The translations under genes and the position numbers were made by a program. Source: Desulfobacterium sp. (GTDB taxonomy: Bacteria; Desulfobacterota; Desulfobacteria; Desulfobacterales; Desulfobacteraceae). Taken from it: DNA of 64,000 bases. This document shows, in pieces, positions 1 to 64,000 of the stretch; the first letter of the stretch is position 1; each line of letters opens with the position of its first letter. The stretch is from assembly GCA_030145245.1 (NCBI GenBank), contig JAQYWC010000048.1:124001-188000 (forward strand), read 5' to 3'. Under the pieces are notes generated by a model. The model did no database searches, was not told where the DNA came from, and worked only from the letters and a program-made list of their open reading frames with translations.

Positions 1-641
1 GGGTGGAAGCCATTGTTGTGGACGGGGGCAGTCAGGACCATACCCGTGAGATCGCGGCCAGGGCCGGCGCAACGGTGGTGGAGGTCGGTGGGGGACGCGC
101 TGCCCAGCAGAATGCCGGGGCAGCCCTTGCCAGGGGACGATGGCTGCTGTTTCTCCATGGCGATACCCTGTTGCCCAAAGGTTACCCGGGGATGGTACAA
201 CGGGCCATGACCTCCCCGGCCACGGTGGCCGGCGCATTTCGGTTCGAGACCGACGATTCCGGTCCCGGAATGCGCCTGATCCAATGGATGACGAATCTTC
301 GGTCTGTTTTTTTACAGCGGCCCTATGGTGACCAGGGGCTGTTTATGGAAAAGAGGGTGTTCGACCAGATGGGGGGATTTGCCTCCCTGCCAATCATGGA
401 GGACTTCGAGCTTGTGGATCGCCTTCGTCGTCTCGGTAAAGTTGTCACGCTTCCCCAGGCTGCCATCACTTCGGCCCGGCGCTGGCAGCAGTTGGGGCGG
501 GTCCGCACCACCCTGATCAACCAGATGATGATCGCGGGCTTCCTTTGGGGCGTGCCGGTCCGGAGATTGGTCCGGCTTTACCGGTCCCATGGAATCGGAA
601 GGTATGAAAAAAAACGATCAAAGGCGTGTAAAACCCTGTGA
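1..641 (+). CDS. TIGR04283-type glycosyltransferase, 5' end outside the window
   Basis: The frame is already open at base 1, so the true start lies upstream and the first strands of the fold are missing. What remains is a GT-2 family (GT-A fold) sugar transferase: VVDGGSQDHT near the visible N-terminus and the metal-binding region LFLHGDT about residues 49-55 in place of the usual DxD. The acceptor region contains GDQGLFM and MEDFELVDRLRR. This arrangement matches the TIGR04283 family (arsenosugar biosynthesis, earlier called rSAM/selenodomain-associated transferase 2). Its usual partners would be upstream and cannot be seen. The function is assigned from family resemblance only. Confidence 0.8.
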   Translation, partial: VEAIVVDGGSQDHTREIAARAGATVVEVGGGRAAQQNAGAALARGRWLLFLHGDTLLPKGYPGMVQRAMTSPATVAGAFRFETDDSGPGMRLIQWMTNLRSVFLQRPYGDQGLFMEKRVFDQMGGFASLPIMEDFELVDRLRRLGKVVTLPQAAITSARRWQQLGRVRTTLINQMMIAGFLWGVPVRRLVRLYRSHGIGRYEKKRSKACKTL

Positions 642-682
642 ATTGAAATCGGGACCGGACCCATACTAATTTAACCTACAGC

Positions 683-712
683 TTGTTGTGCCTTTGCCTT
701 CTATTGTATAAT
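683..712 (+). promoter_or_regulatory. Probable sigma-70 promoter of the 754 gene
   Basis: A perfect -10 hexamer TATAAT lies at 707-712, and a TTGTTG -35-like hexamer at 683-688 with an 18-bp spacer. A ribosome site AAAGGAG precedes the ATG at 754. Confidence 0.45.
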
Positions 713-753
713 CGGTTTAACAGGACATTGAATCTTACGAAAGGAGAAAGATT

Positions 754-1092
754 ATGCCCATTTCCCTTCTTCTGGATGTAAAAGAGAAGTTTGAGGTTCA
801 GGCTTATAAAAAACCCAAAAACAGGGATCAGCATACCCATATCCCTTTTTCCGGTTCTCCCAGAAAACACCCCTTTGAAGATGAGAAGTTCATTTTAATT
901 GCTGATCCGTTTACAGCCAATACCTTTTACTATGAATTTAAGATAATGGATATTGGATTTGCCGAAGAGCTGCCTAACATGACCACTATAAACGGTGATG
1001 CTATCTCCATGGCCCGGATCTGGGTGAAAAAGCAGAGTGTGGCTCTCCGGTGTACCCCCTTTATTGTGCATGCGATCAGAGGGGAATCCTGA
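754..1092 (+). CDS. Small conserved protein of unknown function
   Basis: A 112-residue soluble protein with no signal peptide or membrane span. The start is supported by AAAGGAG about 8 bases upstream. It has a basic N-terminal third, a conserved-looking block PFTANTFYYEFKIMDIGF at about residues 51-68, and a C-terminal half ending in SVALRCTPFIVH. I recall similar short proteins in deltaproteobacteria carrying the database name inorganic pyrophosphatase Ppa, but none of the metal-binding Asp motifs of authentic family I or II pyrophosphatases can be seen, so I do not adopt that function. It appears to be transcribed alone from its own promoter. Confidence 0.7.
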   Translation: MPISLLLDVKEKFEVQAYKKPKNRDQHTHIPFSGSPRKHPFEDEKFILIADPFTANTFYYEFKIMDIGFAEELPNMTTINGDAISMARIWVKKQSVALRCTPFIVHAIRGES

Positions 1093-1404
1093 TTTTTTAT
1101 CCCGTACCTTCATTAGCTTTGTCTGGCTGGGAAGGAAAGGTCCCATTGAATAATGGTTTCAAAAATCTTGATCGATAGGATAAAATATCTTAGGGACTTT
1201 CAAGTGCGCAGATCTTGAGACCTCTTTTTCCATGTAATTGCTTTTTACATGCACCATTTCCCTAAGGATTCTTACTTTAATCAGGGTTGAAAGTTGTTCA
1301 AGTATCACGCCGTGGGGTTCCATCCTTCCTAGGAAATTGCTCGTATTCCTTCGGGGCCGGCAAGTTCTTATTTTACAAGCACACTCCACAGATCCCGGGC
1401 ATAG

Positions 1405-1698
1405 GAAATCTCTGTTTCAGAGCCAAAGGAACATTACTCAATTGATGTACTGGATCAATGTGTCGGATATGGTGAGCGCGAACCTGCAACAGCAACCTTT
1501 GAAGTACGAGAAAATGACTTGCTGGTCCTGTCAACGGACGGACTTTCCAAAATGGTGTCCGGGAAAACGTTGTTATCCATATTAAATGCAACCACCCCTA
1601 TTGAGGAAAAGACAGAGGCACTTATCCGGGCAGCACTGGATTCCGGGGGAAAGGACAATATCACCCTTGTGATGGCAAAAATAAACCCCATGGTCTGA
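1405..1698 (+). pseudogene. PP2C-type protein phosphatase, C-terminal remnant
   Basis: The frame from 1405 to the TGA at 1696-1698 encodes a recognisable C-terminal part of a PP2C (Stp1/PrpC-like) serine/threonine phosphatase. It contains ENDLLVLSTDGLSKMV, equivalent to the family's gD.lLLcSDGL, then a helical stretch, then SGGKDNITLVMAKI, equivalent to the family's DNIT motif. The frame is closed by TAG at 1402-1404, there is no ATG or ribosome site before the domain, and the N-terminal metal-binding half is not found in any forward frame of 1093-1402. I see nothing else in 1093-1404. It is most likely a decayed gene; a sequencing frameshift is less likely because the N-terminal motifs are absent. 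Confidence 0.55.
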
Positions 1699-1748
1699 TT
1701 TGTTCCCAAACGGGCACTTGGGCCAGGTCCTCTTCAACGGTTTTACGC

Positions 1749-1777
1749 TTTACAAACCCGGCCGGAACCGCTAAAAT
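1749..1777 (+). promoter_or_regulatory. Sigma-70-type promoter of the selenoprotein/activator unit
   Basis: TTTACA at 1749-1754, a 17-bp spacer and TAAAAT at 1772-1777 form a near-consensus promoter. Its start point would fall near 1784, about 45 bases before the ATG at 1828. Confidence 0.6.
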
Positions 1778-1827
1778 CCCATAATTAATCACTCCTGAGA
1801 TACAAACATCAACCCTGGGAAAACATA

Positions 1828-2100
1828 ATGGATTTAAAGAAACCGTCGGAACTTATCTGTCATTGTTTTAACTACACGGAAAAGGATATTCAGCAGGACC
1901 TACTGAAAAACGGGTATTCCCGCATCCTACAAAAAATAATAGATGCAAAGGGCGATGGCAGGTGTGATTGTGCAGATAAAAACCCAAAGGGAAGGTGATG
2001 CCTTGGCGATGTCCGCCAGGTGGTGGACAGGGCAGGAAATAAATCATGGGCGAAGAACAGTCCCAAAACGAACCTTTTCCAGAATATTTCCAAGGATTGA
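1828..2100 (+). CDS. BFD-like [2Fe-2S] selenoprotein with in-frame UGA (Sec57)
   Basis: Read conventionally this is a 56-residue BFD-like [2Fe-2S] protein: C11-x-C13 (ICHCF), a helical middle, and C46-x-C48 (CDCADKNPKGR), ending at TGA 1996-1998. The same frame continues with CLGDVRQVVDRA and stops at TGA 2098-2100, giving 90 residues. BFD-like and CopZ-type relatives carry a CCLG-like motif directly after NPxGx, so the TGA sits exactly where the first of those two Cys would be, giving Sec57-Cys58. A hairpin fitting a bacterial SECIS begins 11 bases after the TGA. The ATG has GGGA about 8 bases upstream. It probably handles electrons or a metal in the cytoplasm. It overlaps no gene if the next starts at 2106, and probably shares its transcript. 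The family assignment is strong; Sec insertion is inferred. Confidence 0.72.
2010..2029 (+). promoter_or_regulatory. Bacterial SECIS-like hairpin of the BFD selenoprotein
   Basis: TGTCC 2010-2014 pairs with GGACA 2025-2029, and GCC 2015-2017 with GGT 2022-2024, leaving the loop AGGT 2018-2021. TGCC/GGCA pairing just outside (1999-2002 with 2031-2034) can extend it. The loop lies 19 nt after the UGA, within the usual 16-37 nt, and carries the G residues that SelB recognises; the loop of E. coli fdhF also begins AGGU. Confidence 0.6.
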
Positions 2101-2105
2101 TCAAC

Positions 2106-3497
2106 ATGCCTTTGGAGATTCCTATGATTTCCATTGACGATTTCATCTCTGACAGAAAAAGCTTTGAGCTTGTTCTCGACAATCTCAAGGATGGCATCAT
2201 TGCCCACGATCTGGAGCGAAAAATTATATTTTTCAACAAGGAGGCGGAAAAGATCACCGGGTATTCAAAGGACGTTGTCATGGGCAGGGATTGCCACGAA
2301 GCCTTTGGCACCCCCTTTTGCGGGGAGGGGTGTTCCTTTTGCGGCATGGTGTCGGATTTTAAGGAGCAACTCGAATTTCCGCTGACCATTCTCACAAAGA
2401 CCGGGGATGCCCGGCGGATAGAGATGAGCATCACCGGTATTTTTGACAAGGAGATCTTCAAGGGGGTCATCGCCTCGTTCAGGGAGATGACCGGGCACAC
2501 CGGGGGTGTTGTTGCCAGGGCCGGGGAGCACTTCTCGTTTTCCGGAATCATTGGCAAGGACAGCTCCATGCGCCAGATTTTCCAGCAGATACAGGATGTG
2601 GCCCCTTACGATTATCCCGTCCACATCCATGGCGAGACAGGGACCGGCAAGGAGCGGGTGGCCTCGTCACTTCACCTGGAGAGCAAGCGGGCCCCTGGCG
2701 CCTTTGTACCGGTCAACTGCGGTGCCATTCCGGAGAACCTGGTGGAGAGCGAATTGTTCGGCCATGTCAGGGGGGCGTTTTCAGGGGCAGTTAAGGAGAG
2801 AAGGGGGCGGTTTGAGCTTGCCCATAAAGGCACCCTTTTCCTGGACGAAATAGCGGAGCTTCCCAAGCCCATGCAGGTCAAGTTGTTGCGATTTCTTCAG
2901 GAGGGGGTGCTCGAACCTGTCGGCGGCGAAAAGAGCATCAAGGTGGACGTAAGGATCATCAGCGCCACCAACAAGAACCTTGCCAGGGAGGTGGAAAAGG
3001 GAAAATTCAGGAAAGACCTGTTCTACCGGCTCAACGTGATTCCCATTCACCTTCCTCCCCTGAGAAAGAGACGCAACGACATTCCCCTGCTGATCACCCA
3101 TTTCCTGAGGCAGGCAGAGAAGGAGATCCACGCTCCTGTGCCCGGATTTTCCAAGGACGCCATCCGGGTGATGATGGCCTACCACTGGCCCGGCAATGTC
3201 AGGGAACTCCAGAATACAGTCCAGTTCGCCATTGTCAGGTGCAAATCAAACGAGATCATGCCCATGGACCTGCCCATGGAGCTCCGGTCCGGAGCGAAAA
3301 GCATCCAGGTGTCCCATCCGCCCGGACCAAGGATCAACACGGGCAAGCTCGATCTGGATGCCGTGAAACTCGCCCTGGAACGGACCGGGGGCAACAAGGC
3401 CAAGGCGGCCCGGGATCTGGGGGTGGGAAGGGCCACCCTCTACAGGTTCCTTGAAAAAGACCCCAGGGCGGCTGATTTCGCGGCCTCCCTGAAATAA
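2106..3497 (+). CDS. PAS-domain sigma-54-dependent transcriptional activator
   Basis: This is a bacterial enhancer-binding protein of about 463 residues. From this start, a PAS domain occupies about 15-130 and holds four Cys (63, 72, 76, 79) in the segment RDCHEAFGTPFCGEGCSFC. The AAA+ domain follows, with Walker A GETGTGKE 176-183, the sigma-54 contact loop GAFSGA 223-228 and Walker B GTLFLDEI 242-249. A Fis-type helix-turn-helix (GNKAKAARDLGVGRATLYRF) ends the protein. There is no receiver domain, so the signal is probably sensed by the PAS, perhaps through a thiol or Fe-S centre. ATG 2106 has AAGGA and follows the selenoprotein stop; 2046 (CAGGA) and 2124 (GGAG) are alternatives. Its targets are unknown, but sigma-54 promoters occur elsewhere in the window. 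Confidence 0.92.
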   Translation: MPLEIPMISIDDFISDRKSFELVLDNLKDGIIAHDLERKIIFFNKEAEKITGYSKDVVMGRDCHEAFGTPFCGEGCSFCGMVSDFKEQLEFPLTILTKTGDARRIEMSITGIFDKEIFKGVIASFREMTGHTGGVVARAGEHFSFSGIIGKDSSMRQIFQQIQDVAPYDYPVHIHGETGTGKERVASSLHLESKRAPGAFVPVNCGAIPENLVESELFGHVRGAFSGAVKERRGRFELAHKGTLFLDEIAELPKPMQVKLLRFLQEGVLEPVGGEKSIKVDVRIISATNKNLAREVEKGKFRKDLFYRLNVIPIHLPPLRKRRNDIPLLITHFLRQAEKEIHAPVPGFSKDAIRVMMAYHWPGNVRELQNTVQFAIVRCKSNEIMPMDLPMELRSGAKSIQVSHPPGPRINTGKLDLDAVKLALERTGGNKAKAARDLGVGRATLYRFLEKDPRAADFAASLK

Positions 3498-3541
3498 GAG
3501 CAGACGGTGTCATCAATTAAAAAAAAACAAGGAGAGAAGCC

Positions 3542-3736
3542 ATGAAAATTATTATCACCGAACAGTGCATGGGCGATAGGAATTGTAATTTGCTTTGTGC
3601 CGAGGTGTTTGAGTACGATGAGGATCAGCTTCGTTCCACTGTTAAATATGACGAAATTCCGGAACATCTGGAGGATATTGTCCGCAGGGCTGCCAAGGAG
3701 TGCGGTGCAGACGCCATTGAAATCATAGATGGGTAG
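3542..3736 (+). CDS. Small ferredoxin-like protein with CxxDxxCxxxC motif
   Basis: A 64-residue single-cluster ferredoxin-like protein. The cluster loop reads C9-M-G-D12-R-N-C15-N-L-L-C19, with the distal Cys in KECGADAIEI (C54). The second Cys of the usual CxxCxxCxxxCP is Asp, as in Pyrococcus furiosus ferredoxin, and Ala replaces the Pro after the third ligand. A [4Fe-4S] cluster with one Asp ligand or a [3Fe-4S] cluster is expected from known cases. The start has GGAGAG about 6 bases upstream. It lies 13 bases before rubrerythrin and 44 after the activator gene, so it may supply electrons to the peroxidase. Confidence 0.8.
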   Translation: MKIIITEQCMGDRNCNLLCAEVFEYDEDQLRSTVKYDEIPEHLEDIVRRAAKECGADAIEIIDG

Positions 3737-3749
3737 ATAGGAGTCACCC

Positions 3750-4325
3750 ATGGTTCGATTTAGGGAAAGCAAGACCTCAAAAAATCTACTCATTGCCTAT
3801 TCCGCAGAGACCCAGGCCCGGACCCGGTATAATTTCTTTGCCAACCGGGCCCGGGATGAAGGGTATATTCAGATTGCCGGACTATTTGACGAGACCGCGG
3901 ACCAGGAGTGTGAACATGCCCTGCGGTTTTTCAAGTTTTTCAACGGCGGAGAGCTTGAAATTACCTGGACATTTCCTGCCGGGGTTATTGAGAATACCCG
4001 TGAAAATCTGCTGTCTGCGGCGGACCTGGAACGGTTTGTCCATACCAGCATGTATCCGGGGTTTGCAAAAACAGCCCTGGAAGAGGGGTATCAGCGGGCC
4101 GCCGATACCCTGAACGCCATCAGCGTGGCTGAGCACCAGCATGAAAAACTTTTCCGAAAGCTGGCCGCAAACATTGCCCGGGACCGGGCGTTCACGCGGG
4201 ATGAAGAAAAGGTATGGCGGTGCATCAGCTGCGGTTTCATCCACAAAGGGGAGGGGGCCCCGGATAAATGCCCGGCCTGCGTTAAGCCCTTTGGGTATTT
4301 TGAACTCCTGTGCGAGAACTGGTAA
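3750..4325 (+). CDS. Rubrerythrin
   Basis: 191 residues with the standard rubrerythrin layout. An N-terminal four-helix di-iron domain contains E20 (SAETQAR), E53 and H56 (DQECEH), E112 (LEEGYQ) and E128/H131 (SVAEHQHEKLF). A C-terminal rubredoxin-like knuckle uses C158-xx-C161 (CISCGF) and C174-xx-C177 (CPAC). It reduces hydrogen peroxide in the cytoplasm of anaerobes, taking electrons from rubredoxin or ferredoxin. GGAG lies about 8 bases before the ATG. The preceding ferredoxin gene is 13 bases away, suggesting one oxidative-stress transcript. Confidence 0.95.
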   Translation: MVRFRESKTSKNLLIAYSAETQARTRYNFFANRARDEGYIQIAGLFDETADQECEHALRFFKFFNGGELEITWTFPAGVIENTRENLLSAADLERFVHTSMYPGFAKTALEEGYQRAADTLNAISVAEHQHEKLFRKLAANIARDRAFTRDEEKVWRCISCGFIHKGEGAPDKCPACVKPFGYFELLCENW

Positions 4326-4416
4326 TTGTCGCCTGGCCCCTCCGGCATTATTACTTATCCCAGTTCCTTTTTTGAATCATCAGGCGTTTCAGTTCTGTCC
4401 GATTCGGTGTAGTCCC

Positions 4417-4893
4417 TTACCCCTTCTCCAACTGTATTAATTTTTCTTTTATGGCAACGCCGTGGGCGAACCCGGTAAGTTTTCCGTTTGCCCCGATGAC
4501 CCTGTGGCAGGGCACAATCAAAGGGATGGGGTTCTTGCTGTTGGCCATGCCCACCGCCCTTGCGGCGTTTTCATTTCCAATGGCTTTTGCGATATCTCCA
4601 TACGTACAAAGCTTCCCGTGGGCAATTTTAGATAATTCCCGCCACACTCTTTTTTGAAAATCAGTGCCCCTTGGGTTGACGGTTACATTGAATGTTGTCC
4701 GTTTACCGCTGAAATACTCGTTGATCTGGTTGATGGTATCTGTAAAAAAATCATGGTTGAGAACCCATTCTTCGGATATCTCAAAACGCCTTTTTCCTTG
4801 TCCGGTGTTCAGGTGCAGATGGGACAGGCCATCCACGTTTCCCACCAGGATAATTTCACAAAGCCGGGTCTCAAATCGTGTATAGTACATCAT
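4417..4893 (-). CDS. ogt: Methylated-DNA--protein-cysteine S-methyltransferase
   Basis: A suicide repair protein that moves the methyl group of O6-methylguanine (and O4-methylthymine) to its own Cys. The active-site signature IVPCHRV is present with the acceptor Cys at about residue 129 of 158, preceded by the DNA-binding helix ARAVGMANSKNP and the arginine-finger region. The N-terminal half is the usual poorly conserved domain. The ATG at 4893 overlaps the TGA of the upstream Ada-AlkA gene (ATGATG at the junction), indicating translational coupling. An in-frame ATG at 4950 would add 19 residues but lies inside the upstream gene. Confidence 0.93.
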   Translation of the reverse strand: MMYYTRFETRLCEIILVGNVDGLSHLHLNTGQGKRRFEISEEWVLNHDFFTDTINQINEYFSGKRTTFNVTVNPRGTDFQKRVWRELSKIAHGKLCTYGDIAKAIGNENAARAVGMANSKNPIPLIVPCHRVIGANGKLTGFAHGVAIKEKLIQLEKG

Positions 4894-6338
4894 GCTGATA
4901 CGTTCCTGTTCCATAGACATAAGGTTGCATAGGATCTGTACGGACGCCATTCCTCGGCCATCTTTATCATCTCTTTTTTTGACGGGGGAGTTCCCTCTTT
5001 GGCAAGGGCTTTGATAACGCCTAAATCACTGGCCGGAAAGCTGTCCAACATGCCAAGCCCCCCCATGGCGACATAGTTGACGGTCCACTCTCCAATTCCC
5101 TTCAGTTTTGAAAAATCCTTGGAAAATTTATCAAACGACTGGTTGGCTGTTAATTGGAGATCCCGGTCAAGAATGCCCTTTGCCGCAGTTTTGATTGTTG
5201 CCTGCCGTGTCCTTGTCACTCCCAGTCCCCCAAGGTCAAGTTTCATTAGTTCCGATGGCATTGGGAAAAAATGATCCAATCCCCGGGGGAAGCTGTTATC
5301 CGTTTCTATTGCCGCTTGTCTGGCAACCCTTGCGGCCAGGGTTGTTGCTGCTTTTACGGATATCTGTTGCCCCAGGATGGCTCTTACCACAAATTCAAAT
5401 GGATCAAAGGCAATGGGCAGTCTTGGCACATGGCCTTCAACCATTCCCTGTACCAGTTGTTTATCCTTGGCAAATTTCTCATTTATAACCGTAAAATCGG
5501 TATCAAGGTCAAACATCCTGCGAACCCTGTTATGGATCTCCATGTAGCATTTTATGTCGTCACAGCTGATCCGTAATTCCAATGCAGACCGTTCCGGGTT
5601 GTCTTTTACAACAAAGAACCCTTTTGTACGATCTGTTCTAAAGGTCCTGGCATAGCTGTTCTCCGTTATAACTTCCATGCCTTTCATCGCCCTGGGCTTC
5701 ATGAAAGACAGGATCTGGCCAAAAATAAACGGCTTTTTGTATTTAAGTAAAAGCGTGGTGTTGTCCTGGCTACTCTTTTTACTCTTTGAGTCTTCCCTTA
5801 CCATGGTGGGCGTTTTTCCGAATACCTCTTTAAAAACTTCGTTAAACTGTCGAATCGAACCAAACCCGGATGCAAACGAGATATCTGTTACGGATTGATC
5901 CGAAAACAGGAGCAGCTTTTTGGCAAACAGGGACTTGTGATACCTTGCAATCTTAATGGGCGGCACGCCCAGGTGATCGACAAACAGTTTTCTCAAATGC
6001 CTGTCTGACAGCTGAAGTTCTTCTGCCAGGTCCTGGATGGCGTTATAGGTTAAATAACCGTCATATATTTTCCCAAGGGCGGTGTTTACAACAGAAGCAC
6101 CATGGATATTTCCATTATAGTACTCAACGTCCACATCCGGTCTGCACCTGTAACAGGGTCTGAACCCTTTTTCAATGGCCTCAAATATGGTGTTGAAATA
6201 GATGACATTCTCCTCTTTGGCCACCGGGGATGGACAAGACGGCCGGCAGAAAATGCCCGTTGTTTTAACGCCAAACAAAAACGTTCCGTCAAAATTTTTA
6301 TCTTTTTTAATTCTGGCTTGGCTGAATTCTGTGTTCAT
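4890..6338 (-). CDS. alkA: Ada-AlkA fusion: methyl-sensing regulator and 3-methyladenine DNA glycosylase
   Basis: 482 residues. The N-terminal Ada zinc domain contains FDGTFLFGVKTTGIFCRPSC and RPCYRC, giving C31, C35, C62 and C65 as zinc ligands and methyl acceptor. An AraC-type DNA-binding domain follows at about 95-195 (ISFASGFGSIRQFNEVFKEVFG). The C-terminal AlkA part has its N-terminal beta domain and a helix-hairpin-helix GIGEWTVNYVAM, followed by the catalytic Asp in FPASDLGV. It should excise alkylated purines and, by Ada analogy, activate its own operon after methylation of the zinc-bound Cys. ogt follows with an overlapping start, so the two form an adaptive-response operon. Confidence 0.93.
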   Translation of the reverse strand: MNTEFSQARIKKDKNFDGTFLFGVKTTGIFCRPSCPSPVAKEENVIYFNTIFEAIEKGFRPCYRCRPDVDVEYYNGNIHGASVVNTALGKIYDGYLTYNAIQDLAEELQLSDRHLRKLFVDHLGVPPIKIARYHKSLFAKKLLLFSDQSVTDISFASGFGSIRQFNEVFKEVFGKTPTMVREDSKSKKSSQDNTTLLLKYKKPFIFGQILSFMKPRAMKGMEVITENSYARTFRTDRTKGFFVVKDNPERSALELRISCDDIKCYMEIHNRVRRMFDLDTDFTVINEKFAKDKQLVQGMVEGHVPRLPIAFDPFEFVVRAILGQQISVKAATTLAARVARQAAIETDNSFPRGLDHFFPMPSELMKLDLGGLGVTRTRQATIKTAAKGILDRDLQLTANQSFDKFSKDFSKLKGIGEWTVNYVAMGGLGMLDSFPASDLGVIKALAKEGTPPSKKEMIKMAEEWRPYRSYATLCLWNRNVSA

Positions 6339-6508
6339 ATTGGCATCACCTGGTTGTCATCGAACCCCTTTACTGCCGAAGCGTGTTCAATGGTTATGTC
6401 TAACTCTTTGTGCATGAAAATATCGTGTTGCCGGGAGGTTTGGCAAGCGATTTTCGGATATGGCATTCAAATAAGATAATTGTTTTTCCAGAAAAGGTTG
6501 CTTTTTTG

Positions 6509-6528
6509 AGACGACTGGTCATATTATG
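6509..6528 (+). promoter_or_regulatory. Operator-like repeat 1 in the tetR promoter
   Basis: AGACGACTGGTCATATTATG, found again without change at 7139-7158. Its core GACgactgGTC is a short dyad, and it overlaps a TATTAT -10 hexamer (6522-6527) with TTGCTT 18 bp upstream. This is the expected position for autorepression by the TetR protein starting at 6534. Confidence 0.6.
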
Positions 6529-6533
6529 GTGCC

Positions 6534-7121
6534 ATGGAATCGAAAACAGATAAAAAAAACCGGATGATAACTGTCGGTCTTGGGATCATGTACCGCAAAG
6601 GATACAATGCAACCGGAATCCAGGAGATCGTTGACAATGCCGGGGTGCCCAAGGGATCCTTCTATAATTACTTCAAGAACAAGGAGCAGTTTGCCGTGGA
6701 GATCCTTGACCATTATACCGGGGAGATGCTGGCAAGACAGGAAGCGCTTCTTTCCGATGCCTCCATCGCTCCTCTTCTCAGGATCGAAAGCCTTTACAAA
6801 GCCTTTGTGGACGAGTATCTCCGTGAAGGGGCGTTCTGTCTTGGCTGTTTTGCCGCCAATCTGAGCCAGGAGATGGGGGATACCAGCGAAAAAATACGCA
6901 GGGCTTCCGAAGCCTCCATCGCAAGGATGACAGGACCTGTGGAGGATTGCCTCATGGAAGCCCGGGAACAGGGGGATATCTCCATTGTTTACGATGCATC
7001 CATCCTTGCCGTCTACATCCAGAACAGCTGGCTCGGCGCCCTCATGCGCATGAAGGCATCAAAGAGCGGGCAGTCCCTGAAGATTTTTCTTGAGGTGCTG
7101 GGCAAGGTGATCCTTCGGTAG
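6534..7121 (+). CDS. TetR/AcrR family transcriptional regulator
   Basis: 195 residues. The N-terminal helix-turn-helix about 10-55 contains YNATGIQEIVDNAGVPKGSFYNYFKNKEQF, typical of the AcuR/NemR-like branch of TetR. The C-terminal ligand domain carries EGAFCLGCFAANLSQEMGD with two Cys (C102 and C105) three apart. NemR-like members sense electrophiles or oxidants through Cys, so a thiol-reactive inducer is plausible but inferred. The identical 20-bp repeat before this gene and before the downstream selenoprotein gene (7241) points to both as targets. The ATG at 6534 lies only about 10 bases from the -10 hexamer, so the transcript would be nearly leaderless. Confidence 0.9.
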   Translation: MESKTDKKNRMITVGLGIMYRKGYNATGIQEIVDNAGVPKGSFYNYFKNKEQFAVEILDHYTGEMLARQEALLSDASIAPLLRIESLYKAFVDEYLREGAFCLGCFAANLSQEMGDTSEKIRRASEASIARMTGPVEDCLMEAREQGDISIVYDASILAVYIQNSWLGALMRMKASKSGQSLKIFLEVLGKVILR

Positions 7122-7138
7122 TTTTTTGACCGGTTGTA

Positions 7139-7158
7139 AGACGACTGGTCATATTATG
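7139..7158 (+). promoter_or_regulatory. Operator-like repeat 2 before the membrane selenoprotein
   Basis: The same 20 bases as 6509-6528, again overlapping a TATTAT -10 hexamer (7152-7157), with TTGACC at 7126-7131 as a distant -35. It lies 83 bases upstream of the ATG at 7241. The leader between holds two perfect 7-bp hairpins, at 7176-7194 and 7204-7223. Confidence 0.6.
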
Positions 7159-7240
7159 AGCGGTGAGCGCTTTGTTCCGGGATTTTGTCCCGGATAATCT
7201 GATATCCATGGACGATCATGGATGGTTTAAGGAGGGAAGT

Positions 7241-7414
7241 ATGAAGATCGGGTTGATAATGCTGTTGGTCGTGGGCGTATGGGTGCTGCTCCAGGCATAT
7301 GTATTGCCAAAACTTGGTTTTAACACATGAATGAGGGATGCCTGCCAGGTGGCGGGCAAGAAAGGTGAGTCCCCCAAGAAGGAGAATCCTTTTCCCATGG
7401 ACAAGGGAGAGTGA
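7241..7414 (+). CDS. Small membrane selenoprotein with in-frame UGA (Sec30, UxxxxC)
   Basis: An ATG with a strong GGAGG 6 bases upstream begins a 29-residue peptide that is one membrane span (IGLIMLLVVGVWVLLQAYVL) followed by PKLGFNT and TGA 7328-7330. The same frame continues with MRDACQVAGKK and a charged Lys/Glu-rich tail to TGA 7412-7414, 57 residues in all. A perfect hairpin with an AGGT loop starts 8 bases after the TGA. Sec30 with C35 gives a UxxxxC pair just outside the membrane helix, suggesting a thiol or selenol redox or metal site. The TetR operator repeat upstream suggests inducible expression. Two separate tiny genes are the alternative, but the second would have no ribosome site. 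I do not recognise the family with certainty. Confidence 0.6.
7339..7358 (+). promoter_or_regulatory. Bacterial SECIS-like hairpin of the membrane selenoprotein
   Basis: TGCCTGCC 7339-7346 pairs over its full length with GGCGGGCA 7351-7358 (one G-T pair), closing the loop AGGT 7347-7350. The loop is 16 nt after the UGA. The core GCCAGGTGG is identical to that of the SECIS at 2010-2029. Confidence 0.6.
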
Positions 7415-7473
7415 AACCAGCGGTTCGGTAAAGTCTCCTCTGTGAAACCAGTATCTTTTCAGGAACCCACTTT

Positions 7474-8310
7474 TCAGAGGAGGCCCCGTTGTTTCAACAG
7501 GGGGCGGGGATCCACCAGGTGCTTTGGAAACCATCGCTTGGGATCCATGGTTCCCTGGGCCAGGGAGAGAAGCTCTGAAAAATGCAGAATGGGAATCTTC
7601 TTCTGGAGGGTGCACCGTAACTCCAGGTTCAGATGGCACATGGCACAGGCTGTTACCAGGCATTCGGCCTCCACATCCATGGCGCCTGCGACAATGCCGT
7701 TGACAACGCTTGTGGCAAGGTCGGGTTTGGCAGCCGAGAGAAAGGTGCCGCAGCACCTTGCGCCGTAGCCCCAGGACAGGGGGACTGCCCCCAGGCGTGC
7801 AAGGACTTTTTCCATCAATCCATGGTAATTTGCCTCAAACCTCAGGTCCGGCGGCCTTGCCAGCATGCAGCCGTAGTAGGGCGCAAACCGGATGCCGTTC
7901 AGCCGGTTTTCCCCATTCTTGAGATACCGGGAGAGGTCGATTCTGCTGAAGAGCTCAAAGAGATGGATGATCTCAAGGTTCGGGTCAAATGGGGTCTGCC
8001 AGCGTTTTTCATAGGCGGCCTGTTCCTCCTTGTCCCGGACAAGTGCCAGGTGGGCCTGTCTGAGCCGTAACAGGCAGCTGGGACAGGCCACAAGCAGCGG
8101 TCTGCCCTTGGGTGCAAGGGAGAGGTTACGTTGGGGCAGCAGGGCCGCAACAGTGGGATCAATGGCGTGGGCAGAGGAGGAGCCGCAGCAGTTCCAGTCC
8201 GGAAGCTCGATCAAGTCAACATGGACCGCCTTTGAAAACGCGATCAGGGAGAGATTGTTTTCATGGCCCGGGGCCTTGAGGGAGCAGCCTGGAAAATAGG
8301 AGAACTCCAT
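7474..8310 (-). CDS. hdrB: Heterodisulfide reductase subunit B-like protein (two CCG domains)
   Basis: 278 residues containing two complete CCG cysteine-rich domains: C9, C41, C42, C76, C79 and C148, C186, C187, C222, C225. In HdrB these bind the non-cubane [4Fe-4S] clusters that cleave heterodisulfides. The N-terminus YFPGCSLKAPGHENN and the motif WNCCGSS are typical. No HdrA flavin subunit is nearby, so in this sulfate-reducer-like genome it may act with another electron carrier on an unknown disulfide. Its ATG lies 3 bases after the hdrC stop, and both follow nifU-nifS on one strand. Confidence 0.9.
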   Translation of the reverse strand: MEFSYFPGCSLKAPGHENNLSLIAFSKAVHVDLIELPDWNCCGSSSAHAIDPTVAALLPQRNLSLAPKGRPLLVACPSCLLRLRQAHLALVRDKEEQAAYEKRWQTPFDPNLEIIHLFELFSRIDLSRYLKNGENRLNGIRFAPYYGCMLARPPDLRFEANYHGLMEKVLARLGAVPLSWGYGARCCGTFLSAAKPDLATSVVNGIVAGAMDVEAECLVTACAMCHLNLELRCTLQKKIPILHFSELLSLAQGTMDPKRWFPKHLVDPRPLLKQRGLL

Positions 8311-8313
8311 TGG

Positions 8314-8847
8314 TCATCCTTTGAAAACAGGGTCAAGGTGATGGATGTCGTTGATCTTTGACGGGGTCAGATCGAGCTTTCGTTTTTTCAGCATATTGAG
8401 ACCCATCCCAAGGTCGCTGAAGAGATCCAGGGTCCGGAGTTTGTATCGCATCATGATCTCAAGCTTGTGGGTACGTCCGTACCGTTTCACCGAATGGAGC
8501 ACCTCCCTGTGGAATCTCAGGATATCAGGCTCTGCAATGGTGACCCCACTTTCAAGGGCAAGATGGCGGAGGGCGTCCATCACGGCAGGGATGTCAATGG
8601 CCATGGGACAGTTGACCGCACAGGTGTTGCATCCCACACAGATCCAGATGGTTGCGGATTCAAGCGCCTGGGGAGCCATGCCAAGCTGGACAAGGCGGAT
8701 GATCTGGTTGGGGGTGAAATCCATGGCTCCCACAAAGGGGCAGCCATTGCCGCAGCTTTTGCATTGAAGGCAGGCGGCAAGATCGGTCCTTGAACTCCTG
8801 TGAACGTCATGGGACAGTTTGGGATCACAGGAGTCAAGGTCAATCAT
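8314..8847 (-). CDS. hdrC: Heterodisulfide reductase subunit C-like iron-sulfur protein
   Basis: 177 residues with two [4Fe-4S] ferredoxin motifs, C26-xx-C29-xx-C32-xxx-C36-P and C70-xx-C73-xx-C76-xxx-C80-P. A helical tail (FHREVLHSVKRYGRTHKLEIMMRYKL) is common to HdrC. It would pass electrons from a soluble donor to HdrB. Its start is 2 bases after the nifS stop codon, so it is almost certainly translated from the same message as the Fe-S cluster assembly genes. The first 20 residues, with C7, precede the domain and show no recognisable feature. Confidence 0.9.
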   Translation of the reverse strand: MIDLDSCDPKLSHDVHRSSRTDLAACLQCKSCGNGCPFVGAMDFTPNQIIRLVQLGMAPQALESATIWICVGCNTCAVNCPMAIDIPAVMDALRHLALESGVTIAEPDILRFHREVLHSVKRYGRTHKLEIMMRYKLRTLDLFSDLGMGLNMLKKRKLDLTPSKINDIHHLDPVFKG

Positions 8848-8849
8848 GG

Positions 8850-10013
8850 TTATTCCTCTTGCTTCCAGAAGGGGGACATCTCCCTGAGCCTCTGGATCAC
8901 CGGGGGGAGGGTGGTGACGATATGGTCCATATCCTCCTGGGTGTTGTAGCAGGAGAGGGAGAAACGAATGGTGCCGTGGGCTGATTCAAAGGGTACCTTC
9001 ATGGCCATGAGCACATGGGAGGGATCCAGGGATCCCGAGGTACAGGCTGAACCCGAGGAGGCACAGATGCCGGCCTGGTCCATGAGCAACAGGATGGATT
9101 CCCCCTCCACCGCAGTAAAACCGATGTTCAGGGTGTTGGGGAGCCTGTTCCCCTTGTCGCCGTTGACCGTTGCCGCAGGAATCAGTTCAACCAGCCGGGT
9201 TTCCAGAAAATCCCTCAGATCCCTGACCCGGGTATCCATCTCCTGGAGATGCGCCTTTGCCAGCTCACACGCCCTGCCAAGGCCGATGATGGAGGCGGTA
9301 TTCTCTGTACCTCCCCGCCGCCCATTTTCCTGGTGGCCGCCGTTCAGGAATGATGAGAACTTCAGTCCCTTTTTAACGTAGAGGGCGGCAACCCCCTTGG
9401 GCGCATGGATCTTGTGACCGGAAAGGGAGAGCATGTCAACCCTGGCATCCTTCACGTCAATGGGGAGTTTGCCCACGGCCTGAACTGCGTCCGTATGAAA
9501 GAGAATCCCCTTTTCTGAAGCCCGCTGGGCGATCTCCTTGATGGGAAAGATCACACCAGTCTCGTTGTTGGCCCACATGAGTGAAACCAGGGCGGTATCG
9601 TCCGTCATGCTCTCGTAGAGAAGCGTTGTGTCAAGCCGGCCTTTGCCGTCAACTGGGACAAAGGTCACCCGGTACCCCTTTTTCTCAAGATCCTCAAGGG
9701 GATTCTTGATGGCGGGATGCTCAACCCCGGAGGTGATGATGTGCCGTTTTTCCGGGTTTGCGGCAAGGGCGGCATGGATGGCCGCATTATCACTCTCCGT
9801 ACCGCAGCTTGTGAACACAATTTCGTCGGGCTCGGCATTGATGAGGGCTGCCACCCGTTCCCTGGCGCGGGTGATCTCCCTGCCTACATTTCCCCCAAAG
9901 GAGTGCATGCTCGAGGGGTTTCCATAGAGTTCGCTGAAATAGGGAAGCATCTCTTCAAGCACTTCCGGCGCAACCCGTGTCGTGGCATTGTTGTCTGTAT
10001 AAACGATTTTCAT
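8850..10013 (-). CDS. nifS: Cysteine desulfurase NifS
   Basis: 387 residues, a fold-type I PLP enzyme that removes sulfur from L-cysteine for Fe-S cluster assembly (and possibly selenium delivery). The N-terminus YTDNNATTRVAPEVLEEMLPY, the PLP-Lys motif LSGHKIHAPKG, and the persulfide Cys in SSGSACTSGSLDPSHVL are all intact. The short active-site loop is of NifS/IscS type. The start ATG is 20 bases after nifU, forming the nifU-nifS-hdrC-hdrB operon. NifS-like enzymes can use selenocysteine as well as cysteine, but nothing in the sequence decides substrate choice. Confidence 0.95.
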   Translation of the reverse strand: MKIVYTDNNATTRVAPEVLEEMLPYFSELYGNPSSMHSFGGNVGREITRARERVAALINAEPDEIVFTSCGTESDNAAIHAALAANPEKRHIITSGVEHPAIKNPLEDLEKKGYRVTFVPVDGKGRLDTTLLYESMTDDTALVSLMWANNETGVIFPIKEIAQRASEKGILFHTDAVQAVGKLPIDVKDARVDMLSLSGHKIHAPKGVAALYVKKGLKFSSFLNGGHQENGRRGGTENTASIIGLGRACELAKAHLQEMDTRVRDLRDFLETRLVELIPAATVNGDKGNRLPNTLNIGFTAVEGESILLLMDQAGICASSGSACTSGSLDPSHVLMAMKVPFESAHGTIRFSLSCYNTQEDMDHIVTTLPPVIQRLREMSPFWKQEE

Positions 10014-10033
10014 ATGGGGATCCCTTTCTTCAA

Positions 10034-10597
10034 TCAGGCTTGTGTTTTAACAGATTCCACTATCTCTTCGATTTTGTCAATACAGTTTCCGCATCCACCG
10101 CCGGCCTTGAGGTAGCTGGTGACATCCTCCACCGAATCCAGATGGTTTTTCTTGACGGCATCGATGATTTCAAGGTCGGTGATATCAAAGCATTCACACA
10201 CCATTGTGCCGGGTTTTTCCAGGATCTGGATTCCCCTGTAGGCGTTGATCGCATTTTTCAGGGCATTCTGCCCCATCACCGAACAGTGCATCTTTGCCTT
10301 GGGAAGTCCCCCAAGGTAGTCAGCGATATCGTCATTTGTGATTTTTGCCGCATCGTCCAGGGTCATCCCCTTGAGGATCTCGGTCAGGGCCGAGGAGGAG
10401 GCAACGGCACTGGCACAGCCAAAGGTCATGAAAGTTGCGTCCGTGATCCGCTCGCTGTCATTGATCTTCAGAAACAGCTTCAGTGCATCACCACAGGCCA
10501 GGGAACCGGTCTCGCCCACTGCATCAGGGGCTTCCATCTGTCCGACATTCCTGGGATTTAAAAAATGATCTTTTACCTTATCTGTATATTCCCACAT
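10034..10597 (-). CDS. nifU: Fe-S cluster scaffold NifU (IscU plus BFD-like domain)
   Basis: 187 residues. The N-terminal IscU-type scaffold about 1-125 has cluster ligands C35, C61 and C105 (SLACGD, TFGCASA, MHCSVM). A central [2Fe-2S] BFD-like domain follows with C134-x-C136 and C169-xx-C172. The C-terminal Nfu domain of Azotobacter NifU is missing, as is usual in short NifU of anaerobes. It builds clusters with sulfur from NifS, the next gene. GGAGAAA precedes the ATG. Its promoter at 10656-10683 contains the palindrome CCACATTGTGG. Confidence 0.95.
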   Translation of the reverse strand: MWEYTDKVKDHFLNPRNVGQMEAPDAVGETGSLACGDALKLFLKINDSERITDATFMTFGCASAVASSSALTEILKGMTLDDAAKITNDDIADYLGGLPKAKMHCSVMGQNALKNAINAYRGIQILEKPGTMVCECFDITDLEIIDAVKKNHLDSVEDVTSYLKAGGGCGNCIDKIEEIVESVKTQA

Positions 10598-10655
10598 GGT
10601 TTTTCTCCTTATATATCAAGTTCCGCATCTATTATTGATAGCTTAACTGGAAGAT

Positions 10656-10683
10656 AACATACCACATTGTGGCAGATTGTCAA
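10656..10683 (-). promoter_or_regulatory. nifU promoter with CCACAATGTGG palindrome in the spacer
   Basis: Reading the minus strand, TTGACA (10683-10678) and TATGTT (10661-10656) are 16 bp apart. The spacer contains the perfect 11-bp dyad CCACAATGTGG at 10662-10672, a position where a bound repressor would block RNA polymerase. Related dyads occur at 28242-28252 and 60252-60262. Confidence 0.45.
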
Positions 10684-10795
10684 CGGAGTAACCATTGATT
10701 TTTTCCTGTACAGGGATTCTTGTTTGGTATTCCTAATCTTTTTACGGTCCAAAACATTAGGGGTTTACTTGGATGGTTCTTTGCCGTGGATTTAG

Positions 10796-10822
10796 TCCCG
10801 ATCCCGATCCCGATCCCGATCC
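10796..10822. repeat. Short tandem repeat of a CCGATC hexamer
   Basis: Four and a half head-to-tail copies of the hexamer in the spacer upstream of nifU. The rest of the 10598-10890 spacer shows no gene. Confidence 0.8.
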
Positions 10823-10890
10823 TTATACATGGGAAGGCCGTCATGATGTTTGCCGGTCATGGAATCCCTGGCAAGGGCTAATTTTTCAAT

Positions 10891-10965
10891 AGCTGTGAAG
10901 CCCGGGCAGGAGATTGACGCCAAAATAGGTGAAAATCACGGCTCCAAATCCAGAATGGAGAGAAA
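10891..10965 (-). pseudogene. Duplicated 3' end of ccsA
   Basis: This 75-bp segment matches 12151-12226, the end of ccsA, at about 90 percent with one single-base gap. On the minus strand it still reads GAVIFTYFGVNLLPGLHSY and then a stop, shifted out of frame with the preceding bases. It lies directly behind the 10973-11761 gene, so that gene is bracketed by two copies of the ccsA tail in the same orientation, 1,260 bases apart. Confidence 0.75.
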
Positions 10966-10972
10966 TACATCT

Positions 10973-11761
10973 CTATGAAACGTGAATGTGACCAATTTCA
11001 TATCTACGACTAATTTTCTCTCCTAAATCGAAAAAAACCGTTGTATCAAACCGATAAAACAGGTCTTCCATCATTCTCCTGTCATTTTTTTCCAGAGAGG
11101 ATTTCCAATCTTCAATATTTGTTCCTTTGGGTATCCTTGCCATGGACAAATAACTGAGAAGTTCAACTATCATATTCATTTGTTTCTTAACCGAGTCTAT
11201 GTATTCCCTGGAACAGCCGGTTTTTTCTAATAGATTGAGCAAATGCGTTAAAATCGGTTCTTTAACTGTTTCAATTATAGTATTGAATTTAAGCCAATCA
11301 AATACGGAACAATTTTCAGTACCCCTGTTCTCAAACTGTATTGAAAGAGGTGTATACCGTTCTTTTTTTACCGGAAATTGTTCCCCTTTGATATGGACAA
11401 GAATAAGGCGGGGATTAATCATAAGGTTTCCAACCTCGGTAATGTAATTATTGTTTGCATAGTTACCTGCACAAAACAGGGTCAGTTCCGTCAACCTGCT
11501 CAAAGAGTACCTTTCAATACTGTCAGAAGCAGATAAGATAGATTCTAATTCTTCCAGTTTTGATTCAAGAAAACTTTCGTTAAGGTGAATCAAATCCATC
11601 TGTTTCTCTAGCTCTTTATTATATCTGATAAGCCTATTGATTCTGTCACTATCGTGGGAATGCGGTACAACGATATCACATCTGTTTTCAGTGGAGAGTC
11701 TATTTAATACATCCGTATCCATGCCCCTGTATATCGCAGCTTCACCCTCAAATACCTGCAT
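10973..11761 (-). CDS. Orphan hypothetical protein in a low-GC unit
   Basis: About 262 residues from the ATG at 11761 (AAAGGA 7 bases upstream); an ATG at 11788 would add nine. I do not recognise the family. It is soluble, without signal peptide or membrane span. Residues about 45-85 are strongly helical and coiled-coil-like (RYNKELEKQMDLIHLNESF), a middle segment about 90-150 looks alpha/beta with Cys in LTLFCAGNY, and the rest is helical and charged. It is clearly AT-richer than its neighbours. With the ccsA tail repeats on both sides, this suggests acquisition as part of a small insert. The spacer 11789-12091 holds a dyad ATTCAGC-tc-GCTGAAT at 11943-11958 and no other gene. Confidence 0.6.
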   Translation of the reverse strand: MQVFEGEAAIYRGMDTDVLNRLSTENRCDIVVPHSHDSDRINRLIRYNKELEKQMDLIHLNESFLESKLEELESILSASDSIERYSLSRLTELTLFCAGNYANNNYITEVGNLMINPRLILVHIKGEQFPVKKERYTPLSIQFENRGTENCSVFDWLKFNTIIETVKEPILTHLLNLLEKTGCSREYIDSVKKQMNMIVELLSYLSMARIPKGTNIEDWKSSLEKNDRRMMEDLFYRFDTTVFFDLGEKISRRYEIGHIHVS

Positions 11762-12091
11762 GTGTTTTCCTTTTTCTCCGATTTTCATGTCAAATGAATC
11801 TGCTCTTTGTCATCGTAAATCGATAGCATTAATGGTTAACAACAATGATATTATAGATGTTCCCACATGACTTGATAACCGCTTTACCCTTGTTCTGATA
11901 AAATGGCATCAATTCATATGCGAGGGTCTATAATCCAATCGCATTCAGCTCGCTGAATCGCAATTGATTGAAAATAGTCAACGGAATCATGAGCTATCAT
12001 TCAAAAAGCGATATGTCAATATGGATATAACGGTGGGGGGGAGTGTTTTTTTAGCCAAATTTAATTCGGTCGTGACTTTGGTTATAACTTT

Positions 12092-12130
12092 GGTTTTCTG
12101 ACAGGGCGGCCGGGCCCTGTCAGGAAAACC
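12092..12130. terminator. Strong hairpin behind ccsA
   Basis: GGTTTTC-TGACAGGGC on the left pairs with GCCCTGTCAGGAAAACC on the right with one bulged base and a 6-base loop. It starts 9 bases after the ccsA stop on the minus strand and is the probable end of the cytochrome-biogenesis transcript. Confidence 0.6.
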
Positions 12131-12139
12131 AATATCTAA

Positions 12140-12970
12140 CTAACTTCCGTAGCTGTGAAGCCCGGGGAGGAGATTGACGCCAAAATAGGTGAATATCACG
12201 GCGCCGAATCCCAGGATGGAGAGAAACGCGATCCGTCTTCCCTGCCAGCCGCGCATGAGCCGGGCATGGAGCAGGGTGGCATAGACAAACCAGGTGATCA
12301 GGGACCAGGTCTCCTTGGGATCCCAGCCCCAATACCTGCCCCAGGCAGAGTTGGCCCAGACAGCTCCTGTGACAATGCCCATGGTGAGAAACAAAAATCC
12401 AAGCATCACCATCTGGTGGGTCAGCTCATCAATGGTGTCAAGTTTTGGAAGGGCATGGAGCAGGCGTCCGTTGCCTCCCTTCTCCTTGATCAAAAACATG
12501 ATGCCAAAGGCAAAGGCCAGGGCAAAGGCCGCATACCCCACAAAGCAGGTCATCACATGCACCGACAGCCAGTTGCTCTTGAGGGCCGGCATGAGGGGCC
12601 TGATCTGGACGCCCATATCCGGAGACAGGGAGGCATAGGCCAGGCAGAGAAATCCCATGGGCAGGACAAAGGCCCCAAGGGTACGGTTTTTGTGCCTGAA
12701 TTCGATGAACAGATAGATCACCACGATTGTCATGGCATAAAACACCAGGGATTCATACAGGTTTGAAAGGGGAATCCGGCCAAACCCGGCCGCATAGGAT
12801 TCCACCCACCTGAGGATAAATCCGGCAAGGTTGCCGGTGACGCCCAAAATGGTGGTCCACAAGGCAAGCTTCCCGGGCAGTGGTTTTCGGAAAACCCATG
12901 ACGCGATATAGAGGAATCCGGCCAGGCCGTAAACAAATGTGGTGACAGATAAAATCAGTGAAGAGTTCAT
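12140..12970 (-). CDS. ccsA: System II cytochrome c biogenesis protein CcsA (ResC-type)
   Basis: 276 residues with about eight membrane spans. The haem-handling WWD-like motif WGWDPKETWSLITW is at about residues 214-227. The C-terminal segment LSILGFGAVIFTYFGVNLL is typical of CcsA/ResC/CcmC-superfamily proteins. With ResB it brings haem across the membrane and attaches it to CxxCH sites of periplasmic cytochromes c, several of which are encoded in this window. Its start overlaps the resB stop by 4 bases. A copy of its last 75 bases lies at 10891-10965. Confidence 0.93.
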   Translation of the reverse strand: MNSSLILSVTTFVYGLAGFLYIASWVFRKPLPGKLALWTTILGVTGNLAGFILRWVESYAAGFGRIPLSNLYESLVFYAMTIVVIYLFIEFRHKNRTLGAFVLPMGFLCLAYASLSPDMGVQIRPLMPALKSNWLSVHVMTCFVGYAAFALAFAFGIMFLIKEKGGNGRLLHALPKLDTIDELTHQMVMLGFLFLTMGIVTGAVWANSAWGRYWGWDPKETWSLITWFVYATLLHARLMRGWQGRRIAFLSILGFGAVIFTYFGVNLLPGLHSYGS

Positions 12971-14328
12971 GAATATTCCTTTGGATTAAAAATCGCGGCC
13001 ATCTCCCTGACCCTTTTCTTCATCCCGATCCTGTTCCTGGTTGACGTCCCTGACACGCTTACATGGGTGCCCGTGGGGGTTTCCTTAACCCCTATAACCA
13101 TCTTTTGGTGGGACATGAAAAAAGAGATGAAACACCCTGCAATCAGCATGAGAAATCCGGCATACACCAGCCAGACCCCGGGATCTTTCTTGACCGCAAG
13201 TCCCGTGTAAAATCGGTTCTCCTGGCGGGCCACACTGATGATCCACTCTCCCTTTCTCATTTTGTCAAAGGAGGGAAAGCGGGTGGGCAGGATCACCTCC
13301 ATGGGCGTTTTGCCATCTTCCTTGAGTTCGCACACATAGGCCTCGCCCACATCCTGGCCCATGAGTGTGTGGTCGTCCGCGACCTTCTTGAGGGTCAGCT
13401 CCCGTGCACCATCCGGGAAGGCAACGGTTCTGCCCACGGATATCTCCTTCTCAACTTTTTCGCCGGTTGCCCGGTTGGTGAAATTAAGCTTTTGGGTCTT
13501 GGCTTTCAGCTTGCCGTAGCTTGACTGATAGATGGTGAACCCCTTGTATTTCAAGGGATCGTTCACGATGATCTCTTTTTCTGAAACCGCTTTGCCATCT
13601 TCCAGGATCGTAAGGCTTGACCTGAACTCCCGGACGGCGCCGGTCTTGTAGTAGCTGATATTAAATGCATTACATTGGATTTGAAAATCAAGGGGGACTG
13701 GGGCGCCACTGTTCCTCAGGCGGATGGTCCCGGCGGATGTCCCCTCCGGAACGTTCACATGGCCGTCAATGCCGTAGATTGAACCCAGGAGTGCGCCAAA
13801 CAACAAAATAATAATACTCAAATGGATGGCGTAAAATCCGAGACGGGTCCAAGCCCCTTTTTCGGCGAACGCGGAAAACCCTTTTTCATCCTCCTGCACA
13901 TGAATTTTTGCAAAGGTTTGAGAAAGGCGGTTTTCCACAATGGTTCTCAGCTCCCTGGCGGATCGTTCGCAGTCTGCCTCTTCACGGATGGAGAGCCGGT
14001 TAAAGGCAGGCTTCCGCCTGAACACCATTTTGAGGGTGGGGGAGAGCCGGTTCAGGGAACAGATCAGGATATTGAGGGTCAGGGTGACCATCAGCAGTCT
14101 GTACCACCAGGAGTTGTACATGTTAAAAAGGTCAAACACATTGAAGAACCTGAAGAAGAACTCTCCGTAGGCGTTGATGTAATCCGCAGGATGCTGGTTC
14201 TGGGGAATCAGGGTTCCGAAAATGGAGGTGAATGCCAGCAGTGCCAGCGTTGCCACCGTCAGCCTGACAGATACGAAAAAATCCCAGACCTGACCGGGAA
14301 GGCCGCTGGGCCTTGAAATGGATATCAT
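12967..14328 (-). CDS. resB: System II cytochrome c biogenesis protein ResB (Ccs1)
   Basis: About 453 residues from the ATG at 14328, which has AGGAGA 5 bases upstream; a further ATG at 14355 overlaps the previous gene. Three N-terminal membrane spans (VRLTVATLALLAFTSIFGTL, the WWYRLLMVTLTLNILICSL region, and FYAIHLSIIILLFGALLG) precede a large periplasmic domain of about 250 residues. A last span (VWLVYAGFLMLIAGCFISFF) is near the C-terminus. This matches ResB/Ccs1, the haem-lyase partner of CcsA. It overlaps ccsA by 4 bases and follows the TPR gene by 13. Confidence 0.93.
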   Translation of the reverse strand: MISISRPSGLPGQVWDFFVSVRLTVATLALLAFTSIFGTLIPQNQHPADYINAYGEFFFRFFNVFDLFNMYNSWWYRLLMVTLTLNILICSLNRLSPTLKMVFRRKPAFNRLSIREEADCERSARELRTIVENRLSQTFAKIHVQEDEKGFSAFAEKGAWTRLGFYAIHLSIIILLFGALLGSIYGIDGHVNVPEGTSAGTIRLRNSGAPVPLDFQIQCNAFNISYYKTGAVREFRSSLTILEDGKAVSEKEIIVNDPLKYKGFTIYQSSYGKLKAKTQKLNFTNRATGEKVEKEISVGRTVAFPDGARELTLKKVADDHTLMGQDVGEAYVCELKEDGKTPMEVILPTRFPSFDKMRKGEWIISVARQENRFYTGLAVKKDPGVWLVYAGFLMLIAGCFISFFMSHQKMVIGVKETPTGTHVSVSGTSTRNRIGMKKRVREMAAIFNPKEYS

Positions 14329-14341
14329 TGTCTCTCCTGTT

Positions 14342-14929
14342 CTATTTGTCTGCATGGTCCCTGTAATGGGTGATCAGCTCTTCCAGGGTCTGATCCTTGG
14401 AGGCCATGGCCAGGGGATTTATCCCGAGGAGCGCTTCCCAGACCTTGATCGCCTGCTTCGGATCATTCATATCATTGGCAAGGACAATGCCCTTGTTCAG
14501 GTAGGCGGGCTGAAATGCCGGGTCCAGGGAAAGTGCCCGGTCAAAGGTCTTGATCGCTGTTTCCGGATCGTCGGTTTTCCGGTACATTACGGCCAGGTCA
14601 CAGAGGACGGCGGGATGCTCCCCCCCTGTTTCAAGGGCCTTGGAATAGGCATGGATCGCCTTTTGGTACTGGTCCGTGTCATAGTAGATGTTGCCAAGTT
14701 TTGTCCAGGCGGCCGTGTCTCCGGGGTCTGTAGCCACCCTGGATGTCAGCGCCGCAGCCATTGTGGCAAGATCTCCCTGCTGAACTGAACCGGGGGCCAT
14801 GGCCCGTGACGGTCCGGCCTTGAACACTGCCGTGCCAACCCCTGCGATAAACCCCAGTGCAAGAAATATAACTGCAAAAATTATTGCAGACGACCGGGTT
14901 ATAATAATCTGATCCTTGTTCTTAGCCAT
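14342..14929 (-). CDS. Membrane-anchored TPR protein of cytochrome c maturation
   Basis: About 195 residues from the ATG at 14929 (AAGGGGA upstream). One N-terminal membrane span (SSAIIFAVIFLALGFIAGVG) is followed by at least three tetratricopeptide repeats from about residue 70 (AAWTKLGNIYYDTDQYQKAI, PAVLCDLAVMYRKTDDPETA, PAYLNKGIVLANDMNDPKQA). TPR domains of this kind (NrfG/CcmH-like) hold apocytochromes during haem attachment. Its place as first gene before resB and ccsA supports that role. Confidence 0.85.
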   Translation of the reverse strand: MAKNKDQIIITRSSAIIFAVIFLALGFIAGVGTAVFKAGPSRAMAPGSVQQGDLATMAAALTSRVATDPGDTAAWTKLGNIYYDTDQYQKAIHAYSKALETGGEHPAVLCDLAVMYRKTDDPETAIKTFDRALSLDPAFQPAYLNKGIVLANDMNDPKQAIKVWEALLGINPLAMASKDQTLEELITHYRDHADK

Positions 14930-15195
14930 TGATTCCCCTTGTCCTGGATGACCTTTATTATTTAAAACTTCAAGGGCAGGCCGGAAGTTGACTATCAATT
15001 TCCGGCCTGCATCTTCAAACCTACCCGGTTATATATACGGGGAAAATTACACCAGTCTTTCTGGAACATTACATTTTGGAAATGTTTGCCCCATGGGTTG
15101 ACATTGTTTGATTTGCCTTTCAATATGAATGATCCTTTCAAGCGGGTATTTGGACCGTTTGAAGGGAAAACTATTTTTATAAGGATATGGGGTTT

Positions 15196-15873
15196 ATGAA
15201 ATTGTTGATTATTGAGGATGACCCGGAGATTGCCGGTTTCATCAAAAAGGGATTGACCCAGGAGGGGTTTGTGGTGGACCATGCCGCAGACGGCGAGGAG
15301 GGCCTGGCCCTGGCCCTGGCCGAATCCTATGATGCGGCCGTGATCGATCTCATGCTTCCGAAATTGAGCGGGCTGTCCGTGATCGAGACCCTGAGGAAGC
15401 GGAACATCAACCTGCCGGTGCTGATCCTGAGTGCCATGCGCTCGGTGGACGACCGGGTGCGGGGCATCCAGAAGGGCGGGGATGATTACCTGGTCAAACC
15501 CTTTGCCTTTTCCGAACTGCTGGTGAGAATACAGGCCCTGATCCGCAGGTCCAGCGGGACCATAGAGCCATCGGGGCTCACGGTGGGGGATCTTTCCCTG
15601 GATCTGCTGACCCGTGAGGTGATCCGAAACGGTGTCTCCATCGATCTTCAGCCCCGTGAGTTTTCCCTGCTGGAATATATGATGCGGAATGTGGATCGCC
15701 CGGTTTCCAAAACCATGATTTTGGAAAAGATCTGGGATTTTCACTTTGATCCCCAGACCAATGTGGTGGACGTTCTGGTCTGCCGACTGAGAAACAAGGT
15801 GGATAAAGGGTTTTCCGAGAAACTGATCCACACCATCCGCGGGCTGGGGTATGTCCTTAAAACAGAGGTTTAA
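15196..15873 (+). CDS. OmpR-family response regulator
   Basis: 225 residues from the ATG at 15196, with AAGGA 10 bases upstream. The receiver domain has the acidic pair EDD (7-9), the phosphoacceptor D51 in AVIDLMLPKLSG, and Lys in DYLVKPFAF. A winged-helix OmpR/PhoB DNA-binding domain occupies about 125-220 (LQPREFSLLEYMMRNVDRPVS, then TNVVDVLVCRLRNKVD). The kinase gene starts inside its 3' end (23-base overlap). It is divergent from the cytochrome biogenesis operon, whose first gene starts 266 bases away. Confidence 0.95.
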   Translation: MKLLIIEDDPEIAGFIKKGLTQEGFVVDHAADGEEGLALALAESYDAAVIDLMLPKLSGLSVIETLRKRNINLPVLILSAMRSVDDRVRGIQKGGDDYLVKPFAFSELLVRIQALIRRSSGTIEPSGLTVGDLSLDLLTREVIRNGVSIDLQPREFSLLEYMMRNVDRPVSKTMILEKIWDFHFDPQTNVVDVLVCRLRNKVDKGFSEKLIHTIRGLGYVLKTEV

Positions 15874-17314
15874 CCTTAAAAAACGGTTTAAAGGATCAAT
15901 ACCGCTCAGGTTTCCGGCAACCATCGGCTTTAAGGTGGCGCTCTGGTACGCAGGTTTCTTTATCTTAAGTTCGGTGCTCCTGTTTCTGATGGCCTACTAT
16001 TATTTCTCATCCATCCTGGTGGAGCAGGACCGTGAAGAGATATTGCAGGAGCTGACCGAGATCTCCTCCCTCTATGGGATCGGCGGCATCCATGCCCTTG
16101 ATACGTTTTTGCAGGGCAACACCGCTACCCGCAGGTCAAAGCCTTTGTTCATGCGGATTGCCAATTCGGAAAATGAAACCATCCATCTGTTTTCACCCGG
16201 GAAGTGGAAGGATTTCAACCTGTCCATGCTGGAAAAGAACAACTTTTGCAGGAGCGAGTGCAGCCGGACCTGGATCCAGATCGCCTCTGACAACGGGGAT
16301 TATGTGCTGGATATCAAATCCAGCCTCCTGACCCGGGGCCACTGGGTTCAGGTGGGGATAAGCAGCCAGGGCAGGGAAAAGGTGCTTCAACAGTTTCAAA
16401 GGATCTTTCTGGTGGTGATGGTGCCATTGTTTATCCTGGGGCTTGGCGGCGGGCTCTTCCTCTCCAGGCGGATTCTCCAGCCCCTGCGTCATATGATCCG
16501 TACGGTTCGTTCCATTGATATTGGCAGGAAGACAGCCACGGTGCCCCGCACCATGTCCGGAGATGAACTGGATGAGCTGGCAGGCCTTTTCAACGGGATG
16601 CTCGGCAATATTCACAGGCTTGTTGGAGGGATGAAAAACTCCCTGGACAACGTGGCCCATGACCTGAGAACCCCCATGACCCGGCTCAGGAACATCTCAG
16701 AGATGGCGCTCAGGGAAAAAGAGGATCTGCCCCTGATGAGGGCGGCCCTTGAAAAGGGGATAGAGGAGTCGGACAACATCCTCGGGATGCTGAACACCCT
16801 GATGGACATATCCGAGGCCGAGACCGGGTCCATGAATCTCCAGATCCGGCGGGCGAATGTCTCGGACCTGGTGGCCAATATCGCGGATATGTACCAGTTT
16901 GTTGCGGAAGAGAAGTCAATCGTGCTTCAGCTCGCGGTTGAGGAAAATTTGTGGGCTGAGGTGGATGCCGGCCGGATCAGCCAGGCCCTGGCAAACATTG
17001 TGGACAATGCCATCAAGTTTACCCCTGCCGGCGGAACCATTACCCTGGAAGCCTTTGGTTCCGGGGCCCATGTGATCATCAAAACCCGTGATACCGGATC
17101 GGGCATCGCCCCGGACGATCTTTCCCGCATCTTTCGACGGCTCTACCGGGGGGATGCAAGCCGCAGTGAAAAAGGGCTCGGCCTGGGGCTCAGCCTGGTC
17201 AAGGGGATCATCAATGCCCACAAGGGCCGTATCCAGGTTGAAAGCAAACCCGGAAAGGGATCCGTGTTTGTGATTCATCTGGTGAAGTCCGGAAAGGGCC
17301 TGCCAAAGGTGTGA
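15851..17314 (+). CDS. Membrane sensor histidine kinase
   Basis: 487 residues. Span 1 is about 29-52, then a periplasmic domain of about 130 residues holding two Cys (NFCRSECSR), then span 2 about 186-205. A HAMP domain and the dimerisation box NVAHDLRTPMTRLR follow, with phosphoacceptor H270. The ATP-binding domain has N (ALANIVDNAIKF), DTGSGIAP and GLGLGLSLVKGI boxes. The layout is like CusS-type metal sensors, but no metal-export genes are adjacent, so the ligand is unknown. It is co-transcribed and overlapping with the response regulator. Confidence 0.94.
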   Translation: MSLKQRFNLKKRFKGSIPLRFPATIGFKVALWYAGFFILSSVLLFLMAYYYFSSILVEQDREEILQELTEISSLYGIGGIHALDTFLQGNTATRRSKPLFMRIANSENETIHLFSPGKWKDFNLSMLEKNNFCRSECSRTWIQIASDNGDYVLDIKSSLLTRGHWVQVGISSQGREKVLQQFQRIFLVVMVPLFILGLGGGLFLSRRILQPLRHMIRTVRSIDIGRKTATVPRTMSGDELDELAGLFNGMLGNIHRLVGGMKNSLDNVAHDLRTPMTRLRNISEMALREKEDLPLMRAALEKGIEESDNILGMLNTLMDISEAETGSMNLQIRRANVSDLVANIADMYQFVAEEKSIVLQLAVEENLWAEVDAGRISQALANIVDNAIKFTPAGGTITLEAFGSGAHVIIKTRDTGSGIAPDDLSRIFRRLYRGDASRSEKGLGLGLSLVKGIINAHKGRIQVESKPGKGSVFVIHLVKSGKGLPKV

Positions 17315-17401
17315 CAGCCCCCGACATATGGCTTGAAAAGTGAATTCAGCCTTGACACTGGGGTCCATTCAAAGAATACTCAACACAGGAGGAATGAACC
17401 C

Positions 17402-18070
17402 ATGGCGTTGAAATCCGTACCCACCAGGGGGCGAACCCTGGATCACGCAGCCCTTGTGTACGATCTTCTTGAACCCGTCTTACTGCTCGGAAAACAGGCG
17501 GAATACGATAACCACATTGTTTCTTTGCTTGGGCTTAAGGGCGCCCATCGGGTCCTTGATCTTGGGTGCGGCACCGGGGTGCTCACCCGGATGATTGCAG
17601 ACAGGCTTGATGCAGGCGGAGAGGCCGTGGGCATTGATGCTGCGGCCAATATGATAACGGTGGCCCAAAAAAAGCGCGCCAGTCGGAATTGCCGTTTTGA
17701 AGTGATGGCGGCCGAATCCCTGTCCTATGACGCTGAGTCCTTTGATGCCGTGGTGTCCAGCCTTTTCTTTCACCATGTGCCCCTTGATCTGAAAGAAAAA
17801 GCCCTTTCAGAAGCATTTCGTGTGCTGGGGCCGGGGGGGCGGCTGGTGATCGCCGACATGCATCTGCCCACCACCTTCATGGGGGCACTTGTGTCCCATG
17901 TGTCCCGCTGGTTTTTCATGCAGCCCCAGATCGGTGAAAATATCCGGGGCGTCCTGCCTGATCTCATTGAAAAGGCAGGGTTTCAACGGCCGGAAATCAT
18001 TGCCACCTATTTCGGGTACATTGCCCTGTTCCACACCCTGAAGTCCCATGGATCTTCCCACGCGAATTGA
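17402..18070 (+). CDS. Class I SAM-dependent methyltransferase (UbiE-like)
   Basis: 222 residues from the ATG at 17402, which has AGGAGG about 10 bases upstream. Motif I VLDLGCGTGVLTRM and the acidic end of strand 2 (AVGIDAA) form the SAM site. The FDAVVSSLFFHHVPLDLKEKALSEAFRVLGPGGRLVIADMH region is like UbiE/MenG and small-molecule methyltransferases. There is no clear substrate. The polyprenyl-synthase-like gene 75 bases downstream makes a quinone or isoprenoid substrate possible, but this is inferred from position only. Confidence 0.87.
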   Translation: MALKSVPTRGRTLDHAALVYDLLEPVLLLGKQAEYDNHIVSLLGLKGAHRVLDLGCGTGVLTRMIADRLDAGGEAVGIDAAANMITVAQKKRASRNCRFEVMAAESLSYDAESFDAVVSSLFFHHVPLDLKEKALSEAFRVLGPGGRLVIADMHLPTTFMGALVSHVSRWFFMQPQIGENIRGVLPDLIEKAGFQRPEIIATYFGYIALFHTLKSHGSSHAN

Positions 18071-18145
18071 TCGTTGCTTTTCCTGTTTCAATACGGCATG
18101 GGATCGATTCATGTGTGAGGAGCTAAAACATCAAGGAGGTGCAAC

Positions 18146-19159
18146 ATGGAAAAGCACTCAGACCCTATTGCTCAGATGGAAAATGCGGAGCCGGTGAAAA
18201 AGTTGCTGGAGGAGCTCAGGGCCGGTCTTTTCAATTACTGGGAACTTGCGGAAGGTGTCCTTGGCAGGGGCGGTGTGACGCTCAGGCCTCCCAGTGAAGC
18301 GTATTTTTCATTTGAAAGGAATTTTTTCTCGTTCCTGTTCCTCTATTCCTTTTACCGGGCCAATATTCCAAAATCCCGCCGTATCCTGTACGCGGCGACC
18401 CTCCAGTGCCTGCGGGGCATGGTGACCGGTTGTGACAACCTGCTGGATGATGAATACAAAAAGACCCTGGACACGGACATCCCGGAAACAGGGTTCAGGT
18501 TTCGCTCGGTGATCGATATCATGGTTTCGGACCGGGTGCTTTTTCAGCTCCTCCTTAAAACCTGTATGGAGCAGGGAATCGGCCTTGACAAGCTTGGGAC
18601 GGCCGTTGCGTCTTCCATGAAGACCATGACCCAAAGCGGGGTGCAGGAGGCGGCTGAGGAAGCGGGAATCACAACCATCCTTTTGCCGGACGACCTGCTT
18701 CGGACCATCCACCACTATAAAACGGGTATTCTGTTCAAGTGCCCCTGGGATATCCCCCTGACCATGGAAACCTTTGATCTGTCTCAAATAGAGCCTTTGC
18801 TGGAGGGGCTCTATCTGATCGGCATGGGATGCCAGATCATGGACGATATGGTGGATTTCATGTCAGATCTTGAGCGGAAACGACATAACTACCTGGTCTC
18901 TTTGATCTATTACAGCTCCAACCCGGTTGAGAAAACCCGGCTTCAGGAACTGATGGTCAGGGGAGGGCGACAGCGGCTGACGGTGGCCCTTGCAAAGGAT
19001 TTTCCAGACAGCCTTGTAACGGCATCTGAAACCTCCCATGATTTTTTAAAACGCGGCCTGAACTTACTCTTTTCCGATCACCACCGGTTCCTTGTGGAAC
19101 CGTCCATCCGATTTCTGGAAAAACGGATAGGTGTCGCCCATTTCATGTCCGGCGGTTAA
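18146..19159 (+). CDS. Polyprenyl-diphosphate-synthase-like protein
   Basis: 337 helical residues with two Asp-rich sites in the places expected for trans-isoprenyl diphosphate synthases. The first is CDNLLDDEYKK (D97, D101, D102), where the last Asp of DDxxD is replaced; the second is QIMDDMVDFMSDLERKRHNY (D233, D234, D237), which is intact. Sequence outside these motifs is unlike IspA or IspB, so it is a divergent class I isoprenoid enzyme. An altered first motif may mean a different prenyl substrate, a terpene-cyclase-like reaction, or loss of chain elongation. The ribosome site AAGGAGGTG is strong. The downstream flavodoxin converges and overlaps by 4 bases. Confidence 0.7.
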   Translation: MEKHSDPIAQMENAEPVKKLLEELRAGLFNYWELAEGVLGRGGVTLRPPSEAYFSFERNFFSFLFLYSFYRANIPKSRRILYAATLQCLRGMVTGCDNLLDDEYKKTLDTDIPETGFRFRSVIDIMVSDRVLFQLLLKTCMEQGIGLDKLGTAVASSMKTMTQSGVQEAAEEAGITTILLPDDLLRTIHHYKTGILFKCPWDIPLTMETFDLSQIEPLLEGLYLIGMGCQIMDDMVDFMSDLERKRHNYLVSLIYYSSNPVEKTRLQELMVRGGRQRLTVALAKDFPDSLVTASETSHDFLKRGLNLLFSDHHRFLVEPSIRFLEKRIGVAHFMSGG

Positions 19160-19584
19160 AGTTTGGTGAGCTCCTTGCCGTAGTCCTGGGCCATGGGGAT
19201 GGCTCCCTCCAGCCCGCTCGCCTTGAGCATCAGTGGGGAGGATGTCATCTTCATCTTGAAGATGTGCTCCATGGTGCCGAAGATTCGCTGGGTGGCTTCG
19301 GCGCTCCAGCCGTAGGAGCCGAATGCGCCTCCCGGAAGATTTTCAAGCTCTGCCCGCTCTGCCATGAACAACACCTGCTTCATGGTGGAGATCATGTCGC
19401 CGTGGTAGGTGGCGGATCCAAAGGCATAGCCGTCAAACCCCTTGAGTTCCTCTTCTGATTTGATCTCATTGCCCTTTTTGAGGGTTGCGCCGTGGCCTGC
19501 GATTCGTATCCCTTCGGCAATGAGTTCGGCTATCTTCAGGGTCTCTCCGGTGCGTGATGCATGGACAATTAAATATTCCCCCAT
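19156..19584 (-). CDS. Flavodoxin-domain protein
   Basis: About 142 residues from the ATG at 19584 (AAGGAGA upstream). The FMN phosphate loop is HASRTGETLKIAE at about residues 8-20, and flavin-contact loops appear as FGSATYHGDM and FGSYGWSAEA. This is a short-chain flavodoxin of the FprA C-terminal or flavodoxin-4 type, a one- or two-electron carrier in the cytoplasm. It follows the FMN dehydrogenase gene at 65 bases on the same strand and may be transcribed with it. Confidence 0.88.
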   Translation of the reverse strand: MGEYLIVHASRTGETLKIAELIAEGIRIAGHGATLKKGNEIKSEEELKGFDGYAFGSATYHGDMISTMKQVLFMAERAELENLPGGAFGSYGWSAEATQRIFGTMEHIFKMKMTSSPLMLKASGLEGAIPMAQDYGKELTKL

Positions 19585-19649
19585 TGATCTTCTCCTTATC
19601 CCTTGGTTGAATAACATGTTGTGGTTGGTTGTTTCTATCTTTTGTTTCT

Positions 19650-20804
19650 TCAGCAGAGGATCTTACTGTTTGCCCCCCGGGCGCTTGCCTGTCCTGTCAT
19701 GAAGAGTGCTTTTTTGAGCACCTTGTGGATGTGGTCAAGATGGAGCTTTACCCCAAGGCTTCCGCCGCCAACGGCAGCCCGGATGATGTCCCGGCCAAGG
19801 AGAACGGCATCTGCCCCTGACGCCAGCATTTTCAACACATCATATCCGGTCCTGACGCCTCCGTCCGCCGTGATGAAAACCCTGCCCTTGAGGCGGTGGC
19901 AGATTTCCGGCAGCACCTCGGCTGTGCCCGGTACCGAGTCCAGGACCCGTCCCCCATGGTTGGAGACGGAAACCACCTTAACGCCTGCCTCGGCACAGGC
20001 CTCGGCATCGTCAGGGTCCATGATGCCCTTTGCGATAAAGGGCAGGGAGGAGAACTCCACAAGCTCCCGGATCTCGGCCATGCTTTTCCGGAACACGGGC
20101 TGGCCGTGTTTTGCCATGATGGTGGAGCCGCATCCGTCAAGGTCCATGCCCACTGCAGGGCAGCCCGCCTCCTCGGCAAGGGAGATCAGTTTTTTCAGTA
20201 CATCCTGGGCCCTGGGCTTGAAGATGGGAATCCCGTGGCCCTTTTCCTGTTTGAGCACCCTGAGGGCCGGATTGTTCTCAGGGGTGTAGAACCAGGTGTC
20301 CCCCCGCCAGCCAATGGTGCCGGCTTCCCTGCTTCCCCGGACCACGGCCCTGCAGAAATCGACCTCTGAGACCACGTTGTTGTAGCGTTCGATGCCGGCC
20401 GTGGAGGCGGCCATCACCGGGAAATCCAGGTCCAGGCCGAGGAAGCGGGTGCGGGTGTCGGGCTCCACATGTTCGCCCACCACCCGGGTCTTTAGCCGGA
20501 TGGCGGAAAGGGCCAGGGCGTTGGCCCTGAATCCCGCCCCCTGGCCTGCGCCGCCAAAGCCGATGGGCTTGCCATAGGCCTCTTTCTGGCAGATCTTGTC
20601 AAAGTTGCCGTCACAGGCCGGATAGGCGGCGCAGAGGCCCTTGAGCCGCTTTCTTGCAATGTCCCGGACATCCTCAGGGGTCTTGGGAATGCCCGCCTCT
20701 TTGTCCGTGAGCATGATCTTCTCCCCAGAGCAGTTGGGGCAGCGTTCGGGTTGATCCTTGGAACTTGTCTCGGTGTGACACAGGGTGCAGTACCAGTGGG
20801 TCAT
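19650..20804 (-). CDS. FMN-dependent alpha-hydroxy-acid dehydrogenase with rubredoxin-like head
   Basis: 384 residues. A zinc/iron knuckle opens the protein (C6-xx-C9, C22-xx-C25). The rest is the TIM-barrel of the lactate dehydrogenase/glycolate oxidase/isopentenyl-isomerase group: AASTAGIERYN, GIMDPDDAEACAEAGVKVVSVSNHGGRVLDS with the conserved His, then ADGGVRTGYDVLKMLASGADAVLLGRD. The N-terminal knuckle is not part of classical L-lactate dehydrogenases and could pass electrons to or from rubredoxin-like partners. It lies between 2-oxoacid oxidoreductase genes and flavodoxin, suggesting oxidation of a 2-hydroxy acid to the 2-oxo acid used next door (inference). Confidence 0.88.
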   Translation of the reverse strand: MTHWYCTLCHTETSSKDQPERCPNCSGEKIMLTDKEAGIPKTPEDVRDIARKRLKGLCAAYPACDGNFDKICQKEAYGKPIGFGGAGQGAGFRANALALSAIRLKTRVVGEHVEPDTRTRFLGLDLDFPVMAASTAGIERYNNVVSEVDFCRAVVRGSREAGTIGWRGDTWFYTPENNPALRVLKQEKGHGIPIFKPRAQDVLKKLISLAEEAGCPAVGMDLDGCGSTIMAKHGQPVFRKSMAEIRELVEFSSLPFIAKGIMDPDDAEACAEAGVKVVSVSNHGGRVLDSVPGTAEVLPEICHRLKGRVFITADGGVRTGYDVLKMLASGADAVLLGRDIIRAAVGGGSLGVKLHLDHIHKVLKKALFMTGQASARGANSKILC

Positions 20805-20826
20805 GATTTTTCCTCATCTTTTGGGG

Positions 20827-21675
20827 TTATAAAAGGAATTTTTCAATGGTGTCCCTGTCATAGTCGTGGGATATCAATGGGGGGCCGTTAAGGTGGTTCA
20901 CCCGGTCATGGAAGGTGGGGGTCTCCTTTTGGAACAGGATGCCCAGGGGGATCTTCTCCTCCATCTCCAGGCTTCGCTCCATGGCCAGGGTCAGGCTGCC
21001 TGGGTCGTGGTCCGTATCGTCCAGATTATAGACCCGCTCCTTATACCATTTCATGGTGTTGAGGCGGTTGAACGAGACACAGGGCTGGAGCACATCGATC
21101 ATGGAAAAGCCCTTGTGGGCCATGGCCTGGGTAATGAGCCGGGTCAGCTGGCCGGTGTTTCCCGAGAATCCCCGTGCAACAAATCCTGCTCCCTGGGTGA
21201 GGGCCAGGGCCAGGGGGCTGAAGGGGGAGGACATGGTGCCGGCCGGCTGGATCGGGGTGGGCATGCCCATGGTGGTCGTGGGGGATGCCTGGCCCTTGGT
21301 CAGGCCGTAGACCATGTTGTTGTGAACGATCAGGGTGATGTCGATGTTGCGCCGGATGGCGGAAAGGAAGTGGTTGCCCCCTTCTCCGTAGCAGTCCCCG
21401 TCGCCGGAGTTGACGATGATGTTGAGATTACGGTTTGCGATTTTTGCCCCGGTGGCCGCGGGCAGGGCCCGGCCGTGGAGGGAGTGGAACATGTTGCAAT
21501 GGAGAAAGTGGGGGGTCTTTCCGGCCTGGCCGATGCCGGAGACCAGGAGTACATCACTTGGGGAAAGTCCCTGGTCGGAAAAGGCCTGTTTCATGGCCAG
21601 AAGGATCGGGAAGTTGCCGCAGCCCGGGCACCACTTGTTTTCAAAGTCGTTGTCAAAGGTTTTTAGGGTTGCCAT
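20827..21675 (-). CDS. 2-oxoacid:ferredoxin oxidoreductase, beta subunit
   Basis: 282 residues from the ATG at 21675, 2 bases after the alpha gene stop. The thiamine-diphosphate subunit signature is complete: KWCPGCGNFPIL with cluster Cys, SGIGQAGKTPHFL, and the TPP/Mg motif GDGDCYGEGGNHFLSAIRRN, followed by NNMVYGLTKGQASPTT. Substrate is probably 2-oxoglutarate or a related acid (KorB type) because the partner is a gamma-alpha fusion; the sequence does not settle it. The reaction yields acyl-CoA, CO2 and reduced ferredoxin. Confidence 0.92.
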   Translation of the reverse strand: MATLKTFDNDFENKWCPGCGNFPILLAMKQAFSDQGLSPSDVLLVSGIGQAGKTPHFLHCNMFHSLHGRALPAATGAKIANRNLNIIVNSGDGDCYGEGGNHFLSAIRRNIDITLIVHNNMVYGLTKGQASPTTTMGMPTPIQPAGTMSSPFSPLALALTQGAGFVARGFSGNTGQLTRLITQAMAHKGFSMIDVLQPCVSFNRLNTMKWYKERVYNLDDTDHDPGSLTLAMERSLEMEEKIPLGILFQKETPTFHDRVNHLNGPPLISHDYDRDTIEKFLL

Positions 21676-21677
21676 GG

Positions 21678-23375
21678 TTACGCTATGATCTCCTTTGCTT
21701 TGTCCATGATGTAATCGGGGTAAAAGGGCCTGCCGTCGTACTTGAGGATGGAGAGGGTGGCCTTGATGCCTGTCTCCTGGGCAATGAGTTTTCCCAGCTG
21801 GGCCGTGGAATTCTGCTCCACCAGGATCAGGGTCTTGTTTTCGATCATCGTCTTTATGCGTTCGCCATCCATGGGCCAAAGTTCCTCAAAAATTATCCAT
21901 CCCAGGTCGAATCCCTGGTCCCGTAACTTTTCTCCTGCCTCCTGCACCACCCCGCCCGGGCTTCCCCAGCATAGAAGGAGAATCGTGCTCTCCGGGTGGC
22001 CGGCCAGGGGCATCTCCAGCTCGGTTTTCATGGCGGTAAGCTTGGCGTTTCGTTTGTCCATCATCCTGACCCTGACTGCTGGGTCCTCGGTGATATGACC
22101 CGCTTCATCGTGCTCATTGCCCAGGGCTCTTACCAGGGCTTTGCCCATGCATGGAAGGGCCCTGGGGGAGAGACCTGTTTCCGTGAACCGGTAGCGCTTG
22201 TAGGTTTCCGGGGCGTCCATCTCTTCAGGGTTGACGATGAAGGTCTCAGGCCCGGCCGGGGCCGGAAAGGGTTCCTGGGTCACCCGGGTGGTTGTCAGAT
22301 ACTGGTCCATGAGGAGGATCACGGGCACCTGGTACTTCTCACTCAGGGTGAACGCCTTTTTTGTCAACTGAAAGGTTGCAGCCGGGGAGGCCGGGGCAAA
22401 CACGAATCGCGGAAAATCGTCCTGGGAGGCCTGGATAGTAAAGAGCAGGTCTGCCTGGGCCGTTCGCGTGGCCATGCCCGTGGCGGGACCGGGGCGCTGG
22501 GCGTTGATGATTACCAGGGGGGTCTCGCTGATGGCCGCCTGGCCCAAGGCTTCGGTCATGAGACAGAAGCCCCCGCCGGAGGTGGTGGTAAGCGATCTTG
22601 CCCCGGCAAAGGAGGCGCCCATGGCCATGGTTACGGCGGCGATTTCGTCCTCTGCCTGCTCCACCACCAGGGGAAGGGTCTTTGAAAAGGGCACGACATT
22701 GGAGATGATGCCTGTGGCTGGGCTCATGGGGTAGAAGGAGTAGAACCGGCAGTCGGAGGCGATGGCCCCAAGGGCGGCTGCCTTTGCCCCTGTCATGAGT
22801 ATCCGGTCCTCTTTTTTGCCGTTCCAGTCAAGGTTTTTGGCCAGACGGATCTCCCGGGCTGCGTCATACCCCTTTTGTGCGGCAGTGACGTTCAGGTCGA
22901 CGATCCGGTCTCCCTTGGCGCTGAATTTCTTCACAAGAACGCCCTCGAGGAGGGAAAAGGGAGCCCCCATGATGGCAAGGGCCGCGCCTGCCGCCACGGT
23001 GTTTGCCGTGATTACATTGCCGGCCTCCTTTGCAAGATCCGCCACCGGAAGATGGAGGGTCGAGGGGGTGGATCTCTCCCGGGCAGTTGAGTTGAGAATG
23101 GAGACAGCCGTGTCACTGAGGTTGTCCCGGTTCAGCTCAACGGTCTTTTGGTCGATGGCAACCAGAATGTCGATGCGGTTGCCCGGAGCGGTAAGGGGGG
23201 TGTCGCTAATTCTCAGGAGGTTGAAATTATGTCCTCCCCGGATCCGTGATTCAAAGTCATCCACAGAAAAGGTAAACAGGCCGGCCCCATGGCAAACCTC
23301 CCCAAGCAGGGTGCCGATGGTCTGGATTCCCTGGCCAGCCTCTCCTCCGATTTTAAGTGTTAGGTCTGTCGTCAT
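21678..23375 (-). CDS. 2-oxoacid:ferredoxin oxidoreductase, fused gamma-alpha subunit
   Basis: 565 residues. The N-terminal gamma domain about 1-185 begins with GGEAGQGIQTIGTLLGEV. The alpha (pyrimidine-binding) domain about 200-400 contains FYPMSPATGIISN, EQAEDEIAAVTMAMGASFAGARSLTTTSGGG. A C-terminal transketolase-like domain ends with LVEQNSTAQLGKLI. This fused form is usual for KorA-like enzymes of deltaproteobacteria and actinobacteria. Start ATG 23375 has AAGGAGAAA upstream. A candidate sigma-54 promoter lies about 65 bases before it at 23440-23455. Confidence 0.93.
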   Translation of the reverse strand: MTTDLTLKIGGEAGQGIQTIGTLLGEVCHGAGLFTFSVDDFESRIRGGHNFNLLRISDTPLTAPGNRIDILVAIDQKTVELNRDNLSDTAVSILNSTARERSTPSTLHLPVADLAKEAGNVITANTVAAGAALAIMGAPFSLLEGVLVKKFSAKGDRIVDLNVTAAQKGYDAAREIRLAKNLDWNGKKEDRILMTGAKAAALGAIASDCRFYSFYPMSPATGIISNVVPFSKTLPLVVEQAEDEIAAVTMAMGASFAGARSLTTTSGGGFCLMTEALGQAAISETPLVIINAQRPGPATGMATRTAQADLLFTIQASQDDFPRFVFAPASPAATFQLTKKAFTLSEKYQVPVILLMDQYLTTTRVTQEPFPAPAGPETFIVNPEEMDAPETYKRYRFTETGLSPRALPCMGKALVRALGNEHDEAGHITEDPAVRVRMMDKRNAKLTAMKTELEMPLAGHPESTILLLCWGSPGGVVQEAGEKLRDQGFDLGWIIFEELWPMDGERIKTMIENKTLILVEQNSTAQLGKLIAQETGIKATLSILKYDGRPFYPDYIMDKAKEIIA

Positions 23376-23439
23376 TTTTTCTCCTTGGAACGTCTTGGTT
23401 TTGGGCTGCCTGAATCGTTGTTGCGATGCCTAACAGAAC

Positions 23440-23455
23440 AGCAAGATTCAGGCCA
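23440..23455 (-). promoter_or_regulatory. Candidate sigma-54 promoter of the 2-oxoacid oxidoreductase genes
   Basis: On the minus strand TGGCCTGAATCTTGCT has the required GG-N10-GC spacing, with a full -12 TTGCT and a -24 TGGC match. An inverted pair CCTGAATC/GATTCAGG (23409-23416, 23445-23452) overlaps it. I see no gene in the rest of 23376-23714. Confidence 0.45.
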
Positions 23456-23714
23456 TGACCTGGTGTTTTGTTGTGGGATGCAAAAAGACATTTTTTATCC
23501 ATGGCAACTTCATATGGTACGGAATGTGTATACGGCCTAGTGATAAAAAATGTTTTCATTTTTATTGTAAATATGGTTTTGTGTTGTAAAGCATCACACA
23601 AAAAATCCTATTTCAAAAGCATGCAGATCAATTTTCTTTCATTTTTAATGGATTCTCTGGAAAAGACGCTCTTCAGGTCGGGGCAGGGAATGCACAGCAA
23701 AGGATGAGTAGACT

Positions 23715-23981
23715 ATGGCATATGACAGCGCAAAAATATATTCGTTGAGCACATGCAGCCATTGCAAGGCCGCAAAGCGCTTTCTGGGTGAGTGTAAGGT
23801 GAAGTACGAGTTCGTGGATGTGGACAGCCTGACCGGGGAAGAGCGCCAGGCGATCCTCACTGATATCAAGGAGCTGAATCCCAGGTGTTCTTTCCCAACC
23901 ATCGTCATTGGAGATACCGTTATCGTGGGGTTCCATGAGGATAAGATCAGGGAGGCTTTGGGAATCAAAAATGGAGATTAA
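23715..23981 (+). CDS. Glutaredoxin-family protein
   Basis: 88 residues with the thioredoxin fold of small glutaredoxins. The active site is STCSHCKAAKRF (C14, C17), the cis-Pro loop is RCSFPTIVIGD, and the end contains FHEDKIREALG. In glutathione-poor anaerobes such proteins usually work with thioredoxin reductase or ferredoxin-thioredoxin reductase. The next gene is exactly such a protein and starts 10 bases before this stop. The two probably form one redox pair at the head of the citrate synthase cluster. Confidence 0.9.
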   Translation: MAYDSAKIYSLSTCSHCKAAKRFLGECKVKYEFVDVDSLTGEERQAILTDIKELNPRCSFPTIVIGDTVIVGFHEDKIREALGIKNGD

Positions 23982-24300
23982 GACACTTTACGAGACGCTC
24001 AGGAAGATTCAGGAGCCCAAGGGGTATTTCTTTAACAAGGACCTTGACCTTGTGTTCGAGCTCCTTGAAGCCCTTCTTTTGAACAAGGAGAGTTACGGAT
24101 ATATGGCCTGCCCCTGCCGTTTGGCATCCGGGGACCGGGACCATGACCGGGACATCTTGTGCCCCTGCGATTACAGGGAGCCGGATGTGAAAGAGTATGG
24201 GGCCTGCTTTTGCGGCTTGTACGTATCCCGGGAGCTGAAGCAGGGGCAAAGGAGTGCGGAGTATGTCCCGGAGAGGCGGGACCCGGACAGGTTCGTTTGA
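23971..24300 (+). CDS. Ferredoxin-thioredoxin reductase catalytic-chain-like protein
   Basis: 109 residues from the ATG at 23971, overlapping the glutaredoxin gene. The cluster and disulfide motifs are in FTR order: C47-P-C49, C64-P-C66-D-Y-R, then C79-F-C81-G-L-Y. In plant-type FTR the last motif is CHC, with the His close to the cluster; here Phe replaces it. The fold probably carries a [4Fe-4S] cluster next to a redox disulfide. It likely passes electrons from ferredoxin to the glutaredoxin encoded before it. The His replacement may alter the one-electron chemistry. Confidence 0.85.
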   Translation: MEIKTLYETLRKIQEPKGYFFNKDLDLVFELLEALLLNKESYGYMACPCRLASGDRDHDRDILCPCDYREPDVKEYGACFCGLYVSRELKQGQRSAEYVPERRDPDRFV

Positions 24301-24313
24301 TAAAGGAGGTGTC

Positions 24314-25492
24314 ATGGAAGAGTGCATGCCGGTAATCAATACCGGTCTCAGGGGGGTGGAGGTCGCAAGCACCAAGATCAGCCAGGTGGATGCCAAGGCA
24401 GGCAAGCTGATCTATCGGGGCCATCTTGTGACGGATCTTGCAGAAAAGGCGTCGTTTGAAGAGGTGGTTTTCCTGCTCTTGTACGAGCGGCTGCCCAGGA
24501 AGGAGGAGCTTGAGGATTTCACCCAAAAGCTCAAACAGAAGCGTGGGCTTCCTCCGGGGGGACTTGGATTTTTAAGGAGCATCCCAAAGGATGCAAACCC
24601 CATGGATGTTATCCAGGCCGGGGTGGCCATGCTGGTGCAGGCCGATCCCCAAGCCGGGGAGAATAGCATGGAGGCCGCCCTTGTAAGTGCCGAGTTTCTG
24701 GTGGCTGGCCTTGCCACCCTCATTGCCGCCTGGGAGCGGATAAGAAAGGGCAAGGAGCCGGTGGAACCTGCCGACGATCTTGGCCATGCCGCTAATTTCC
24801 TCTATATGCTCACGGGCAAGCGGCCCGAGATCAATGTGGCCCGGTTCTTTGACACGGCCCTGATTCTCCATGCAGAGCATTCCTTTAATGCTTCCACCTT
24901 TACGGCCCGGCAGGTGGCCTCCACCCGGGCCCACATCTATGCCGCTGTCTCCGCAGCCATCGGCTCCCTTTCAGGAGAGCTCCACGGCGGGGCCAATGTC
25001 AGGGTGATGGAGATGCTCAAGTCCATCGGAGCCGAGGAAAAGATAGACGCGTATGTGAACAAGGTCTTTGATTCCGGGGGAAAGATCATGGGACTTGGTC
25101 ATGCTGTTTACCAGGTGGACGATCCCAGGGCGGCCATCCTTTCGCCCATGGCAAAGGCCATGGGGGAGATGAGAAATGAGACCCTCTGGTACACGCTTTC
25201 GACCCGGCTGGAGCAGGCGGCGAAACAGGCGTTCAAGCGGAAAAAGGGGCGGGAGATCTTTGTGAACGTGGATTTCTACAGCGCCTCGCTTTTTTATACC
25301 ATGGGGATTCCCATGGATCTTTTTACCCCGGTGTTCGCCCTTGCAAGGGTGAGTGGCTGGGCAACCCATGTGATTGAGGAAAAGTTTGCCACCTCGGCAC
25401 CTAAGCCTGTACTTTACAGGCCCGGGGCCACCTATGTGGGCGATTATTGCGGGCCTGACGAGTGCCCTTTTATTGATATGGATGACCGATAG
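24314..25492 (+). CDS. gltA: Citrate synthase
   Basis: 392 residues from the ATG at 24314 (AAAGGAGGTG upstream). The citrate/2-methylcitrate synthase fold shows the N-terminal YRGHLVTDLAEKASFEEVVFLLLY, catalytic His in SGELHGGANVRVM, the second His in GLGHAVYQVDDPRA, and the Asp region VNVDFYSASLFYTMGIPMDL. The length and the arm-like N-terminus match short bacterial enzymes that include both citrate and 2-methylcitrate synthases. Its neighbour isocitrate dehydrogenase favours the TCA role. It opens the TCA cycle by joining acetyl-CoA to oxaloacetate. Confidence 0.88.
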   Translation: MEECMPVINTGLRGVEVASTKISQVDAKAGKLIYRGHLVTDLAEKASFEEVVFLLLYERLPRKEELEDFTQKLKQKRGLPPGGLGFLRSIPKDANPMDVIQAGVAMLVQADPQAGENSMEAALVSAEFLVAGLATLIAAWERIRKGKEPVEPADDLGHAANFLYMLTGKRPEINVARFFDTALILHAEHSFNASTFTARQVASTRAHIYAAVSAAIGSLSGELHGGANVRVMEMLKSIGAEEKIDAYVNKVFDSGGKIMGLGHAVYQVDDPRAAILSPMAKAMGEMRNETLWYTLSTRLEQAAKQAFKRKKGREIFVNVDFYSASLFYTMGIPMDLFTPVFALARVSGWATHVIEEKFATSAPKPVLYRPGATYVGDYCGPDECPFIDMDDR

Positions 25493-25507
25493 GGAAAATA
25501 TCAAATT

Positions 25508-26104
25508 ATGAGACGATGGAAATGTACGATCTGCAATTATATTCACGAGGGGGATGCCCCGCCGGCAAAGTGTCCCATCTGTAATGCGCCTGCCTCCAAG
25601 TTTGTTGAGATTGAGCCGGCTCCTCCGGAAACGCCGCCGGTGTCAGCACCCAGGGCGCCTGTCAAGGAAACCGGAATCGACAAGATCAAGGCCGTCATGG
25701 TGAAACACCATCTCCATCCGGTGTCCGTTCATTTTCCAAACGGTGTGTTGCCGGTGATTGTGGTGCTCTTCATCCTTTCCTTTCTCTTTGGGAACGAGAG
25801 CTTTGCCACGGCAGGGTTTTATAACCTGATCTTTGTGGTCCTCGCCCTTCCCCTGGTGCTGGTGGCCGGGTTTGTGGAGTGGGAAAAAAAATACAACAGG
25901 GCCTTAACCGTCCTGTTCCAGATCAAGATCGTTGCTGCCAGCATCTCCACGGTTTCCTGCTGCGTTGCCCTTTTCTGGTATCTTGTGGAGCCTACGGTTA
26001 TCGCCTCGTCCAGGGGGTGGATATTCATCGGACTCAACCTGCTGATGGTGGGATCGGCCGGCATTGCCGGATTTATCGGTGGAAAACTGGTGTTTAAGGA
26101 TTAA
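25508..26104 (+). CDS. Rubredoxin-headed membrane protein (DUF2231-like)
   Basis: 198 residues. A rubredoxin-type knuckle occupies residues 1-30 (C6-xx-C9, C22-xx-C25), then a Pro-rich linker about 35-55. Four membrane spans follow from about residue 78 (LPVIVVLFILSFLFG, FYNLIFVVLALPLVLVAGFV, AASISTVSCCVALFWYL, IFIGLNLLMVGSAGIAGF). The segment HHLHPVSVHFPNGVLP holds several His and resembles DUF2231 proteins. It may take electrons from soluble rubredoxin partners into the membrane, but this is inferred. It sits between citrate synthase and isocitrate dehydrogenase with 15- and 18-base gaps. Confidence 0.8.
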   Translation: MRRWKCTICNYIHEGDAPPAKCPICNAPASKFVEIEPAPPETPPVSAPRAPVKETGIDKIKAVMVKHHLHPVSVHFPNGVLPVIVVLFILSFLFGNESFATAGFYNLIFVVLALPLVLVAGFVEWEKKYNRALTVLFQIKIVAASISTVSCCVALFWYLVEPTVIASSRGWIFIGLNLLMVGSAGIAGFIGGKLVFKD

Positions 26105-26122
26105 CAAACCATTGGAGGAGAG

Positions 26123-27340
26123 ATGGGAGAGACCATTGTGCTTAATGGAGACGGTTCCCTGACCGTGCCTGATGTTCCGGTTATTCCCTATATTGAAGGG
26201 GACGGGACCGGGCCCGATATCTGGAAGGCCACCAGAATGGTTCTGGATAAGGGTGTTTCCGTTGCTTACGGCGAAGAAAAGGCGATCCGGTTCATGGAGG
26301 TCTATGCCGGGGAAAAGGCCTTTGAGAGGTTGGGCGAGTGGCTTCCCCGGGAGACCCTGGACGCCATCAAAAAGCACAGGGTCGCCATCAAGGGACCGTT
26401 GACCACCCCGGTGGGAGAAGGGATCAGGAGTGTTAACGTTGCCATGCGCCAGGAGCTGGACCTGTTTGCCTGTGTGAGGCCCATCCGGCATATTCCCGGG
26501 GTGCCAAGTCCTGTGAAGGCGCCTGAAAAGACGGATATGGTCATTTTCCGGGAGAACATGGATGACCTTTACCGGGGAATCGAGTGGGAGGCAGGTTCCG
26601 GGGAAGCCTTGGAGATCATTGACTTCCTCGGCAGGAAAGGGATTCAACTGACCCCCGACATGGGCATCGGCATCAAGCCCATGGGCGAGGCCAACACCCG
26701 GCGCCTGGTGGTCAAGGCCATTGAGTATGCCATTAAGAACCAGCGCAGAAGCATCACCCTCATGCACAAGGGTAACATCATGAAGTTCACGGAGGGCGCC
26801 TTTAAGCGCTGGGGGTATGCGGCGGCAGCCGAGATGTTTCCCAATAACACCGTTACCGAAAAAGAGCTGTTTGAAACCTTTGACGGCAAGGTTCCCAACG
26901 GAAAGATCCTCATCAGGGACAGGATCGCGGACAGCTTGTTCCAGCAGGTGCTGCTCCGGCCGGACGAGTATGACGTTATTGCCGCGCCGAACCTGAACGG
27001 GGATTATATCTCGGATGCCCTGGCCGCCCAGGTGGGGGGGCTGGGACTTTCCCCCGGGGCCAACATGGGCGCCGGGTGCGCCCTGTTTGAGGCGACCCAC
27101 GGGACCGCGCCGAAATATGCAGGCCTGGACAAGGTTAACCCGGGATCCCTGATTCTATCCGGCGTGATGATGCTCGAGCACATGGGGTGGAACAGGGCGG
27201 CCAGGGTGATCACCCGGGCCCTTGAACAGACCATCCTGGATAAAATCGTCACCTACGATCTTGCACGGGGGATTCCCGATGCCATTGAGGTGAAGTGCTC
27301 TGAATTTGCCACGGCTGTCTGTGCGCGGATGAAGGGGTGA
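26123..27340 (+). CDS. icd: Isocitrate dehydrogenase (NADP-type)
   Basis: 405 residues, homodimeric bacterial isocitrate dehydrogenase. The phosphate and substrate loop is [31 protein letters not shown], in which Ser binds isocitrate. Also visible are [14 protein letters not shown], the catalytic Lys in [14 protein letters not shown], the metal Asp pair in [18 protein letters not shown] and the coenzyme loop [15 protein letters not shown] preference is expected from family type but not proven. It converts isocitrate to 2-oxoglutarate, the likely substrate of the oxidoreductase at 20827-23375. A hairpin follows at 27355-27379. Confidence 0.94.
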
Positions 27341-27354
27341 GTTCTTTTTAAAGA

Positions 27355-27379
27355 GCCCCCGGCAACTGCTGCCAGGGGC
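27355..27379 (+). terminator. Hairpin after icd
   Basis: GCCCCCGGCA pairs with TGCCAGGGGC (one mismatch) around a 5-base loop, 15 bases after the stop. There is no T-run, so termination is only probable. Confidence 0.4.
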
Positions 27380-27423
27380 GTGTTCCGTCAATGCCCGTTT
27401 ACTGTAAGGGCATGGTGCTTGAA

Positions 27424-27885
27424 TCAGGATTCATGGTCGGCCAGGAAATCGTCGTACATGGATTCCAGGGCGAGCTTGTGTTTAGACTCTTCCTGCACCA
27501 GGATCTGGAAAATCTTTTTCAATTCCTGGGTGGGTGATTTTTCTGAAAGATCCCTGTACAGTTTAACCGCCTGCTCTTCCCGCTTCATGGCAAGCCTCAG
27601 GATGTCGGGCAGCATCATCCCCTCCGAATACTCTATCTCCACCATGTAGTCGCTGATCTTAAGATCGGGAATGTTTTTAACCTCGTAGGTTTCGACCTTT
27701 GAGGGATCCTGGGATAGTCCTTTCAGCATTGTGGCATGTTTTTTCTCTTCATCGGCAAAGTTCTTAAACGTCTCTTTTACCGATGCAAACCCCTCTTTTT
27801 TACCCAGGTCCGTATAAAATGCGACGGCTTCTTCTTCTTTTTCAATGGCATAGGCAAGAATTTCATCCATGGATTTGAACGACAT
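27424..27885 (-). CDS. Ferritin-like/rubrerythrin-domain protein
   Basis: 153 residues from the ATG at 27885 (AAGGAGA upstream). A four-helix di-iron bundle shows carboxylate and His ligands in EKEEEAVAFYTDLG, FADEEKKHATML, KREEQAVKLYRDL and VQEESKHKLALE. There is no rubredoxin knuckle, so it is a stand-alone erythrin-like protein, possibly for peroxide or iron handling. A paralogue of the same type lies at 52076-52534. The zinc-ribbon gene 28 bases upstream on the same strand is probably its operon partner. Confidence 0.88.
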   Translation of the reverse strand: MSFKSMDEILAYAIEKEEEAVAFYTDLGKKEGFASVKETFKNFADEEKKHATMLKGLSQDPSKVETYEVKNIPDLKISDYMVEIEYSEGMMLPDILRLAMKREEQAVKLYRDLSEKSPTQELKKIFQILVQEESKHKLALESMYDDFLADHES

Positions 27886-27913
27886 GTGATTCTCCTTTCT
27901 GATAGATTTCAGG

Positions 27914-28096
27914 TCAAAGGTTTTCGGCTTTGCATTGTTTAAAATCGATTCTTTCTCCGCAGGCGGTGCAGGTATGGGTTTTGTCGAATTCGTCTGAAAA
28001 GATTTCGTTCTCCTTATTGCATTCCGGGCACTTGCATATAAAGGATTTAAGTTCTTTGAATTGCTCAAATCCAGGGCAATGCTTTGGTGTGCTCAT
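27914..28096 (-). CDS. Small zinc-ribbon protein
   Basis: 60 residues with a KCPEC pair (C24, C27) and a CTACG pair (C43, C46), spaced as a zinc ribbon or rubredoxin-like knuckle, plus single Cys at 7, 22 and 55. There is no rubredoxin aromatic core, so zinc is likelier than iron. GGAGGG precedes the ATG. It is transcribed towards the ferritin-like gene. The function is not known; such small ribbons often accompany rubrerythrins in anaerobes. Confidence 0.7.
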   Translation of the reverse strand: MSTPKHCPGFEQFKELKSFICKCPECNKENEIFSDEFDKTHTCTACGERIDFKQCKAENL

Positions 28097-28249
28097 GTTT
28101 CCCTCCTGGCAAAGTGTTATCGGTTTAAAGGATTATAGTTGTTTATTGAATCAATACCACCCACTCCATTTGCAATATCCAAGCCAGCTTGTGATAAGGG
28201 TTCGTTCTTTTCAGCCAGGTCCTGTTATTATGAAGCTCCTGCCACGTTG

Positions 28250-28265
28250 TGGCACTGCTTTTGCT
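28250..28265 (+). promoter_or_regulatory. Sigma-54 promoter of cooS
   Basis: TGGCACTGCTTTTGCT is an exact TGGCAC-N5-TTGCT match with GG-N10-GC spacing. Transcription would start near 28277, leaving a leader of about 160 bases. The -24 element overlaps the dyad CCACGTTGTGG (28242-28252). A small dyad TATTGAATCAATA lies at 28144-28156, in enhancer range. Confidence 0.75.
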
Positions 28266-28327
28266 TCGATTCTATTGTTACCGGGAGTATCAACCTGGGG
28301 GTTACCCATCCAATCAAGTCTTTTTTC

Positions 28328-28341
28328 TAAGGAGGTGATCC
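28328..28341 (+). other. Orphan full-length complement of the 16S rRNA tail
   Basis: TAAGGAGGTGATCC is the exact complement of the 14-base 3' end of bacterial 16S rRNA. No start codon lies at the right distance and no open frame follows, so it is not a ribosome site of a visible gene. It lies in the cooS leader. Confidence 0.4.
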
Positions 28342-28379
28342 GCGTCAACGTCTCATTGTAGTTGATACGTATAAGACAT

Positions 28380-28399
28380 AAGTGTATCGCGATACACTT
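28380..28399. promoter_or_regulatory. Perfect 20-bp palindrome before cooS
   Basis: AAGTGTATCGCGATACACTT reads the same on both strands and ends 40 bases before the cooS ATG. It could be an operator for a dimeric regulator or a hairpin in the leader RNA. It does not match the CooA consensus TGTCG-N6-CGACA. Confidence 0.65.
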
Positions 28400-28439
28400 G
28401 GTGTATTGTGACAACTCAGACTCCAATCAGGGGGGAACA

Positions 28440-30401
28440 ATGAAAAAAGAAGATAAAAACAAGAAAACCATGTCAGATCCCATGGACTGCACTGCTTGCG
28501 GGTCCACGGCCCAGATGATCACCAAGGCCAGAAAGGACGGGGTCGTTCTTAACTTTGACCGGGCAGAGGATATGAAGGCCTGTCCCATCGGTGCGGACTC
28601 TGCCTGCTGCAAGCACTGCTTCATGGGGCCCTGCCGCCTCAATGCCCGGGATCCGTACAAAAAGGTGGGGGTGTGCGGCGCCACCATCGACACCATCATG
28701 GCAAGGAATTTCGCCAGGGCTGTGGCAGCGGGGTCTGCCGCCCACACGGACCACGGCATGGCCATGCTGGAGCTGTTCCGGGACGTTGTGAACGGCAAGA
28801 TCCTGGATTACGAGATCAAGGACACCTTTAAGCTTGAGTCCGTTGCCCAATCCCTTGATATTGAAACCGAGGGGCGGAGCGTCAAGGAGATCGCCACCGA
28901 TCTTTATAAGGAACTCGAGCGGACCTATACCCAGGTGGACGGGGAGATTCCGATGGTAAAAAGGGTTCCCAAGGCAACCCTTGAGAACTGGCGAAAACTG
29001 GGCATCGTTCCCCGGGGGGCCATGCGGGAGGTGATGGAGATCATGCACCGGACCACCATGGGGGTTGACCAGCACTACGAGAATATTACCAAACAGGCCA
29101 GCCGGACAGCCCTGTCCGACGGATGGGGCGGCTCCATGGTCTCAACCGATATTTCGGACATTCTCTTTGGAACTCCCTCCCCCGTTGAGGTGGGGGTAAA
29201 CATGGGGGTGCTCAAGGAGGATATGGTCAACATCATTATCCATGGCCATGAACCCAATCTCTTTGAATCCATGCTGGTCTCCGTGGGAAGTGCCACCCTG
29301 GTTCAGGCCGCTAAGGATGTCGGGGCGGAAGGGATCAATCTTGTGGGAATGTGCTGCTCCGGGGCAGAGATGATGTCCCGTCACGGGGTGCCCCATGCAG
29401 GCAACTTCTCCTCCACCGAGGCGATCCTGGTCACCGGGGCTGTGGATGCCATGGCCGTGGATATCCAGTGCATCAAGCAGGGACTGGCAGCCGTGGCCCA
29501 GTGCTACGGTACCCCCCTGATCACCACAAACACCCGGGCCCACATCGAAGGGGCCGTTCATTTTGAGTTCCACGAGCACGATCCATTGGCCTGCACCGAT
29601 GAGATCGTGATCAAGGCGATTTCAAGGTTCAAGAACCGGAAACACGAAATCGAGATACCCAGTGAGGTGAACACCGGGATCCAGGGGTTCAGCCATGAGT
29701 ATATTCAGTATATGCTGGGCGGCACCTTCAGGGGCGGCTATGCGCCCTTGAATGAGAACATTATCAACGGCAGGATCCGCGGGGTTGCAGGCGTTGTCGG
29801 CTGCACCAACCCCAGAACCAAACAGGATGATTCCCACATCAAGCTTGTCAAGGAGCTGATCAAAAACGATGTCCTGGTTCTCTTGACCGGGTGTGCCCAG
29901 ATTGCCCTGGCAAAGGCCGGGCTCTCAAGCCCGGAGGCGGCCCATTTTGCCGGGCCCGGACTCCAGGAGGTGTGCGAAACCGTAGGCATGCCCCCGGTAT
30001 TGGGCCTTGGTTCCTGTGTGGACAACTCAAGGATCCTCATTGCGGCATCGGCCATGGTGGCCCAGGGCGGACTTGGCGAAAGCCTGGCAGACCTGCCCGT
30101 TGCAGGGGCAGCGCCCGAATACATGAGCGAGAAGGCCATCGCCATTGGCCAGTACTTTGTCGCATCCGGCGTTTATACGGTGTTCGGCGTCACTTTTCCC
30201 ATTGTTGAGAACACCAAGTTCCATAACCACCTGTTCAATGAACTGGAGGAGAAGGGCCTTGGCAAGTGGGGCTTTGAAAAGGATCCCATTGAGATGGCCC
30301 GTAGCATGATCGCCCATATCGACAAGAAGCGAGCAGCCCTTGGCATTGATAAGGCAAGGGAGCGGGTGCTGGTGGATATGGCCGACAGACGCGATATTTA
30401 A
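28440..30401 (+). CDS. cooS: Anaerobic carbon-monoxide dehydrogenase catalytic subunit
   Basis: 653 residues from the ATG at 28440 (AGGGGGGAA upstream). All Ni-Fe-S ligands can be placed: D-cluster C48 and C56, B-cluster C57, C60, C65 and C79, each at the Rhodospirillum CooS position plus seven. The C-cluster His is in IIIHGHEPN, and its Cys in MCCSGAEM, VGCTNPRTK, LTGCAQIAL and LGSCVDNSR. It oxidises CO to CO2, or reduces CO2, with ferredoxin. No cooC, cooF or acetyl-CoA synthase gene is in view, so it is a monofunctional type or its partners are elsewhere. Control is by the sigma-54 promoter and the palindrome upstream. Confidence 0.96.
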   Translation: MKKEDKNKKTMSDPMDCTACGSTAQMITKARKDGVVLNFDRAEDMKACPIGADSACCKHCFMGPCRLNARDPYKKVGVCGATIDTIMARNFARAVAAGSAAHTDHGMAMLELFRDVVNGKILDYEIKDTFKLESVAQSLDIETEGRSVKEIATDLYKELERTYTQVDGEIPMVKRVPKATLENWRKLGIVPRGAMREVMEIMHRTTMGVDQHYENITKQASRTALSDGWGGSMVSTDISDILFGTPSPVEVGVNMGVLKEDMVNIIIHGHEPNLFESMLVSVGSATLVQAAKDVGAEGINLVGMCCSGAEMMSRHGVPHAGNFSSTEAILVTGAVDAMAVDIQCIKQGLAAVAQCYGTPLITTNTRAHIEGAVHFEFHEHDPLACTDEIVIKAISRFKNRKHEIEIPSEVNTGIQGFSHEYIQYMLGGTFRGGYAPLNENIINGRIRGVAGVVGCTNPRTKQDDSHIKLVKELIKNDVLVLLTGCAQIALAKAGLSSPEAAHFAGPGLQEVCETVGMPPVLGLGSCVDNSRILIAASAMVAQGGLGESLADLPVAGAAPEYMSEKAIAIGQYFVASGVYTVFGVTFPIVENTKFHNHLFNELEEKGLGKWGFEKDPIEMARSMIAHIDKKRAALGIDKARERVLVDMADRRDI

Positions 30402-30412
30402 CGGTAGCCGTG

Positions 30413-31852
30413 TCAGGGGGTGTTGATGACAACCGTTGTCTCTGTCATGTCAACCACCGGAAGCAGGGGGATCTCCTTGATTCCGTAGATCTTTTCCAGG
30501 TGGCCCGGGTCAGGAACGAGCCTGAGTAATTTTTCGGCAATCTCCTGGGCTGCCTGGCGGAATCGAAGCGTTGCATGGACGGTGACAGGGGTTTTTTCTG
30601 GCATGGAAAGTCCGTAAAACACATCCCTGAATCCCTTTGGGGGAACGGTCTCGTTTTTGGAAAAGCTCTCGATTTCCCAGGGGTAGATGGAAAAGTTTAA
30701 GTTGCGATCCTGTCCCCGGGTGTTGAATATCCTTGTGTCTTTGGCAAGCTTTCCCTTTGGGTCCAGGGAACCCGTGGACATGAGAACCTTTCCGTCCGGC
30801 CCGGTGGCCGTGACCTCCAGCCACATCTGGCGGATGTTGGTAAGCGAGGTGGGCAGATTGTGTCCGGCCCGGATGTTTTTCACCCGGATCCGTATTTCGG
30901 CAAGCCTGCCGTTCCGGTAGACCGGGGAGACCGCTAATTCCGCCGCAGCCTTGAGCCTTGCCAATGCCATATCGTATTTCTCCCTGGCATTGGCCGCAAG
31001 TTCCTTGTTGCCTTTCTTTTCTGCTGCAAGGGCCGTCAGATTGTAGAGAAACAGGTTGGCGCCGTTGAAGTAGTGGCGATACTCGGTACGGTCGGGTTTC
31101 ACAAGCTCGTCTGCGGACCGCTTAAATGTCTTTGTATCCACCATGTGGCAATCCTGGCAATGGATGCTTTTGGCGGAGTAGGGACTGTCTCTCCACTCCT
31201 GGTAGCTGACTTCAATGGGTGTGTGGGTTCGGTGGTTGAACACCTGGTGGCAGGATGCGCACAGCTCGGAGGAGGTGTGGAGCTGTGATTGGATGCAGGT
31301 GTGGAACCCGTCTCCGCAGTCTTCATCGGGTGCTGTGGGACCGTATTTTGTCAGTTCCTCTTCCCCTGTTCCGGGGGAGAGGATCAGGGAGCCGTTTTCA
31401 GGCTGGTGGGAGGGGGTTTGCCAGTGGGTGTGCCCCTTGACCGAGTGGCATACATCACAGGAGACCCCTGCCAGGGCAATGGGGCTCAACCCTTTCAGGC
31501 CCGGTCCCTTGATTTCGCCTGTTACCACGGCCGCCGGGGTGTGGCACCCTTCGCATTGGCGTGTCGTGTCATGGCCGGCTTTGGTGGCAGCCAGGTTCAG
31601 CTCCCCCTGGTAAAGGGGATCCTGAAAGGCGATGGCGTGCATGGAACCTTGCCATTGTTCGTACTTTTCCGGGTGGCACTCGCCACAGGTTTCAGGATCG
31701 GTAAATTCAGCTTCTGTTTTCTCCCACTTGAGCAGGGAGGGGGCATAGGGGTAAAACCCGGTGTCTGTCTGCATGTGGGGGGGGGCTGCAATCGCTGGGC
31801 TGGAAAATAAAAGGGGTGCAACGATTAAGAGAACAATGGCTGACGGTTTCAT
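30413..31852 (-). CDS. Periplasmic pentahaem cytochrome c
   Basis: 479 residues with a signal peptide (AIVLLIVAPLLFSSPAIA). Five CxxCH haem sites are present: CGECH, CEGCH, CDVCH, CASCH and CQDCH, all in the N-terminal half, about 57-240. The C-terminal half has no haem motif and is beta-rich, with NIRAGHNLPTSLTNIRQMWLEV and YGLSMPEKTPVTVHATLRF. The spacing resembles cytochrome c554-like and NapC-independent periplasmic cytochromes. It should accept electrons in the periplasm, but donor and acceptor are unknown. It converges with cooS, 11 bases apart. Confidence 0.9.
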   Translation of the reverse strand: MKPSAIVLLIVAPLLFSSPAIAAPPHMQTDTGFYPYAPSLLKWEKTEAEFTDPETCGECHPEKYEQWQGSMHAIAFQDPLYQGELNLAATKAGHDTTRQCEGCHTPAAVVTGEIKGPGLKGLSPIALAGVSCDVCHSVKGHTHWQTPSHQPENGSLILSPGTGEEELTKYGPTAPDEDCGDGFHTCIQSQLHTSSELCASCHQVFNHRTHTPIEVSYQEWRDSPYSAKSIHCQDCHMVDTKTFKRSADELVKPDRTEYRHYFNGANLFLYNLTALAAEKKGNKELAANAREKYDMALARLKAAAELAVSPVYRNGRLAEIRIRVKNIRAGHNLPTSLTNIRQMWLEVTATGPDGKVLMSTGSLDPKGKLAKDTRIFNTRGQDRNLNFSIYPWEIESFSKNETVPPKGFRDVFYGLSMPEKTPVTVHATLRFRQAAQEIAEKLLRLVPDPGHLEKIYGIKEIPLLPVVDMTETTVVINTP

Positions 31853-31948
31853 CCTGGAACCTCCCGGAATTTGTTTTTTTAAGTCAATTTTTGTACTTCT
31901 GCTTTGATGGACCCCATGTGAAAACAGCCAACTTTGAAAGTTGAGGTT

Positions 31949-32737
31949 TTAAATGGTGAGCTCAAGTCCCACGGGGCAGTGGTCTGACCCTTGGATATCG
32001 TTGTCGATAAAGGTGTTGGTGATCCAGCCTTTGTCTATGATATCCTGGGTTGCGAAAAAATAGTCTATCCGCCACCCGGCGTTGTTGGCCCTTGCATTGA
32101 AACGATAGGACCACCAGGAGTATTTGACGGTTTCCGGGTTAAAGTGGCGGAAGGTGTCCACGTAGCCATTTGCCACGATCTTGTCCAGAACCTCCCGTTC
32201 CATGGGCAGAAAACCTGACCGCTTGCTGTTGGGCTTTGGATTCTTAAGGTCGATCTCGTTGTGGGCTGTGTTGAAATCCCCTGTGATGATAAGGCTTCGC
32301 CCCTGGTCCCTGAGCCGGTCTGCATGGTCGAAAAAAGCCTGGTAAAAGTCGAGTTTGTATTGGAGTCTCTCCTCACTCATCTGTCCGTTGGGAAAGTAGA
32401 TGTTGAAGAGGATGAAATCCTTGAGATCCAGTTCAAGAATACGGCCTTCCTGGTCAAATCGCGGGACCCCCATGCCCGGGGTGACTGCCTGGGGGGAAAG
32501 CCGGGTGTAGGCCGCAACGCCGCTGTACCCTTTTTTAACGGTGGAATAGGCCCAATGGGAGGTGTAACCGGGAAACGTGAGCATCTCTTCGGTTCGCTGG
32601 TCCTCCTGGAGCTTGGTTTCCTGGAGCAGGAGGATGTCGGGATTAAGATCTCCGACAGATGTAAAAAAGTCCTTTTTCACGGCAGCCCTGAGGCCGTTGA
32701 CGTTCCAGGAAATCAGTCGTATCGGTTTTTTATTCAT
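31949..32737 (-). CDS. xth: Exodeoxyribonuclease III
   Basis: 262 residues, AP endonuclease and 3'-5' exonuclease of base excision repair. Signatures are ISWNVNGLRAAV, the metal-binding Glu in LLLQETKLQ, NIYFPNG, TGDFNTAHNEIDLKNPK and the C-terminal GSDHCPVGLEL with the catalytic Asp-His pair. There is no secretion signal. It stands alone, about 100 bases from the cytochrome gene on the same strand. Confidence 0.95.
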   Translation of the reverse strand: MNKKPIRLISWNVNGLRAAVKKDFFTSVGDLNPDILLLQETKLQEDQRTEEMLTFPGYTSHWAYSTVKKGYSGVAAYTRLSPQAVTPGMGVPRFDQEGRILELDLKDFILFNIYFPNGQMSEERLQYKLDFYQAFFDHADRLRDQGRSLIITGDFNTAHNEIDLKNPKPNSKRSGFLPMEREVLDKIVANGYVDTFRHFNPETVKYSWWSYRFNARANNAGWRIDYFFATQDIIDKGWITNTFIDNDIQGSDHCPVGLELTI

Positions 32738-32849
32738 GTTGTTCTCACCTGGTGTTTTATAGATTCAGGACATAATCTATTGGCATCGGCGAGAAAAGTC
32801 CAGGAAAAGTTGACGCGTCAGATCACCCAAATGCATCTGGTGGGATGGT

Positions 32850-35642
32850 TTATTCCTTGACGTCTTTGCCATCAAGTACGGCCCGTATGATCGTGATAAG
32901 GGTCTGGGTTATCATGGGCTTGGTCACATAGGCCTTAATACCACAGGAAAGGGCCTTGTCCCGGTCTATTTCTTCGCTGTGACCGGTACACATGATTATC
33001 TTCTGGTCCGGTTTCAATTCAAGGATCTTTTTGGCAAGTTGGTAGCCTGTCATCTTAGGCATGGTCATGTCCGTTAGAATCAGGTCAAAACCAAGGGGCT
33101 TTTTTTGAAATTCATTAAAGGCCCGGGCACCGTCAACATGGGTTATTAACCTGTAACCAAAGTCTTCCAGCAGCGCCTGGGTCGAACTCCTGATGCTCTC
33201 ATCGTCATCCACAACCATGATGCATTCCCTGCCCCCTTTTAGCTCTTCCTTTTGTTCGATCAAAGGATGAATCTCTTCTTCTCCCTTGACGATCGGGAGA
33301 AATATCTGAAAAATCGTGCCTCGACCCTGTTCGCTGTAGACATTGATGTGACCGTTGTGTTCGCTGACGATCCCAAACACCACGGCCAGCCCCAGGCCAG
33401 TCCCCTTGTCCTTCTCTTTTGTTGTGAAATAGGGGTCAAATATCTTTTCCCGGGTGGTTGGGTCCATTCCGTGGCCGGTGTCCTTTACTTGAAGCTTAAG
33501 GTAGTTGCCGGGCAACAGGTTCATCCTGGGTACCATCCGGTGCTCCCGGATGGTGATCTCCTCCAGTTTAACGTCCAGGGTGCCCCCAGTCTCCATCATG
33601 GCATGGTAGGCGTTTGTGCAAAGATTCATGATCACCTGGTGGATCTGTGTGGGGTCTGCAAGCACGGCCGCCTCAGAGAGGATGCTCTGTTCGATCCTGA
33701 TGGTGGACGGGATCGATGATCTGATCAGCTTGAGCGCCTCCTTGATCACAAAACAGATTCTCAAAGGCTTTTTTTCGTGGTCGCTTTTCCTGCTGAACGC
33801 AAGGATCTGCTGAACCAGCTCGGTCGCCCTTTTGGCGCATTGCAGGATCTGGTTGATATCCTTTTCGGCCTTGTCCGGGTTGTTCAGGTGCTTTTTTGCA
33901 AGTTGTGAAAAACCAAAGATGCCGGCGAGAATGTTGTTGAAATCGTGGGAAATTCCGCCTGCCAGGGTGCCGATGGCTTCCATTTTATGGGCCTGGAGAA
34001 GCTTTTTCTCAAGGGCATTTTTTTCCTGGTCAGCCCGTTTAAGGTCGGTGATATCCCTTCCTTCTGCGATGAGAAAGGCAATGGTCTGGTGTTCATCAAT
34101 CACGGGTTTCAGGGAAAAATCGATGGCACGGATCTCTTTCTTCTTTGACAGGTTGGTGGTCTCATATCGGATCACCTCTCCCTTTGTTGCAGATCGAACT
34201 GAGGCTTTCAACCGTTCCTGGAGATCGGTATCGTGGGACCATATGGGGGTGTCCCAGAAAAAGCGGCCCATGACCTCGGATTCCATGGAACCGATGAAAT
34301 CAAGGGAGGTCTGGTTGATCTCCCGGATCTCCCCTGTGGGAGAGATAATCGCGGAAAACTGGAAGGAGTGATTGAACAGGGCCTTGAACTTAAGTTCGCT
34401 TTTTTCAAGGGCGTTGCGGGTTTTGAGATGGTTTTTTATCTCGCTGTTGAGCTGGTCGTGGTAGCCGTCTAATTTGTCCATGAACGAGTTGAAATAGCGG
34501 GCAAGTTCTCCCAGTTCATCAGGTTCGTCGTAGTCCATTCGTATGGCGTAATTCCCGATGGAGCCGGCCTTTAGTTTTGCGATGAACCGTTCCAGGGGAC
34601 GGGTGATGGAGGCGCTTACAAGGAAAATAGCCATGGCGGAGAGAAGAAAGAGTGTGATGATGGAGGCGATGAAGATGGTCCGGACCGTATTGAGCGGCTC
34701 GAATATCTCGTCCACATAGCCTGATGAGACCACGAACCAGCCATATTCCGGCAGATAGTCAAAAAGGACGAGCTTTTCCCTTACTTCCGTTTCATCCGGG
34801 TTTTTCCAGTAATAGGTCAGTTTTCCCCGTTTCTTTTGGAGGATGGTCTTTACGAAATCCGTTGGAAACTCGGTGATCTCAAAGATATTGGTCTTTGGCC
34901 GTTTCGGATGAACGATAAGGGTTCCCTTTTCATCCAGCATATAGGCGTAACCGGTCTTGCCGAACCGGTAGGAGAGAACGCTGGTTTTGAAATCACCGAT
35001 GTCGATGAGATCTTTGAATTCCTCCCTGTATGAGGATGCGGATATGATCCAGTCCAGGGGCTTGAAATAGGTCATGTAGAGGGCCTTGGGCCGTTTTTCC
35101 GTTTCTCCGGGATTTTTCCAGAAATATTCGAGAAAGCCGTCCTTGATTCGGATCTGCTCTTTTATGAAGTCGTATCCTGAAAGATCTGTCCCCTCAACGC
35201 TTTCCTTGGGATGAACAAGGGCGGTGCCCTTGCTGTCAATACTGTAGATGTAACCGCTCTTGCCGATGGTCTGGCACAGAAATGCCTCTTTGATGGATGC
35301 CAGGGCCTGGGAGCTTGTGATAAGGCCTGAGCGGTGCTTGTTGTAGTAGTATTCGGCAATATCCAGGTTCTTTTCAGCGATTGCGCGCAACCGGTTTCGA
35401 ATGGACACGGCGGCGGAGGTTTGAATCATGGTGACCAGGGAGTCGGTGGTGTTTTTCAGTTCCCGTTCGATGCTGTTTTCCAGTACCTGTTTTACCTGAA
35501 CATAGACCACCGTTCCCATTGCCAGGATGATGGGCAGGGAAAAGAGCAGAAACGATACGAGCAGCTTGTTTTTAATCTTAAGCTTCCTGAGGATCATGGA
35601 ATGTCCCAATGGCATTTTTAAAAAGTGGATATAAGATTTCAT
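32850..35642 (-). CDS. Hybrid sensor histidine kinase with tandem Cache, HAMP, PAS and receiver domains
   Basis: About 930 residues from the ATG at 35642; start choice is uncertain (35705, 35615 or 35597 are possible and no site is strong). Order: membrane span about 26-48, two Cache repeats about 75-305 that share GKSGYIYSIDSKGTALVHP and GKTGYAYMLDEKGTLIVHP, and a second span about 312-334. HAMP, a coiled segment and PAS about 415-525 follow. Then come the H-box GGISHDFNNILAGIFG, an ATPase domain (DTGHGMDP, GTGLGLAVVFG), and a C-terminal receiver with DDD, acceptor Asp in LILTDMTMP and Lys in VTKPM. It probably senses a small carboxylate or amine in the periplasm. No response-regulator gene is adjacent. 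Confidence 0.92.
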   Translation of the reverse strand: MKSYIHFLKMPLGHSMILRKLKIKNKLLVSFLLFSLPIILAMGTVVYVQVKQVLENSIERELKNTTDSLVTMIQTSAAVSIRNRLRAIAEKNLDIAEYYYNKHRSGLITSSQALASIKEAFLCQTIGKSGYIYSIDSKGTALVHPKESVEGTDLSGYDFIKEQIRIKDGFLEYFWKNPGETEKRPKALYMTYFKPLDWIISASSYREEFKDLIDIGDFKTSVLSYRFGKTGYAYMLDEKGTLIVHPKRPKTNIFEITEFPTDFVKTILQKKRGKLTYYWKNPDETEVREKLVLFDYLPEYGWFVVSSGYVDEIFEPLNTVRTIFIASIITLFLLSAMAIFLVSASITRPLERFIAKLKAGSIGNYAIRMDYDEPDELGELARYFNSFMDKLDGYHDQLNSEIKNHLKTRNALEKSELKFKALFNHSFQFSAIISPTGEIREINQTSLDFIGSMESEVMGRFFWDTPIWSHDTDLQERLKASVRSATKGEVIRYETTNLSKKKEIRAIDFSLKPVIDEHQTIAFLIAEGRDITDLKRADQEKNALEKKLLQAHKMEAIGTLAGGISHDFNNILAGIFGFSQLAKKHLNNPDKAEKDINQILQCAKRATELVQQILAFSRKSDHEKKPLRICFVIKEALKLIRSSIPSTIRIEQSILSEAAVLADPTQIHQVIMNLCTNAYHAMMETGGTLDVKLEEITIREHRMVPRMNLLPGNYLKLQVKDTGHGMDPTTREKIFDPYFTTKEKDKGTGLGLAVVFGIVSEHNGHINVYSEQGRGTIFQIFLPIVKGEEEIHPLIEQKEELKGGRECIMVVDDDESIRSSTQALLEDFGYRLITHVDGARAFNEFQKKPLGFDLILTDMTMPKMTGYQLAKKILELKPDQKIIMCTGHSEEIDRDKALSCGIKAYVTKPMITQTLITIIRAVLDGKDVKE

Positions 35643-35816
35643 AATCCATCGCCATGGGGAGGTCAATCCTTTTTTTTCGGGTACCCCCGGGAATTGTTCG
35701 ATCAATGATCGGAAATAATCAAAGGCTCATCTTTTTTTGTAACCATGGGTATGGTACTTATAAATAATTATTGATTTTTGATGTTTCCTTGCACCAGGTT
35801 TAAAGGAGGTACCGCC

Positions 35817-36374
35817 TTGTATCGAATTATTTTTGCTTTTTTGCTGTTTATTCCTTCCGTTGCCCAGGCAACGGATTCCGCCGGGATTGGAGAGCGCCTG
35901 ATCCGGATAGAGCTCCCTGCTCCTGAGACTCCTGGGATGCGCGATTACCTTGGGGTTGGGAGTAAACCCACATTTACCATGGACGAGATCGATGCCCGGG
36001 TCGTGATCGTTGAGATCTTCAGCATGTACTGTCCCCACTGCCAGCGGGAAGCACCCAGGGTCAACCGGTTTTACGATCTTCTCCAGGAACGCGGAACCCC
36101 CGGGGCGGCCTTCAAACTCATCGGCATAGGGGTGGGGAACACCCCGTTTGAGGTGACCTATTTTCGTACCACCTATGGCATCTCTTTTCCGTTGTTTGCG
36201 GATGAGGATTTTACGATTCACAAGGCCCTGGGGGAGGTGAAAACCCCCTATTTCATCTGCCTGGCAAGGTCGGCAGATGGTTCTTTTCAGGTCGTTTTCT
36301 CAAGGGCCGGGGGGATGGATGATCCTGGGGTCTTTCTAAATAAGATCATGAAACAGATAGAAAACAGGAGGTGA
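35817..36374 (+). CDS. Periplasmic TlpA/thioredoxin-like protein
   Basis: 185 residues starting at TTG 35817, chosen because AAAGGAGG lies 7 bases upstream and a signal peptide begins there (IIFAFLLFIPSVAQA). The thioredoxin fold has the active site MYCPHCQREAP (C72, C75) and the cis-Pro loop EVKTPYFIC. CPHC is the DsbA-like dipeptide, so it may be a reductant or oxidant of periplasmic thiols, for example of cytochrome c apoproteins. The peroxiredoxin gene follows after 2 bases, so the two should be expressed together. Confidence 0.85.
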   Translation: MYRIIFAFLLFIPSVAQATDSAGIGERLIRIELPAPETPGMRDYLGVGSKPTFTMDEIDARVVIVEIFSMYCPHCQREAPRVNRFYDLLQERGTPGAAFKLIGIGVGNTPFEVTYFRTTYGISFPLFADEDFTIHKALGEVKTPYFICLARSADGSFQVVFSRAGGMDDPGVFLNKIMKQIENRR

Positions 36375-36376
36375 TC

Positions 36377-36967
36377 ATGGGACTGCGTTTCTGGATCCTA
36401 TTGTTTATGATGGTGCTGGTGCCGGCGTCAGGCCATTGCAGGTCAACGGCCTTTGGAACATCTATCTATGACCCCGGTCATTTGAAGCCCAGGGACAGCC
36501 TTCTCAAGGTAAAGGTGGGCGATATGGCCATGGATTTTACCCTGCCGGCCCTGTCCGGTGACAGGGTCGGCCCGGGTCAGTTCCGGGGAGAGAAAAACGT
36601 TGTCCTCACGTTTATCCCTGCGGCCTGGACCCCGGTATGTTCGGACCAGTGGCCTGGGTACAACATCGCAAAACCGCTCTTTGACCGCCACGATGCCGTG
36701 CTGCTCGGGATCAGCGTGGATAGCCGTGCCTCCCTCCACGCCTGGACCCAGGCCATGGGCGGTCTGTGGTTCGATGTGCTCTCGGATTTCTGGCCCCACG
36801 GCAGGGTTGCCGATGCCTTCGGTATCCTGAGGCATGACGGCACGGCCGAGCGTGCCATCATCATCATCGACAAGAAAGGGGTGATTCGATTCATCCATGT
36901 GTCGGACATTAACCGTCGTCCTGATCTCGGCATGATCATCAAGGCCCTTGAATCCATCACACCTTGA
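36377..36967 (+). CDS. Periplasmic peroxiredoxin (AhpC/TSA type)
   Basis: 196 residues from the ATG at 36377, with AGGAGG upstream. A signal peptide ([17 protein letters not shown]) may be followed by lipidation or cleavage near Cys21. The peroxidatic site is [13 protein letters not shown], matching PxxxTxxC with C88. The Arg region is [17 protein letters not shown]. No second conserved Cys is evident, so resolution may depend on the thioredoxin-like protein encoded just upstream. The last 11 bases overlap the convergent chemoreceptor gene. Confidence 0.85.
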
Positions 36968-38702
36968 ATTTCCCCACCATGTCTGACAAATGTCCGGCAA
37001 GTTCGGACAGGTCCTGGGCATTGAGTTTCACCTGTGAACTTGAGTTTGTCATCTCACTTGAGGATACGGTCACTTCTGAGATCTCCTGGGAGACATCACC
37101 TGCGGCAATGGAGGCCTGGGAGACGTTTTCGTTCACCTCTCCGATGCCCTGGGAGGCCTGGGAGACGTTTTCGGCGATCTCCCGGGTGGTTACGGATTGC
37201 TCTTCAACGGCCGTGGCGATGGTTGAGACGATTGCGTCGATCTCGGCCACCACCTTTGCGATGGTTGAAATCTCCGTGACCGTATCCTGGGTGGAATCCT
37301 GTATGTCCTGGACCCGGGATTTTATCTCACCCGTAGCTTCGGATGTCTGGTTGGCAAGCTCCTTTATTTCGTTGGCCACAACAGCAAACCCCTTTCCCGC
37401 TTCTCCTGCCCTTGCGGCTTCAATGGTGGCGTTGAGGGCCAGCAGGTTGACCTGATCTGAAATATCGGTGATGGTTTCAACCACCTGGCCGATCTGTCTT
37501 GCCGCTTTTCCGAGTTCGTTAACCCGGTCCGTGGCGTTGCTGGTCTGGGATACGGCGTTGTCTGTTATGCTCCTGGCATTTTCCGCGTTGGACGCTATTT
37601 CGCTGATGGTCGCGGTCATCTCCTCCGAGGCGGATGCCACAATGCCGATATTGGTTGAGGCCTCTTCCATGGCGGCTGCAACGGAGGTCATGTTGGCGCT
37701 CATCTCCTCGGAGGCCGCTGCCACTGTATTGGCCCTGGCGGCCGTTCCTTCGGAGACCTGGTTCATCTGGTCCGATATTCCGGCCAACATGTGGGACGAG
37801 TCTGTGAGTTTCTCGGAATCGCTTTTTATATCTCTGATCATGGACTGGACGTTCTCGATGAAGAGATTGAACCAGTCTGCAAGTTCCTGGGTCTCGTCCC
37901 CGGAGGTCGATTCTATTCTTTGGGTCAGATCCCCTTCGCCTTCGGCTATATCCCTTAACATGTGGATCATCTTTCTGATCGGCCCCACCACCCCCTTGGA
38001 AATAACAAAATAGCCGGCAACGAGGGAGATGATGATAAAGGCGGATATCACCAGGCACACCTTTACCACCTCGGACGTTATCCCGGCCTTAATTTCCGCA
38101 GCTTTTCTATCAAGAACCACATCCACATCATCGGTATAGATGCCCGTGCCGATGTTCCAGTCCCAGGCGTCAAAGCGTTTGGCAAAGCTGAGTTTCGGAA
38201 CAGGGTTGTCATGCCCGGGTTTGGGCCAGAGATACTGGAACATGCCCCCCTCTCTGCTGCTTTTAGCGGCCTTGATCAGTTCCTTGATCACATAGACTCC
38301 GCTGGTATCCCTTGTGTCGATCATGTTTGTACCCCGGGCCTCGGGTTTTACCGGTAGAAGAATGGTTATCCCGGCTGAATCGTAGATAAAGAAATACCCT
38401 GTGTCATCCGCTCCATAACGAAGGGAGCCTATGGAATCCAGGGCCTTTTCCTTGATCTCGGCTACGGAAAACCCCTTGTCCCGTCCGTCCTCCAGGTGAT
38501 CCCGGGCCATGGCGTGAACGATTCTCACCATCTCCTTGAGCGTCTGTGTCTTTTCATTCATCACCCCTGTTCTGTACTCGCTGATGGCAAGTTCTCCCTC
38601 CTTCTGAAGGGCTGATGCCGAAAGCAAAATGGCAGCCCCGCCAACAAGCAGCAGCGATACAATGATAAGAACATTGACCTTGGTTCCAATTTTAAGCTTC
38701 AT
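36957..38702 (-). CDS. Methyl-accepting chemotaxis protein, Cache domain (copy 1)
   Basis: 581 residues. Span 1 is about 9-29, then a periplasmic single Cache domain about 35-205 ([41 protein letters not shown]), span 2 about 213-235, then HAMP and a signalling coiled coil about 290-581. The CheA/CheW-contact tip ([38 protein letters not shown]) is typical. AGGGAGG precedes the ATG. The next gene upstream (38779-40524) is a nearly identical copy. The gene ends inside the 3' end of the peroxiredoxin gene. Confidence 0.95.
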
Positions 38703-38778
38703 CTCTACCTCCCTATATTGTGATCAAGGTTGCTTGGTTGGCATTGAGCCGGCCTTTACAATAAGGCTCTTTAATCCA

Positions 38779-40524
38779 TCACACCTTGAATTTCCCCACC
38801 ATGTCTGACAAATGTCCGGCAAGTTCGGACAGGTCCTGGGCATTCATTTTTACCTGGGAGCTTGAGTTTGTCATTTCACTTGAGGAGACGGTCACCTCTG
38901 ATATCTCCTGGGAGACATCCCCGGCTGCGATGGAGGCCTGGGAGACGTTTTCGTTCACCTCTCCGATGCCCTGGGAGGCCTGGGAGACGTTTTCGGCGAT
39001 CTCCCTTGTGGTTACGGATTGTTCTTCAACCGCCGTTGCAATGGTTGAGACGATTTCGTCGATCTCGGCCACCACCTTTGCGATGGTTGAAATCTCCGTG
39101 ACCGTATCCTGGGTGGAATCCTGTATGCCCTGGACCCGGGTTTTAATCTCACCCGTGGCCTCGGAGGTCTGGTTGGCGAGTTCCTTTATCTCGTTGGCCA
39201 CAACGGCAAACCCTTTCCCGGCGTCTCCTGCCCTTGCAGCCTCGATGGTGGCGTTGAGGGCCAGCAGGTTGACCTGATCGGAAATATCGGTGATGGTTTC
39301 AACCACCTGGCCGATCTCCCTTGCTGCTTTTCCGAGTTCGTTCACCCGGTCCGTGGCGTTGCGGGTCTGGGAGACGGCATTGTCCGTTATGCTCCTGGCA
39401 TTCTCCGCGTTGGAAGCTATTTCGCTGATGGTTGAGGTCATCTCCTCCGAGGCAGAAGCCACAATGCCGATATTGGTTGAGGCCTCCTCCATGGCGGCTG
39501 CAACGGAAGTCATGTTGGCGCTCATCTCCTCGGAGGCTGCTGCCACGGTATTCGCCCGTGAAGCCGTCCCTTCGGAAACCTCGTTCATCTGGTCGGATAT
39601 TCCGGCCAGCATGTGGGACGAGTCTGTGAGTTTTTCGGAATCGCTTTTTATATCTCTGATCATGGACTGGACGTTCTCGATGAAGAGATTGAACCAGTCT
39701 GCAAGCTCCTGGGTCTCATCCCCGGAGGTCGATTTTATCCTCTGTGTCAGGTCGCCTTCGCCTTCGGCTATATCCCTTAACATGTGTATCATCTTTCTGA
39801 TGGGGCCCACCACCCCCTTGGAAATGACAAAATAGCCGGCAACAAGGGAGATGACGATAAAGGCGGATATCACCATGCACACCTTTACTACCTGGGACGT
39901 TATTCCGGCCTTAATTTCCGCAGCTTTTCTATCAAGAACCACATCCACATCATCGGTATAGATGCCCGTGCCGATGTTCCAGTCCCAGGCTGCAAAGCTT
40001 TTGGCAAAGCTGAGTTTTCCAACAGGCTTATCATGTCCGGGTTTGGGCCAGAGATATTCGAACATGCCTCCCTGGCTGCTGCTCTTTGCGGCCTTGATCA
40101 GTTCCTTGATCAGGTAGACACCGCTGGGATCCCTTGTGTTGATCATATTCGTGCCCTGGACCTCCGGTTTTACGGGCAGAAGAATGTTTATTCCGGCTGA
40201 ATCGTAAATAAAGAAATATCCGGAGTCACCCTCTCCGTAGCGAAGGGACCCGATGGCATCCAGGGCTTTTTTCTTGATCTCGGTCTGGGAAACGCCCTTG
40301 GCCTGGCCGTCCTCCAGGTGGTCCTGGGCCATGGCGTGAACGATTCTCACCATCTCCTTGAGCATCTGGGTTTTTTCGTTCATCACCCCTGTTCTGTATT
40401 CGCTGATGGCGCGTTCTCCCTCCTTTTGGAGGGCCGATGCCGAAAGAAAAATGGCCGCCCCGCCAACAAGCAGAAGCGATACAACAATGAGAATATTGAC
40501 CTTGGTTCCAATTTTAAGCTTCAT
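38779..40524 (-). CDS. Methyl-accepting chemotaxis protein, Cache domain (copy 2)
   Basis: 581 residues, same length and architecture as the adjacent 36957-38702 gene, with no alignment gaps and only scattered substitutions. Those in the Cache domain include [10 protein letters not shown] for [18 protein letters not shown] for TSGVYVIKE, and [13 protein letters not shown] for [13 protein letters not shown]. Changes near the ligand pocket may tune it to another compound. The signalling half is almost unchanged. It carries the same 20-base tail behind its stop as copy 1, which there is the end of the peroxiredoxin gene. AGGGAG precedes the ATG. 40525-40815 holds no gene. Confidence 0.95.
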
Positions 40525-40815
40525 CTCTATCTCCCTATGGTTATACTAATAATTGATTTTGGGCATTAAAGATGCAAGGTTCGGGCCAGGTGGTTGCCAG
40601 GAAAAGGGGGTGCCAGGGGGATCCCCTATCTTCTTGAGAAATAGCTCCCAGGCATTTTTGTCGCGATATTTCTTGTCCTTGTAAAAACGATTCTGATTGC
40701 TATAATGCGATCAATTATATAGGTGGGACGGTTGAAATGGCAACAGGTATTTACTCTTCCCAGGGTCGCTGTTGATCCTGGGAGATTATTATAACCAAGG
40801 AAGGAGGCCGTGAAC

Positions 40816-41163
40816 ATGCAAAAGAGATGGGCGTTTTCCACGTTTTTCGTTATGGTTTTTGTTGCTGTTGTGATGGTTGGCGCAGGTGTGGACCGGGGTT
40901 CAGAAAGGTTTTCCATGGACGGAGGAAAGCGGGGAACGGTGGAATTTCCCCACCACATGCACCAGGATGCCCTGACCGATTGTGGGGTCTGCCATGATCT
41001 TTTTCCCAAAAGCGCAGGGGCGATCCAGGAGATGAAATCCAGCGGCAGCCTTAAGAAAAAACAGGTGATGAACAGCAAGTGCATCTCCTGCCACAAAAGA
41101 CTCAAGAAGGAAAAAAAGGCCGCAGGACCGGTGAAATGCGGTCAGTGCCACACCCGAACCTGA
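40816..41163 (+). CDS. Trihaem cytochrome c7/c3-family protein
   Basis: 115 residues from the ATG at 40816 (AAGGAGG 8 bases upstream; GTG 40810 is possible). The signal-peptide-like N-terminus is FSTFFVMVFVAVVMVGAG. Three CxxCH motifs (CGVCH, CISCH, CGQCH) follow, with His residues in FPHHMHQDAL available as distal ligands. Size and spacing fit the three-haem c7 branch of class III cytochromes, low-potential periplasmic electron carriers of sulfate and metal reducers. It appears monocistronic. Confidence 0.9.
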   Translation: MQKRWAFSTFFVMVFVAVVMVGAGVDRGSERFSMDGGKRGTVEFPHHMHQDALTDCGVCHDLFPKSAGAIQEMKSSGSLKKKQVMNSKCISCHKRLKKEKKAAGPVKCGQCHTRT

Positions 41164-41187
41164 TTCGGGAAAAGGATGATTAAATAG

Positions 41188-42285
41188 ATGGATGACGTAT
41201 CAATGGAAAAGCAGGAACGATTTTCACAGAGGATGACTGAGATCCTCAATGCCGGGGCCCTGAACCTTGCCCTTGGTCTTGGGTATAAACACCGCATCTT
41301 TGATGTCATGGAAGGGTTTGATGCTCCTGCGTCCCCGGGAAAGATTGCAGACGCGGCAGGATTGAGCGAAAGGTATCTGCGGGAGTGGCTGGGCATCATG
41401 GCCACGGGCAGGATCGTTGAGCTCTCAAGGGGAGAGGCCGGAGAGGCCCTCTATTATCTTCCTAAGGAGCATGCCGCTTTGTTGACCCGAAACGCGGGTA
41501 ACTCCAATCTGGGGGTCTATGCCCAGGAGATTCCCCTTCTCACCGCCTGTGCCATGGAGGCGGTGAGCAACGGGTTTGTCACGGGAGACGGGGTGCCTTT
41601 TTCCCAATACCCGGATTTCCAGGCCTTCATGGGGGAACTTTCCGATGCAAAGCACCGCCAGGTTTTGGTGGATCAATTTATTCCTTGTGTGGACGATGGC
41701 CGCCTTTTGGAACGGCTTAAAAAGGGAATCCGGGTCTGTGATTTCGGCTGTGGCGAGGGGGTGGCCATGAATCTTATGGCAGGGGCGTTCCCCAACAGTC
41801 GTTTCACTGGCATCGACAACCATGAAGCCGCCATCAGCAAGGCAAGGGATGATGCCGCAGGGCTTGGGCTTATCAATGCCGAATATTGTGTGGCGGATGG
41901 GGCCACCTTAAAGGATAGCCACAGGTTTGACAACAGGTTCGACTATGTGGTTGCCTTTGATGCCATCCACGACCAGACCCGGCCCCTTGAGGCCCTTCAG
42001 AGCGTGGGGGCCATGCTGGCAAAGGGCGGTCTTTTCTCCATGGTGGACATCGATGCGGCCACGGACCAGGCCGCCAACATGGATCATCCCCTGGCCCCTT
42101 TTCTCTATACGGTGAGCCTCATGCACTGTATGCCTGTGGGGCTGAACAATAAAGGGGCAGGGCTCGGGATGATGTGGGGCCGGGAAAAGGCCGTTGCCAT
42201 GCTGGAAAAGGCAGGCTTTGACCGGGTCGAGGTCCTGTCCATGGACCACGATCCCTTTAATCTTCATTTCCTCTGCCGGGCTTAA
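41188..42285 (+). CDS. SAM-dependent methyltransferase with N-terminal dimerisation domain
   Basis: 365 residues. The N-terminal winged-helix/dimerisation region about 20-110 (AGALNLALGLGYKHRIFDVME, KIADAAGLSERYLREWLGIMA) resembles plant O-methyltransferase-type and Rv2258c-like enzymes. The Rossmann part has VCDFGCGEGVAMNLMAGAFPNSRFTGIDNHEAAI, the acidic residue of motif II, and FDYVVAFDAIHDQTRPLEALQSVGAML. The conserved AIHD segment is often catalytic. The substrate is unknown, and the neighbours give no pathway. ATG 41203 is an alternative start. Confidence 0.85.
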   Translation: MDDVSMEKQERFSQRMTEILNAGALNLALGLGYKHRIFDVMEGFDAPASPGKIADAAGLSERYLREWLGIMATGRIVELSRGEAGEALYYLPKEHAALLTRNAGNSNLGVYAQEIPLLTACAMEAVSNGFVTGDGVPFSQYPDFQAFMGELSDAKHRQVLVDQFIPCVDDGRLLERLKKGIRVCDFGCGEGVAMNLMAGAFPNSRFTGIDNHEAAISKARDDAAGLGLINAEYCVADGATLKDSHRFDNRFDYVVAFDAIHDQTRPLEALQSVGAMLAKGGLFSMVDIDAATDQAANMDHPLAPFLYTVSLMHCMPVGLNNKGAGLGMMWGREKAVAMLEKAGFDRVEVLSMDHDPFNLHFLCRA

Positions 42286-42308
42286 GCCGGTTCAGGGTTT
42301 TTGCTTCA

Positions 42309-43250
42309 TTATTTCTGCTGCACCATGCGTTTTTCGATTCCTGCCACCCCCATGGAGCAGCAGAAGCAGACGGCAAAGTAGAGGAAAAGGACGGTGATCC
42401 ACACCTCAAAGGTCAGAAAGGTGGCAGACATGAGCTCCATGCCCTGGAAGGTAAGCTCCTGTATGGAGATCACCGAGACGATGGAGGAGTCCTTAATCGT
42501 GGAGATGATCTGGCCGGCCATGGGGGGCAGCACCCGCACCAGGGCCTGGGGAAGAACCACATGCCTCAGCTGCTGGAACCGGTTGAGTCCAAGGGCTGCG
42601 GAGGCCTCCCACTGGCCCTTTTCAATGGACTCCACCCCGGCCCGGATAATCTCCGTAAAATAGGCACCCTCATACAGGGCCAGGGCTGCGGTTCCGGAAA
42701 AAAATACCGGCAGGTGGGACGGGTCTGAAATAAAGGTCGTTACAAGATCCCGTAATAGCCCCTCTTCCATGGTGGCGGCCCGGTCAAGTCCTATTACAGG
42801 GACGATGAGCTCGCCTAAAAAATAGTAGAAGATGAAGATCCAGACGATCACCGGTATATTGCGGATGGTTTCCACGTAGGCCGTGGCCACCATCCGTAAA
42901 AAACGGCTGGGTCCGCCCTTCATGACCCCCATCACCGTCCCGATGGCAAGGGCCGTAAGCGTGGACCAGAAAGAGATCCTGAGGGTGATCAGAAGCCCTG
43001 TGAGGATCATGCCCGGCACCCATCTGGCCGTAGGGTCGTCAAACCGGAGGATGTACTGGGGAATCACTTCCCATTTCCAGTTGTAGTGGGACTCAAGGGT
43101 GATGGTCACCATGAGCCAGGCAACCCCGGATCCCACCAGGGCAAACACCACCAGGTCCAGCAGGGTCAGCTTGGGATTCTTTTCAATCAATTGAGCCTTG
43201 TCTCCCACTCCCGGGTCTTGAACCAGTATGTTTTTCTCTCCTTGAACCAT
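42309..43250 (-). CDS. Polar amino-acid ABC transporter permease
   Basis: 313 residues, HisM/GlnP-type inner-membrane permease. Spans are visible at LLDLVVFALVGSGVAWLM, ILTGLLITLRISFWSTL, IPVIVWIFIFYYFLG and the C-terminal WITVLFLYFAVCFCCS. The ATPase-contact EAA loop is GAYFTEIIRAGVESIEKGQWEASAALGLNRFQQL. Its start lies 64 bases inside the binding-protein gene. A second permease is at 44119-44973. The final stop is 24 bases beyond the convergent methyltransferase gene. Confidence 0.92.
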   Translation of the reverse strand: MVQGEKNILVQDPGVGDKAQLIEKNPKLTLLDLVVFALVGSGVAWLMVTITLESHYNWKWEVIPQYILRFDDPTARWVPGMILTGLLITLRISFWSTLTALAIGTVMGVMKGGPSRFLRMVATAYVETIRNIPVIVWIFIFYYFLGELIVPVIGLDRAATMEEGLLRDLVTTFISDPSHLPVFFSGTAALALYEGAYFTEIIRAGVESIEKGQWEASAALGLNRFQQLRHVVLPQALVRVLPPMAGQIISTIKDSSIVSVISIQELTFQGMELMSATFLTFEVWITVLFLYFAVCFCCSMGVAGIEKRMVQQK

Positions 43251-44017
43251 CCTTCGGATTCAACGTAGTGGATCCAGTTGTTGAGGAAGTTGATGGTGTC
43301 AAAATCCCCCTTTTTCACGGCAAAGCCGATGGGCTCTTTTGTGAAGTTTTCCTTAAGGGGGAGAAACAGCTTGGTGGGATGCTTGATCGCCTGGAATGCC
43401 GGGGTCGGGGCGGATGAGACAACGCCGTGGACCCGGCCGTTGATCGCCTCCTGGAAGGCCTGGGCCTCGTCGTCGAACATGCGTATCTGGGCCTTTGGCA
43501 GGTATTTCCGGATGGCGGCAACCCCTGTTGAACCGAGGCGTGCAGACAGGACAACATCGGTCTGGTTAAAGGCATCGAGTCCTGAAAAGCCCTTTGCCAT
43601 GGTGGTGCTTGCAGCCATGGACATTCCCGTGTAGTCGTAGGGGTTGGAGAAGTTGACCTTGAGGTTGCGGCTAGGCAATATCCCCATTCCGCCGATGATG
43701 ATGTCAAACTTTCCGGTCAACAGCGCAGGAATGATGCCGGACCATTTGGTGGGGATGAACTGCACCTTGACCCCCATCTCCTTGGCAAGCCGTGTTGCCA
43801 CATCGATTTCAAATCCCATGAGTTTGCCGGTTTTGTCCTTCATGGCCCAGGGGACAAAGGTGGACATGCCCACCCGCAGAACCCCCTGTTTCATGACCTG
43901 CTCCACTGTACTTTCGCCATTGGAGCCGGCAACAGCCCCGGGGGGGGTGAATCCTGCCAGGGACAGGACAACGGCTGCCATAATAAGAATGTTGATGTAA
44001 CGGGTCAATGGTTTCAT
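43187..44017 (-). CDS. Periplasmic amino-acid-binding protein of the ABC transporter
   Basis: 276 residues with a signal peptide (INILIMAAVVLSLAGFTPPGAVA). It is an SBP_bac_3 type bilobal binding protein: LRVGMSTFVPWAMKDKTGKLMGFEIDVATRLAKEMGVKVQFIPTKWSGIIPALLTGKFDIIIGGM is the classical first lobe, and the hinge and second lobe follow. A charge-rich site (D, R) fits polar amino-acid ligands such as Glu, Asp or Gln. It lies between the two permease genes on the same strand. Confidence 0.93.
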   Translation of the reverse strand: MKPLTRYINILIMAAVVLSLAGFTPPGAVAGSNGESTVEQVMKQGVLRVGMSTFVPWAMKDKTGKLMGFEIDVATRLAKEMGVKVQFIPTKWSGIIPALLTGKFDIIIGGMGILPSRNLKVNFSNPYDYTGMSMAASTTMAKGFSGLDAFNQTDVVLSARLGSTGVAAIRKYLPKAQIRMFDDEAQAFQEAINGRVHGVVSSAPTPAFQAIKHPTKLFLPLKENFTKEPIGFAVKKGDFDTINFLNNWIHYVESEGWFKERKTYWFKTREWETRLN

Positions 44018-44118
44018 GGATGGTCTCCTTAGGATGGTGCGTTATAAGATAGGGGGATTCTTCCCACAGATATTCTTCCCACAGATGATGATTGCTTTCA
44101 TTGTGCGATATCATAAAA

Positions 44119-44973
44119 TCATAAATTTGGGGACAGCTTTTTTTCCATGACATGGGTGACCATGGAGAGGGTCAGGGTGATGGCAAGGTAGATGGCGGCA
44201 ATGGCGAGCCAGATCTCGAACACGAGATAGGTCTCGGCCATGATCTCCTGGCCTTTCATGGTCAGATCGTACACCGCGATGGTGCTCACCAGGGCCGAAT
44301 CCTTAATCAGGGATATCATTTGGCTTGTGAGGGGCGGCAGCATGATCCTGACGGCCTGGGGAAGGATGATGTGGCGGTAGGTGTGGTAGCGCCCCAGCCC
44401 CTGGGAGATGGCGGCTTCCCACTGGCCCTTGGGAATGGACGTGATGCCCGCCCGGATAATCTCCGATGCATAGGCGCCTTCAAACAGGCCCAGGGTGAGG
44501 ATGGCCGCGGCAAACCGGCTGAACCCCATCGCCGGGGAGAGCACAAAGTAGATGAAAAAGAGCTGCACCAGAAGCGGGGTGTTGCGGACAAGTTCAAGGT
44601 ATAGTCGTGCAAGAATCCTGAGGGAGAGGAGGTTTGAGAGCCTGCACAGGGCGGCCACAAGGCCGAACAGGCTCGACAGCAGAAGCGAGATGAGGGACAC
44701 CTTGAGGGTTACCCCAAGGCCCGCAAGCAGCGGTCCCGGAACAAATCCCTGTTCGCCAAGGGTGGCGATATATTTGGAAATGCGATACCACTGCCAGTTG
44801 TACTCCATGGTGCTGGCGCCTTTGTGGATGAGCCAGATGAAAATAGCCGCTGTCACGGAGAATTTGGCAAGATCCCGGAACCAGGCCATGCCGGTTGAGG
44901 GTTTTGTGTGACCATGCTTCTCTTGGGATTGTTTGATCGTTTCCTCCTGGTTGTGCAACCCTTGTTGAGCCAT
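44119..44973 (-). CDS. Polar amino-acid ABC transporter permease (second subunit)
   Basis: 284 residues from the ATG at 44973 (GGAG upstream). Same family as 42309-43250: span FSVTAAIFIWLIHKGAS, periplasmic turn, GLGVTLKVSLISLLLSSLFGLVAAL, ELVRNTPLLVQLFFIYFVL, and the EAA loop GAYASEIIRAGITSIPKGQWEAAISQGLGRYHTYRHI. The two permeases with the binding protein give a complete membrane part. No ATP-binding subunit gene is in the window, so it must use one encoded elsewhere or be incomplete. Confidence 0.92.
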   Translation of the reverse strand: MAQQGLHNQEETIKQSQEKHGHTKPSTGMAWFRDLAKFSVTAAIFIWLIHKGASTMEYNWQWYRISKYIATLGEQGFVPGPLLAGLGVTLKVSLISLLLSSLFGLVAALCRLSNLLSLRILARLYLELVRNTPLLVQLFFIYFVLSPAMGFSRFAAAILTLGLFEGAYASEIIRAGITSIPKGQWEAAISQGLGRYHTYRHIILPQAVRIMLPPLTSQMISLIKDSALVSTIAVYDLTMKGQEIMAETYLVFEIWLAIAAIYLAITLTLSMVTHVMEKKLSPNL

Positions 44974-45065
44974 TTTGCTCCATGATCCGGGCAAACAGGC
45001 AAATGGATATAGTATCATACTGGGACAGATATTCAATGGGAAACCCGGGGGATTGCGGTCCTGGC

Positions 45066-45081
45066 AGGCACGTAAATTGCT
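45066..45081 (+). promoter_or_regulatory. Sigma-54 promoter of the TIGR01777 gene
   Basis: AGGCACGTAAATTGCT matches the consensus TGGCACG-N4-TTGCW at all but the first base, with GG-N10-GC spacing. The start point would be near 45093, about 80 bases before the TTG start at 45172. Confidence 0.65.
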
Positions 45082-45171
45082 AAGCACACGGTGAGAGACA
45101 AAGGGTCTTGAAAAAAGAGTTCCAAAACGGTAGTTTCGTTATAGGTCTGCTTTACTTACAGGGAGGTTCCA

Positions 45172-46587
45172 TTGCCGGAAACGATTTATTCAAAACAGTC
45201 CCGGATCAACGATTCAACAGAAGCGCTCTTTGCCTGGCATGAACGCCCCGGTGCCCTGGAGCGACTGACGCCTCCCTGGATGGAGCTCAAGTCGGTTTGC
45301 ACCACCCGGGGGATCCAGCCCGGGTCAAGGGTCAGGGTGAGGCTCTCTTTTCTGGGGCTGCCCGTTTCCATGGAGGCGGAACACATGGCCTATGCGCCTT
45401 CCGCCATGTTCAGGGACCGGCTCGTCAGGAGTCCCTTCTCCCAATGGATTCACACCCACACCTTTACCCCACATGGAAACAATGGCTCAACCCTTGGGGA
45501 CAGGGTGGCCTACAAACTGCCCCCATACCTTTTGGGGCCGTTGAAACCGTTTGTGGTCCGACAGATAGAGCGGATGTTTGCCTACCGCCATTACATTACC
45601 CGGGAGGATCTCCATCGTCACAGGGAGGTTCCTGTCCCCCTGACCATCCTGGTATCAGGGGCCGGCGGTGTGGTTGGCTCGGCCCTGATTCCTTTTCTCA
45701 CCACCGGCGGCCACCGGGTTATACGCCTGGTTCGCCGGCCGCCCCGGGTCGACAGGGAGGAGGTGTTCTGGGACCCGGTCCGGGGTGAGCTCGATCTTAA
45801 GAATTCCGGCCCCATCGATGCCGTGATCAACCTCAACGGCAGCAGGATCTTTGGGAGGCCCTGGACCCGGAAACAAAAGGCAAGGATTCTCCGGAGCAGG
45901 ATAGATTCCACCCGTACCCTTGCCCGTGCTGTGGCGGCCCTGGCCTGCCCCCCGAAGGTGTTTATATCGGCCTCGGCAACCGGGTTTTACGGGGAGGGGG
46001 GCAGCCGGGTGCTGACCGAAGACGCCCCCCCGGGAGAGCTCTTTGTCTCCAGGGTTTGTTCCCGGTGGGAAGCTGCGGCCGCCCCTGCCAGGAAGGCTGG
46101 TATTCGAACGGTTATTGCCCGTATCGGCGTTGCGCTCACCCCCAGGGGAGGAGCCCTGGCAGAACTGTTACCCTTTTTTCATCTGGGGCTTGGCGGAAAA
46201 ATTGCCAAAGGAGATCAGTACATGAGCTGGATCGCCATGGACGATCTTGTCTACGGCCTCTACCACATAATCAATACCCCTGATATTCAAGGGCCTGTGA
46301 ACCTTGTCTCCCCCAATCCCGTGACCAACCATACCTTTACCCGGTCCCTTGCCCAGGTGCTTTCCACCCGGGCCGGCCTCATGCTTCCAGCGGGTGCCAT
46401 CCGCTTTCTGGGCGGGGCCATGGGGGAGGAGGTGCTGCTGGCAAGCACCCGGGCCGTGCCGGAAAAATTGTTGGACTCGGGTTTCAGGTTCAGTCACCCC
46501 GATCTTGTCGCTGCCCTTGGCTTTACCCTTGGACGCCCTGTTTCAGGCGTTTTTCGGAAAGGATCACCTCCATGTCTAAAAAGTTGA
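45172..46587 (+). CDS. TIGR01777-family SDR-like protein with SRPBCC N-terminal domain
   Basis: 471 residues from TTG 45172 (GGGAGG 4 bases upstream). The N-terminal third about 1-150 is a START/SRPBCC-like ligand-binding fold (WMELKSVCTTRGIQPGSRVRVRLSFLGLP). The rest is an atypical short-chain dehydrogenase/reductase with the nucleotide loop TILVSGAGGVVGSALIPFL. ASATGFYGEGG stands in place of the catalytic YxxxK region, and a DUF1731-type C-terminal helix pair (FLGGAMGEEVLLASTRAVPEKL) ends it. YfcH/SULA-like relatives have no settled reaction. It overlaps the next gene by 16 bases. Confidence 0.88.
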   Translation: MPETIYSKQSRINDSTEALFAWHERPGALERLTPPWMELKSVCTTRGIQPGSRVRVRLSFLGLPVSMEAEHMAYAPSAMFRDRLVRSPFSQWIHTHTFTPHGNNGSTLGDRVAYKLPPYLLGPLKPFVVRQIERMFAYRHYITREDLHRHREVPVPLTILVSGAGGVVGSALIPFLTTGGHRVIRLVRRPPRVDREEVFWDPVRGELDLKNSGPIDAVINLNGSRIFGRPWTRKQKARILRSRIDSTRTLARAVAALACPPKVFISASATGFYGEGGSRVLTEDAPPGELFVSRVCSRWEAAAAPARKAGIRTVIARIGVALTPRGGALAELLPFFHLGLGGKIAKGDQYMSWIAMDDLVYGLYHIINTPDIQGPVNLVSPNPVTNHTFTRSLAQVLSTRAGLMLPAGAIRFLGGAMGEEVLLASTRAVPEKLLDSGFRFSHPDLVAALGFTLGRPVSGVFRKGSPPCLKS

Positions 46588-47669
46588 AAATGTTCTTCTC
46601 CTTTATGATGATAACGGCCCTGTGCTTCGGGTTTGCCGATATCTATTTTCCACTTGAAACCCTTGATCTCGAGCGGCTTCACATCTTCCTCTTCAACCTT
46701 TGTTCCGGGGGAACCATTATCCTTCTGTTTTCAGAGAACAAGGGCCGCCTTTCCATCAGAACAGGGTCTTTTCTCGTGCTCTCCCTTCTCTATGCCCTGT
46801 CCGCCTTTCTGGAACTCTATCCTGTGACAATCCTTCTCTCCCTTGCTCTTGCCGGGATTGTCGAGTCCATCCGGGTGGAGAGCTTTTCCTTTTTTCCCAG
46901 GAATTTTTTTTCGTTAACCGAGACGGTGTCGGCAAAGTTTCACCAGGCCTCTCTCCTGTGCCTCTCCATTGGCCTTGTCTTCTCCTCCCTGGTCATTATC
47001 AACAACGAATATCTCCATCTGGTTCAGATGGAGAAGCTTGTGCTGAACACCTTTTTCCTGGGGTTCTCCTTTCCCCTCTCCCTGATCACCCTGTCGGTGA
47101 TCTTCTCCATGATACGCCAGAACGGAGATTCGGTGGTCGGGATCCTTTCCATGGCCTGTTTCTGGGTGATCAATCTCGGGGTGATCACCTTTTTCATCTT
47201 CATTCTCCTGGAGCGGTTCTACCCCCAGCTCGCAGTTACCCTGACTCTCTTTGCCGCGGTTGTGACGGTCCTGATCCTATACGGCAGGCTCGGCCAGCGG
47301 CTCCAGCAAAAGCAGTTCCTCTCCTCGGGAATCGGTTTCCTTCTGATCACGGCCGTGTCCGGCATTGCCTATATTTTGCTTCAGATGGCCCCGGGGTATG
47401 ATTCGGAACAGTCCAAATGGCTGTTGCGGCTTCACACCTATGCGTCCCTGTACGGGTGGAACCTCTGCGGCCTTGCCGTGATCTGCCGGTACCAGGATTT
47501 TCCCATCAGCCTCCATTCGGGTGTGGTGATATCGATCCACTGGCTCACAGCCCTGGTGCTGGCCCCCCTTGGGACATTCTTTCCGGTGGCTGCGATCCTT
47601 GCGGTTGCCGGCTATCTTTTTATCGTGTTAACCCTTTTTTTCAGCCGTGACGGGCGGGGGGCTTCATGA
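46572..47669 (+). CDS. Polytopic membrane protein of unknown function
   Basis: 365 residues. I count about eleven hydrophobic spans with short loops and no signal peptide or soluble domain. Segments such as LQQKQFLSSGIGFLLITAVSGIAYILL, the LHTYASLYGWNLCGLAVI stretch with an in-membrane His, and HSGVVISIHWLTALVLAPL hint at a haem-copper-like or NnrS-like topology. I do not recognise a named family. It overlaps the TIGR01777 gene at its start and the DHH phosphoesterase gene at its end, so all three are one operon. Confidence 0.6.
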   Translation: MSKKLKMFFSFMMITALCFGFADIYFPLETLDLERLHIFLFNLCSGGTIILLFSENKGRLSIRTGSFLVLSLLYALSAFLELYPVTILLSLALAGIVESIRVESFSFFPRNFFSLTETVSAKFHQASLLCLSIGLVFSSLVIINNEYLHLVQMEKLVLNTFFLGFSFPLSLITLSVIFSMIRQNGDSVVGILSMACFWVINLGVITFFIFILLERFYPQLAVTLTLFAAVVTVLILYGRLGQRLQQKQFLSSGIGFLLITAVSGIAYILLQMAPGYDSEQSKWLLRLHTYASLYGWNLCGLAVICRYQDFPISLHSGVVISIHWLTALVLAPLGTFFPVAAILAVAGYLFIVLTLFFSRDGRGAS

Positions 47670-48637
47670 GTAATATTCAGAGGCTTGAAGGACTGCTTGG
47701 CTGCTTTTCCGGGGAGAGCAGGGTGCTCATCGTTATCAATGCCGACCCGGACGCCATTGCCAGTGCCATGGCCGTGAAACGGCTTCTCTGGCGCAAGGTG
47801 AGTGAGGTTTCCATCACCTATTTCAATGAGATCAGCCGTCCGGACAATATCGCCATGGTCCGGCTTCTGGATGCAGGCCTTGTTCACATCTCAAAGATAG
47901 ATGACCGCAACTTCAACGCCTTTGTTGTGGTGGATTCCCAGCCCGACCACCACGAGTGCTTTGCCATGTTCCCCTACGATGCCATCATCGATCATCATCC
48001 CCTCACCTGTGATGTGGGGCGGTTCAACGATATCCGTGAGGGGTACGGGGCCTGCTCGACCATGATGACCGAATACCTCAAGGCAGCAGGGGTTAAACCG
48101 TCGGCCAAGCTTGCCACGGCATTGCTTTTGGGCATCAAGACCGATACCTCCGGATTTTTGCGCCAGGCCGGTATGGAGGATGTAAAAGCCTTTCAATACC
48201 TGTACCGGTTTGCCAACATCCATCTTCTCACCCGGATCGAGCAGGCTGAACTGGGGGAAGAGCATCTGGAGACCCTGGCCGCAGCCATACGGAGCCGGAC
48301 CATTCTCCGCAACCGGATCTATTCCCATGCCGGCAAGATCGCCAACCCGGACCAGTGCGTCATCACCGCAGATTTCTTCATGCGGATCTCCTCTGTCAAC
48401 TGGAGCATTGTCTCGGGGGTGTATAACTCAACCCTGATCATTATTATCCGTAATGATGGCCTTCGGAAAAACGCAGGCACCACGGCAAAACAGGCCTTTG
48501 ACGCCGTTGGTTCCGCCGGCGGTCACAAATCCATGGCCCGGGTTGAGATCCCCATGGCCGAGCTCGACCCGGGGCTTGATCTTGGATCGTGGATCATCCA
48601 GCAGGTGGAGAAGCACGCCGGCACAAAGATCGAGTGA
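47666..48637 (+). CDS. DHH/DHHA1 phosphoesterase (NrnA-like)
   Basis: 323 residues. The DHH domain has NADPDAIASAMAVKRLLW (instead of the more usual HxDxDA), VVVDSQPDHHECF and YDAIIDHHPL. The DHHA1 part includes NWSIVSGVYNSTLIIIIRNDGLRKNAG and GSAGGHKSMARVEIPM with the GGGH-type loop. Such enzymes cleave oligoribonucleotides or c-di-AMP breakdown products such as pAp. The first metal motif begins with Asn rather than His, which may weaken one metal site. Its ATG overlaps the previous stop by 4 bases. Confidence 0.85.
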   Translation: MSNIQRLEGLLGCFSGESRVLIVINADPDAIASAMAVKRLLWRKVSEVSITYFNEISRPDNIAMVRLLDAGLVHISKIDDRNFNAFVVVDSQPDHHECFAMFPYDAIIDHHPLTCDVGRFNDIREGYGACSTMMTEYLKAAGVKPSAKLATALLLGIKTDTSGFLRQAGMEDVKAFQYLYRFANIHLLTRIEQAELGEEHLETLAAAIRSRTILRNRIYSHAGKIANPDQCVITADFFMRISSVNWSIVSGVYNSTLIIIIRNDGLRKNAGTTAKQAFDAVGSAGGHKSMARVEIPMAELDPGLDLGSWIIQQVEKHAGTKIE

Positions 48638-48831
48638 GACACATTTGGACTTGTTCTGATACATAAATGTCTTATGTGGACACTTGTCACCTTCCCCTCC
48701 TTTGTCCTGGGATAAGGGCGTTGCTTCTGCTAAGGTCTTGAAAATTCAAGGTGAATTGGACTCCGGTATGGGCGGGCATGGATGTTGCAGTATCTGTTGT
48801 CGTTGGATTAATCATTTAATGGAGGAGTCTA

Positions 48832-49185
48832 ATGAATCTCAACGATATAAAAAAGAACCTGGATATCATCAACTCGGTTGACTGGAATATGACACCTGAA
48901 GAGGCGATCGCCCTTCACCTTGAGTGGGGCCCGCTGCGGGATCTGTCATATTATAACTCAAGGGACAACGATAATGAGACCGTTTATTTTGTGCTCAACA
49001 CCTGGAAGAAAACGCCCATCGTCACCCTGGTGAGACGGAGGGGCTTTGATTCTGAAGAGCTTGCAACGTTCCGGCTGCCCAGGAACCTCGAACAAAAGGT
49101 GATTAGTTCCGAAGGTAAGCACCAGGGTGTATACGCGGTTGAAGGCGAGGTAAAGGAGTGGCTCAGGAACGAACTTGCCGCTTAA
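48832..49185 (+). CDS. DVU0772-family small protein
   Basis: 117 residues, soluble and acidic, with WNMTPEEAIALHLEWGPLRDLSYYNSRDNDNETVYFVLNTWKKTPIVTLVRRRG. This matches what I recall of the DVU0772 family of sulfate reducers, which has no known function. The ATG has GGAGG 8 bases upstream. The 194-base spacer before it shows no gene. A strong hairpin follows at 49199-49227, so it is transcribed separately from iorA. Confidence 0.75.
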   Translation: MNLNDIKKNLDIINSVDWNMTPEEAIALHLEWGPLRDLSYYNSRDNDNETVYFVLNTWKKTPIVTLVRRRGFDSEELATFRLPRNLEQKVISSEGKHQGVYAVEGEVKEWLRNELAA

Positions 49186-49198
49186 AAGAGGCCCACGG

Positions 49199-49227
49199 TT
49201 CCCTTTGGGCTGTTTGCCCAAAGGGAA
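49199..49227 (+). terminator. Hairpin terminator after the DVU0772-family gene
   Basis: TTCCCTTTGGGC pairs perfectly with GCCCAAAGGGAA around TGTTT, 14 bases after the stop. The U-run is weak. Confidence 0.7.
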
Positions 49228-49279
49228 TCCTACCTTAAGTTTCAATCTTTAACCCTCTCCTGAAAGTGGGGTGAATAAC

Positions 49280-51151
49280 ATGAAACAGATGGGTGAGATG
49301 CTGCTTCGAAGGGAGTCTTTTGAAGAGATCGTCATGGGAAATACCGCCCTTGTGAGGGCCATGGTGGCATCCGGCACCCGGGTGGTATCATCCTACCCGG
49401 GGTCGCCGACGCCTGAGATTGCGACCGCCATTAAAACCATTCCGGATGACAGCCGCCCCTTTTATTTTGAATTTTCCACCAATGAAAAAGTGGCCATGGA
49501 AGTAGCCTACGGGGCGGCGATAAACGGTCATTTATCAACCGTTTTTTTTAAAAGCGTGGGGTTGAATGTGGCCTCCGATACCTTTGTGCAATTGAATCTG
49601 ATGAACATCATTGGCGGGATGGTTGTTGTCCTGGGAGACGATCCCGGGGCAAATTCGTCCCAGAATGAGCAGGACAATCGCCATTTTGCCCGCATGGCCT
49701 ACACCCCGGTGCTGGAGCCGGCAAATCCTTCGGAAGTTTACAGGTATTACAAAGCGGCTGCACTGCTGTCCCAAAAGCATCATATGCCCATCATCCTGAG
49801 GATGACCACCCATGTGTGCCACGCCAAGGAGAAGGTTGCCTTTGACGCATTGCCTGACCTTGTGTTTGATGATGCCCCGAAATTTGATGTTCGTAACGGT
49901 CCCTATATTCCCATTACTTCCCTGGTTTTTCCCAAAAAGCGGCGGGCTTTGGCAAATCTTGCGGCCGTGGAAGCCGGGGCTGAAGGAAGCAGCCTTAATC
50001 GTGTGGTGGACCATGGGAATGACAGCCGTGGGATCATCACCATGGGACTTCCCTTTTTGTCGCTCATGGATGTCCTGGAAACGGCCACGAAAAAGCCTGA
50101 CATCCTGAAGCTTGGGTTTGTTCACCCCATCCCAAGGAAGCTTGTGCTCGATTTTCTCACACGGCACGGGTCGGTGAAAATCCTGGAGGAGCTCGATGAC
50201 ATCCTGGAAAGCGATGTCAAGAAAATCGCCTATGACGCTGGGTTGAAAACCCGGATCCTGGGCAAGGGAGATGTTGAGGCTTGGGTGGGCGAGTACACCT
50301 ACGACAAGGTTTACGACATCCTGGCAGGGACCTGGCCGGATCTGTTGCCGGCAAGGGGGGAGGTTGACCAGGGGGTGGCGGTTCCCGATCGTCCGGCCCA
50401 GATGTGCCCGGGGTGCGGCCACCGCAGCGCATTTTACGCCATAAAAAAAGCGCTGGAAAAAAATGACATCACCGTGGCCGATATCGGCTGCCACACCCTG
50501 GGGTTCCTGCCCCCCTACGAGATGGGGCAACTCCTCATGTGCATGGGCGCGTCTCCCGGACTGGGGGCTGGGCTGTCCCTTTTTAACGATTCGAGAAAAG
50601 TGGTGGCGTTCATGGGCGACTCCACCTTTTTCCATGCCGGACTGCCCGGGATTATCAATGCCGTATTCAACAACCACAATATCACGCTTATCCTGATGGA
50701 GAACGGCACCACGGCCATGACCGGTCATCAGGAGACGCCTGCAACTGGTAAAAACGTCAATGGCGTGACAGAAGCAATTCCCGTGAAGGGGGTTCTGGAA
50801 GGGCTTGGGATCCGGTTCATCTACGAAGTGGACACCTATCAGCAGGAGAAGCTGACCGGTCTTGTAAAACAGGCCATGGATGACGATGGGTTCAGTGTGG
50901 TGATCGCAAGACACCCCTGCATGCTCAAGTTTACAAGGGAGCAGCGCCGGAAAAAGGGGTATCAGGGAAAACGGGTTGCCATCGACCAGAAGGTCTGCGA
51001 CCAAAACCATGAATGCCTGGCTTCCTTTGGATGTCCCTCTTTCACAAGAAAGCAAGACGGAAGCGTTGAAATTAACGCTGACCTTTGTATCGGAGACGGG
51101 TCCTGCATACAGACCTGCCCCACATCGGCCATCAGTCCCTACAAACCCTGA
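49280..51151 (+). CDS. iorA: Indolepyruvate:ferredoxin oxidoreductase alpha subunit
   Basis: 623 residues. The N-terminal pyrimidine-binding domain has SYPGSPTPEIATAI and a transketolase-like core. The TPP domain about 370-540 contains QMCPGCGHRSAFYAIKKAL and MGDSTFFHAGLPGIINAVFNNHN. A C-terminal ferredoxin domain follows, with KVCDQNHECLASFGCPS and CIGDGSCIQTCPTSAI. In the last motif the second Cys is Asp, and the first motif is also irregular, so one or both clusters may be altered. The enzyme decarboxylates aryl pyruvates to acyl-CoA with ferredoxin. iorB follows at 58 bases. Confidence 0.92.
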   Translation: MKQMGEMLLRRESFEEIVMGNTALVRAMVASGTRVVSSYPGSPTPEIATAIKTIPDDSRPFYFEFSTNEKVAMEVAYGAAINGHLSTVFFKSVGLNVASDTFVQLNLMNIIGGMVVVLGDDPGANSSQNEQDNRHFARMAYTPVLEPANPSEVYRYYKAAALLSQKHHMPIILRMTTHVCHAKEKVAFDALPDLVFDDAPKFDVRNGPYIPITSLVFPKKRRALANLAAVEAGAEGSSLNRVVDHGNDSRGIITMGLPFLSLMDVLETATKKPDILKLGFVHPIPRKLVLDFLTRHGSVKILEELDDILESDVKKIAYDAGLKTRILGKGDVEAWVGEYTYDKVYDILAGTWPDLLPARGEVDQGVAVPDRPAQMCPGCGHRSAFYAIKKALEKNDITVADIGCHTLGFLPPYEMGQLLMCMGASPGLGAGLSLFNDSRKVVAFMGDSTFFHAGLPGIINAVFNNHNITLILMENGTTAMTGHQETPATGKNVNGVTEAIPVKGVLEGLGIRFIYEVDTYQQEKLTGLVKQAMDDDGFSVVIARHPCMLKFTREQRRKKGYQGKRVAIDQKVCDQNHECLASFGCPSFTRKQDGSVEINADLCIGDGSCIQTCPTSAISPYKP

Positions 51152-51209
51152 CCCTGACAGGCCTGATTTTATCGCTAAAACAACACGATTTTTTACAGCG
51201 AGATGAAAA

Positions 51210-51791
51210 ATGGATGAATTCAATGCATATCTCATTGGTGTCGGGGGCCAGGGTATTGGTCTTTTGAGTGAAATTCTCATACGGGCGGCCGACCATGCAG
51301 GCCTCAGGGTCAAAGGGGTGGACACCCACGGCCTGGCACAGCGGGGGGGGACTGTGATTTCTCACCTGCGAATGGGGGACCGGGTTTCTTCGCCCATGGT
51401 TCCCCGGGGCAAGGCGGACCTTGTGGTGGCCCTTGAACAGAATGAAGCCCTCAGGGGGGTGAATACGGCCCTGGGAAGGGGCGGTGTCCTGGTTTACTAC
51501 GATACGGTGTGGCAGCCCCTGGGGGTTCGCCTGGGGAAGACAGAGCCTGTAGAGGAAGAGCAGATCCGGGAGTTGTGCCAACGGAAAGGGCTCCGGCTTT
51601 ATAAAGTGCATGCCCCGGAACTTTCTGAGCCCCGGATGCAGAATATCGTGGTTCTGGCAACGGTTTCAAAACACGGGTTGATCCCCAATGTCCTGGATCT
51701 CCATTACCGCCGGGCCATGGAGGATCTTTTGACAGGGGAGATGCTTACGAAAAACATGGCGCTATTTGACTTAAAGAGTGGAGGAAATTGA
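51210..51791 (+). CDS. iorB: Indolepyruvate:ferredoxin oxidoreductase beta subunit
   Basis: 193 residues, the gamma-domain partner of IorA. It begins AYLIGVGGQGIGLLSEILIRAADHAGLRVKGVDTHGLAQRGGTVISHLRMGD, the standard 2-oxoacid oxidoreductase gamma signature. The remaining part, with LEQNEALRGVNTALG and DTVWQPLGVRLGKTEPVEEE, is of IorB type. Together with IorA it oxidises aromatic 2-oxo acids during amino-acid fermentation or runs in reverse for synthesis. The next small gene starts just after its stop. Confidence 0.92.
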   Translation: MDEFNAYLIGVGGQGIGLLSEILIRAADHAGLRVKGVDTHGLAQRGGTVISHLRMGDRVSSPMVPRGKADLVVALEQNEALRGVNTALGRGGVLVYYDTVWQPLGVRLGKTEPVEEEQIRELCQRKGLRLYKVHAPELSEPRMQNIVVLATVSKHGLIPNVLDLHYRRAMEDLLTGEMLTKNMALFDLKSGGN

Positions 51792-51792
51792 T

Positions 51793-52026
51793 ATGGGCGA
51801 TCCAACGGAAGGATGCAGGGTCACGGTGTTTTCATTGTTTGATTTTAATCCGGGCCAGAAAATATATATCGATGGCGGCCCCCGGAAGGGCGATTGGGAG
51901 GTGGTCAGCGTGACGGACAGGAAGGTCAGGCTAAGATGCCCGGTGAGTTTAAAGGAGTTTGAATGGGATCGTTTCTGTTATCGTGTGGAGGAGCGGGTGG
52001 TCAAAACCTGGCCACAGAAGGATTGA
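51793..52026 (+). CDS. Small hypothetical protein after iorB
   Basis: 77 residues from the ATG at 51793, with GGAGG 8 bases upstream, directly after the iorB stop. It is predicted mainly beta (GCRVTVFSLFDFNPGQKIYIDGG, WEVVSVTDRKVRLRCPVS) with two Cys and many basic residues, and has no motif I recognise. Its placement suggests it is co-transcribed with iorAB and may serve that enzyme or be a small stress protein. Confidence 0.6.
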   Translation: MGDPTEGCRVTVFSLFDFNPGQKIYIDGGPRKGDWEVVSVTDRKVRLRCPVSLKEFEWDRFCYRVEERVVKTWPQKD

Positions 52027-52075
52027 CGACTTTTAATTTTTGTGCAGGAATTCAATGGATTGGTAAACAGGGGGA

Positions 52076-52534
52076 ATGATGGATGTAAATACCTATGAGA
52101 ACATTATCAACATGGCCATCGCGAACGAGATAGAGGCCCAGGAATTTTACGGGGATGCAGCAGAAAAACTAAATGATCCTTATCTTAAGGAGATGTTTGA
52201 ACACTTTGCCAAAGAGGAGAAGATGCATGAAAAAATGCTCAGGAATATTCTGAAAAGCGACACCATCTCTCTCCATTTCAGTGAAGCGGTTGACTACAAA
52301 GTGTCTGAAACCGTTGATGAACCCAGGTTGTCTACGAAGATGAAACCTGCGGACGCCATCGCCCTGGCCATGAAAAAGGAGGAACAAGCCTTAACAGAGT
52401 ATAATATGCTCGCACAAAATTGCCCGGATCCGGAACAGAAAAAAGTTTTCCTGGATCTTGCCGCCATGGAGCGGGGGCACAAGCTGAAGCTTGAAACGGC
52501 GTTCGTGGATATCGGCTATCCCGAGGTGTGGTAG
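52076..52534 (+). CDS. Ferritin-like/rubrerythrin-domain protein
   Basis: 152 residues (ATG 52076 or 52079, AGGGGGA upstream). Four helices carry di-iron ligands in ANEIEAQEFYGDAAEK, KEEKMHEKMLR, KKEEQALTEYNMLA and AAMERGHKLKLE. There is no rubredoxin knuckle. It is a paralogue of the 27424-27885 protein with the same domain. It probably protects against peroxide or iron stress. The DUF2156 gene starts 2 bases after the stop. Confidence 0.88.
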   Translation: MMDVNTYENIINMAIANEIEAQEFYGDAAEKLNDPYLKEMFEHFAKEEKMHEKMLRNILKSDTISLHFSEAVDYKVSETVDEPRLSTKMKPADAIALAMKKEEQALTEYNMLAQNCPDPEQKKVFLDLAAMERGHKLKLETAFVDIGYPEVW

Positions 52535-52536
52535 CC

Positions 52537-53418
52537 ATGACTTTGGATTTTAAACCCATATCACTTGAACGGCAGCAGGAATATCTATCGATTTTTGATC
52601 TGTGTCCCATAAAACCTTCTGATTACAGTTTTTTGAATCTATGGGCCTGGGCCGGGGAATACGGACTTGAATGGGCCTGGGACGATGATCTTGTCTGGAT
52701 CCGCCAGACAAGCCCTGGGAGCGTTTACTGGGCGCCGGTCGGTCCCTGGGACCAGGTGAACTGGGAGCGGCGTCTTGAAACATATTTTAGGGAAGACACT
52801 GTTTTTATGCGGATTCCCCAGCCTCTGCTTGAAATCTGGAAACCCGCCATGGACCATCGTGTAACATGGGAAGACGCCCGTGACCATTGGGATTATCTCT
52901 ATGACTCAAAAGCGTTGATCCAGCTTCGGGGGAAACGGTTTCACAAAAAGAAAAACCTGCTGAATCAGTTCAGGAAGCTTTACGCGTATGAATATACCGC
53001 CTTTGACAGTACCATGGTCGGACTTGCCATGGGGATGCAGGAGGACTGGTGCACCTGGCGGGATTGTGAGTCTTCCGAAGCCCTTGCCGCAGAAAACCGG
53101 GTTATTTACCGGGTGCTCAAAAAATGGAAGGCGTTGACCGGGATCGTGGGAGGGGCCCTTCTTGTGGACGGTCAAATGGTTGCCTACACCATTGGGGAAA
53201 AAGTATCCGGGGATACGCTTGTGATCCATTTTGAAAAGGGCGATTCCGAATTCAAGGGGGCTAATCAGGCCATCAACCAGATGTTCCTTGAAAATTCCGG
53301 GATCGACGCATCTGTTGTCAACCGGGAACAGGATCTTGGCGATGGCGGGCTGCGTAAGGCCAAACTCTCTTACCATCCCGTGGCCTTTGTTGAAAAATAC
53401 ACGGTTTGGCTGAAGTAA
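52537..53418 (+). CDS. DUF2156 (LysX/MprF C-terminal-like) protein
   Basis: 293 residues. The N-terminal region WAWAGEYGLEWAWDDDLVWI and the core QLRGKRFHKKKNLLNQFRKLY, then ALTGIVGGALLVDGQMVAYTIGEKVSGDTLVIHFEKGDSEFKGANQAINQMF, match the DUF2156 acyl-transferase-like (GNAT/FemX) fold seen at the C-terminus of phosphatidylglycerol lysyltransferases. No membrane domain is present. It may transfer an aminoacyl group from tRNA or act on an unknown substrate. The hairpin at 53431-53459 ends the unit. Confidence 0.82.
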   Translation: MTLDFKPISLERQQEYLSIFDLCPIKPSDYSFLNLWAWAGEYGLEWAWDDDLVWIRQTSPGSVYWAPVGPWDQVNWERRLETYFREDTVFMRIPQPLLEIWKPAMDHRVTWEDARDHWDYLYDSKALIQLRGKRFHKKKNLLNQFRKLYAYEYTAFDSTMVGLAMGMQEDWCTWRDCESSEALAAENRVIYRVLKKWKALTGIVGGALLVDGQMVAYTIGEKVSGDTLVIHFEKGDSEFKGANQAINQMFLENSGIDASVVNREQDLGDGGLRKAKLSYHPVAFVEKYTVWLK

Positions 53419-53430
53419 AAAAAGAATAGC

Positions 53431-53459
53431 TCCCCTTGGGCCTTTGTGGCCCAGGGGGA
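53431..53459 (+). terminator. Hairpin terminator after the DUF2156 gene
   Basis: TCCCCTTGGGCC pairs with GGCCCAGGGGGA around TTTGT (one G-T pair), 12 bases after the stop. It also lies before the convergent rubredoxin gene, so it may serve both. Confidence 0.7.
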
Positions 53460-53475
53460 ACTTGGGGATTATCTG

Positions 53476-53637
53476 TTAATCCTCTTTTGAAAATTCATCT
53501 TTTCCGGCGCCGCACACCGGGCAGACCCAGTCAGCCGGAAGAGCGTCAAAGCTTGTTCCGGGATCGATTCCATTGTCGGGATCCCCGGTTGCCGGGTCAT
53601 ACACATAACCGCACAGATCGCATACATACGTGTCCAT
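53476..53637 (-). CDS. Rubredoxin
   Basis: 53 residues from the ATG at 53637. It has the complete rubredoxin pattern with C6-xx-C9 ([11 protein letters not shown]), C39-xx-C42 ([10 protein letters not shown]), and the aromatic core residues Y4, Y11, Y13 and W37. It binds one iron and donates electrons to rubrerythrin, oxygen reductases or similar. The DUF2892 gene lies 28 bases upstream on the same strand, and cydBA precede that. Confidence 0.96.
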
Positions 53638-53665
53638 TGTTTGTCTCCTTTTGTTGTGATTAATC

Positions 53666-53869
53666 CTATTTAAAAGCTTTTCCTGATTTAACCCCCCCTG
53701 CCTTGAGTATGTGGGCAAGGGGGCAAAAACCGGTGAATGCCGCCTGGAAAATATTGGCACCGACAAAGGCGGTGACCCAGAGCCAGTGGAGGCTGTGGGA
53801 GACCGCAAAAACAACGGTGATCAGTATCATGGCGCCGGCAAAGGCAAAAACTATTTTGTCGATGTTCAT
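53666..53869 (-). CDS. DUF2892 small membrane protein
   Basis: 67 residues from the ATG at 53869 (AAAAGGAGG upstream). It starts [21 protein letters not shown], then a second span [20 protein letters not shown] with CPLAHIL at the end of the helix. This is the DUF2892 fold seen as the membrane part of YgaP rhodaneses; here no rhodanese domain is attached. The single Cys (C49) may be redox-active. The sequence fits the oxygen-defence setting between rubredoxin and cydBA. Confidence 0.82.
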
Positions 53870-53942
53870 GGGACCGGACCTCCTTTTTTTGCTTGTCTGG
53901 TTCGTCCTCAAGGTCTTTTTCGGTTACCTTTCCACTGGCTGT

Positions 53943-54959
53943 TTAGTACTCAAGGTCGTCCTCGGTCACCTTGCCCTTGAACAGGTTGTAGGCCCAGATC
54001 TGGTAGGCGATGACCAGGGGAAGAAAGATTACCGTAACCGTGAGCATGATCTTCAGGGTCAGGGGGCTTGAGGATGCATTGAATGCGGTCAGGGTTGCCC
54101 CGCTCTCTTTAAGGGAGGGGTACAGGGCCGGAAAGAGACCCGCGATGCCGAAAAAGGTGGCCCCGACAATGGTGACGGCCGATGAAAACCACGCCTTGAA
54201 GTAGTGTTGCCGGGTGAGGAAATATTTGATGCCCAAAAGGGCTGCCACGGTCACAAGTATGATCAGAAAAAGGGCCGGGTATTTGAAGTAGTTGTCGTAG
54301 AGGGAGGTTGCAAAAAAGCTTGCACCCAGAAATAGAACGGCCAGGGCAACAAGGGCTATCCAGAGTTTATGGGCCGTTGCGACCGCCCTGTCATGGAGGT
54401 CCCCACTGGTCCGGATGGCAAGCCAGTTGGCGCCGTGGACCATGAAGAGAACCAGGAAGAGTGCTCCCCCGAGAAGTCCGTAGGGGTTGAGGAGCATGAG
54501 AAGGTTGCCATGGTAGATTCCCTGGCTGTCAAAGGGGATGCCCCTGAAGATGTTGGCAAAGGCAACGCCAAAGAGAAGGCCGGGGGTTGCGCTTCCCACA
54601 AAGATGCAGGCGTCCCAGATCCGTTTCCAGCCCGGGGAGTCGATCTGGCCCCGGAATTCAAAGGCAACGCCCCTGAGAATCAGGGCGAAGAGGATCAGTA
54701 GCAAAGGGGTGTAGAGGGTTGAAAACATCACCGCGTACACCTTGGGAAATGCGGCGAAGGTGACGCCGCCTGCGGTGATCAGCCACACTTCGTTTCCGTC
54801 CCATAGGGGGCCCACGGAATTGATCATCATCCGCCGGTCCGTATCGGTTTTCCCCAGAAAGGGATAGAGGGTTCCAACGCCAAAGTCAAACCCGTCTGTC
54901 ATGAAAAAGATCGCCCATAAAAGGCCCCATAGGAAGAACCAGGTTGTCTGCAATATCAT
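53943..54959 (-). CDS. cydB: Cytochrome bd quinol oxidase subunit II
   Basis: 338 residues with about nine membrane spans and the CydB signature ILQTTWFFLWGLLWAIFFMTDGFDFGVGTLYPFLGKTD. Conserved GNEVWLITAGGVTFAAFPKVYAVMFSTLYTPLLLILFALILRGVAFEFR is intact. It stabilises the haem sites of CydA in the bd-type oxygen reductase, giving oxygen defence in an anaerobe. The gene follows cydA by 63 bases. Confidence 0.95.
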   Translation of the reverse strand: MILQTTWFFLWGLLWAIFFMTDGFDFGVGTLYPFLGKTDTDRRMMINSVGPLWDGNEVWLITAGGVTFAAFPKVYAVMFSTLYTPLLLILFALILRGVAFEFRGQIDSPGWKRIWDACIFVGSATPGLLFGVAFANIFRGIPFDSQGIYHGNLLMLLNPYGLLGGALFLVLFMVHGANWLAIRTSGDLHDRAVATAHKLWIALVALAVLFLGASFFATSLYDNYFKYPALFLIILVTVAALLGIKYFLTRQHYFKAWFSSAVTIVGATFFGIAGLFPALYPSLKESGATLTAFNASSSPLTLKIMLTVTVIFLPLVIAYQIWAYNLFKGKVTEDDLEY

Positions 54960-55022
54960 GGTTGTAAGCTCCTGTTTATGTGAAATTGAGTTTGAAAGAA
55001 CATGTCAATGCCAGGCCTTCTG

Positions 55023-56333
55023 CTACGCCTCTTCCGGCTTCGGGCCTTTGATGGCGTTTTTGGCCATGAGGAAGAATCCCACAGCGCCCAGAAGACCGTA
55101 GACAACGATAAAGGCGATCAGGGAGATCATCACCTGGTAGCCCGCAATGGGTGAGGCTGCCTCGGAGGTTCTCATCAACCCGTAGACGATCCAGGGTTGT
55201 CGTCCGACCTCGGCCACCATCCATCCCATCTCGATGGCGATGTAGGGCAGGGGAATGGCCCATAGCATGGTCTTGAGATATCCGGGGGAGTCCACCAGGC
55301 GGTTGCGCTTGAACAAGCCGATCAGGGTGAGGAGGATGAAGAGTGTGCCCAGGCCCACCATGATCCTGAAACCGATGAAGGTGAGGAGTACCGGGGGACG
55401 GTCCTCTTTGGGAAAGTCGTTAAGGCCCTGTACCGTTGCATTGAAGTCGTGGAATCCAAGGAAGCTTAAGAGGCCGGGCAGGGAACCAAATTCCCAGAGG
55501 TTTTTTTCAGCCTCCTGGTCGGGCCAGGCAAAGAGAATGATGGGTGCTTTGGTCTGGGTCTCCCAGTGGGCCTCCATGGCGGCAAGTTTGGCCGGCTGGA
55601 CCTCGGCCACATGGATGCCGTGGAGATCTCCGGTAAAGGCGACGGCAAAGGAGGAGACAAGTCCGAAGACCAGGGCGATTCTGAACGACCGGTTGAAGAT
55701 CTCAAGGTGCTGTTTTTTCAACAGATGATAGGCGCTTATCCCCATGACGAAAAATGCGCCCAGCAGGCAGGCCGAGGGAATCATGTGGAGGATCTCCAGG
55801 AGGGAAAATTTGTTGAATATCAGCTCGGTGAAGTCGGTCATTTCAGCACGGTTGTTGCGGATGGTATAGCCCACGGGATGCTGCATGAAGCCGTTGGCCG
55901 TGAGGATCCACAGGGCTGAGAAGTTACCTGCAATGGCCACAAGCCACATCACGCCGGCATGGGCCTTGGGGGAGAGTTTTTTCCAGCCAAAGATCCAGAT
56001 TCCGATGAAGGTGGATTCAAGGAAAAAGGCGACCGTGGCTTCAATGGCAAGCAGGGAGCCGAACACATCCCCTACATATTCTGAGTATCTCGACCAGTTG
56101 GTGCCGAACTGGAACTCCAGGGTGATGCCCGTGACAACGCCTACTGCAAAGTTGATCAGAAAGAGCTTGCCCCAGAATTTGGTCATTCTCAGGTAGGTTT
56201 TGTCCCCGGTCCTGGCGTATTGGGTCTCCATGTAGGCAATAATGATGGAGAGCCCCAGTGTCAGGGGAACAAACAGGAAGTGGAACATGGTTGCAACGGC
56301 AAACTGCAGCCTTGATAGAAAAACAGGATCCAT
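55023..56333 (-). CDS. cydA: Cytochrome bd quinol oxidase subunit I
   Basis: 436 residues. The haem b595 His is at about residue 18 (ATMFHFLFVPLTLG), haem b558 ligands are in the middle, and GWMVAEVGRQPWIVYGLMRTSEA is the conserved CydA motif. The Q-loop is short (about residues 245-300, with WPDQEAEKNLWEFG), of the short-loop type. It oxidises menaquinol and reduces oxygen to water. The transcript probably starts at the sigma-54 promoter 56535-56550, about 190 bases before the ATG. The leader 56334-56520 shows no other feature. Confidence 0.95.
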   Translation of the reverse strand: MDPVFLSRLQFAVATMFHFLFVPLTLGLSIIIAYMETQYARTGDKTYLRMTKFWGKLFLINFAVGVVTGITLEFQFGTNWSRYSEYVGDVFGSLLAIEATVAFFLESTFIGIWIFGWKKLSPKAHAGVMWLVAIAGNFSALWILTANGFMQHPVGYTIRNNRAEMTDFTELIFNKFSLLEILHMIPSACLLGAFFVMGISAYHLLKKQHLEIFNRSFRIALVFGLVSSFAVAFTGDLHGIHVAEVQPAKLAAMEAHWETQTKAPIILFAWPDQEAEKNLWEFGSLPGLLSFLGFHDFNATVQGLNDFPKEDRPPVLLTFIGFRIMVGLGTLFILLTLIGLFKRNRLVDSPGYLKTMLWAIPLPYIAIEMGWMVAEVGRQPWIVYGLMRTSEAASPIAGYQVMISLIAFIVVYGLLGAVGFFLMAKNAIKGPKPEEA

Positions 56334-56534
56334 GGTTTCTCCTATGGTTGTTGGATGATCTCTGGTTCGGCCAGTCGAACAGCGCCTTTAATAGATAGTA
56401 GGGCTGTTGCTGATCTAAAAATGATTAATACTATTATCTATAAAACAAACTTTCGGAATTTACCATGGGCCATTGGAAAAATTTTCATGGGTTCCGGGTG
56501 TCACTCCCAGGACCGAAAGTTGACTTAAGTCAAT

Positions 56535-56550
56535 AGCAACTATTGTGCCA
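56535..56550 (-). promoter_or_regulatory. Sigma-54 promoter of cydAB
   Basis: On the minus strand TGGCACAATAGTTGCT is an exact TGGCAC-N5-TTGCT match. Transcription would start near 56523. The nested inverted repeat 56592-56644 lies about 70-120 bases upstream of that point, the usual place for an activator. Confidence 0.7.
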
Positions 56551-56591
56551 AAGGGTTTTTCCATGGAAAGGGAGCCGGGGAAGGAAACGGA

Positions 56592-56644
56592 CCTGTCTCA
56601 TTGCAACATAATCGTATCATACGATTTTGATGCAATGAGACAGG
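56592..56644. promoter_or_regulatory. Nested inverted repeat, probable enhancer site of the cydAB promoter
   Basis: Outer arms CCTGTCTCATTGCA (56592-56605) and TGCAATGAGACAGG (56631-56644) are perfect. They enclose an inner dyad AATCGTA (56610-56616)/TACGATT (56620-56626) with centre TCA. It sits upstream of a sigma-54 promoter, so two dimers of an enhancer-binding protein are plausible. As RNA it would be one long hairpin, the alternative reading. Confidence 0.6.
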
Positions 56645-56788
56645 CGTGCCGGATGCAGGCCGTCCCCCAACGGCTAAAAAGCTTTCTTGCTGCGGCAGGC
56701 GGACCTGGCAAACAGGGTGGCACGGTTGCTGCAAAGTTCTTTACCATGAACGAGTATTTAAGTAAAACAGGCGGGAGAATTTTACCAG

Positions 56789-57022
56789 ATGCTGCAGAAA
56801 CCATGCGACAACAACATTTTGAAGGCCCTTGAACTTGCGGAGAAGATGATTCTTCTGGCCCAGAAGGGGGATGAAGAACGGGAGGATTCGGGATGCGGTA
56901 TCTTGTACGGTGTTCTCCTGGATTCAGGCTTCAAGCTGAGGGAGCTTGCAAGAAGAGAGAGAGACAACCATGTGAAAAAGGGTTGGTGGAGGGAGTGTGA
57001 AAGAGACGTTGAAAAGACCTGA
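56789..57022 (+). CDS. Small conserved helical protein
   Basis: 77 residues with a pattern I believe is shared among sulfate reducers: NILKALELAEKMILLAQKGDEEREDSGCGILYGVLLDSGFKLRELARRERDNHVKKGWW. It is helical throughout, acidic then basic, with Cys at 6, 36 and 70. There is no known function. GGGAG lies before the ATG, and the next gene starts 26 bases before its stop. It opens the three-gene run with the ferredoxin and the HEAT-like protein. Confidence 0.65.
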   Translation: MLQKPCDNNILKALELAEKMILLAQKGDEEREDSGCGILYGVLLDSGFKLRELARRERDNHVKKGWWRECERDVEKT

Positions 57023-57203
57023 AATTGATTTGAGTGAATGTGTCCTTTGTGACATCTGCATTGAATTGTGCCCCTATGTTTTCAAGAAAAATGATGCAGG
57101 ATACATTGAGGTGGCTGATACCGATGAATACCCGGAAGAGGATATAGATGATATCATCAGGAGCTGCAGGGGAGATTGCATTGTTTGGGATGAAGACGCT
57201 TAA
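56997..57203 (+). CDS. Ferredoxin
   Basis: 68 residues from GTG 56997 (GGAGGGAG upstream). The single cluster loop is C15-VL-C18-DI-C21-IEL-C25-PYVF, with a fourth region SCRGDCIVW near the end (C56, C60). This is a one-[4Fe-4S] ferredoxin of the Desulfovibrio type II/III style, with Pro after the last ligand. It is an electron carrier for the 2-oxoacid oxidoreductases or the redox proteins nearby. It overlaps both neighbours. Confidence 0.88.
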   Translation: MKETLKRPEIDLSECVLCDICIELCPYVFKKNDAGYIEVADTDEYPEEDIDDIIRSCRGDCIVWDEDA

Positions 57204-57672
57204 GAGAGAGGTGCATGGTCTCCTGGCCCGGAATGACGGTCAGGCCTTTCCGGAGGAGGTCCTGGGCTTTCCCCTCAAGCGGGTGGTCAACCCTCTTTTC
57301 TCCTATATACAGAGCAGTGATGAGAGGATAAAAACAAGGGCCGTTGCTGCCATGGGAAAGGTGGTGGCAGCCCTTGCCGACCAGGAGATGGAGGCGGCCC
57401 GGGTTGTGATGCGGCGCCTCATGTGGAGCCTGAACGATGAGTCCGGCGGGATCGGCTGGGGCGCGCCCGAGGCCATGGGGGAGATCATGGCCGAGCATGA
57501 AGGGCTTGCCAGGGAGTTTCACAAGATCCTCATCTCCTATGTGGATTCTGAGGGAAACTATCTGGAGTATGCGCCTTTGAGGCAGGGGGCTGTGCTGGGC
57601 CTGAAACGGCTCTTTAAGGCACAGCCCCGGCTCATGGCTTCCTATGCCGATCTCCTGGGGACCCTGGGGTGA
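57190..57672 (+). CDS. DVU0298-family HEAT-repeat protein
   Basis: About 160 residues from the ATG at 57190, overlapping the ferredoxin stop by 14 bases. Helical repeats resemble PBS/HEAT type (RIKTRAVAAMGKVVAALADQEMEAARVVMRRLMWSL, APEAMGEIMAEHEGLAREFHKILISY, APLRQGAVLGLKRLF). I recall the family name DVU0298, found in sulfate reducers, with no known role. Overlap with a ferredoxin gene hints at interaction with it. The gene ends just before the convergent proC. Confidence 0.75.
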   Translation: MKTLKREVHGLLARNDGQAFPEEVLGFPLKRVVNPLFSYIQSSDERIKTRAVAAMGKVVAALADQEMEAARVVMRRLMWSLNDESGGIGWGAPEAMGEIMAEHEGLAREFHKILISYVDSEGNYLEYAPLRQGAVLGLKRLFKAQPRLMASYADLLGTLG

Positions 57673-57677
57673 CGCTT

Positions 57678-58529
57678 TTATTTAGCGTTGTTCTCGGCAA
57701 AGTTTTTGATCATCAGTTCGCCAAGCTCGGTGGACCGTTTTGACGCGGCCTCCACTGCATTGATCATGGTGGTCCTGAGGCCTCCCTGCTCCAGGGTGTG
57801 GATGCCGGCAATGGCGGTTCCACCGGGGGAGGTGACCATGTCCTTGAGCTGGCCCGGGTGCTGATTTGATTCAAGGAGCATTTTTGCCGCACCCATGACG
57901 GTCTGTGTGGATAGAAAGAGAGAATCTTTTCTGGAGAGTCCCATCTTTACGCCAGCATCTGCCATGGCATCGATGATCATGAAGATGTAGGCCGGTCCGC
58001 TGCCGCTTAATCCGGTGAAGGCGTCCATGAGAACGTTTTCCTGGATAAAGACGCTCTTTCCAACCGAGTCGAACACAGCCTTTGCAAGCTCGATGTCTCC
58101 TTCAAGCACGTTCTTTCCTGCTGCGATTGCAGTGGCGCTCTCCTTGACAAAGGCGCAGATGTTGGGCATCACCCTGATCAGGCGAAGTTTCTTGTCCAGG
58201 CAGGACTCAATGGCTGCCAGGGGCACGCCTGCCGCAATGGAGATGATCAGCTTGGACATGTCAAGCTCAGCCGCTGTCTCCTTGAGAACGGTGTGGAGAA
58301 TCTGGGGTTTTGTGGCGTAGATCACGATCTGAGCTTTTTGGATCACCTCAAGGTTGCTGGTTGTGGTGGCGATCTTGTATTTCTCGTGGATGATCTCGAG
58401 TTGATCCTGTCTCACATCCGAACAGATGATGTTTTCAGGCTTTGCCGCTCCGGAAAGAACCAGGCCGCTGATGAGTGCCTCTCCCATGTTACCACATCCG
58501 ATAAAACCTATTTTTTTGTCATTCAGCAT
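57678..58529 (-). CDS. proC: Pyrroline-5-carboxylate reductase
   Basis: 283 residues. The Rossmann start KIGFIGCGNMGEALISGLVLSG is typical, followed by IYATKPQIL and SIAAGVPLAAIE. The conserved C-terminal motif DAFTGLSGSGPAYIFMIIDAMADAGVKMGLSRKDS and then TSPGGTAIAGIHTLEQGGLRT give substrate binding. It makes L-proline with NAD(P)H. The gene stands alone on this strand. A ribosome site AAGGAG precedes the ATG. Confidence 0.95.
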   Translation of the reverse strand: MLNDKKIGFIGCGNMGEALISGLVLSGAAKPENIICSDVRQDQLEIIHEKYKIATTTSNLEVIQKAQIVIYATKPQILHTVLKETAAELDMSKLIISIAAGVPLAAIESCLDKKLRLIRVMPNICAFVKESATAIAAGKNVLEGDIELAKAVFDSVGKSVFIQENVLMDAFTGLSGSGPAYIFMIIDAMADAGVKMGLSRKDSLFLSTQTVMGAAKMLLESNQHPGQLKDMVTSPGGTAIAGIHTLEQGGLRTTMINAVEAASKRSTELGELMIKNFAENNAK

Positions 58530-58673
58530 GCTGATTGCTCCTTAGGATTGATGACGTTATGAATATTGCTGTTTCAGGCTGGATAACCCGTTTTTTGTAA
58601 TAAACAGTTTTGACATTAAAGTGTAGCTCATGTTTTTAGTCAAGGTAAAAAACACACACAGGAATCGTACCCC

Positions 58674-59456
58674 ATGTTAAAAAACAGACTTGATGCTATT
58701 TACAGCCGCTATAACAAGCGGGAGTATGTAGCCCCCGACCCCCTCCAGTTCCTTTATAACTATCCCAAGGTCAGCGAACGGGAGATCGCAGGGCTTGTTG
58801 CCGCCCTCCTTGCCTACGGCCGGGTTGCCCAGATACTCAAGGCCGTGTCACAGATCCTTGCCATCCTCGGGCCCTCGCCCAGGGAGTATCTGTTAACCCG
58901 GGGAGAGAAGGATATTGTCCGTGATTTTGAGGATTTCAAATACCGGTTCACCACCGGAAACCACCTTTCCACCCTGCTCCTGGGGGTCAAGGATGTGCTC
59001 AACAGGTTCGGGTCCCTTGAGACCTGCTTTCTCCAGGGCTATTCTCCGGACCATGGGACCGTGATTCCGGCAATGTCTGCCTTTGTCAAAGAGATCTCTG
59101 CCAGGGGAGAGACCGGCATACTTGCCGCAGATCCCGATAAAAAGAGCGCCTGCAAACGCAATAACCTGTTTCTGCGGTGGATGGTCAGGAGGGACCGGAT
59201 CGATCCCGGGGGCTGGGACAAAGTTCCGGGATCCGCCCTTGTGGTCCCCCTGGATACCCACATGTTTCGCGTGGGAGCCCTGCTGGGGTTTACCTGCCGG
59301 AAACAGGCCAACCTGAAAACCGCCCTGGAGATCACCCAGGGATTCAGGATGCTCTCCCCGTCCGATCCCGTCCGGTATGACTTTTGCTTGACACGATTCG
59401 GCATCCGGGAGGAGATGAACCCCGGGGATCTTAAAATCATGTTGGAAAAAGCATAG
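58674..59456 (+). CDS. TIGR02757-family protein
   Basis: 260 residues of the helical TIGR02757 family, a HhH-GPD-related fold without clear catalysis. Conserved parts are YNYPKVSEREIAGLVAALLAYGRVAQI, NLFLRWMVRRDRIDPGGWDKV, LVVPLDTHMFRVGALLGF and PSDPVRYDFCLTRFGI. Members are found in many anaerobes; function is unknown, possibly DNA-related. The ATG lies 20 bases inside a spacer rich in AT that also separates it from proC. sfsA follows after 16 bases. Confidence 0.87.
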   Translation: MLKNRLDAIYSRYNKREYVAPDPLQFLYNYPKVSEREIAGLVAALLAYGRVAQILKAVSQILAILGPSPREYLLTRGEKDIVRDFEDFKYRFTTGNHLSTLLLGVKDVLNRFGSLETCFLQGYSPDHGTVIPAMSAFVKEISARGETGILAADPDKKSACKRNNLFLRWMVRRDRIDPGGWDKVPGSALVVPLDTHMFRVGALLGFTCRKQANLKTALEITQGFRMLSPSDPVRYDFCLTRFGIREEMNPGDLKIMLEKA

Positions 59457-59472
59457 GAGCGAAAGCAGAAGA

Positions 59473-60186
59473 ATGGGTTACAACGGACATGTGTTACCGA
59501 AATTGATACCAGGTACCCTTGTGAAGCGGTACAAACGTTTTTTGGCGGATGTGGAACTTGAGAGCGGGGCCGTGGTCACGGCCCATTGTCCCAATACCGG
59601 ATCCATGAGGGGGTGTTCGACCCCCGGTACAAGGGTTTATCTTTCCGAGAGCGATAATCCCAAGAGAAAACTCAACTATACCTGGGAACTGATGGAGCTG
59701 CCCGCTACCCTCATCGGCATCAACACCCAGGTTCCCAACAAGCTGGTTCAGCATTCCATCGAGGCCGGACTTGTGGAGGCGCTTTCCGGCTTCACCTCGG
59801 TTCGGCCCGAGGTGAAGACCGGCGATCATACAAGGCTCGATCTGTTGCTTTCCAATGTTGCCGGAGAGGAGTGCTTTGTTGAAGTCAAAAACTGCACCCT
59901 TGTTGAACAGGGGGTTGCCAGGTTCCCGGATGCCGTGACCGCAAGGGGGCAGAAGCATCTGGCCGAACTTGAGCGCCTTGTCGCCCAGGGCAAGCGGGGG
60001 GTGATCTTTTTTCTCATCCAGCGCATGGATGCGGTTGCATTTACTCCTGCCTCGGACATCGACCCCGCCTATGCCCGGCTCTTGAGGCGGGTGGTCAGGG
60101 CCGGGGTCGAGGTGATTGCCATGGACACCCTGATGGATCTTAACCGGATTTCATTGGGGAAATCGATACCCGTCATCCTTGAATGA
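59473..60186 (+). CDS. sfsA: SfsA-family nuclease-like protein
   Basis: 237 residues. The family pattern is complete: RYKRFLADVELESGAVVTAHCPNTGSMRGCSTPGTRVYLS, NYTWELMELPATLIGINT, then the PD-(D/E)xK-like core RLDLLLSNVAGEECFVEVKNCTLVEQG, and FPDAVTARGQKHLAEL. Named for sugar fermentation stimulation in E. coli, its fold suggests a nucleic-acid enzyme. Start ATG 59473; GTG 59491 is possible. It follows TIGR02757 closely and is likely in the same operon. Confidence 0.94.
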   Translation: MGYNGHVLPKLIPGTLVKRYKRFLADVELESGAVVTAHCPNTGSMRGCSTPGTRVYLSESDNPKRKLNYTWELMELPATLIGINTQVPNKLVQHSIEAGLVEALSGFTSVRPEVKTGDHTRLDLLLSNVAGEECFVEVKNCTLVEQGVARFPDAVTARGQKHLAELERLVAQGKRGVIFFLIQRMDAVAFTPASDIDPAYARLLRRVVRAGVEVIAMDTLMDLNRISLGKSIPVILE

Positions 60187-60251
60187 CCCTGTATGCCCAC
60201 CTGAAATACCTTGCCGCAAATGGCTGACATCATGGCTCTTTGTGTTAGATC

Positions 60252-60262
60252 TCACAATGTGG
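60252..60262. promoter_or_regulatory. CCACAATGTGG-like dyad before the PhnD-like gene
   Basis: TCACAATGTGG differs by one base from the perfect dyad in the nifU promoter, and the two share CACAATGTGGTA. It lies 180 bases upstream of the 60442 ATG. The rest of the 60187-60441 spacer shows no gene. Confidence 0.35.
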
Positions 60263-60441
60263 TAGTAAAATCCAAGGGTTATCTGCCTGAATTCCTATAT
60301 TTTTTTGTTGCGGTAGTAGAAGTTATGGGATATAGCTTAAAGCTTTGGAGGAAATTAGGGAAGAGCAATTGAAGTCAATGCCTGCCCCTGGTTTTCTCTT
60401 TTTGCTGTTTTAAGCGATTGTTCTGTAAATTTATAGGGGTT

Positions 60442-61332
60442 ATGATGAAAAAAAAAGCTGTTTTCTGGGTCGTCACTGTGTTTATCCTGTCATCGGTTGC
60501 TGCGTTTGCCGGTGACAACTATACCCTGGGGGTACTGGCCAAGAGGGGGCCTGTCAAGGCGCTTAAAAAGTGGAGCGCCACCGGCGAATACCTCTCGTCG
60601 GCCCTTGGCAAGAAGTTTGAGATCATTCCTCTCTCCTTTGATGAGGTGAATCCGGCCATAAAAGCGGGAAAACTCGATTTCTTTCTGGTTAACTCCTCCA
60701 TGTTTGTCACGGCCAAGGTGAAATACGGTGCCAGTGCCATCTCCACCATGGTCAACTCCCGTCAGGGCAAGGCTTTGAAATCCTTTGGCGGTGTCATCTT
60801 CACCTCGGTTGACAACGACGCCATCAACACCCTGGCAGATCTCAAGGGCAACTCCTTCATGGGCGTTAAGAAATCATCCTTTGGCGGATGGCAGATGGCC
60901 TACAACGAGTTGATCGATGCCGGCATCGATCCCTTTGCCGATTTTTCCGATCTCAAGTTCGGCAACAAGCACGACAACGTGGTCCTGGCCGTCCAGAACG
61001 GTGTGGTGGGGGCCGGCACGGTGCGCACCGACACCCTGGAGCGGATGGCGGCGGATGAGACCATCTACATGGATGATTTCAAGATCATCAATGGGGAAAA
61101 CGGTTCCGGTTTCCCCTTTGTCCTGAGCACCGCTCTCTATCCCGAGTGGCCCCTTGCCAAGTCAAAAAACACCCCGGACGCCATTGCAAACCAGGTGGTG
61201 GCGGCCCTGAAGAATATGAAGTCCGATGATGCCGCCGCAAAAAGTGCAAAGATTGTCGGGTGGGTGGATGCCCTTGACTACATGCCTGTTGAAAAACTTC
61301 AGAAAAAATTGAAGATCGGCGCCTTTAAATAG
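60442..61332 (+). CDS. Periplasmic phosphate/phosphonate-type binding protein (PhnD-like)
   Basis: 296 residues with a signal peptide (VFWVVTVFILSSVAAFA). The PhnD/SBP_bac_3-like fold shows LGVLAKRGPVKALKKWSATGEYLSSALGK, FDEVNPAIKAGKLDFFLVNSSMF, LADLKGNSFMGVKKSSFGGWQMAYNELIDAGID and ALYPEWPLAKSKNTPDAIANQVVAALKNM. No ABC permease or ATPase follows; instead a chemoreceptor starts 24 bases later. It therefore likely delivers its ligand to that receptor. The ligand (phosphite, phosphonate or another oxyanion) is not settled by sequence. ATG 60445 is an alternative start. Confidence 0.87.
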   Translation: MMKKKAVFWVVTVFILSSVAAFAGDNYTLGVLAKRGPVKALKKWSATGEYLSSALGKKFEIIPLSFDEVNPAIKAGKLDFFLVNSSMFVTAKVKYGASAISTMVNSRQGKALKSFGGVIFTSVDNDAINTLADLKGNSFMGVKKSSFGGWQMAYNELIDAGIDPFADFSDLKFGNKHDNVVLAVQNGVVGAGTVRTDTLERMAADETIYMDDFKIINGENGSGFPFVLSTALYPEWPLAKSKNTPDAIANQVVAALKNMKSDDAAAKSAKIVGWVDALDYMPVEKLQKKLKIGAFK

Positions 61333-61356
61333 CTTTTATTATGTGGGGAAGATAAC

Positions 61357-63357
61357 ATGCCAGCCTTGTCTGAAATATATAAGAGCAGCCTGAGGATGAA
61401 GATCCTCATTCCAGTGGCAATTTTCGTGTTCATTTCGTTTGGGACCCTTGCTTTTGTGGTGTCCTCCTTCCAGGGGCATCAGCTAGCCGCCATGGGAGAT
61501 CAGGTCAACACCCTGCTCAAAGATTCCAGCAGTGACACGCAAAAGGACTTTGATCAGCTGGACTCAGCTCTTACCGGCTGTTTCAAGACAATGTCCGCCA
61601 CGGCCACCCAACAGCTCTCGGCAACCACGGCCGCTGCATTGGAAGCAGAGAAAAACCGCTCCTCCGCCGAGCTGGAAGAGGGCCTGAAAAAAAGTGCCGA
61701 ATCCCTGGCCATGCTCCTGGCTGCGGTTGCCCCGCCTGCCATTGTTGCCAACAATTTTTCCGATCTTACCGCCTATGTCAAGGCGGCAGCCAGTGATCCC
61801 AATCTGGTGTTCGCCCTTTACCTCAATCCCAAGGGCCGGCCCTATGTCCGGTACCTGGACCGGAAAAATTCAAAAATTCAGTCATACTTCGCAACCGGAG
61901 AGGGCAAGCGAAAGTATGAAAAGGTGTTGTCCGCTTCCCTTAATGATCCCGGCGTGATCCGGGTTGAAAAAGCCCTGGAACTTGAGGGTAAACCCTTGGG
62001 TAGCCTGGTTTTGTGCATGGACAGGAAAGCCGTGGTCCAAAAGATCGACGGCATGTCGAAACGGTTCAGTGCCATGATCGACAGCAATGCCGGAAGCATC
62101 GACGGGGTGCTTGCCACCGAGGCCGGACGGGTGATGGAGCGGGTTGACCGCTCCCTTGGGGTTGTAAAGGAGAAGAGCCTTGCCCTTGTGTCGGACACGG
62201 CAGCAAGCATCGATCTTGCCGGAAAGCAGGGAGAGCGCAAGGTCCGGGTCATCCTGATGGTTGCAGGTCTTGTTTGCGGCGGACTGATGATCTTTGTCAC
62301 GGGATTTCTGGTGGTGACCCTGTTGATCAAACCCGTGGAAGAGGTTGCGTCGAATTTGAGGGATATTGCCCAGGGCGAGGGGGATCTCAAGACCCGGCTT
62401 ACGATCAAGAGCCATGATGAGGTCGGGGCCCTTGCCTCCTGGTTCAACATCTTCATCGAGAAGATCCAGGGGGTGATCGTGGAGATCTCCCAGAATACCG
62501 GGGTCACCAACGATTCCTCCAATGACCTTCTCCAGGTGTCAACTCTTCTGTCCCAGGGCGCCCAGGAGACAACGGAAAAATCCAATACCGTTGCCGCCGC
62601 TGCCGAGGAGATGAGTTCCAACATGGTACTGGTGGAGGAGGAGACCCGGGATGCGTCGGATAACATGGTGACCATTTCTGCGGCAGTGGAGCAGATGACC
62701 GCTTCCATGGAGGATATTGCGGCAAACGCCGGAAAATCAAGTGTCGTCACGGAAAAGGCGGTGACCTATTCGACCAATGCCTCCGAGCAGGTGGCGGTTC
62801 TTGGCAACAATGCCGAAGAGATCACAAAGGTGACCGAGGTGATCATGGCGATCTCGGAGCAGACCAATCTTCTTGCCCTCAACGCCACCATCGAGGCCGC
62901 ACGGGCAGGGGAGGCCGGACGGGGATTTGCCGTGGTTGCAGGCGAGATCAAGGCCTTGGCGGCCCAGACAGCAGGGGCCACCAGCGACATCAAGGAGAAG
63001 ATCGAAGGGATCCGTTCCTCCACCTCCATGACCGTTGCGGAGATCGAGAAGATCTCATCGGTGATCAACGAGGTCAACACCATTGCCGGCACCATTGCCG
63101 CGGCCGTTGAAGAGCAGTCCGTGACCACCCGGGAGATCGCCGGGAATGTGGCCCAGGCCTCCCAGGGAATAGGGAACATCAGCGAGAGGGTGACCCAGTC
63201 CTCGGCTGTTTCCGGTGAGATCGCCAGGGATATCTCCGAGGTTACCGGCACCTCCTCGGGTATCTCAGCCAGCAGTGTCCAGGTGAAATCCAGTGCTGAA
63301 ACCCTGGCCTCGCTTGCCGCAAGCCTCAAGGAGCAGGTCTCAAAATTTTCCGTGTGA
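61357..63357 (+). CDS. Methyl-accepting chemotaxis protein paired with binding protein
   Basis: 666 residues. Span 1 about 14-38 ([23 protein letters not shown]), a large periplasmic domain about 39-305 with a long helical start ([22 protein letters not shown]), span 2 about 308-328, HAMP ([27 protein letters not shown]) and the signalling coiled coil with tip [35 protein letters not shown]. The sensor domain is unlike the Cache domain of the copies at 36957-40524. The PhnD-like gene 24 bases upstream suggests it reads the ligand-bound binding protein. Confidence 0.94.
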
Positions 63358-63429
63358 TCCCTGGCAGCTGTTTTCAGGGAGACGGTTTTTAGGGTTTACA
63401 CAGGGGGAGGAAGGATATAAAAGGGAACC

Positions 63430-64000
63430 ATGAAATCAATCATGGAAACAATCGGCTTCGTCCCCCTGTTCCAGGGGCTTGACAGGGAAAACCTTGAGGA
63501 GATCGCCTTGGTCTGCGAGAGGCGGACGGTTAAAAAGGGGGAGATGATCTTCACGGACGGGGATCCCTGTAACGGGTTCTATGTGGTTGAGACCGGCAAG
63601 GTTAAGATCTTCAAGCTTTCTTTTATGGGCAAGGAGCAGATACTGCACATCTACGGTCCGGGAAAACCCTTTGGCGAGGTGCCTGTGTTCACCGGAAAGC
63701 AGTTTCCTGCATCTGCCCTGGCCGTGGCCAACTCGACCCTGATCTTTTTTCCGAGAAAGCGGTTTGTCGAGCTGATCATGACCCATCCCAGCCTGGCCCT
63801 CAACATGCTGGCCGTGCTTTCAATGCGCCTTAAGGAGTTTACGGTCATGGTGGAAAACCTGGCCCTCAAGGAGGTGCCGGCCCGCCTGGCATCCTATCTC
63901 ATGGCAACCCGCAAGGAGCAGGAACATCAGGGGCCGGTGCGTTTGCCGGTCTCCAAAACACAGCTGGCTGGTCTTTTGGGTACCACACCTGAGACGATCT
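63430..64000 (+). CDS. Crp/Fnr-family regulator, 3' end outside the window
   Basis: 190 codons are visible from the ATG at 63430; the gene runs off the end. The cyclic-nucleotide-binding-like beta roll covers about 10-130, with VKKGEMIFTDGDPCNGFYVVETGKVKIFKLSFMGKEQILHIYGPGKPFGEVPVF. The dimer helix and the start of the helix-turn-helix follow (VPARLASYLMAT, LPVSKTQLAGLLGTTPETI). Only Cys24 and Cys48 are present, without the four-Cys cluster of FNR. It may sense a small molecule or redox state. Genes under its control cannot be named. Confidence 0.9.
   Translation, partial: MKSIMETIGFVPLFQGLDRENLEEIALVCERRTVKKGEMIFTDGDPCNGFYVVETGKVKIFKLSFMGKEQILHIYGPGKPFGEVPVFTGKQFPASALAVANSTLIFFPRKRFVELIMTHPSLALNMLAVLSMRLKEFTVMVENLALKEVPARLASYLMATRKEQEHQGPVRLPVSKTQLAGLLGTTPETI

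Follow-up and report, generated by a model that had tools for sequence, protein, structure and literature searches.

A CopZ-like [2Fe-2S] protein gene in Desulfobacterium sp. with an in-frame UGA very probably read as selenocysteine

A reading frame near the start of the 64,000-nucleotide stretch of Desulfobacterium sp. DNA analysed here (the window) resembles small [2Fe-2S] proteins, is interrupted by TGA and continues beyond it in the same frame. This raises the question of whether the codon ends a gene or is read as selenocysteine (Sec), and of what kind of protein would then be made. A preliminary description had proposed a Sec-containing [2Fe-2S] protein of BFD-like or copper-chaperone-like kind with a bacterial SECIS-like hairpin, and the comparative evidence given below supports that proposal; we hold with high confidence that the window gene is a selenoprotein gene of the CopZ-like class. 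The frame, the TGA and the continuation CLGDVRQVVDRA were all located as previously reported (Table 1). With TGA read as Sec (U), translation of 1828-2100 gives MDLKKPSELICHCFNYTEKDIQQDLLKNGYSRILQKIIDAKGDGRCDCADKNPKGR-U-CLGDVRQVVDRAGNKSWAKNSPKTNLFQNISKD, in which codon 57 lies in-frame within KNPKGR-U-CLGDV.

Table 1. Features of the Sec gene and its downstream neighbour in the window
Feature	Position	Strand	Remarks
Probable selenoprotein gene, 90 aa, CopZ-like/BFD-like [2Fe-2S] fold	1828..2100	+	Stop codon TGA 2098-2100
UGA very probably read as Sec (residue 57)	1996..1998	+	TGA in 60/60 sequences and in 30/30 best-match class loci
Cys11-x-Cys13, probable ligands 1 and 2 of the cluster	1858..1866	+	Invariant in alignments A1 and A3; aligned to 2HU9; role inferred
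Cys46-x-Cys48	1963..1971	+	Invariant in A1 and A3; against 2HU9, Cys48 falls on a CopZ Cys and Cys46 does not
Cys58, probable fourth cluster ligand	1999..2001	+	Invariant; 2HU9 alignment; role inferred; needs UGA read-through
SECIS-like hairpin, 8 pairs, loop AGGU 2018-2021	2010..2029	+	Fold z, covariation, codon freezing
PAS/sigma-54 activator	2106..3497	+	Start probably at ATG 2106; lies downstream of the Sec gene and is not conserved as its partner

The in-frame UGA and its downstream hairpin

A search with a query containing residue 57 matched 111 of 389 genomes of the class, and all 30 loci returned for the best class matches displayed TGA followed by Cys at codon 57. Because this query held the residue in question, the search was rerun with an alignment ending 5' of the TGA (A1, comprising 23 of the 30 best-match sequences). 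Applied to the named-genome collection and filtered by the pattern C[QDN]C[AS]xKNPK, it yielded 59 loci. Judged by title, most belonged to Desulfobacterales or to relatives among the sulfate reducers, including the complete genome of Desulfosarcina widdelii (L125), and a small number came from elsewhere (for example Ectothiorhodospira, L122, and Negativibacillus, L146). Together with the window gene these formed a set of 60 sequences, 30 of which made up alignment A3. TGA followed by Cys was present in all 60, a count that is confined by the pattern to close relatives and overlaps with the class-wide locus set. The preliminary description had looked to homologues with TGA or TGC at codon 57 as a check, and had regarded the lack of a conserved CLGDV downstream as evidence against Sec; the homologues carried TGA throughout, CLGDV was kept 3' of it, and the downstream D, V, R and V were retained in most of the 60 sequences. 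Comparison of the window gene with its nearest relative (L088, from the same genus) revealed 16 differing codons among the 56 located 5' of the TGA, comprising 13 synonymous and 3 non-synonymous changes, and a single base difference in one of the 13 codons from the TGA onward. In the tail, 11 of 21 codons differed, eight of them non-synonymously, indicating that the region 3' of VVDRA is poorly conserved.

The CC model NF047645 provided a wider sample, matching 40 of 297 genomes of the phylum. The 30 loci returned from these 40 comprised 27 UC forms and three CC forms (L151-L153), two of which scored above the NF047645 cut-off and all of which matched the longer CopZ profile; nine of the remaining ten matches contained one TGA. 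One locus (L059, G137:C6:591000-605000) carried the GxUC gene twice, approximately 0.7 kb apart on opposite strands, with a third copy on another contig of that genome.

Ten stretches departing from the general pattern were also examined: class matches without a stop (G134, G326, G292, G228, G164, G323 and G006), one with TAA (G262), one with both TGA and TAA (G098), and one without a stop from the NF047645 search (G439). Other weak class matches, including G085, G038 and G251, were outside this set. Two stretches look like decayed copies as judged from their sequences, namely L204 (G134), which accompanies a Sec copy but has Arg in place of Sec and is missing several Cys, and L208 (G262), with TAA at the Sec codon and a damaged motif. 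L210 (G323) ended before the Sec codon and L213 (G098) was a cut second copy carrying TGA. The others were CopZ-like CC forms (L205, L206 and L212), distant CC forms (L207 and L211) and an unconvincing relative (L209). These exceptions indicate that Cys forms exist among distant relatives, and no intact Cys version was found in the close clade across the 60 sequences and the ten stretches.

Bacterial SECIS elements are hairpins situated just 3' of the UGA with a G in the apical loop. The window carries such a hairpin, with an AGGU loop, eight pairs and covariation; its stem (2010-2017 with 2022-2029) starts 11 nt 3' of the UGA. The loop had earlier been placed 19 nt downstream, and AGGT is indeed found 19 nt past the TGA, with both fold and covariation in its favour. 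The folding energy was -19.8 kcal/mol (z -3.09), and 2 of 200 shuffles folded equally well. Covariation was assessed in an alignment of 52 of the 60 sequences (A2), which leaves out L088 as a near copy of the window, L146 as divergent, L099, L113, L139 and L140, whose match was one codon short, and L118 and L129, which the motif expression missed. Base pairing was present in 91.3 % of cells compared with 88.5 % in shuffles, a value reached by 0 of 500, and four of the eight pairs displayed changes on both sides (shuffle mean 2.0; reached by 3 of 500). 'Further pair types' in the A2 hairpin did not rise above shuffles, 116 of 500 of which reached the same value. Controls slid along the alignment paired less (35.8 to 68.5 % of cells); the control slid by +3 equalled the hairpin on both-sided change (5 pairs and 13 cells vs 4 and 14) but was below it on pairing and covariation score.

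Codon usage pointed in the same direction. CGC was used for Arg inside the stem in 49 of 50 cases and for Arg just 5' of the UGA in 14 of 48, and the second Val codon was GTG in 53 of 55. This freezing of stem codons, taken with the covariation, indicates that the RNA is constrained in addition to the protein. By eye, the hairpin sequence was absent from L146, where the UGA is present, and from the three CC forms L151-L153; an Rfam search over 1700-2300 returned no match.

These results bear on the simplest alternative, in which TGA would act as a normal stop codon, the protein would finish with NPKGR and the resemblance further downstream would be accidental or a remnant. Under the standard code translation does stop at this TGA, and an apparently decayed relative exists in G262, but the uniform TGA-Cys pair, the largely retained residues 3' of it and the covarying hairpin render this explanation highly improbable.

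The source genome encodes the machinery that Sec insertion would need. All four components scored above their cut-offs: tRNA-Sec (75.7 bits, cut-off 47), SelB (363 bits, cut-off 242), SelA (601 bits, cut-off 268) and SelD (373 bits, cut-off 125), so that the absence of selA, selB and selC, which the preliminary description had named as grounds for rejection, does not apply. The SelD gene has an in-frame TGA of its own (L182, G000:C33), and SelD is therefore probably a selenoprotein too. Reassignment or suppression of TGA to another amino acid might be considered instead, since read-through without a SECIS element would equally keep the frame. This is contradicted by the Sec frame itself and other window frames, such as those at 3-641 and 754-1092, which end at TGA, and by the existence of Sec machinery and a SECIS-like hairpin; we regard it as scarcely credible. 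The reading we favour is that SelB and Sec-tRNA would decode the UGA as Sec by means of the hairpin downstream.

Fold and relationship to catalogued selenoproteins

The best sequence and fold matches of the window protein were to CopZ_Nterm_CC (NF047645) and the N-terminal domain of Archaeoglobus fulgidus CopZ (2HU9). NF047645 matched at 6e-13 (49.2 bits, below the curated cut-off of 100) in its C-terminal part only. The alignment started at position 83 of the 138 in the model, and the window protein is without the CopZ N-terminal part. NF045877 matched at 1.3e-6 (28.4 bits, below the curated cut-off of 190), and Pfam Fer2_BFD at 0.0087 on residues 9-32, under the gathering score. All 23 A1 members matched NF047645 at 0.001 or better, with a NifU match in eight and an NF045877 match in two. 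In a profile search of solved structures 2HU9 ranked first (1.6e-4). The AlphaFold model, in which U was modelled as C, had a pLDDT of 91.9 and a pTM of 0.77, and a fold search again placed 2HU9 at the top (probability 0.98, with a weak E of 0.097), followed at ranks 2-4 by Bfd structures with E of at least 3.3.

The appearance of Bfd at these ranks, together with the Fer2_BFD match, might suggest that the gene encodes Bfd proper, the bacterioferritin-associated ferredoxin, which would release iron from bacterioferritin. Bfd (6E6R, 4E6K) shares a similar small fold, but its match was weaker (E 3.3 and worse), CopZ came first in both solved-structure searches and the Pfam match did not attain its gathering score. 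The second Cys pair of Bfd, spaced CxxC, also differs from that of the window protein. We consider an identity as Bfd very unlikely, and the CopZ N-terminal domain remains the closest model.

The window protein and the CopZ models share the pattern CxC...C...CC, with UC in the former where NF047645 and 2HU9 have CC. In the 2HU9 alignment, Cys11, Cys13, Cys48, Sec57 and Cys58 fall on chain Cys 75, 77, 109, 118 and 119 (counted along the alignment), of which we take 75, 77, 109 and 119 to be the cluster ligands. If these bind the cluster, Sec57 would be a non-ligand adjoining a ligand and Cys46 a spare thiol.

Selenoproteins of this kind are in print. A (2Fe-2S)-binding protein of the copper chaperone CopZ family is given as a selenoprotein in forms 1 and 2 (PMC9312934, 2022), and Table 1 of a later review lists form 1 under cd10141 with the motif GxUC and WP_245779778.1, and form 2 with the motif CU (PMC13188914, 2026). 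The later review credits the CopZ-family selenoprotein to the GOS paper (PMC2398784, 2008), the main text of which mentions neither CopZ, copper chaperone nor 2Fe-2S; the same holds for the main texts of the ISME J 2016 (PMC5029168) and deep-Sep 2025 (PMC12013277) papers. A literature search found no paper joining bacterioferritin-associated ferredoxin or BFD-like with selenoprotein or selenocysteine, indicating that it is as CopZ that this family has been published.

Form 1 and the window gene belong to the same domain class by name and share the same Sec motif (GRUC here), a comparison made by name and motif; nothing was found that sets the window gene apart from form 1 as a different family. 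Form 2 corresponds to the Csac_0668 family 2Fe-2S cluster-binding (seleno)protein (NF045877, motif CU), the C-terminal part of which is homologous to the window protein, the match starting at model position 99 of 161. By comparison with its relatives the window gene is a real selenoprotein gene and a member of the already catalogued CopZ-family selenoproteins. A clade with Sec throughout, a cluster ligand beyond the UGA and a neighbour pattern were not encountered in the passages of PMC9312934 and PMC13188914 drawn on here.

Genomic neighbourhood and the downstream activator

The gene downstream encodes a PAS/sigma-54 activator whose start had been put at 2046; the ATG at that position is CTG in the nearest relative, making ATG 2106 the probable start, five bases past the TGA that ends the Sec frame. 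The four Cys reported in its PAS domain were confirmed, and they are kept in the activator of the nearest relative. This arrangement had prompted the suggestion of a new redox-sensing or metal-sensing pair, in which a selenium-dependent sensor would feed the adjacent activator. The closeness of the two genes and the kept PAS Cys are in keeping with such a pair, but the activator adjoined the Sec gene at just one of the 59 named loci, the same-genus L088, and among 40 further loci only at L048, a second record of the L088 site. A third member of the genus (G169, L065) had its closest activator of this type approximately 2.6 kb away, and sigma-54 activators in the broad sense were present within 6 kb at 3 of 59 case loci, compared with 1 of 20 control regions. 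When the window was searched for sigma-54 promoters, allowing one mismatch to the pattern, no site was detected 5' of either gene; the first 18 kb held a single sigma-54-like site, with one mismatch, inside the activator gene on the opposite strand. Since the two genes adjoin only here and in one close relative, the pair as proposed finds no support, and we judge a sensor feeding the activator very improbable.

No conserved partner was apparent. Clustering of 578 neighbour ORFs, predicted with a simple script and therefore including some spurious ones, gave a commonest cluster present in 7 of 60 loci. Family scans of the neighbours, listing the top 25 families, covered 110 of 269 case ORFs and 110 of 164 control ORFs. 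Soft-metal and thiol genes recurred around the Sec gene (MerA-like, MerT, ArsM, ArsR, ArsP/SaoE-like, P1B ATPase, CDF, MTH895 thioredoxin and TsoB-like). Twelve query families (Mer, Ars, P1B-ATPase, CDF, MTH895 thioredoxin, TsoB-like, MauE/DoxX, DsrE-like and CcdA) were then counted with each query's own locus excluded, and at least one was present within 6 kb at 19 of 59 case loci vs 0 of 20 control regions, a difference that is biased upward because case loci supplied the queries and only 10 genomes supplied the controls. The neighbours are suggestive of metal, metalloid or thiol chemistry.

Several individual neighbours were also recorded. TsoB-like genes, of a rhodanese/DsbD selenoprotein family, accompanied the GxUC gene at L095, L109 and L139, at distances of up to 6 kb. 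The region upstream in the source genome (window 1-641; G000:C35, L147:13469-16642) encodes an arsenosugar-type glycosyltransferase that is a TIGR04282-TIGR04283 fusion, together with a MerA-related FAD oxidoreductase scoring below the MerA cut-off. In window 1447-1698, 83 residues weakly resemble the C-terminal end of SpoIIE/PP2C-type phosphatases (3.9e-5, slightly short of the gathering score); at the corresponding place L088, the nearest relative, encodes a PP2C protein of 254 aa (PP2C_2, 2.5e-16), and the window segment looks like a remnant of a PP2C gene.

Proposed function and implications

The 90-residue product would be a [2Fe-2S] protein of the CopZ N-terminal or BFD-like kind. From the alignment to CopZ and the CopZ structure, Cys11, Cys13, Cys48 and Cys58 probably hold the cluster, which would leave Sec57 and Cys46 free beside it. 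In selenium-deprived cells the chain would end at residue 56, and since this stop precedes the fourth ligand, no cluster protein would be formed. The most likely interpretation is a small [2Fe-2S] protein that takes part in redox chemistry or the handling of metals, and the fourth ligand of which is made only upon Sec insertion. The free residues might act as a selenolate/thiolate pair that either reduces a substrate with electrons from the cluster or binds soft metal or metalloid ions; we put forward this step tentatively. Equally speculative is the wider proposal of a [2Fe-2S] protein that occurs solely in a Sec form within its clade, in which Sec57 and Cys46, next to the ligand Cys58, would constitute a site of redox chemistry or metal reduction through which sulfate reducers handle mercury, arsenic or copper, and cluster assembly would be gated by selenium; we consider it more doubtful than the selenoprotein assignment itself.

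Standard annotation would miss this gene or cut it at residue 56, and the predicted fourth cluster ligand would be lost with the remainder. The genes surrounding the Sec gene in its relatives suggest a soft-metal or thiol chemistry for the protein that can be tested, and the finding of no intact Cys version in close relatives hints at a function that Cys would serve poorly.
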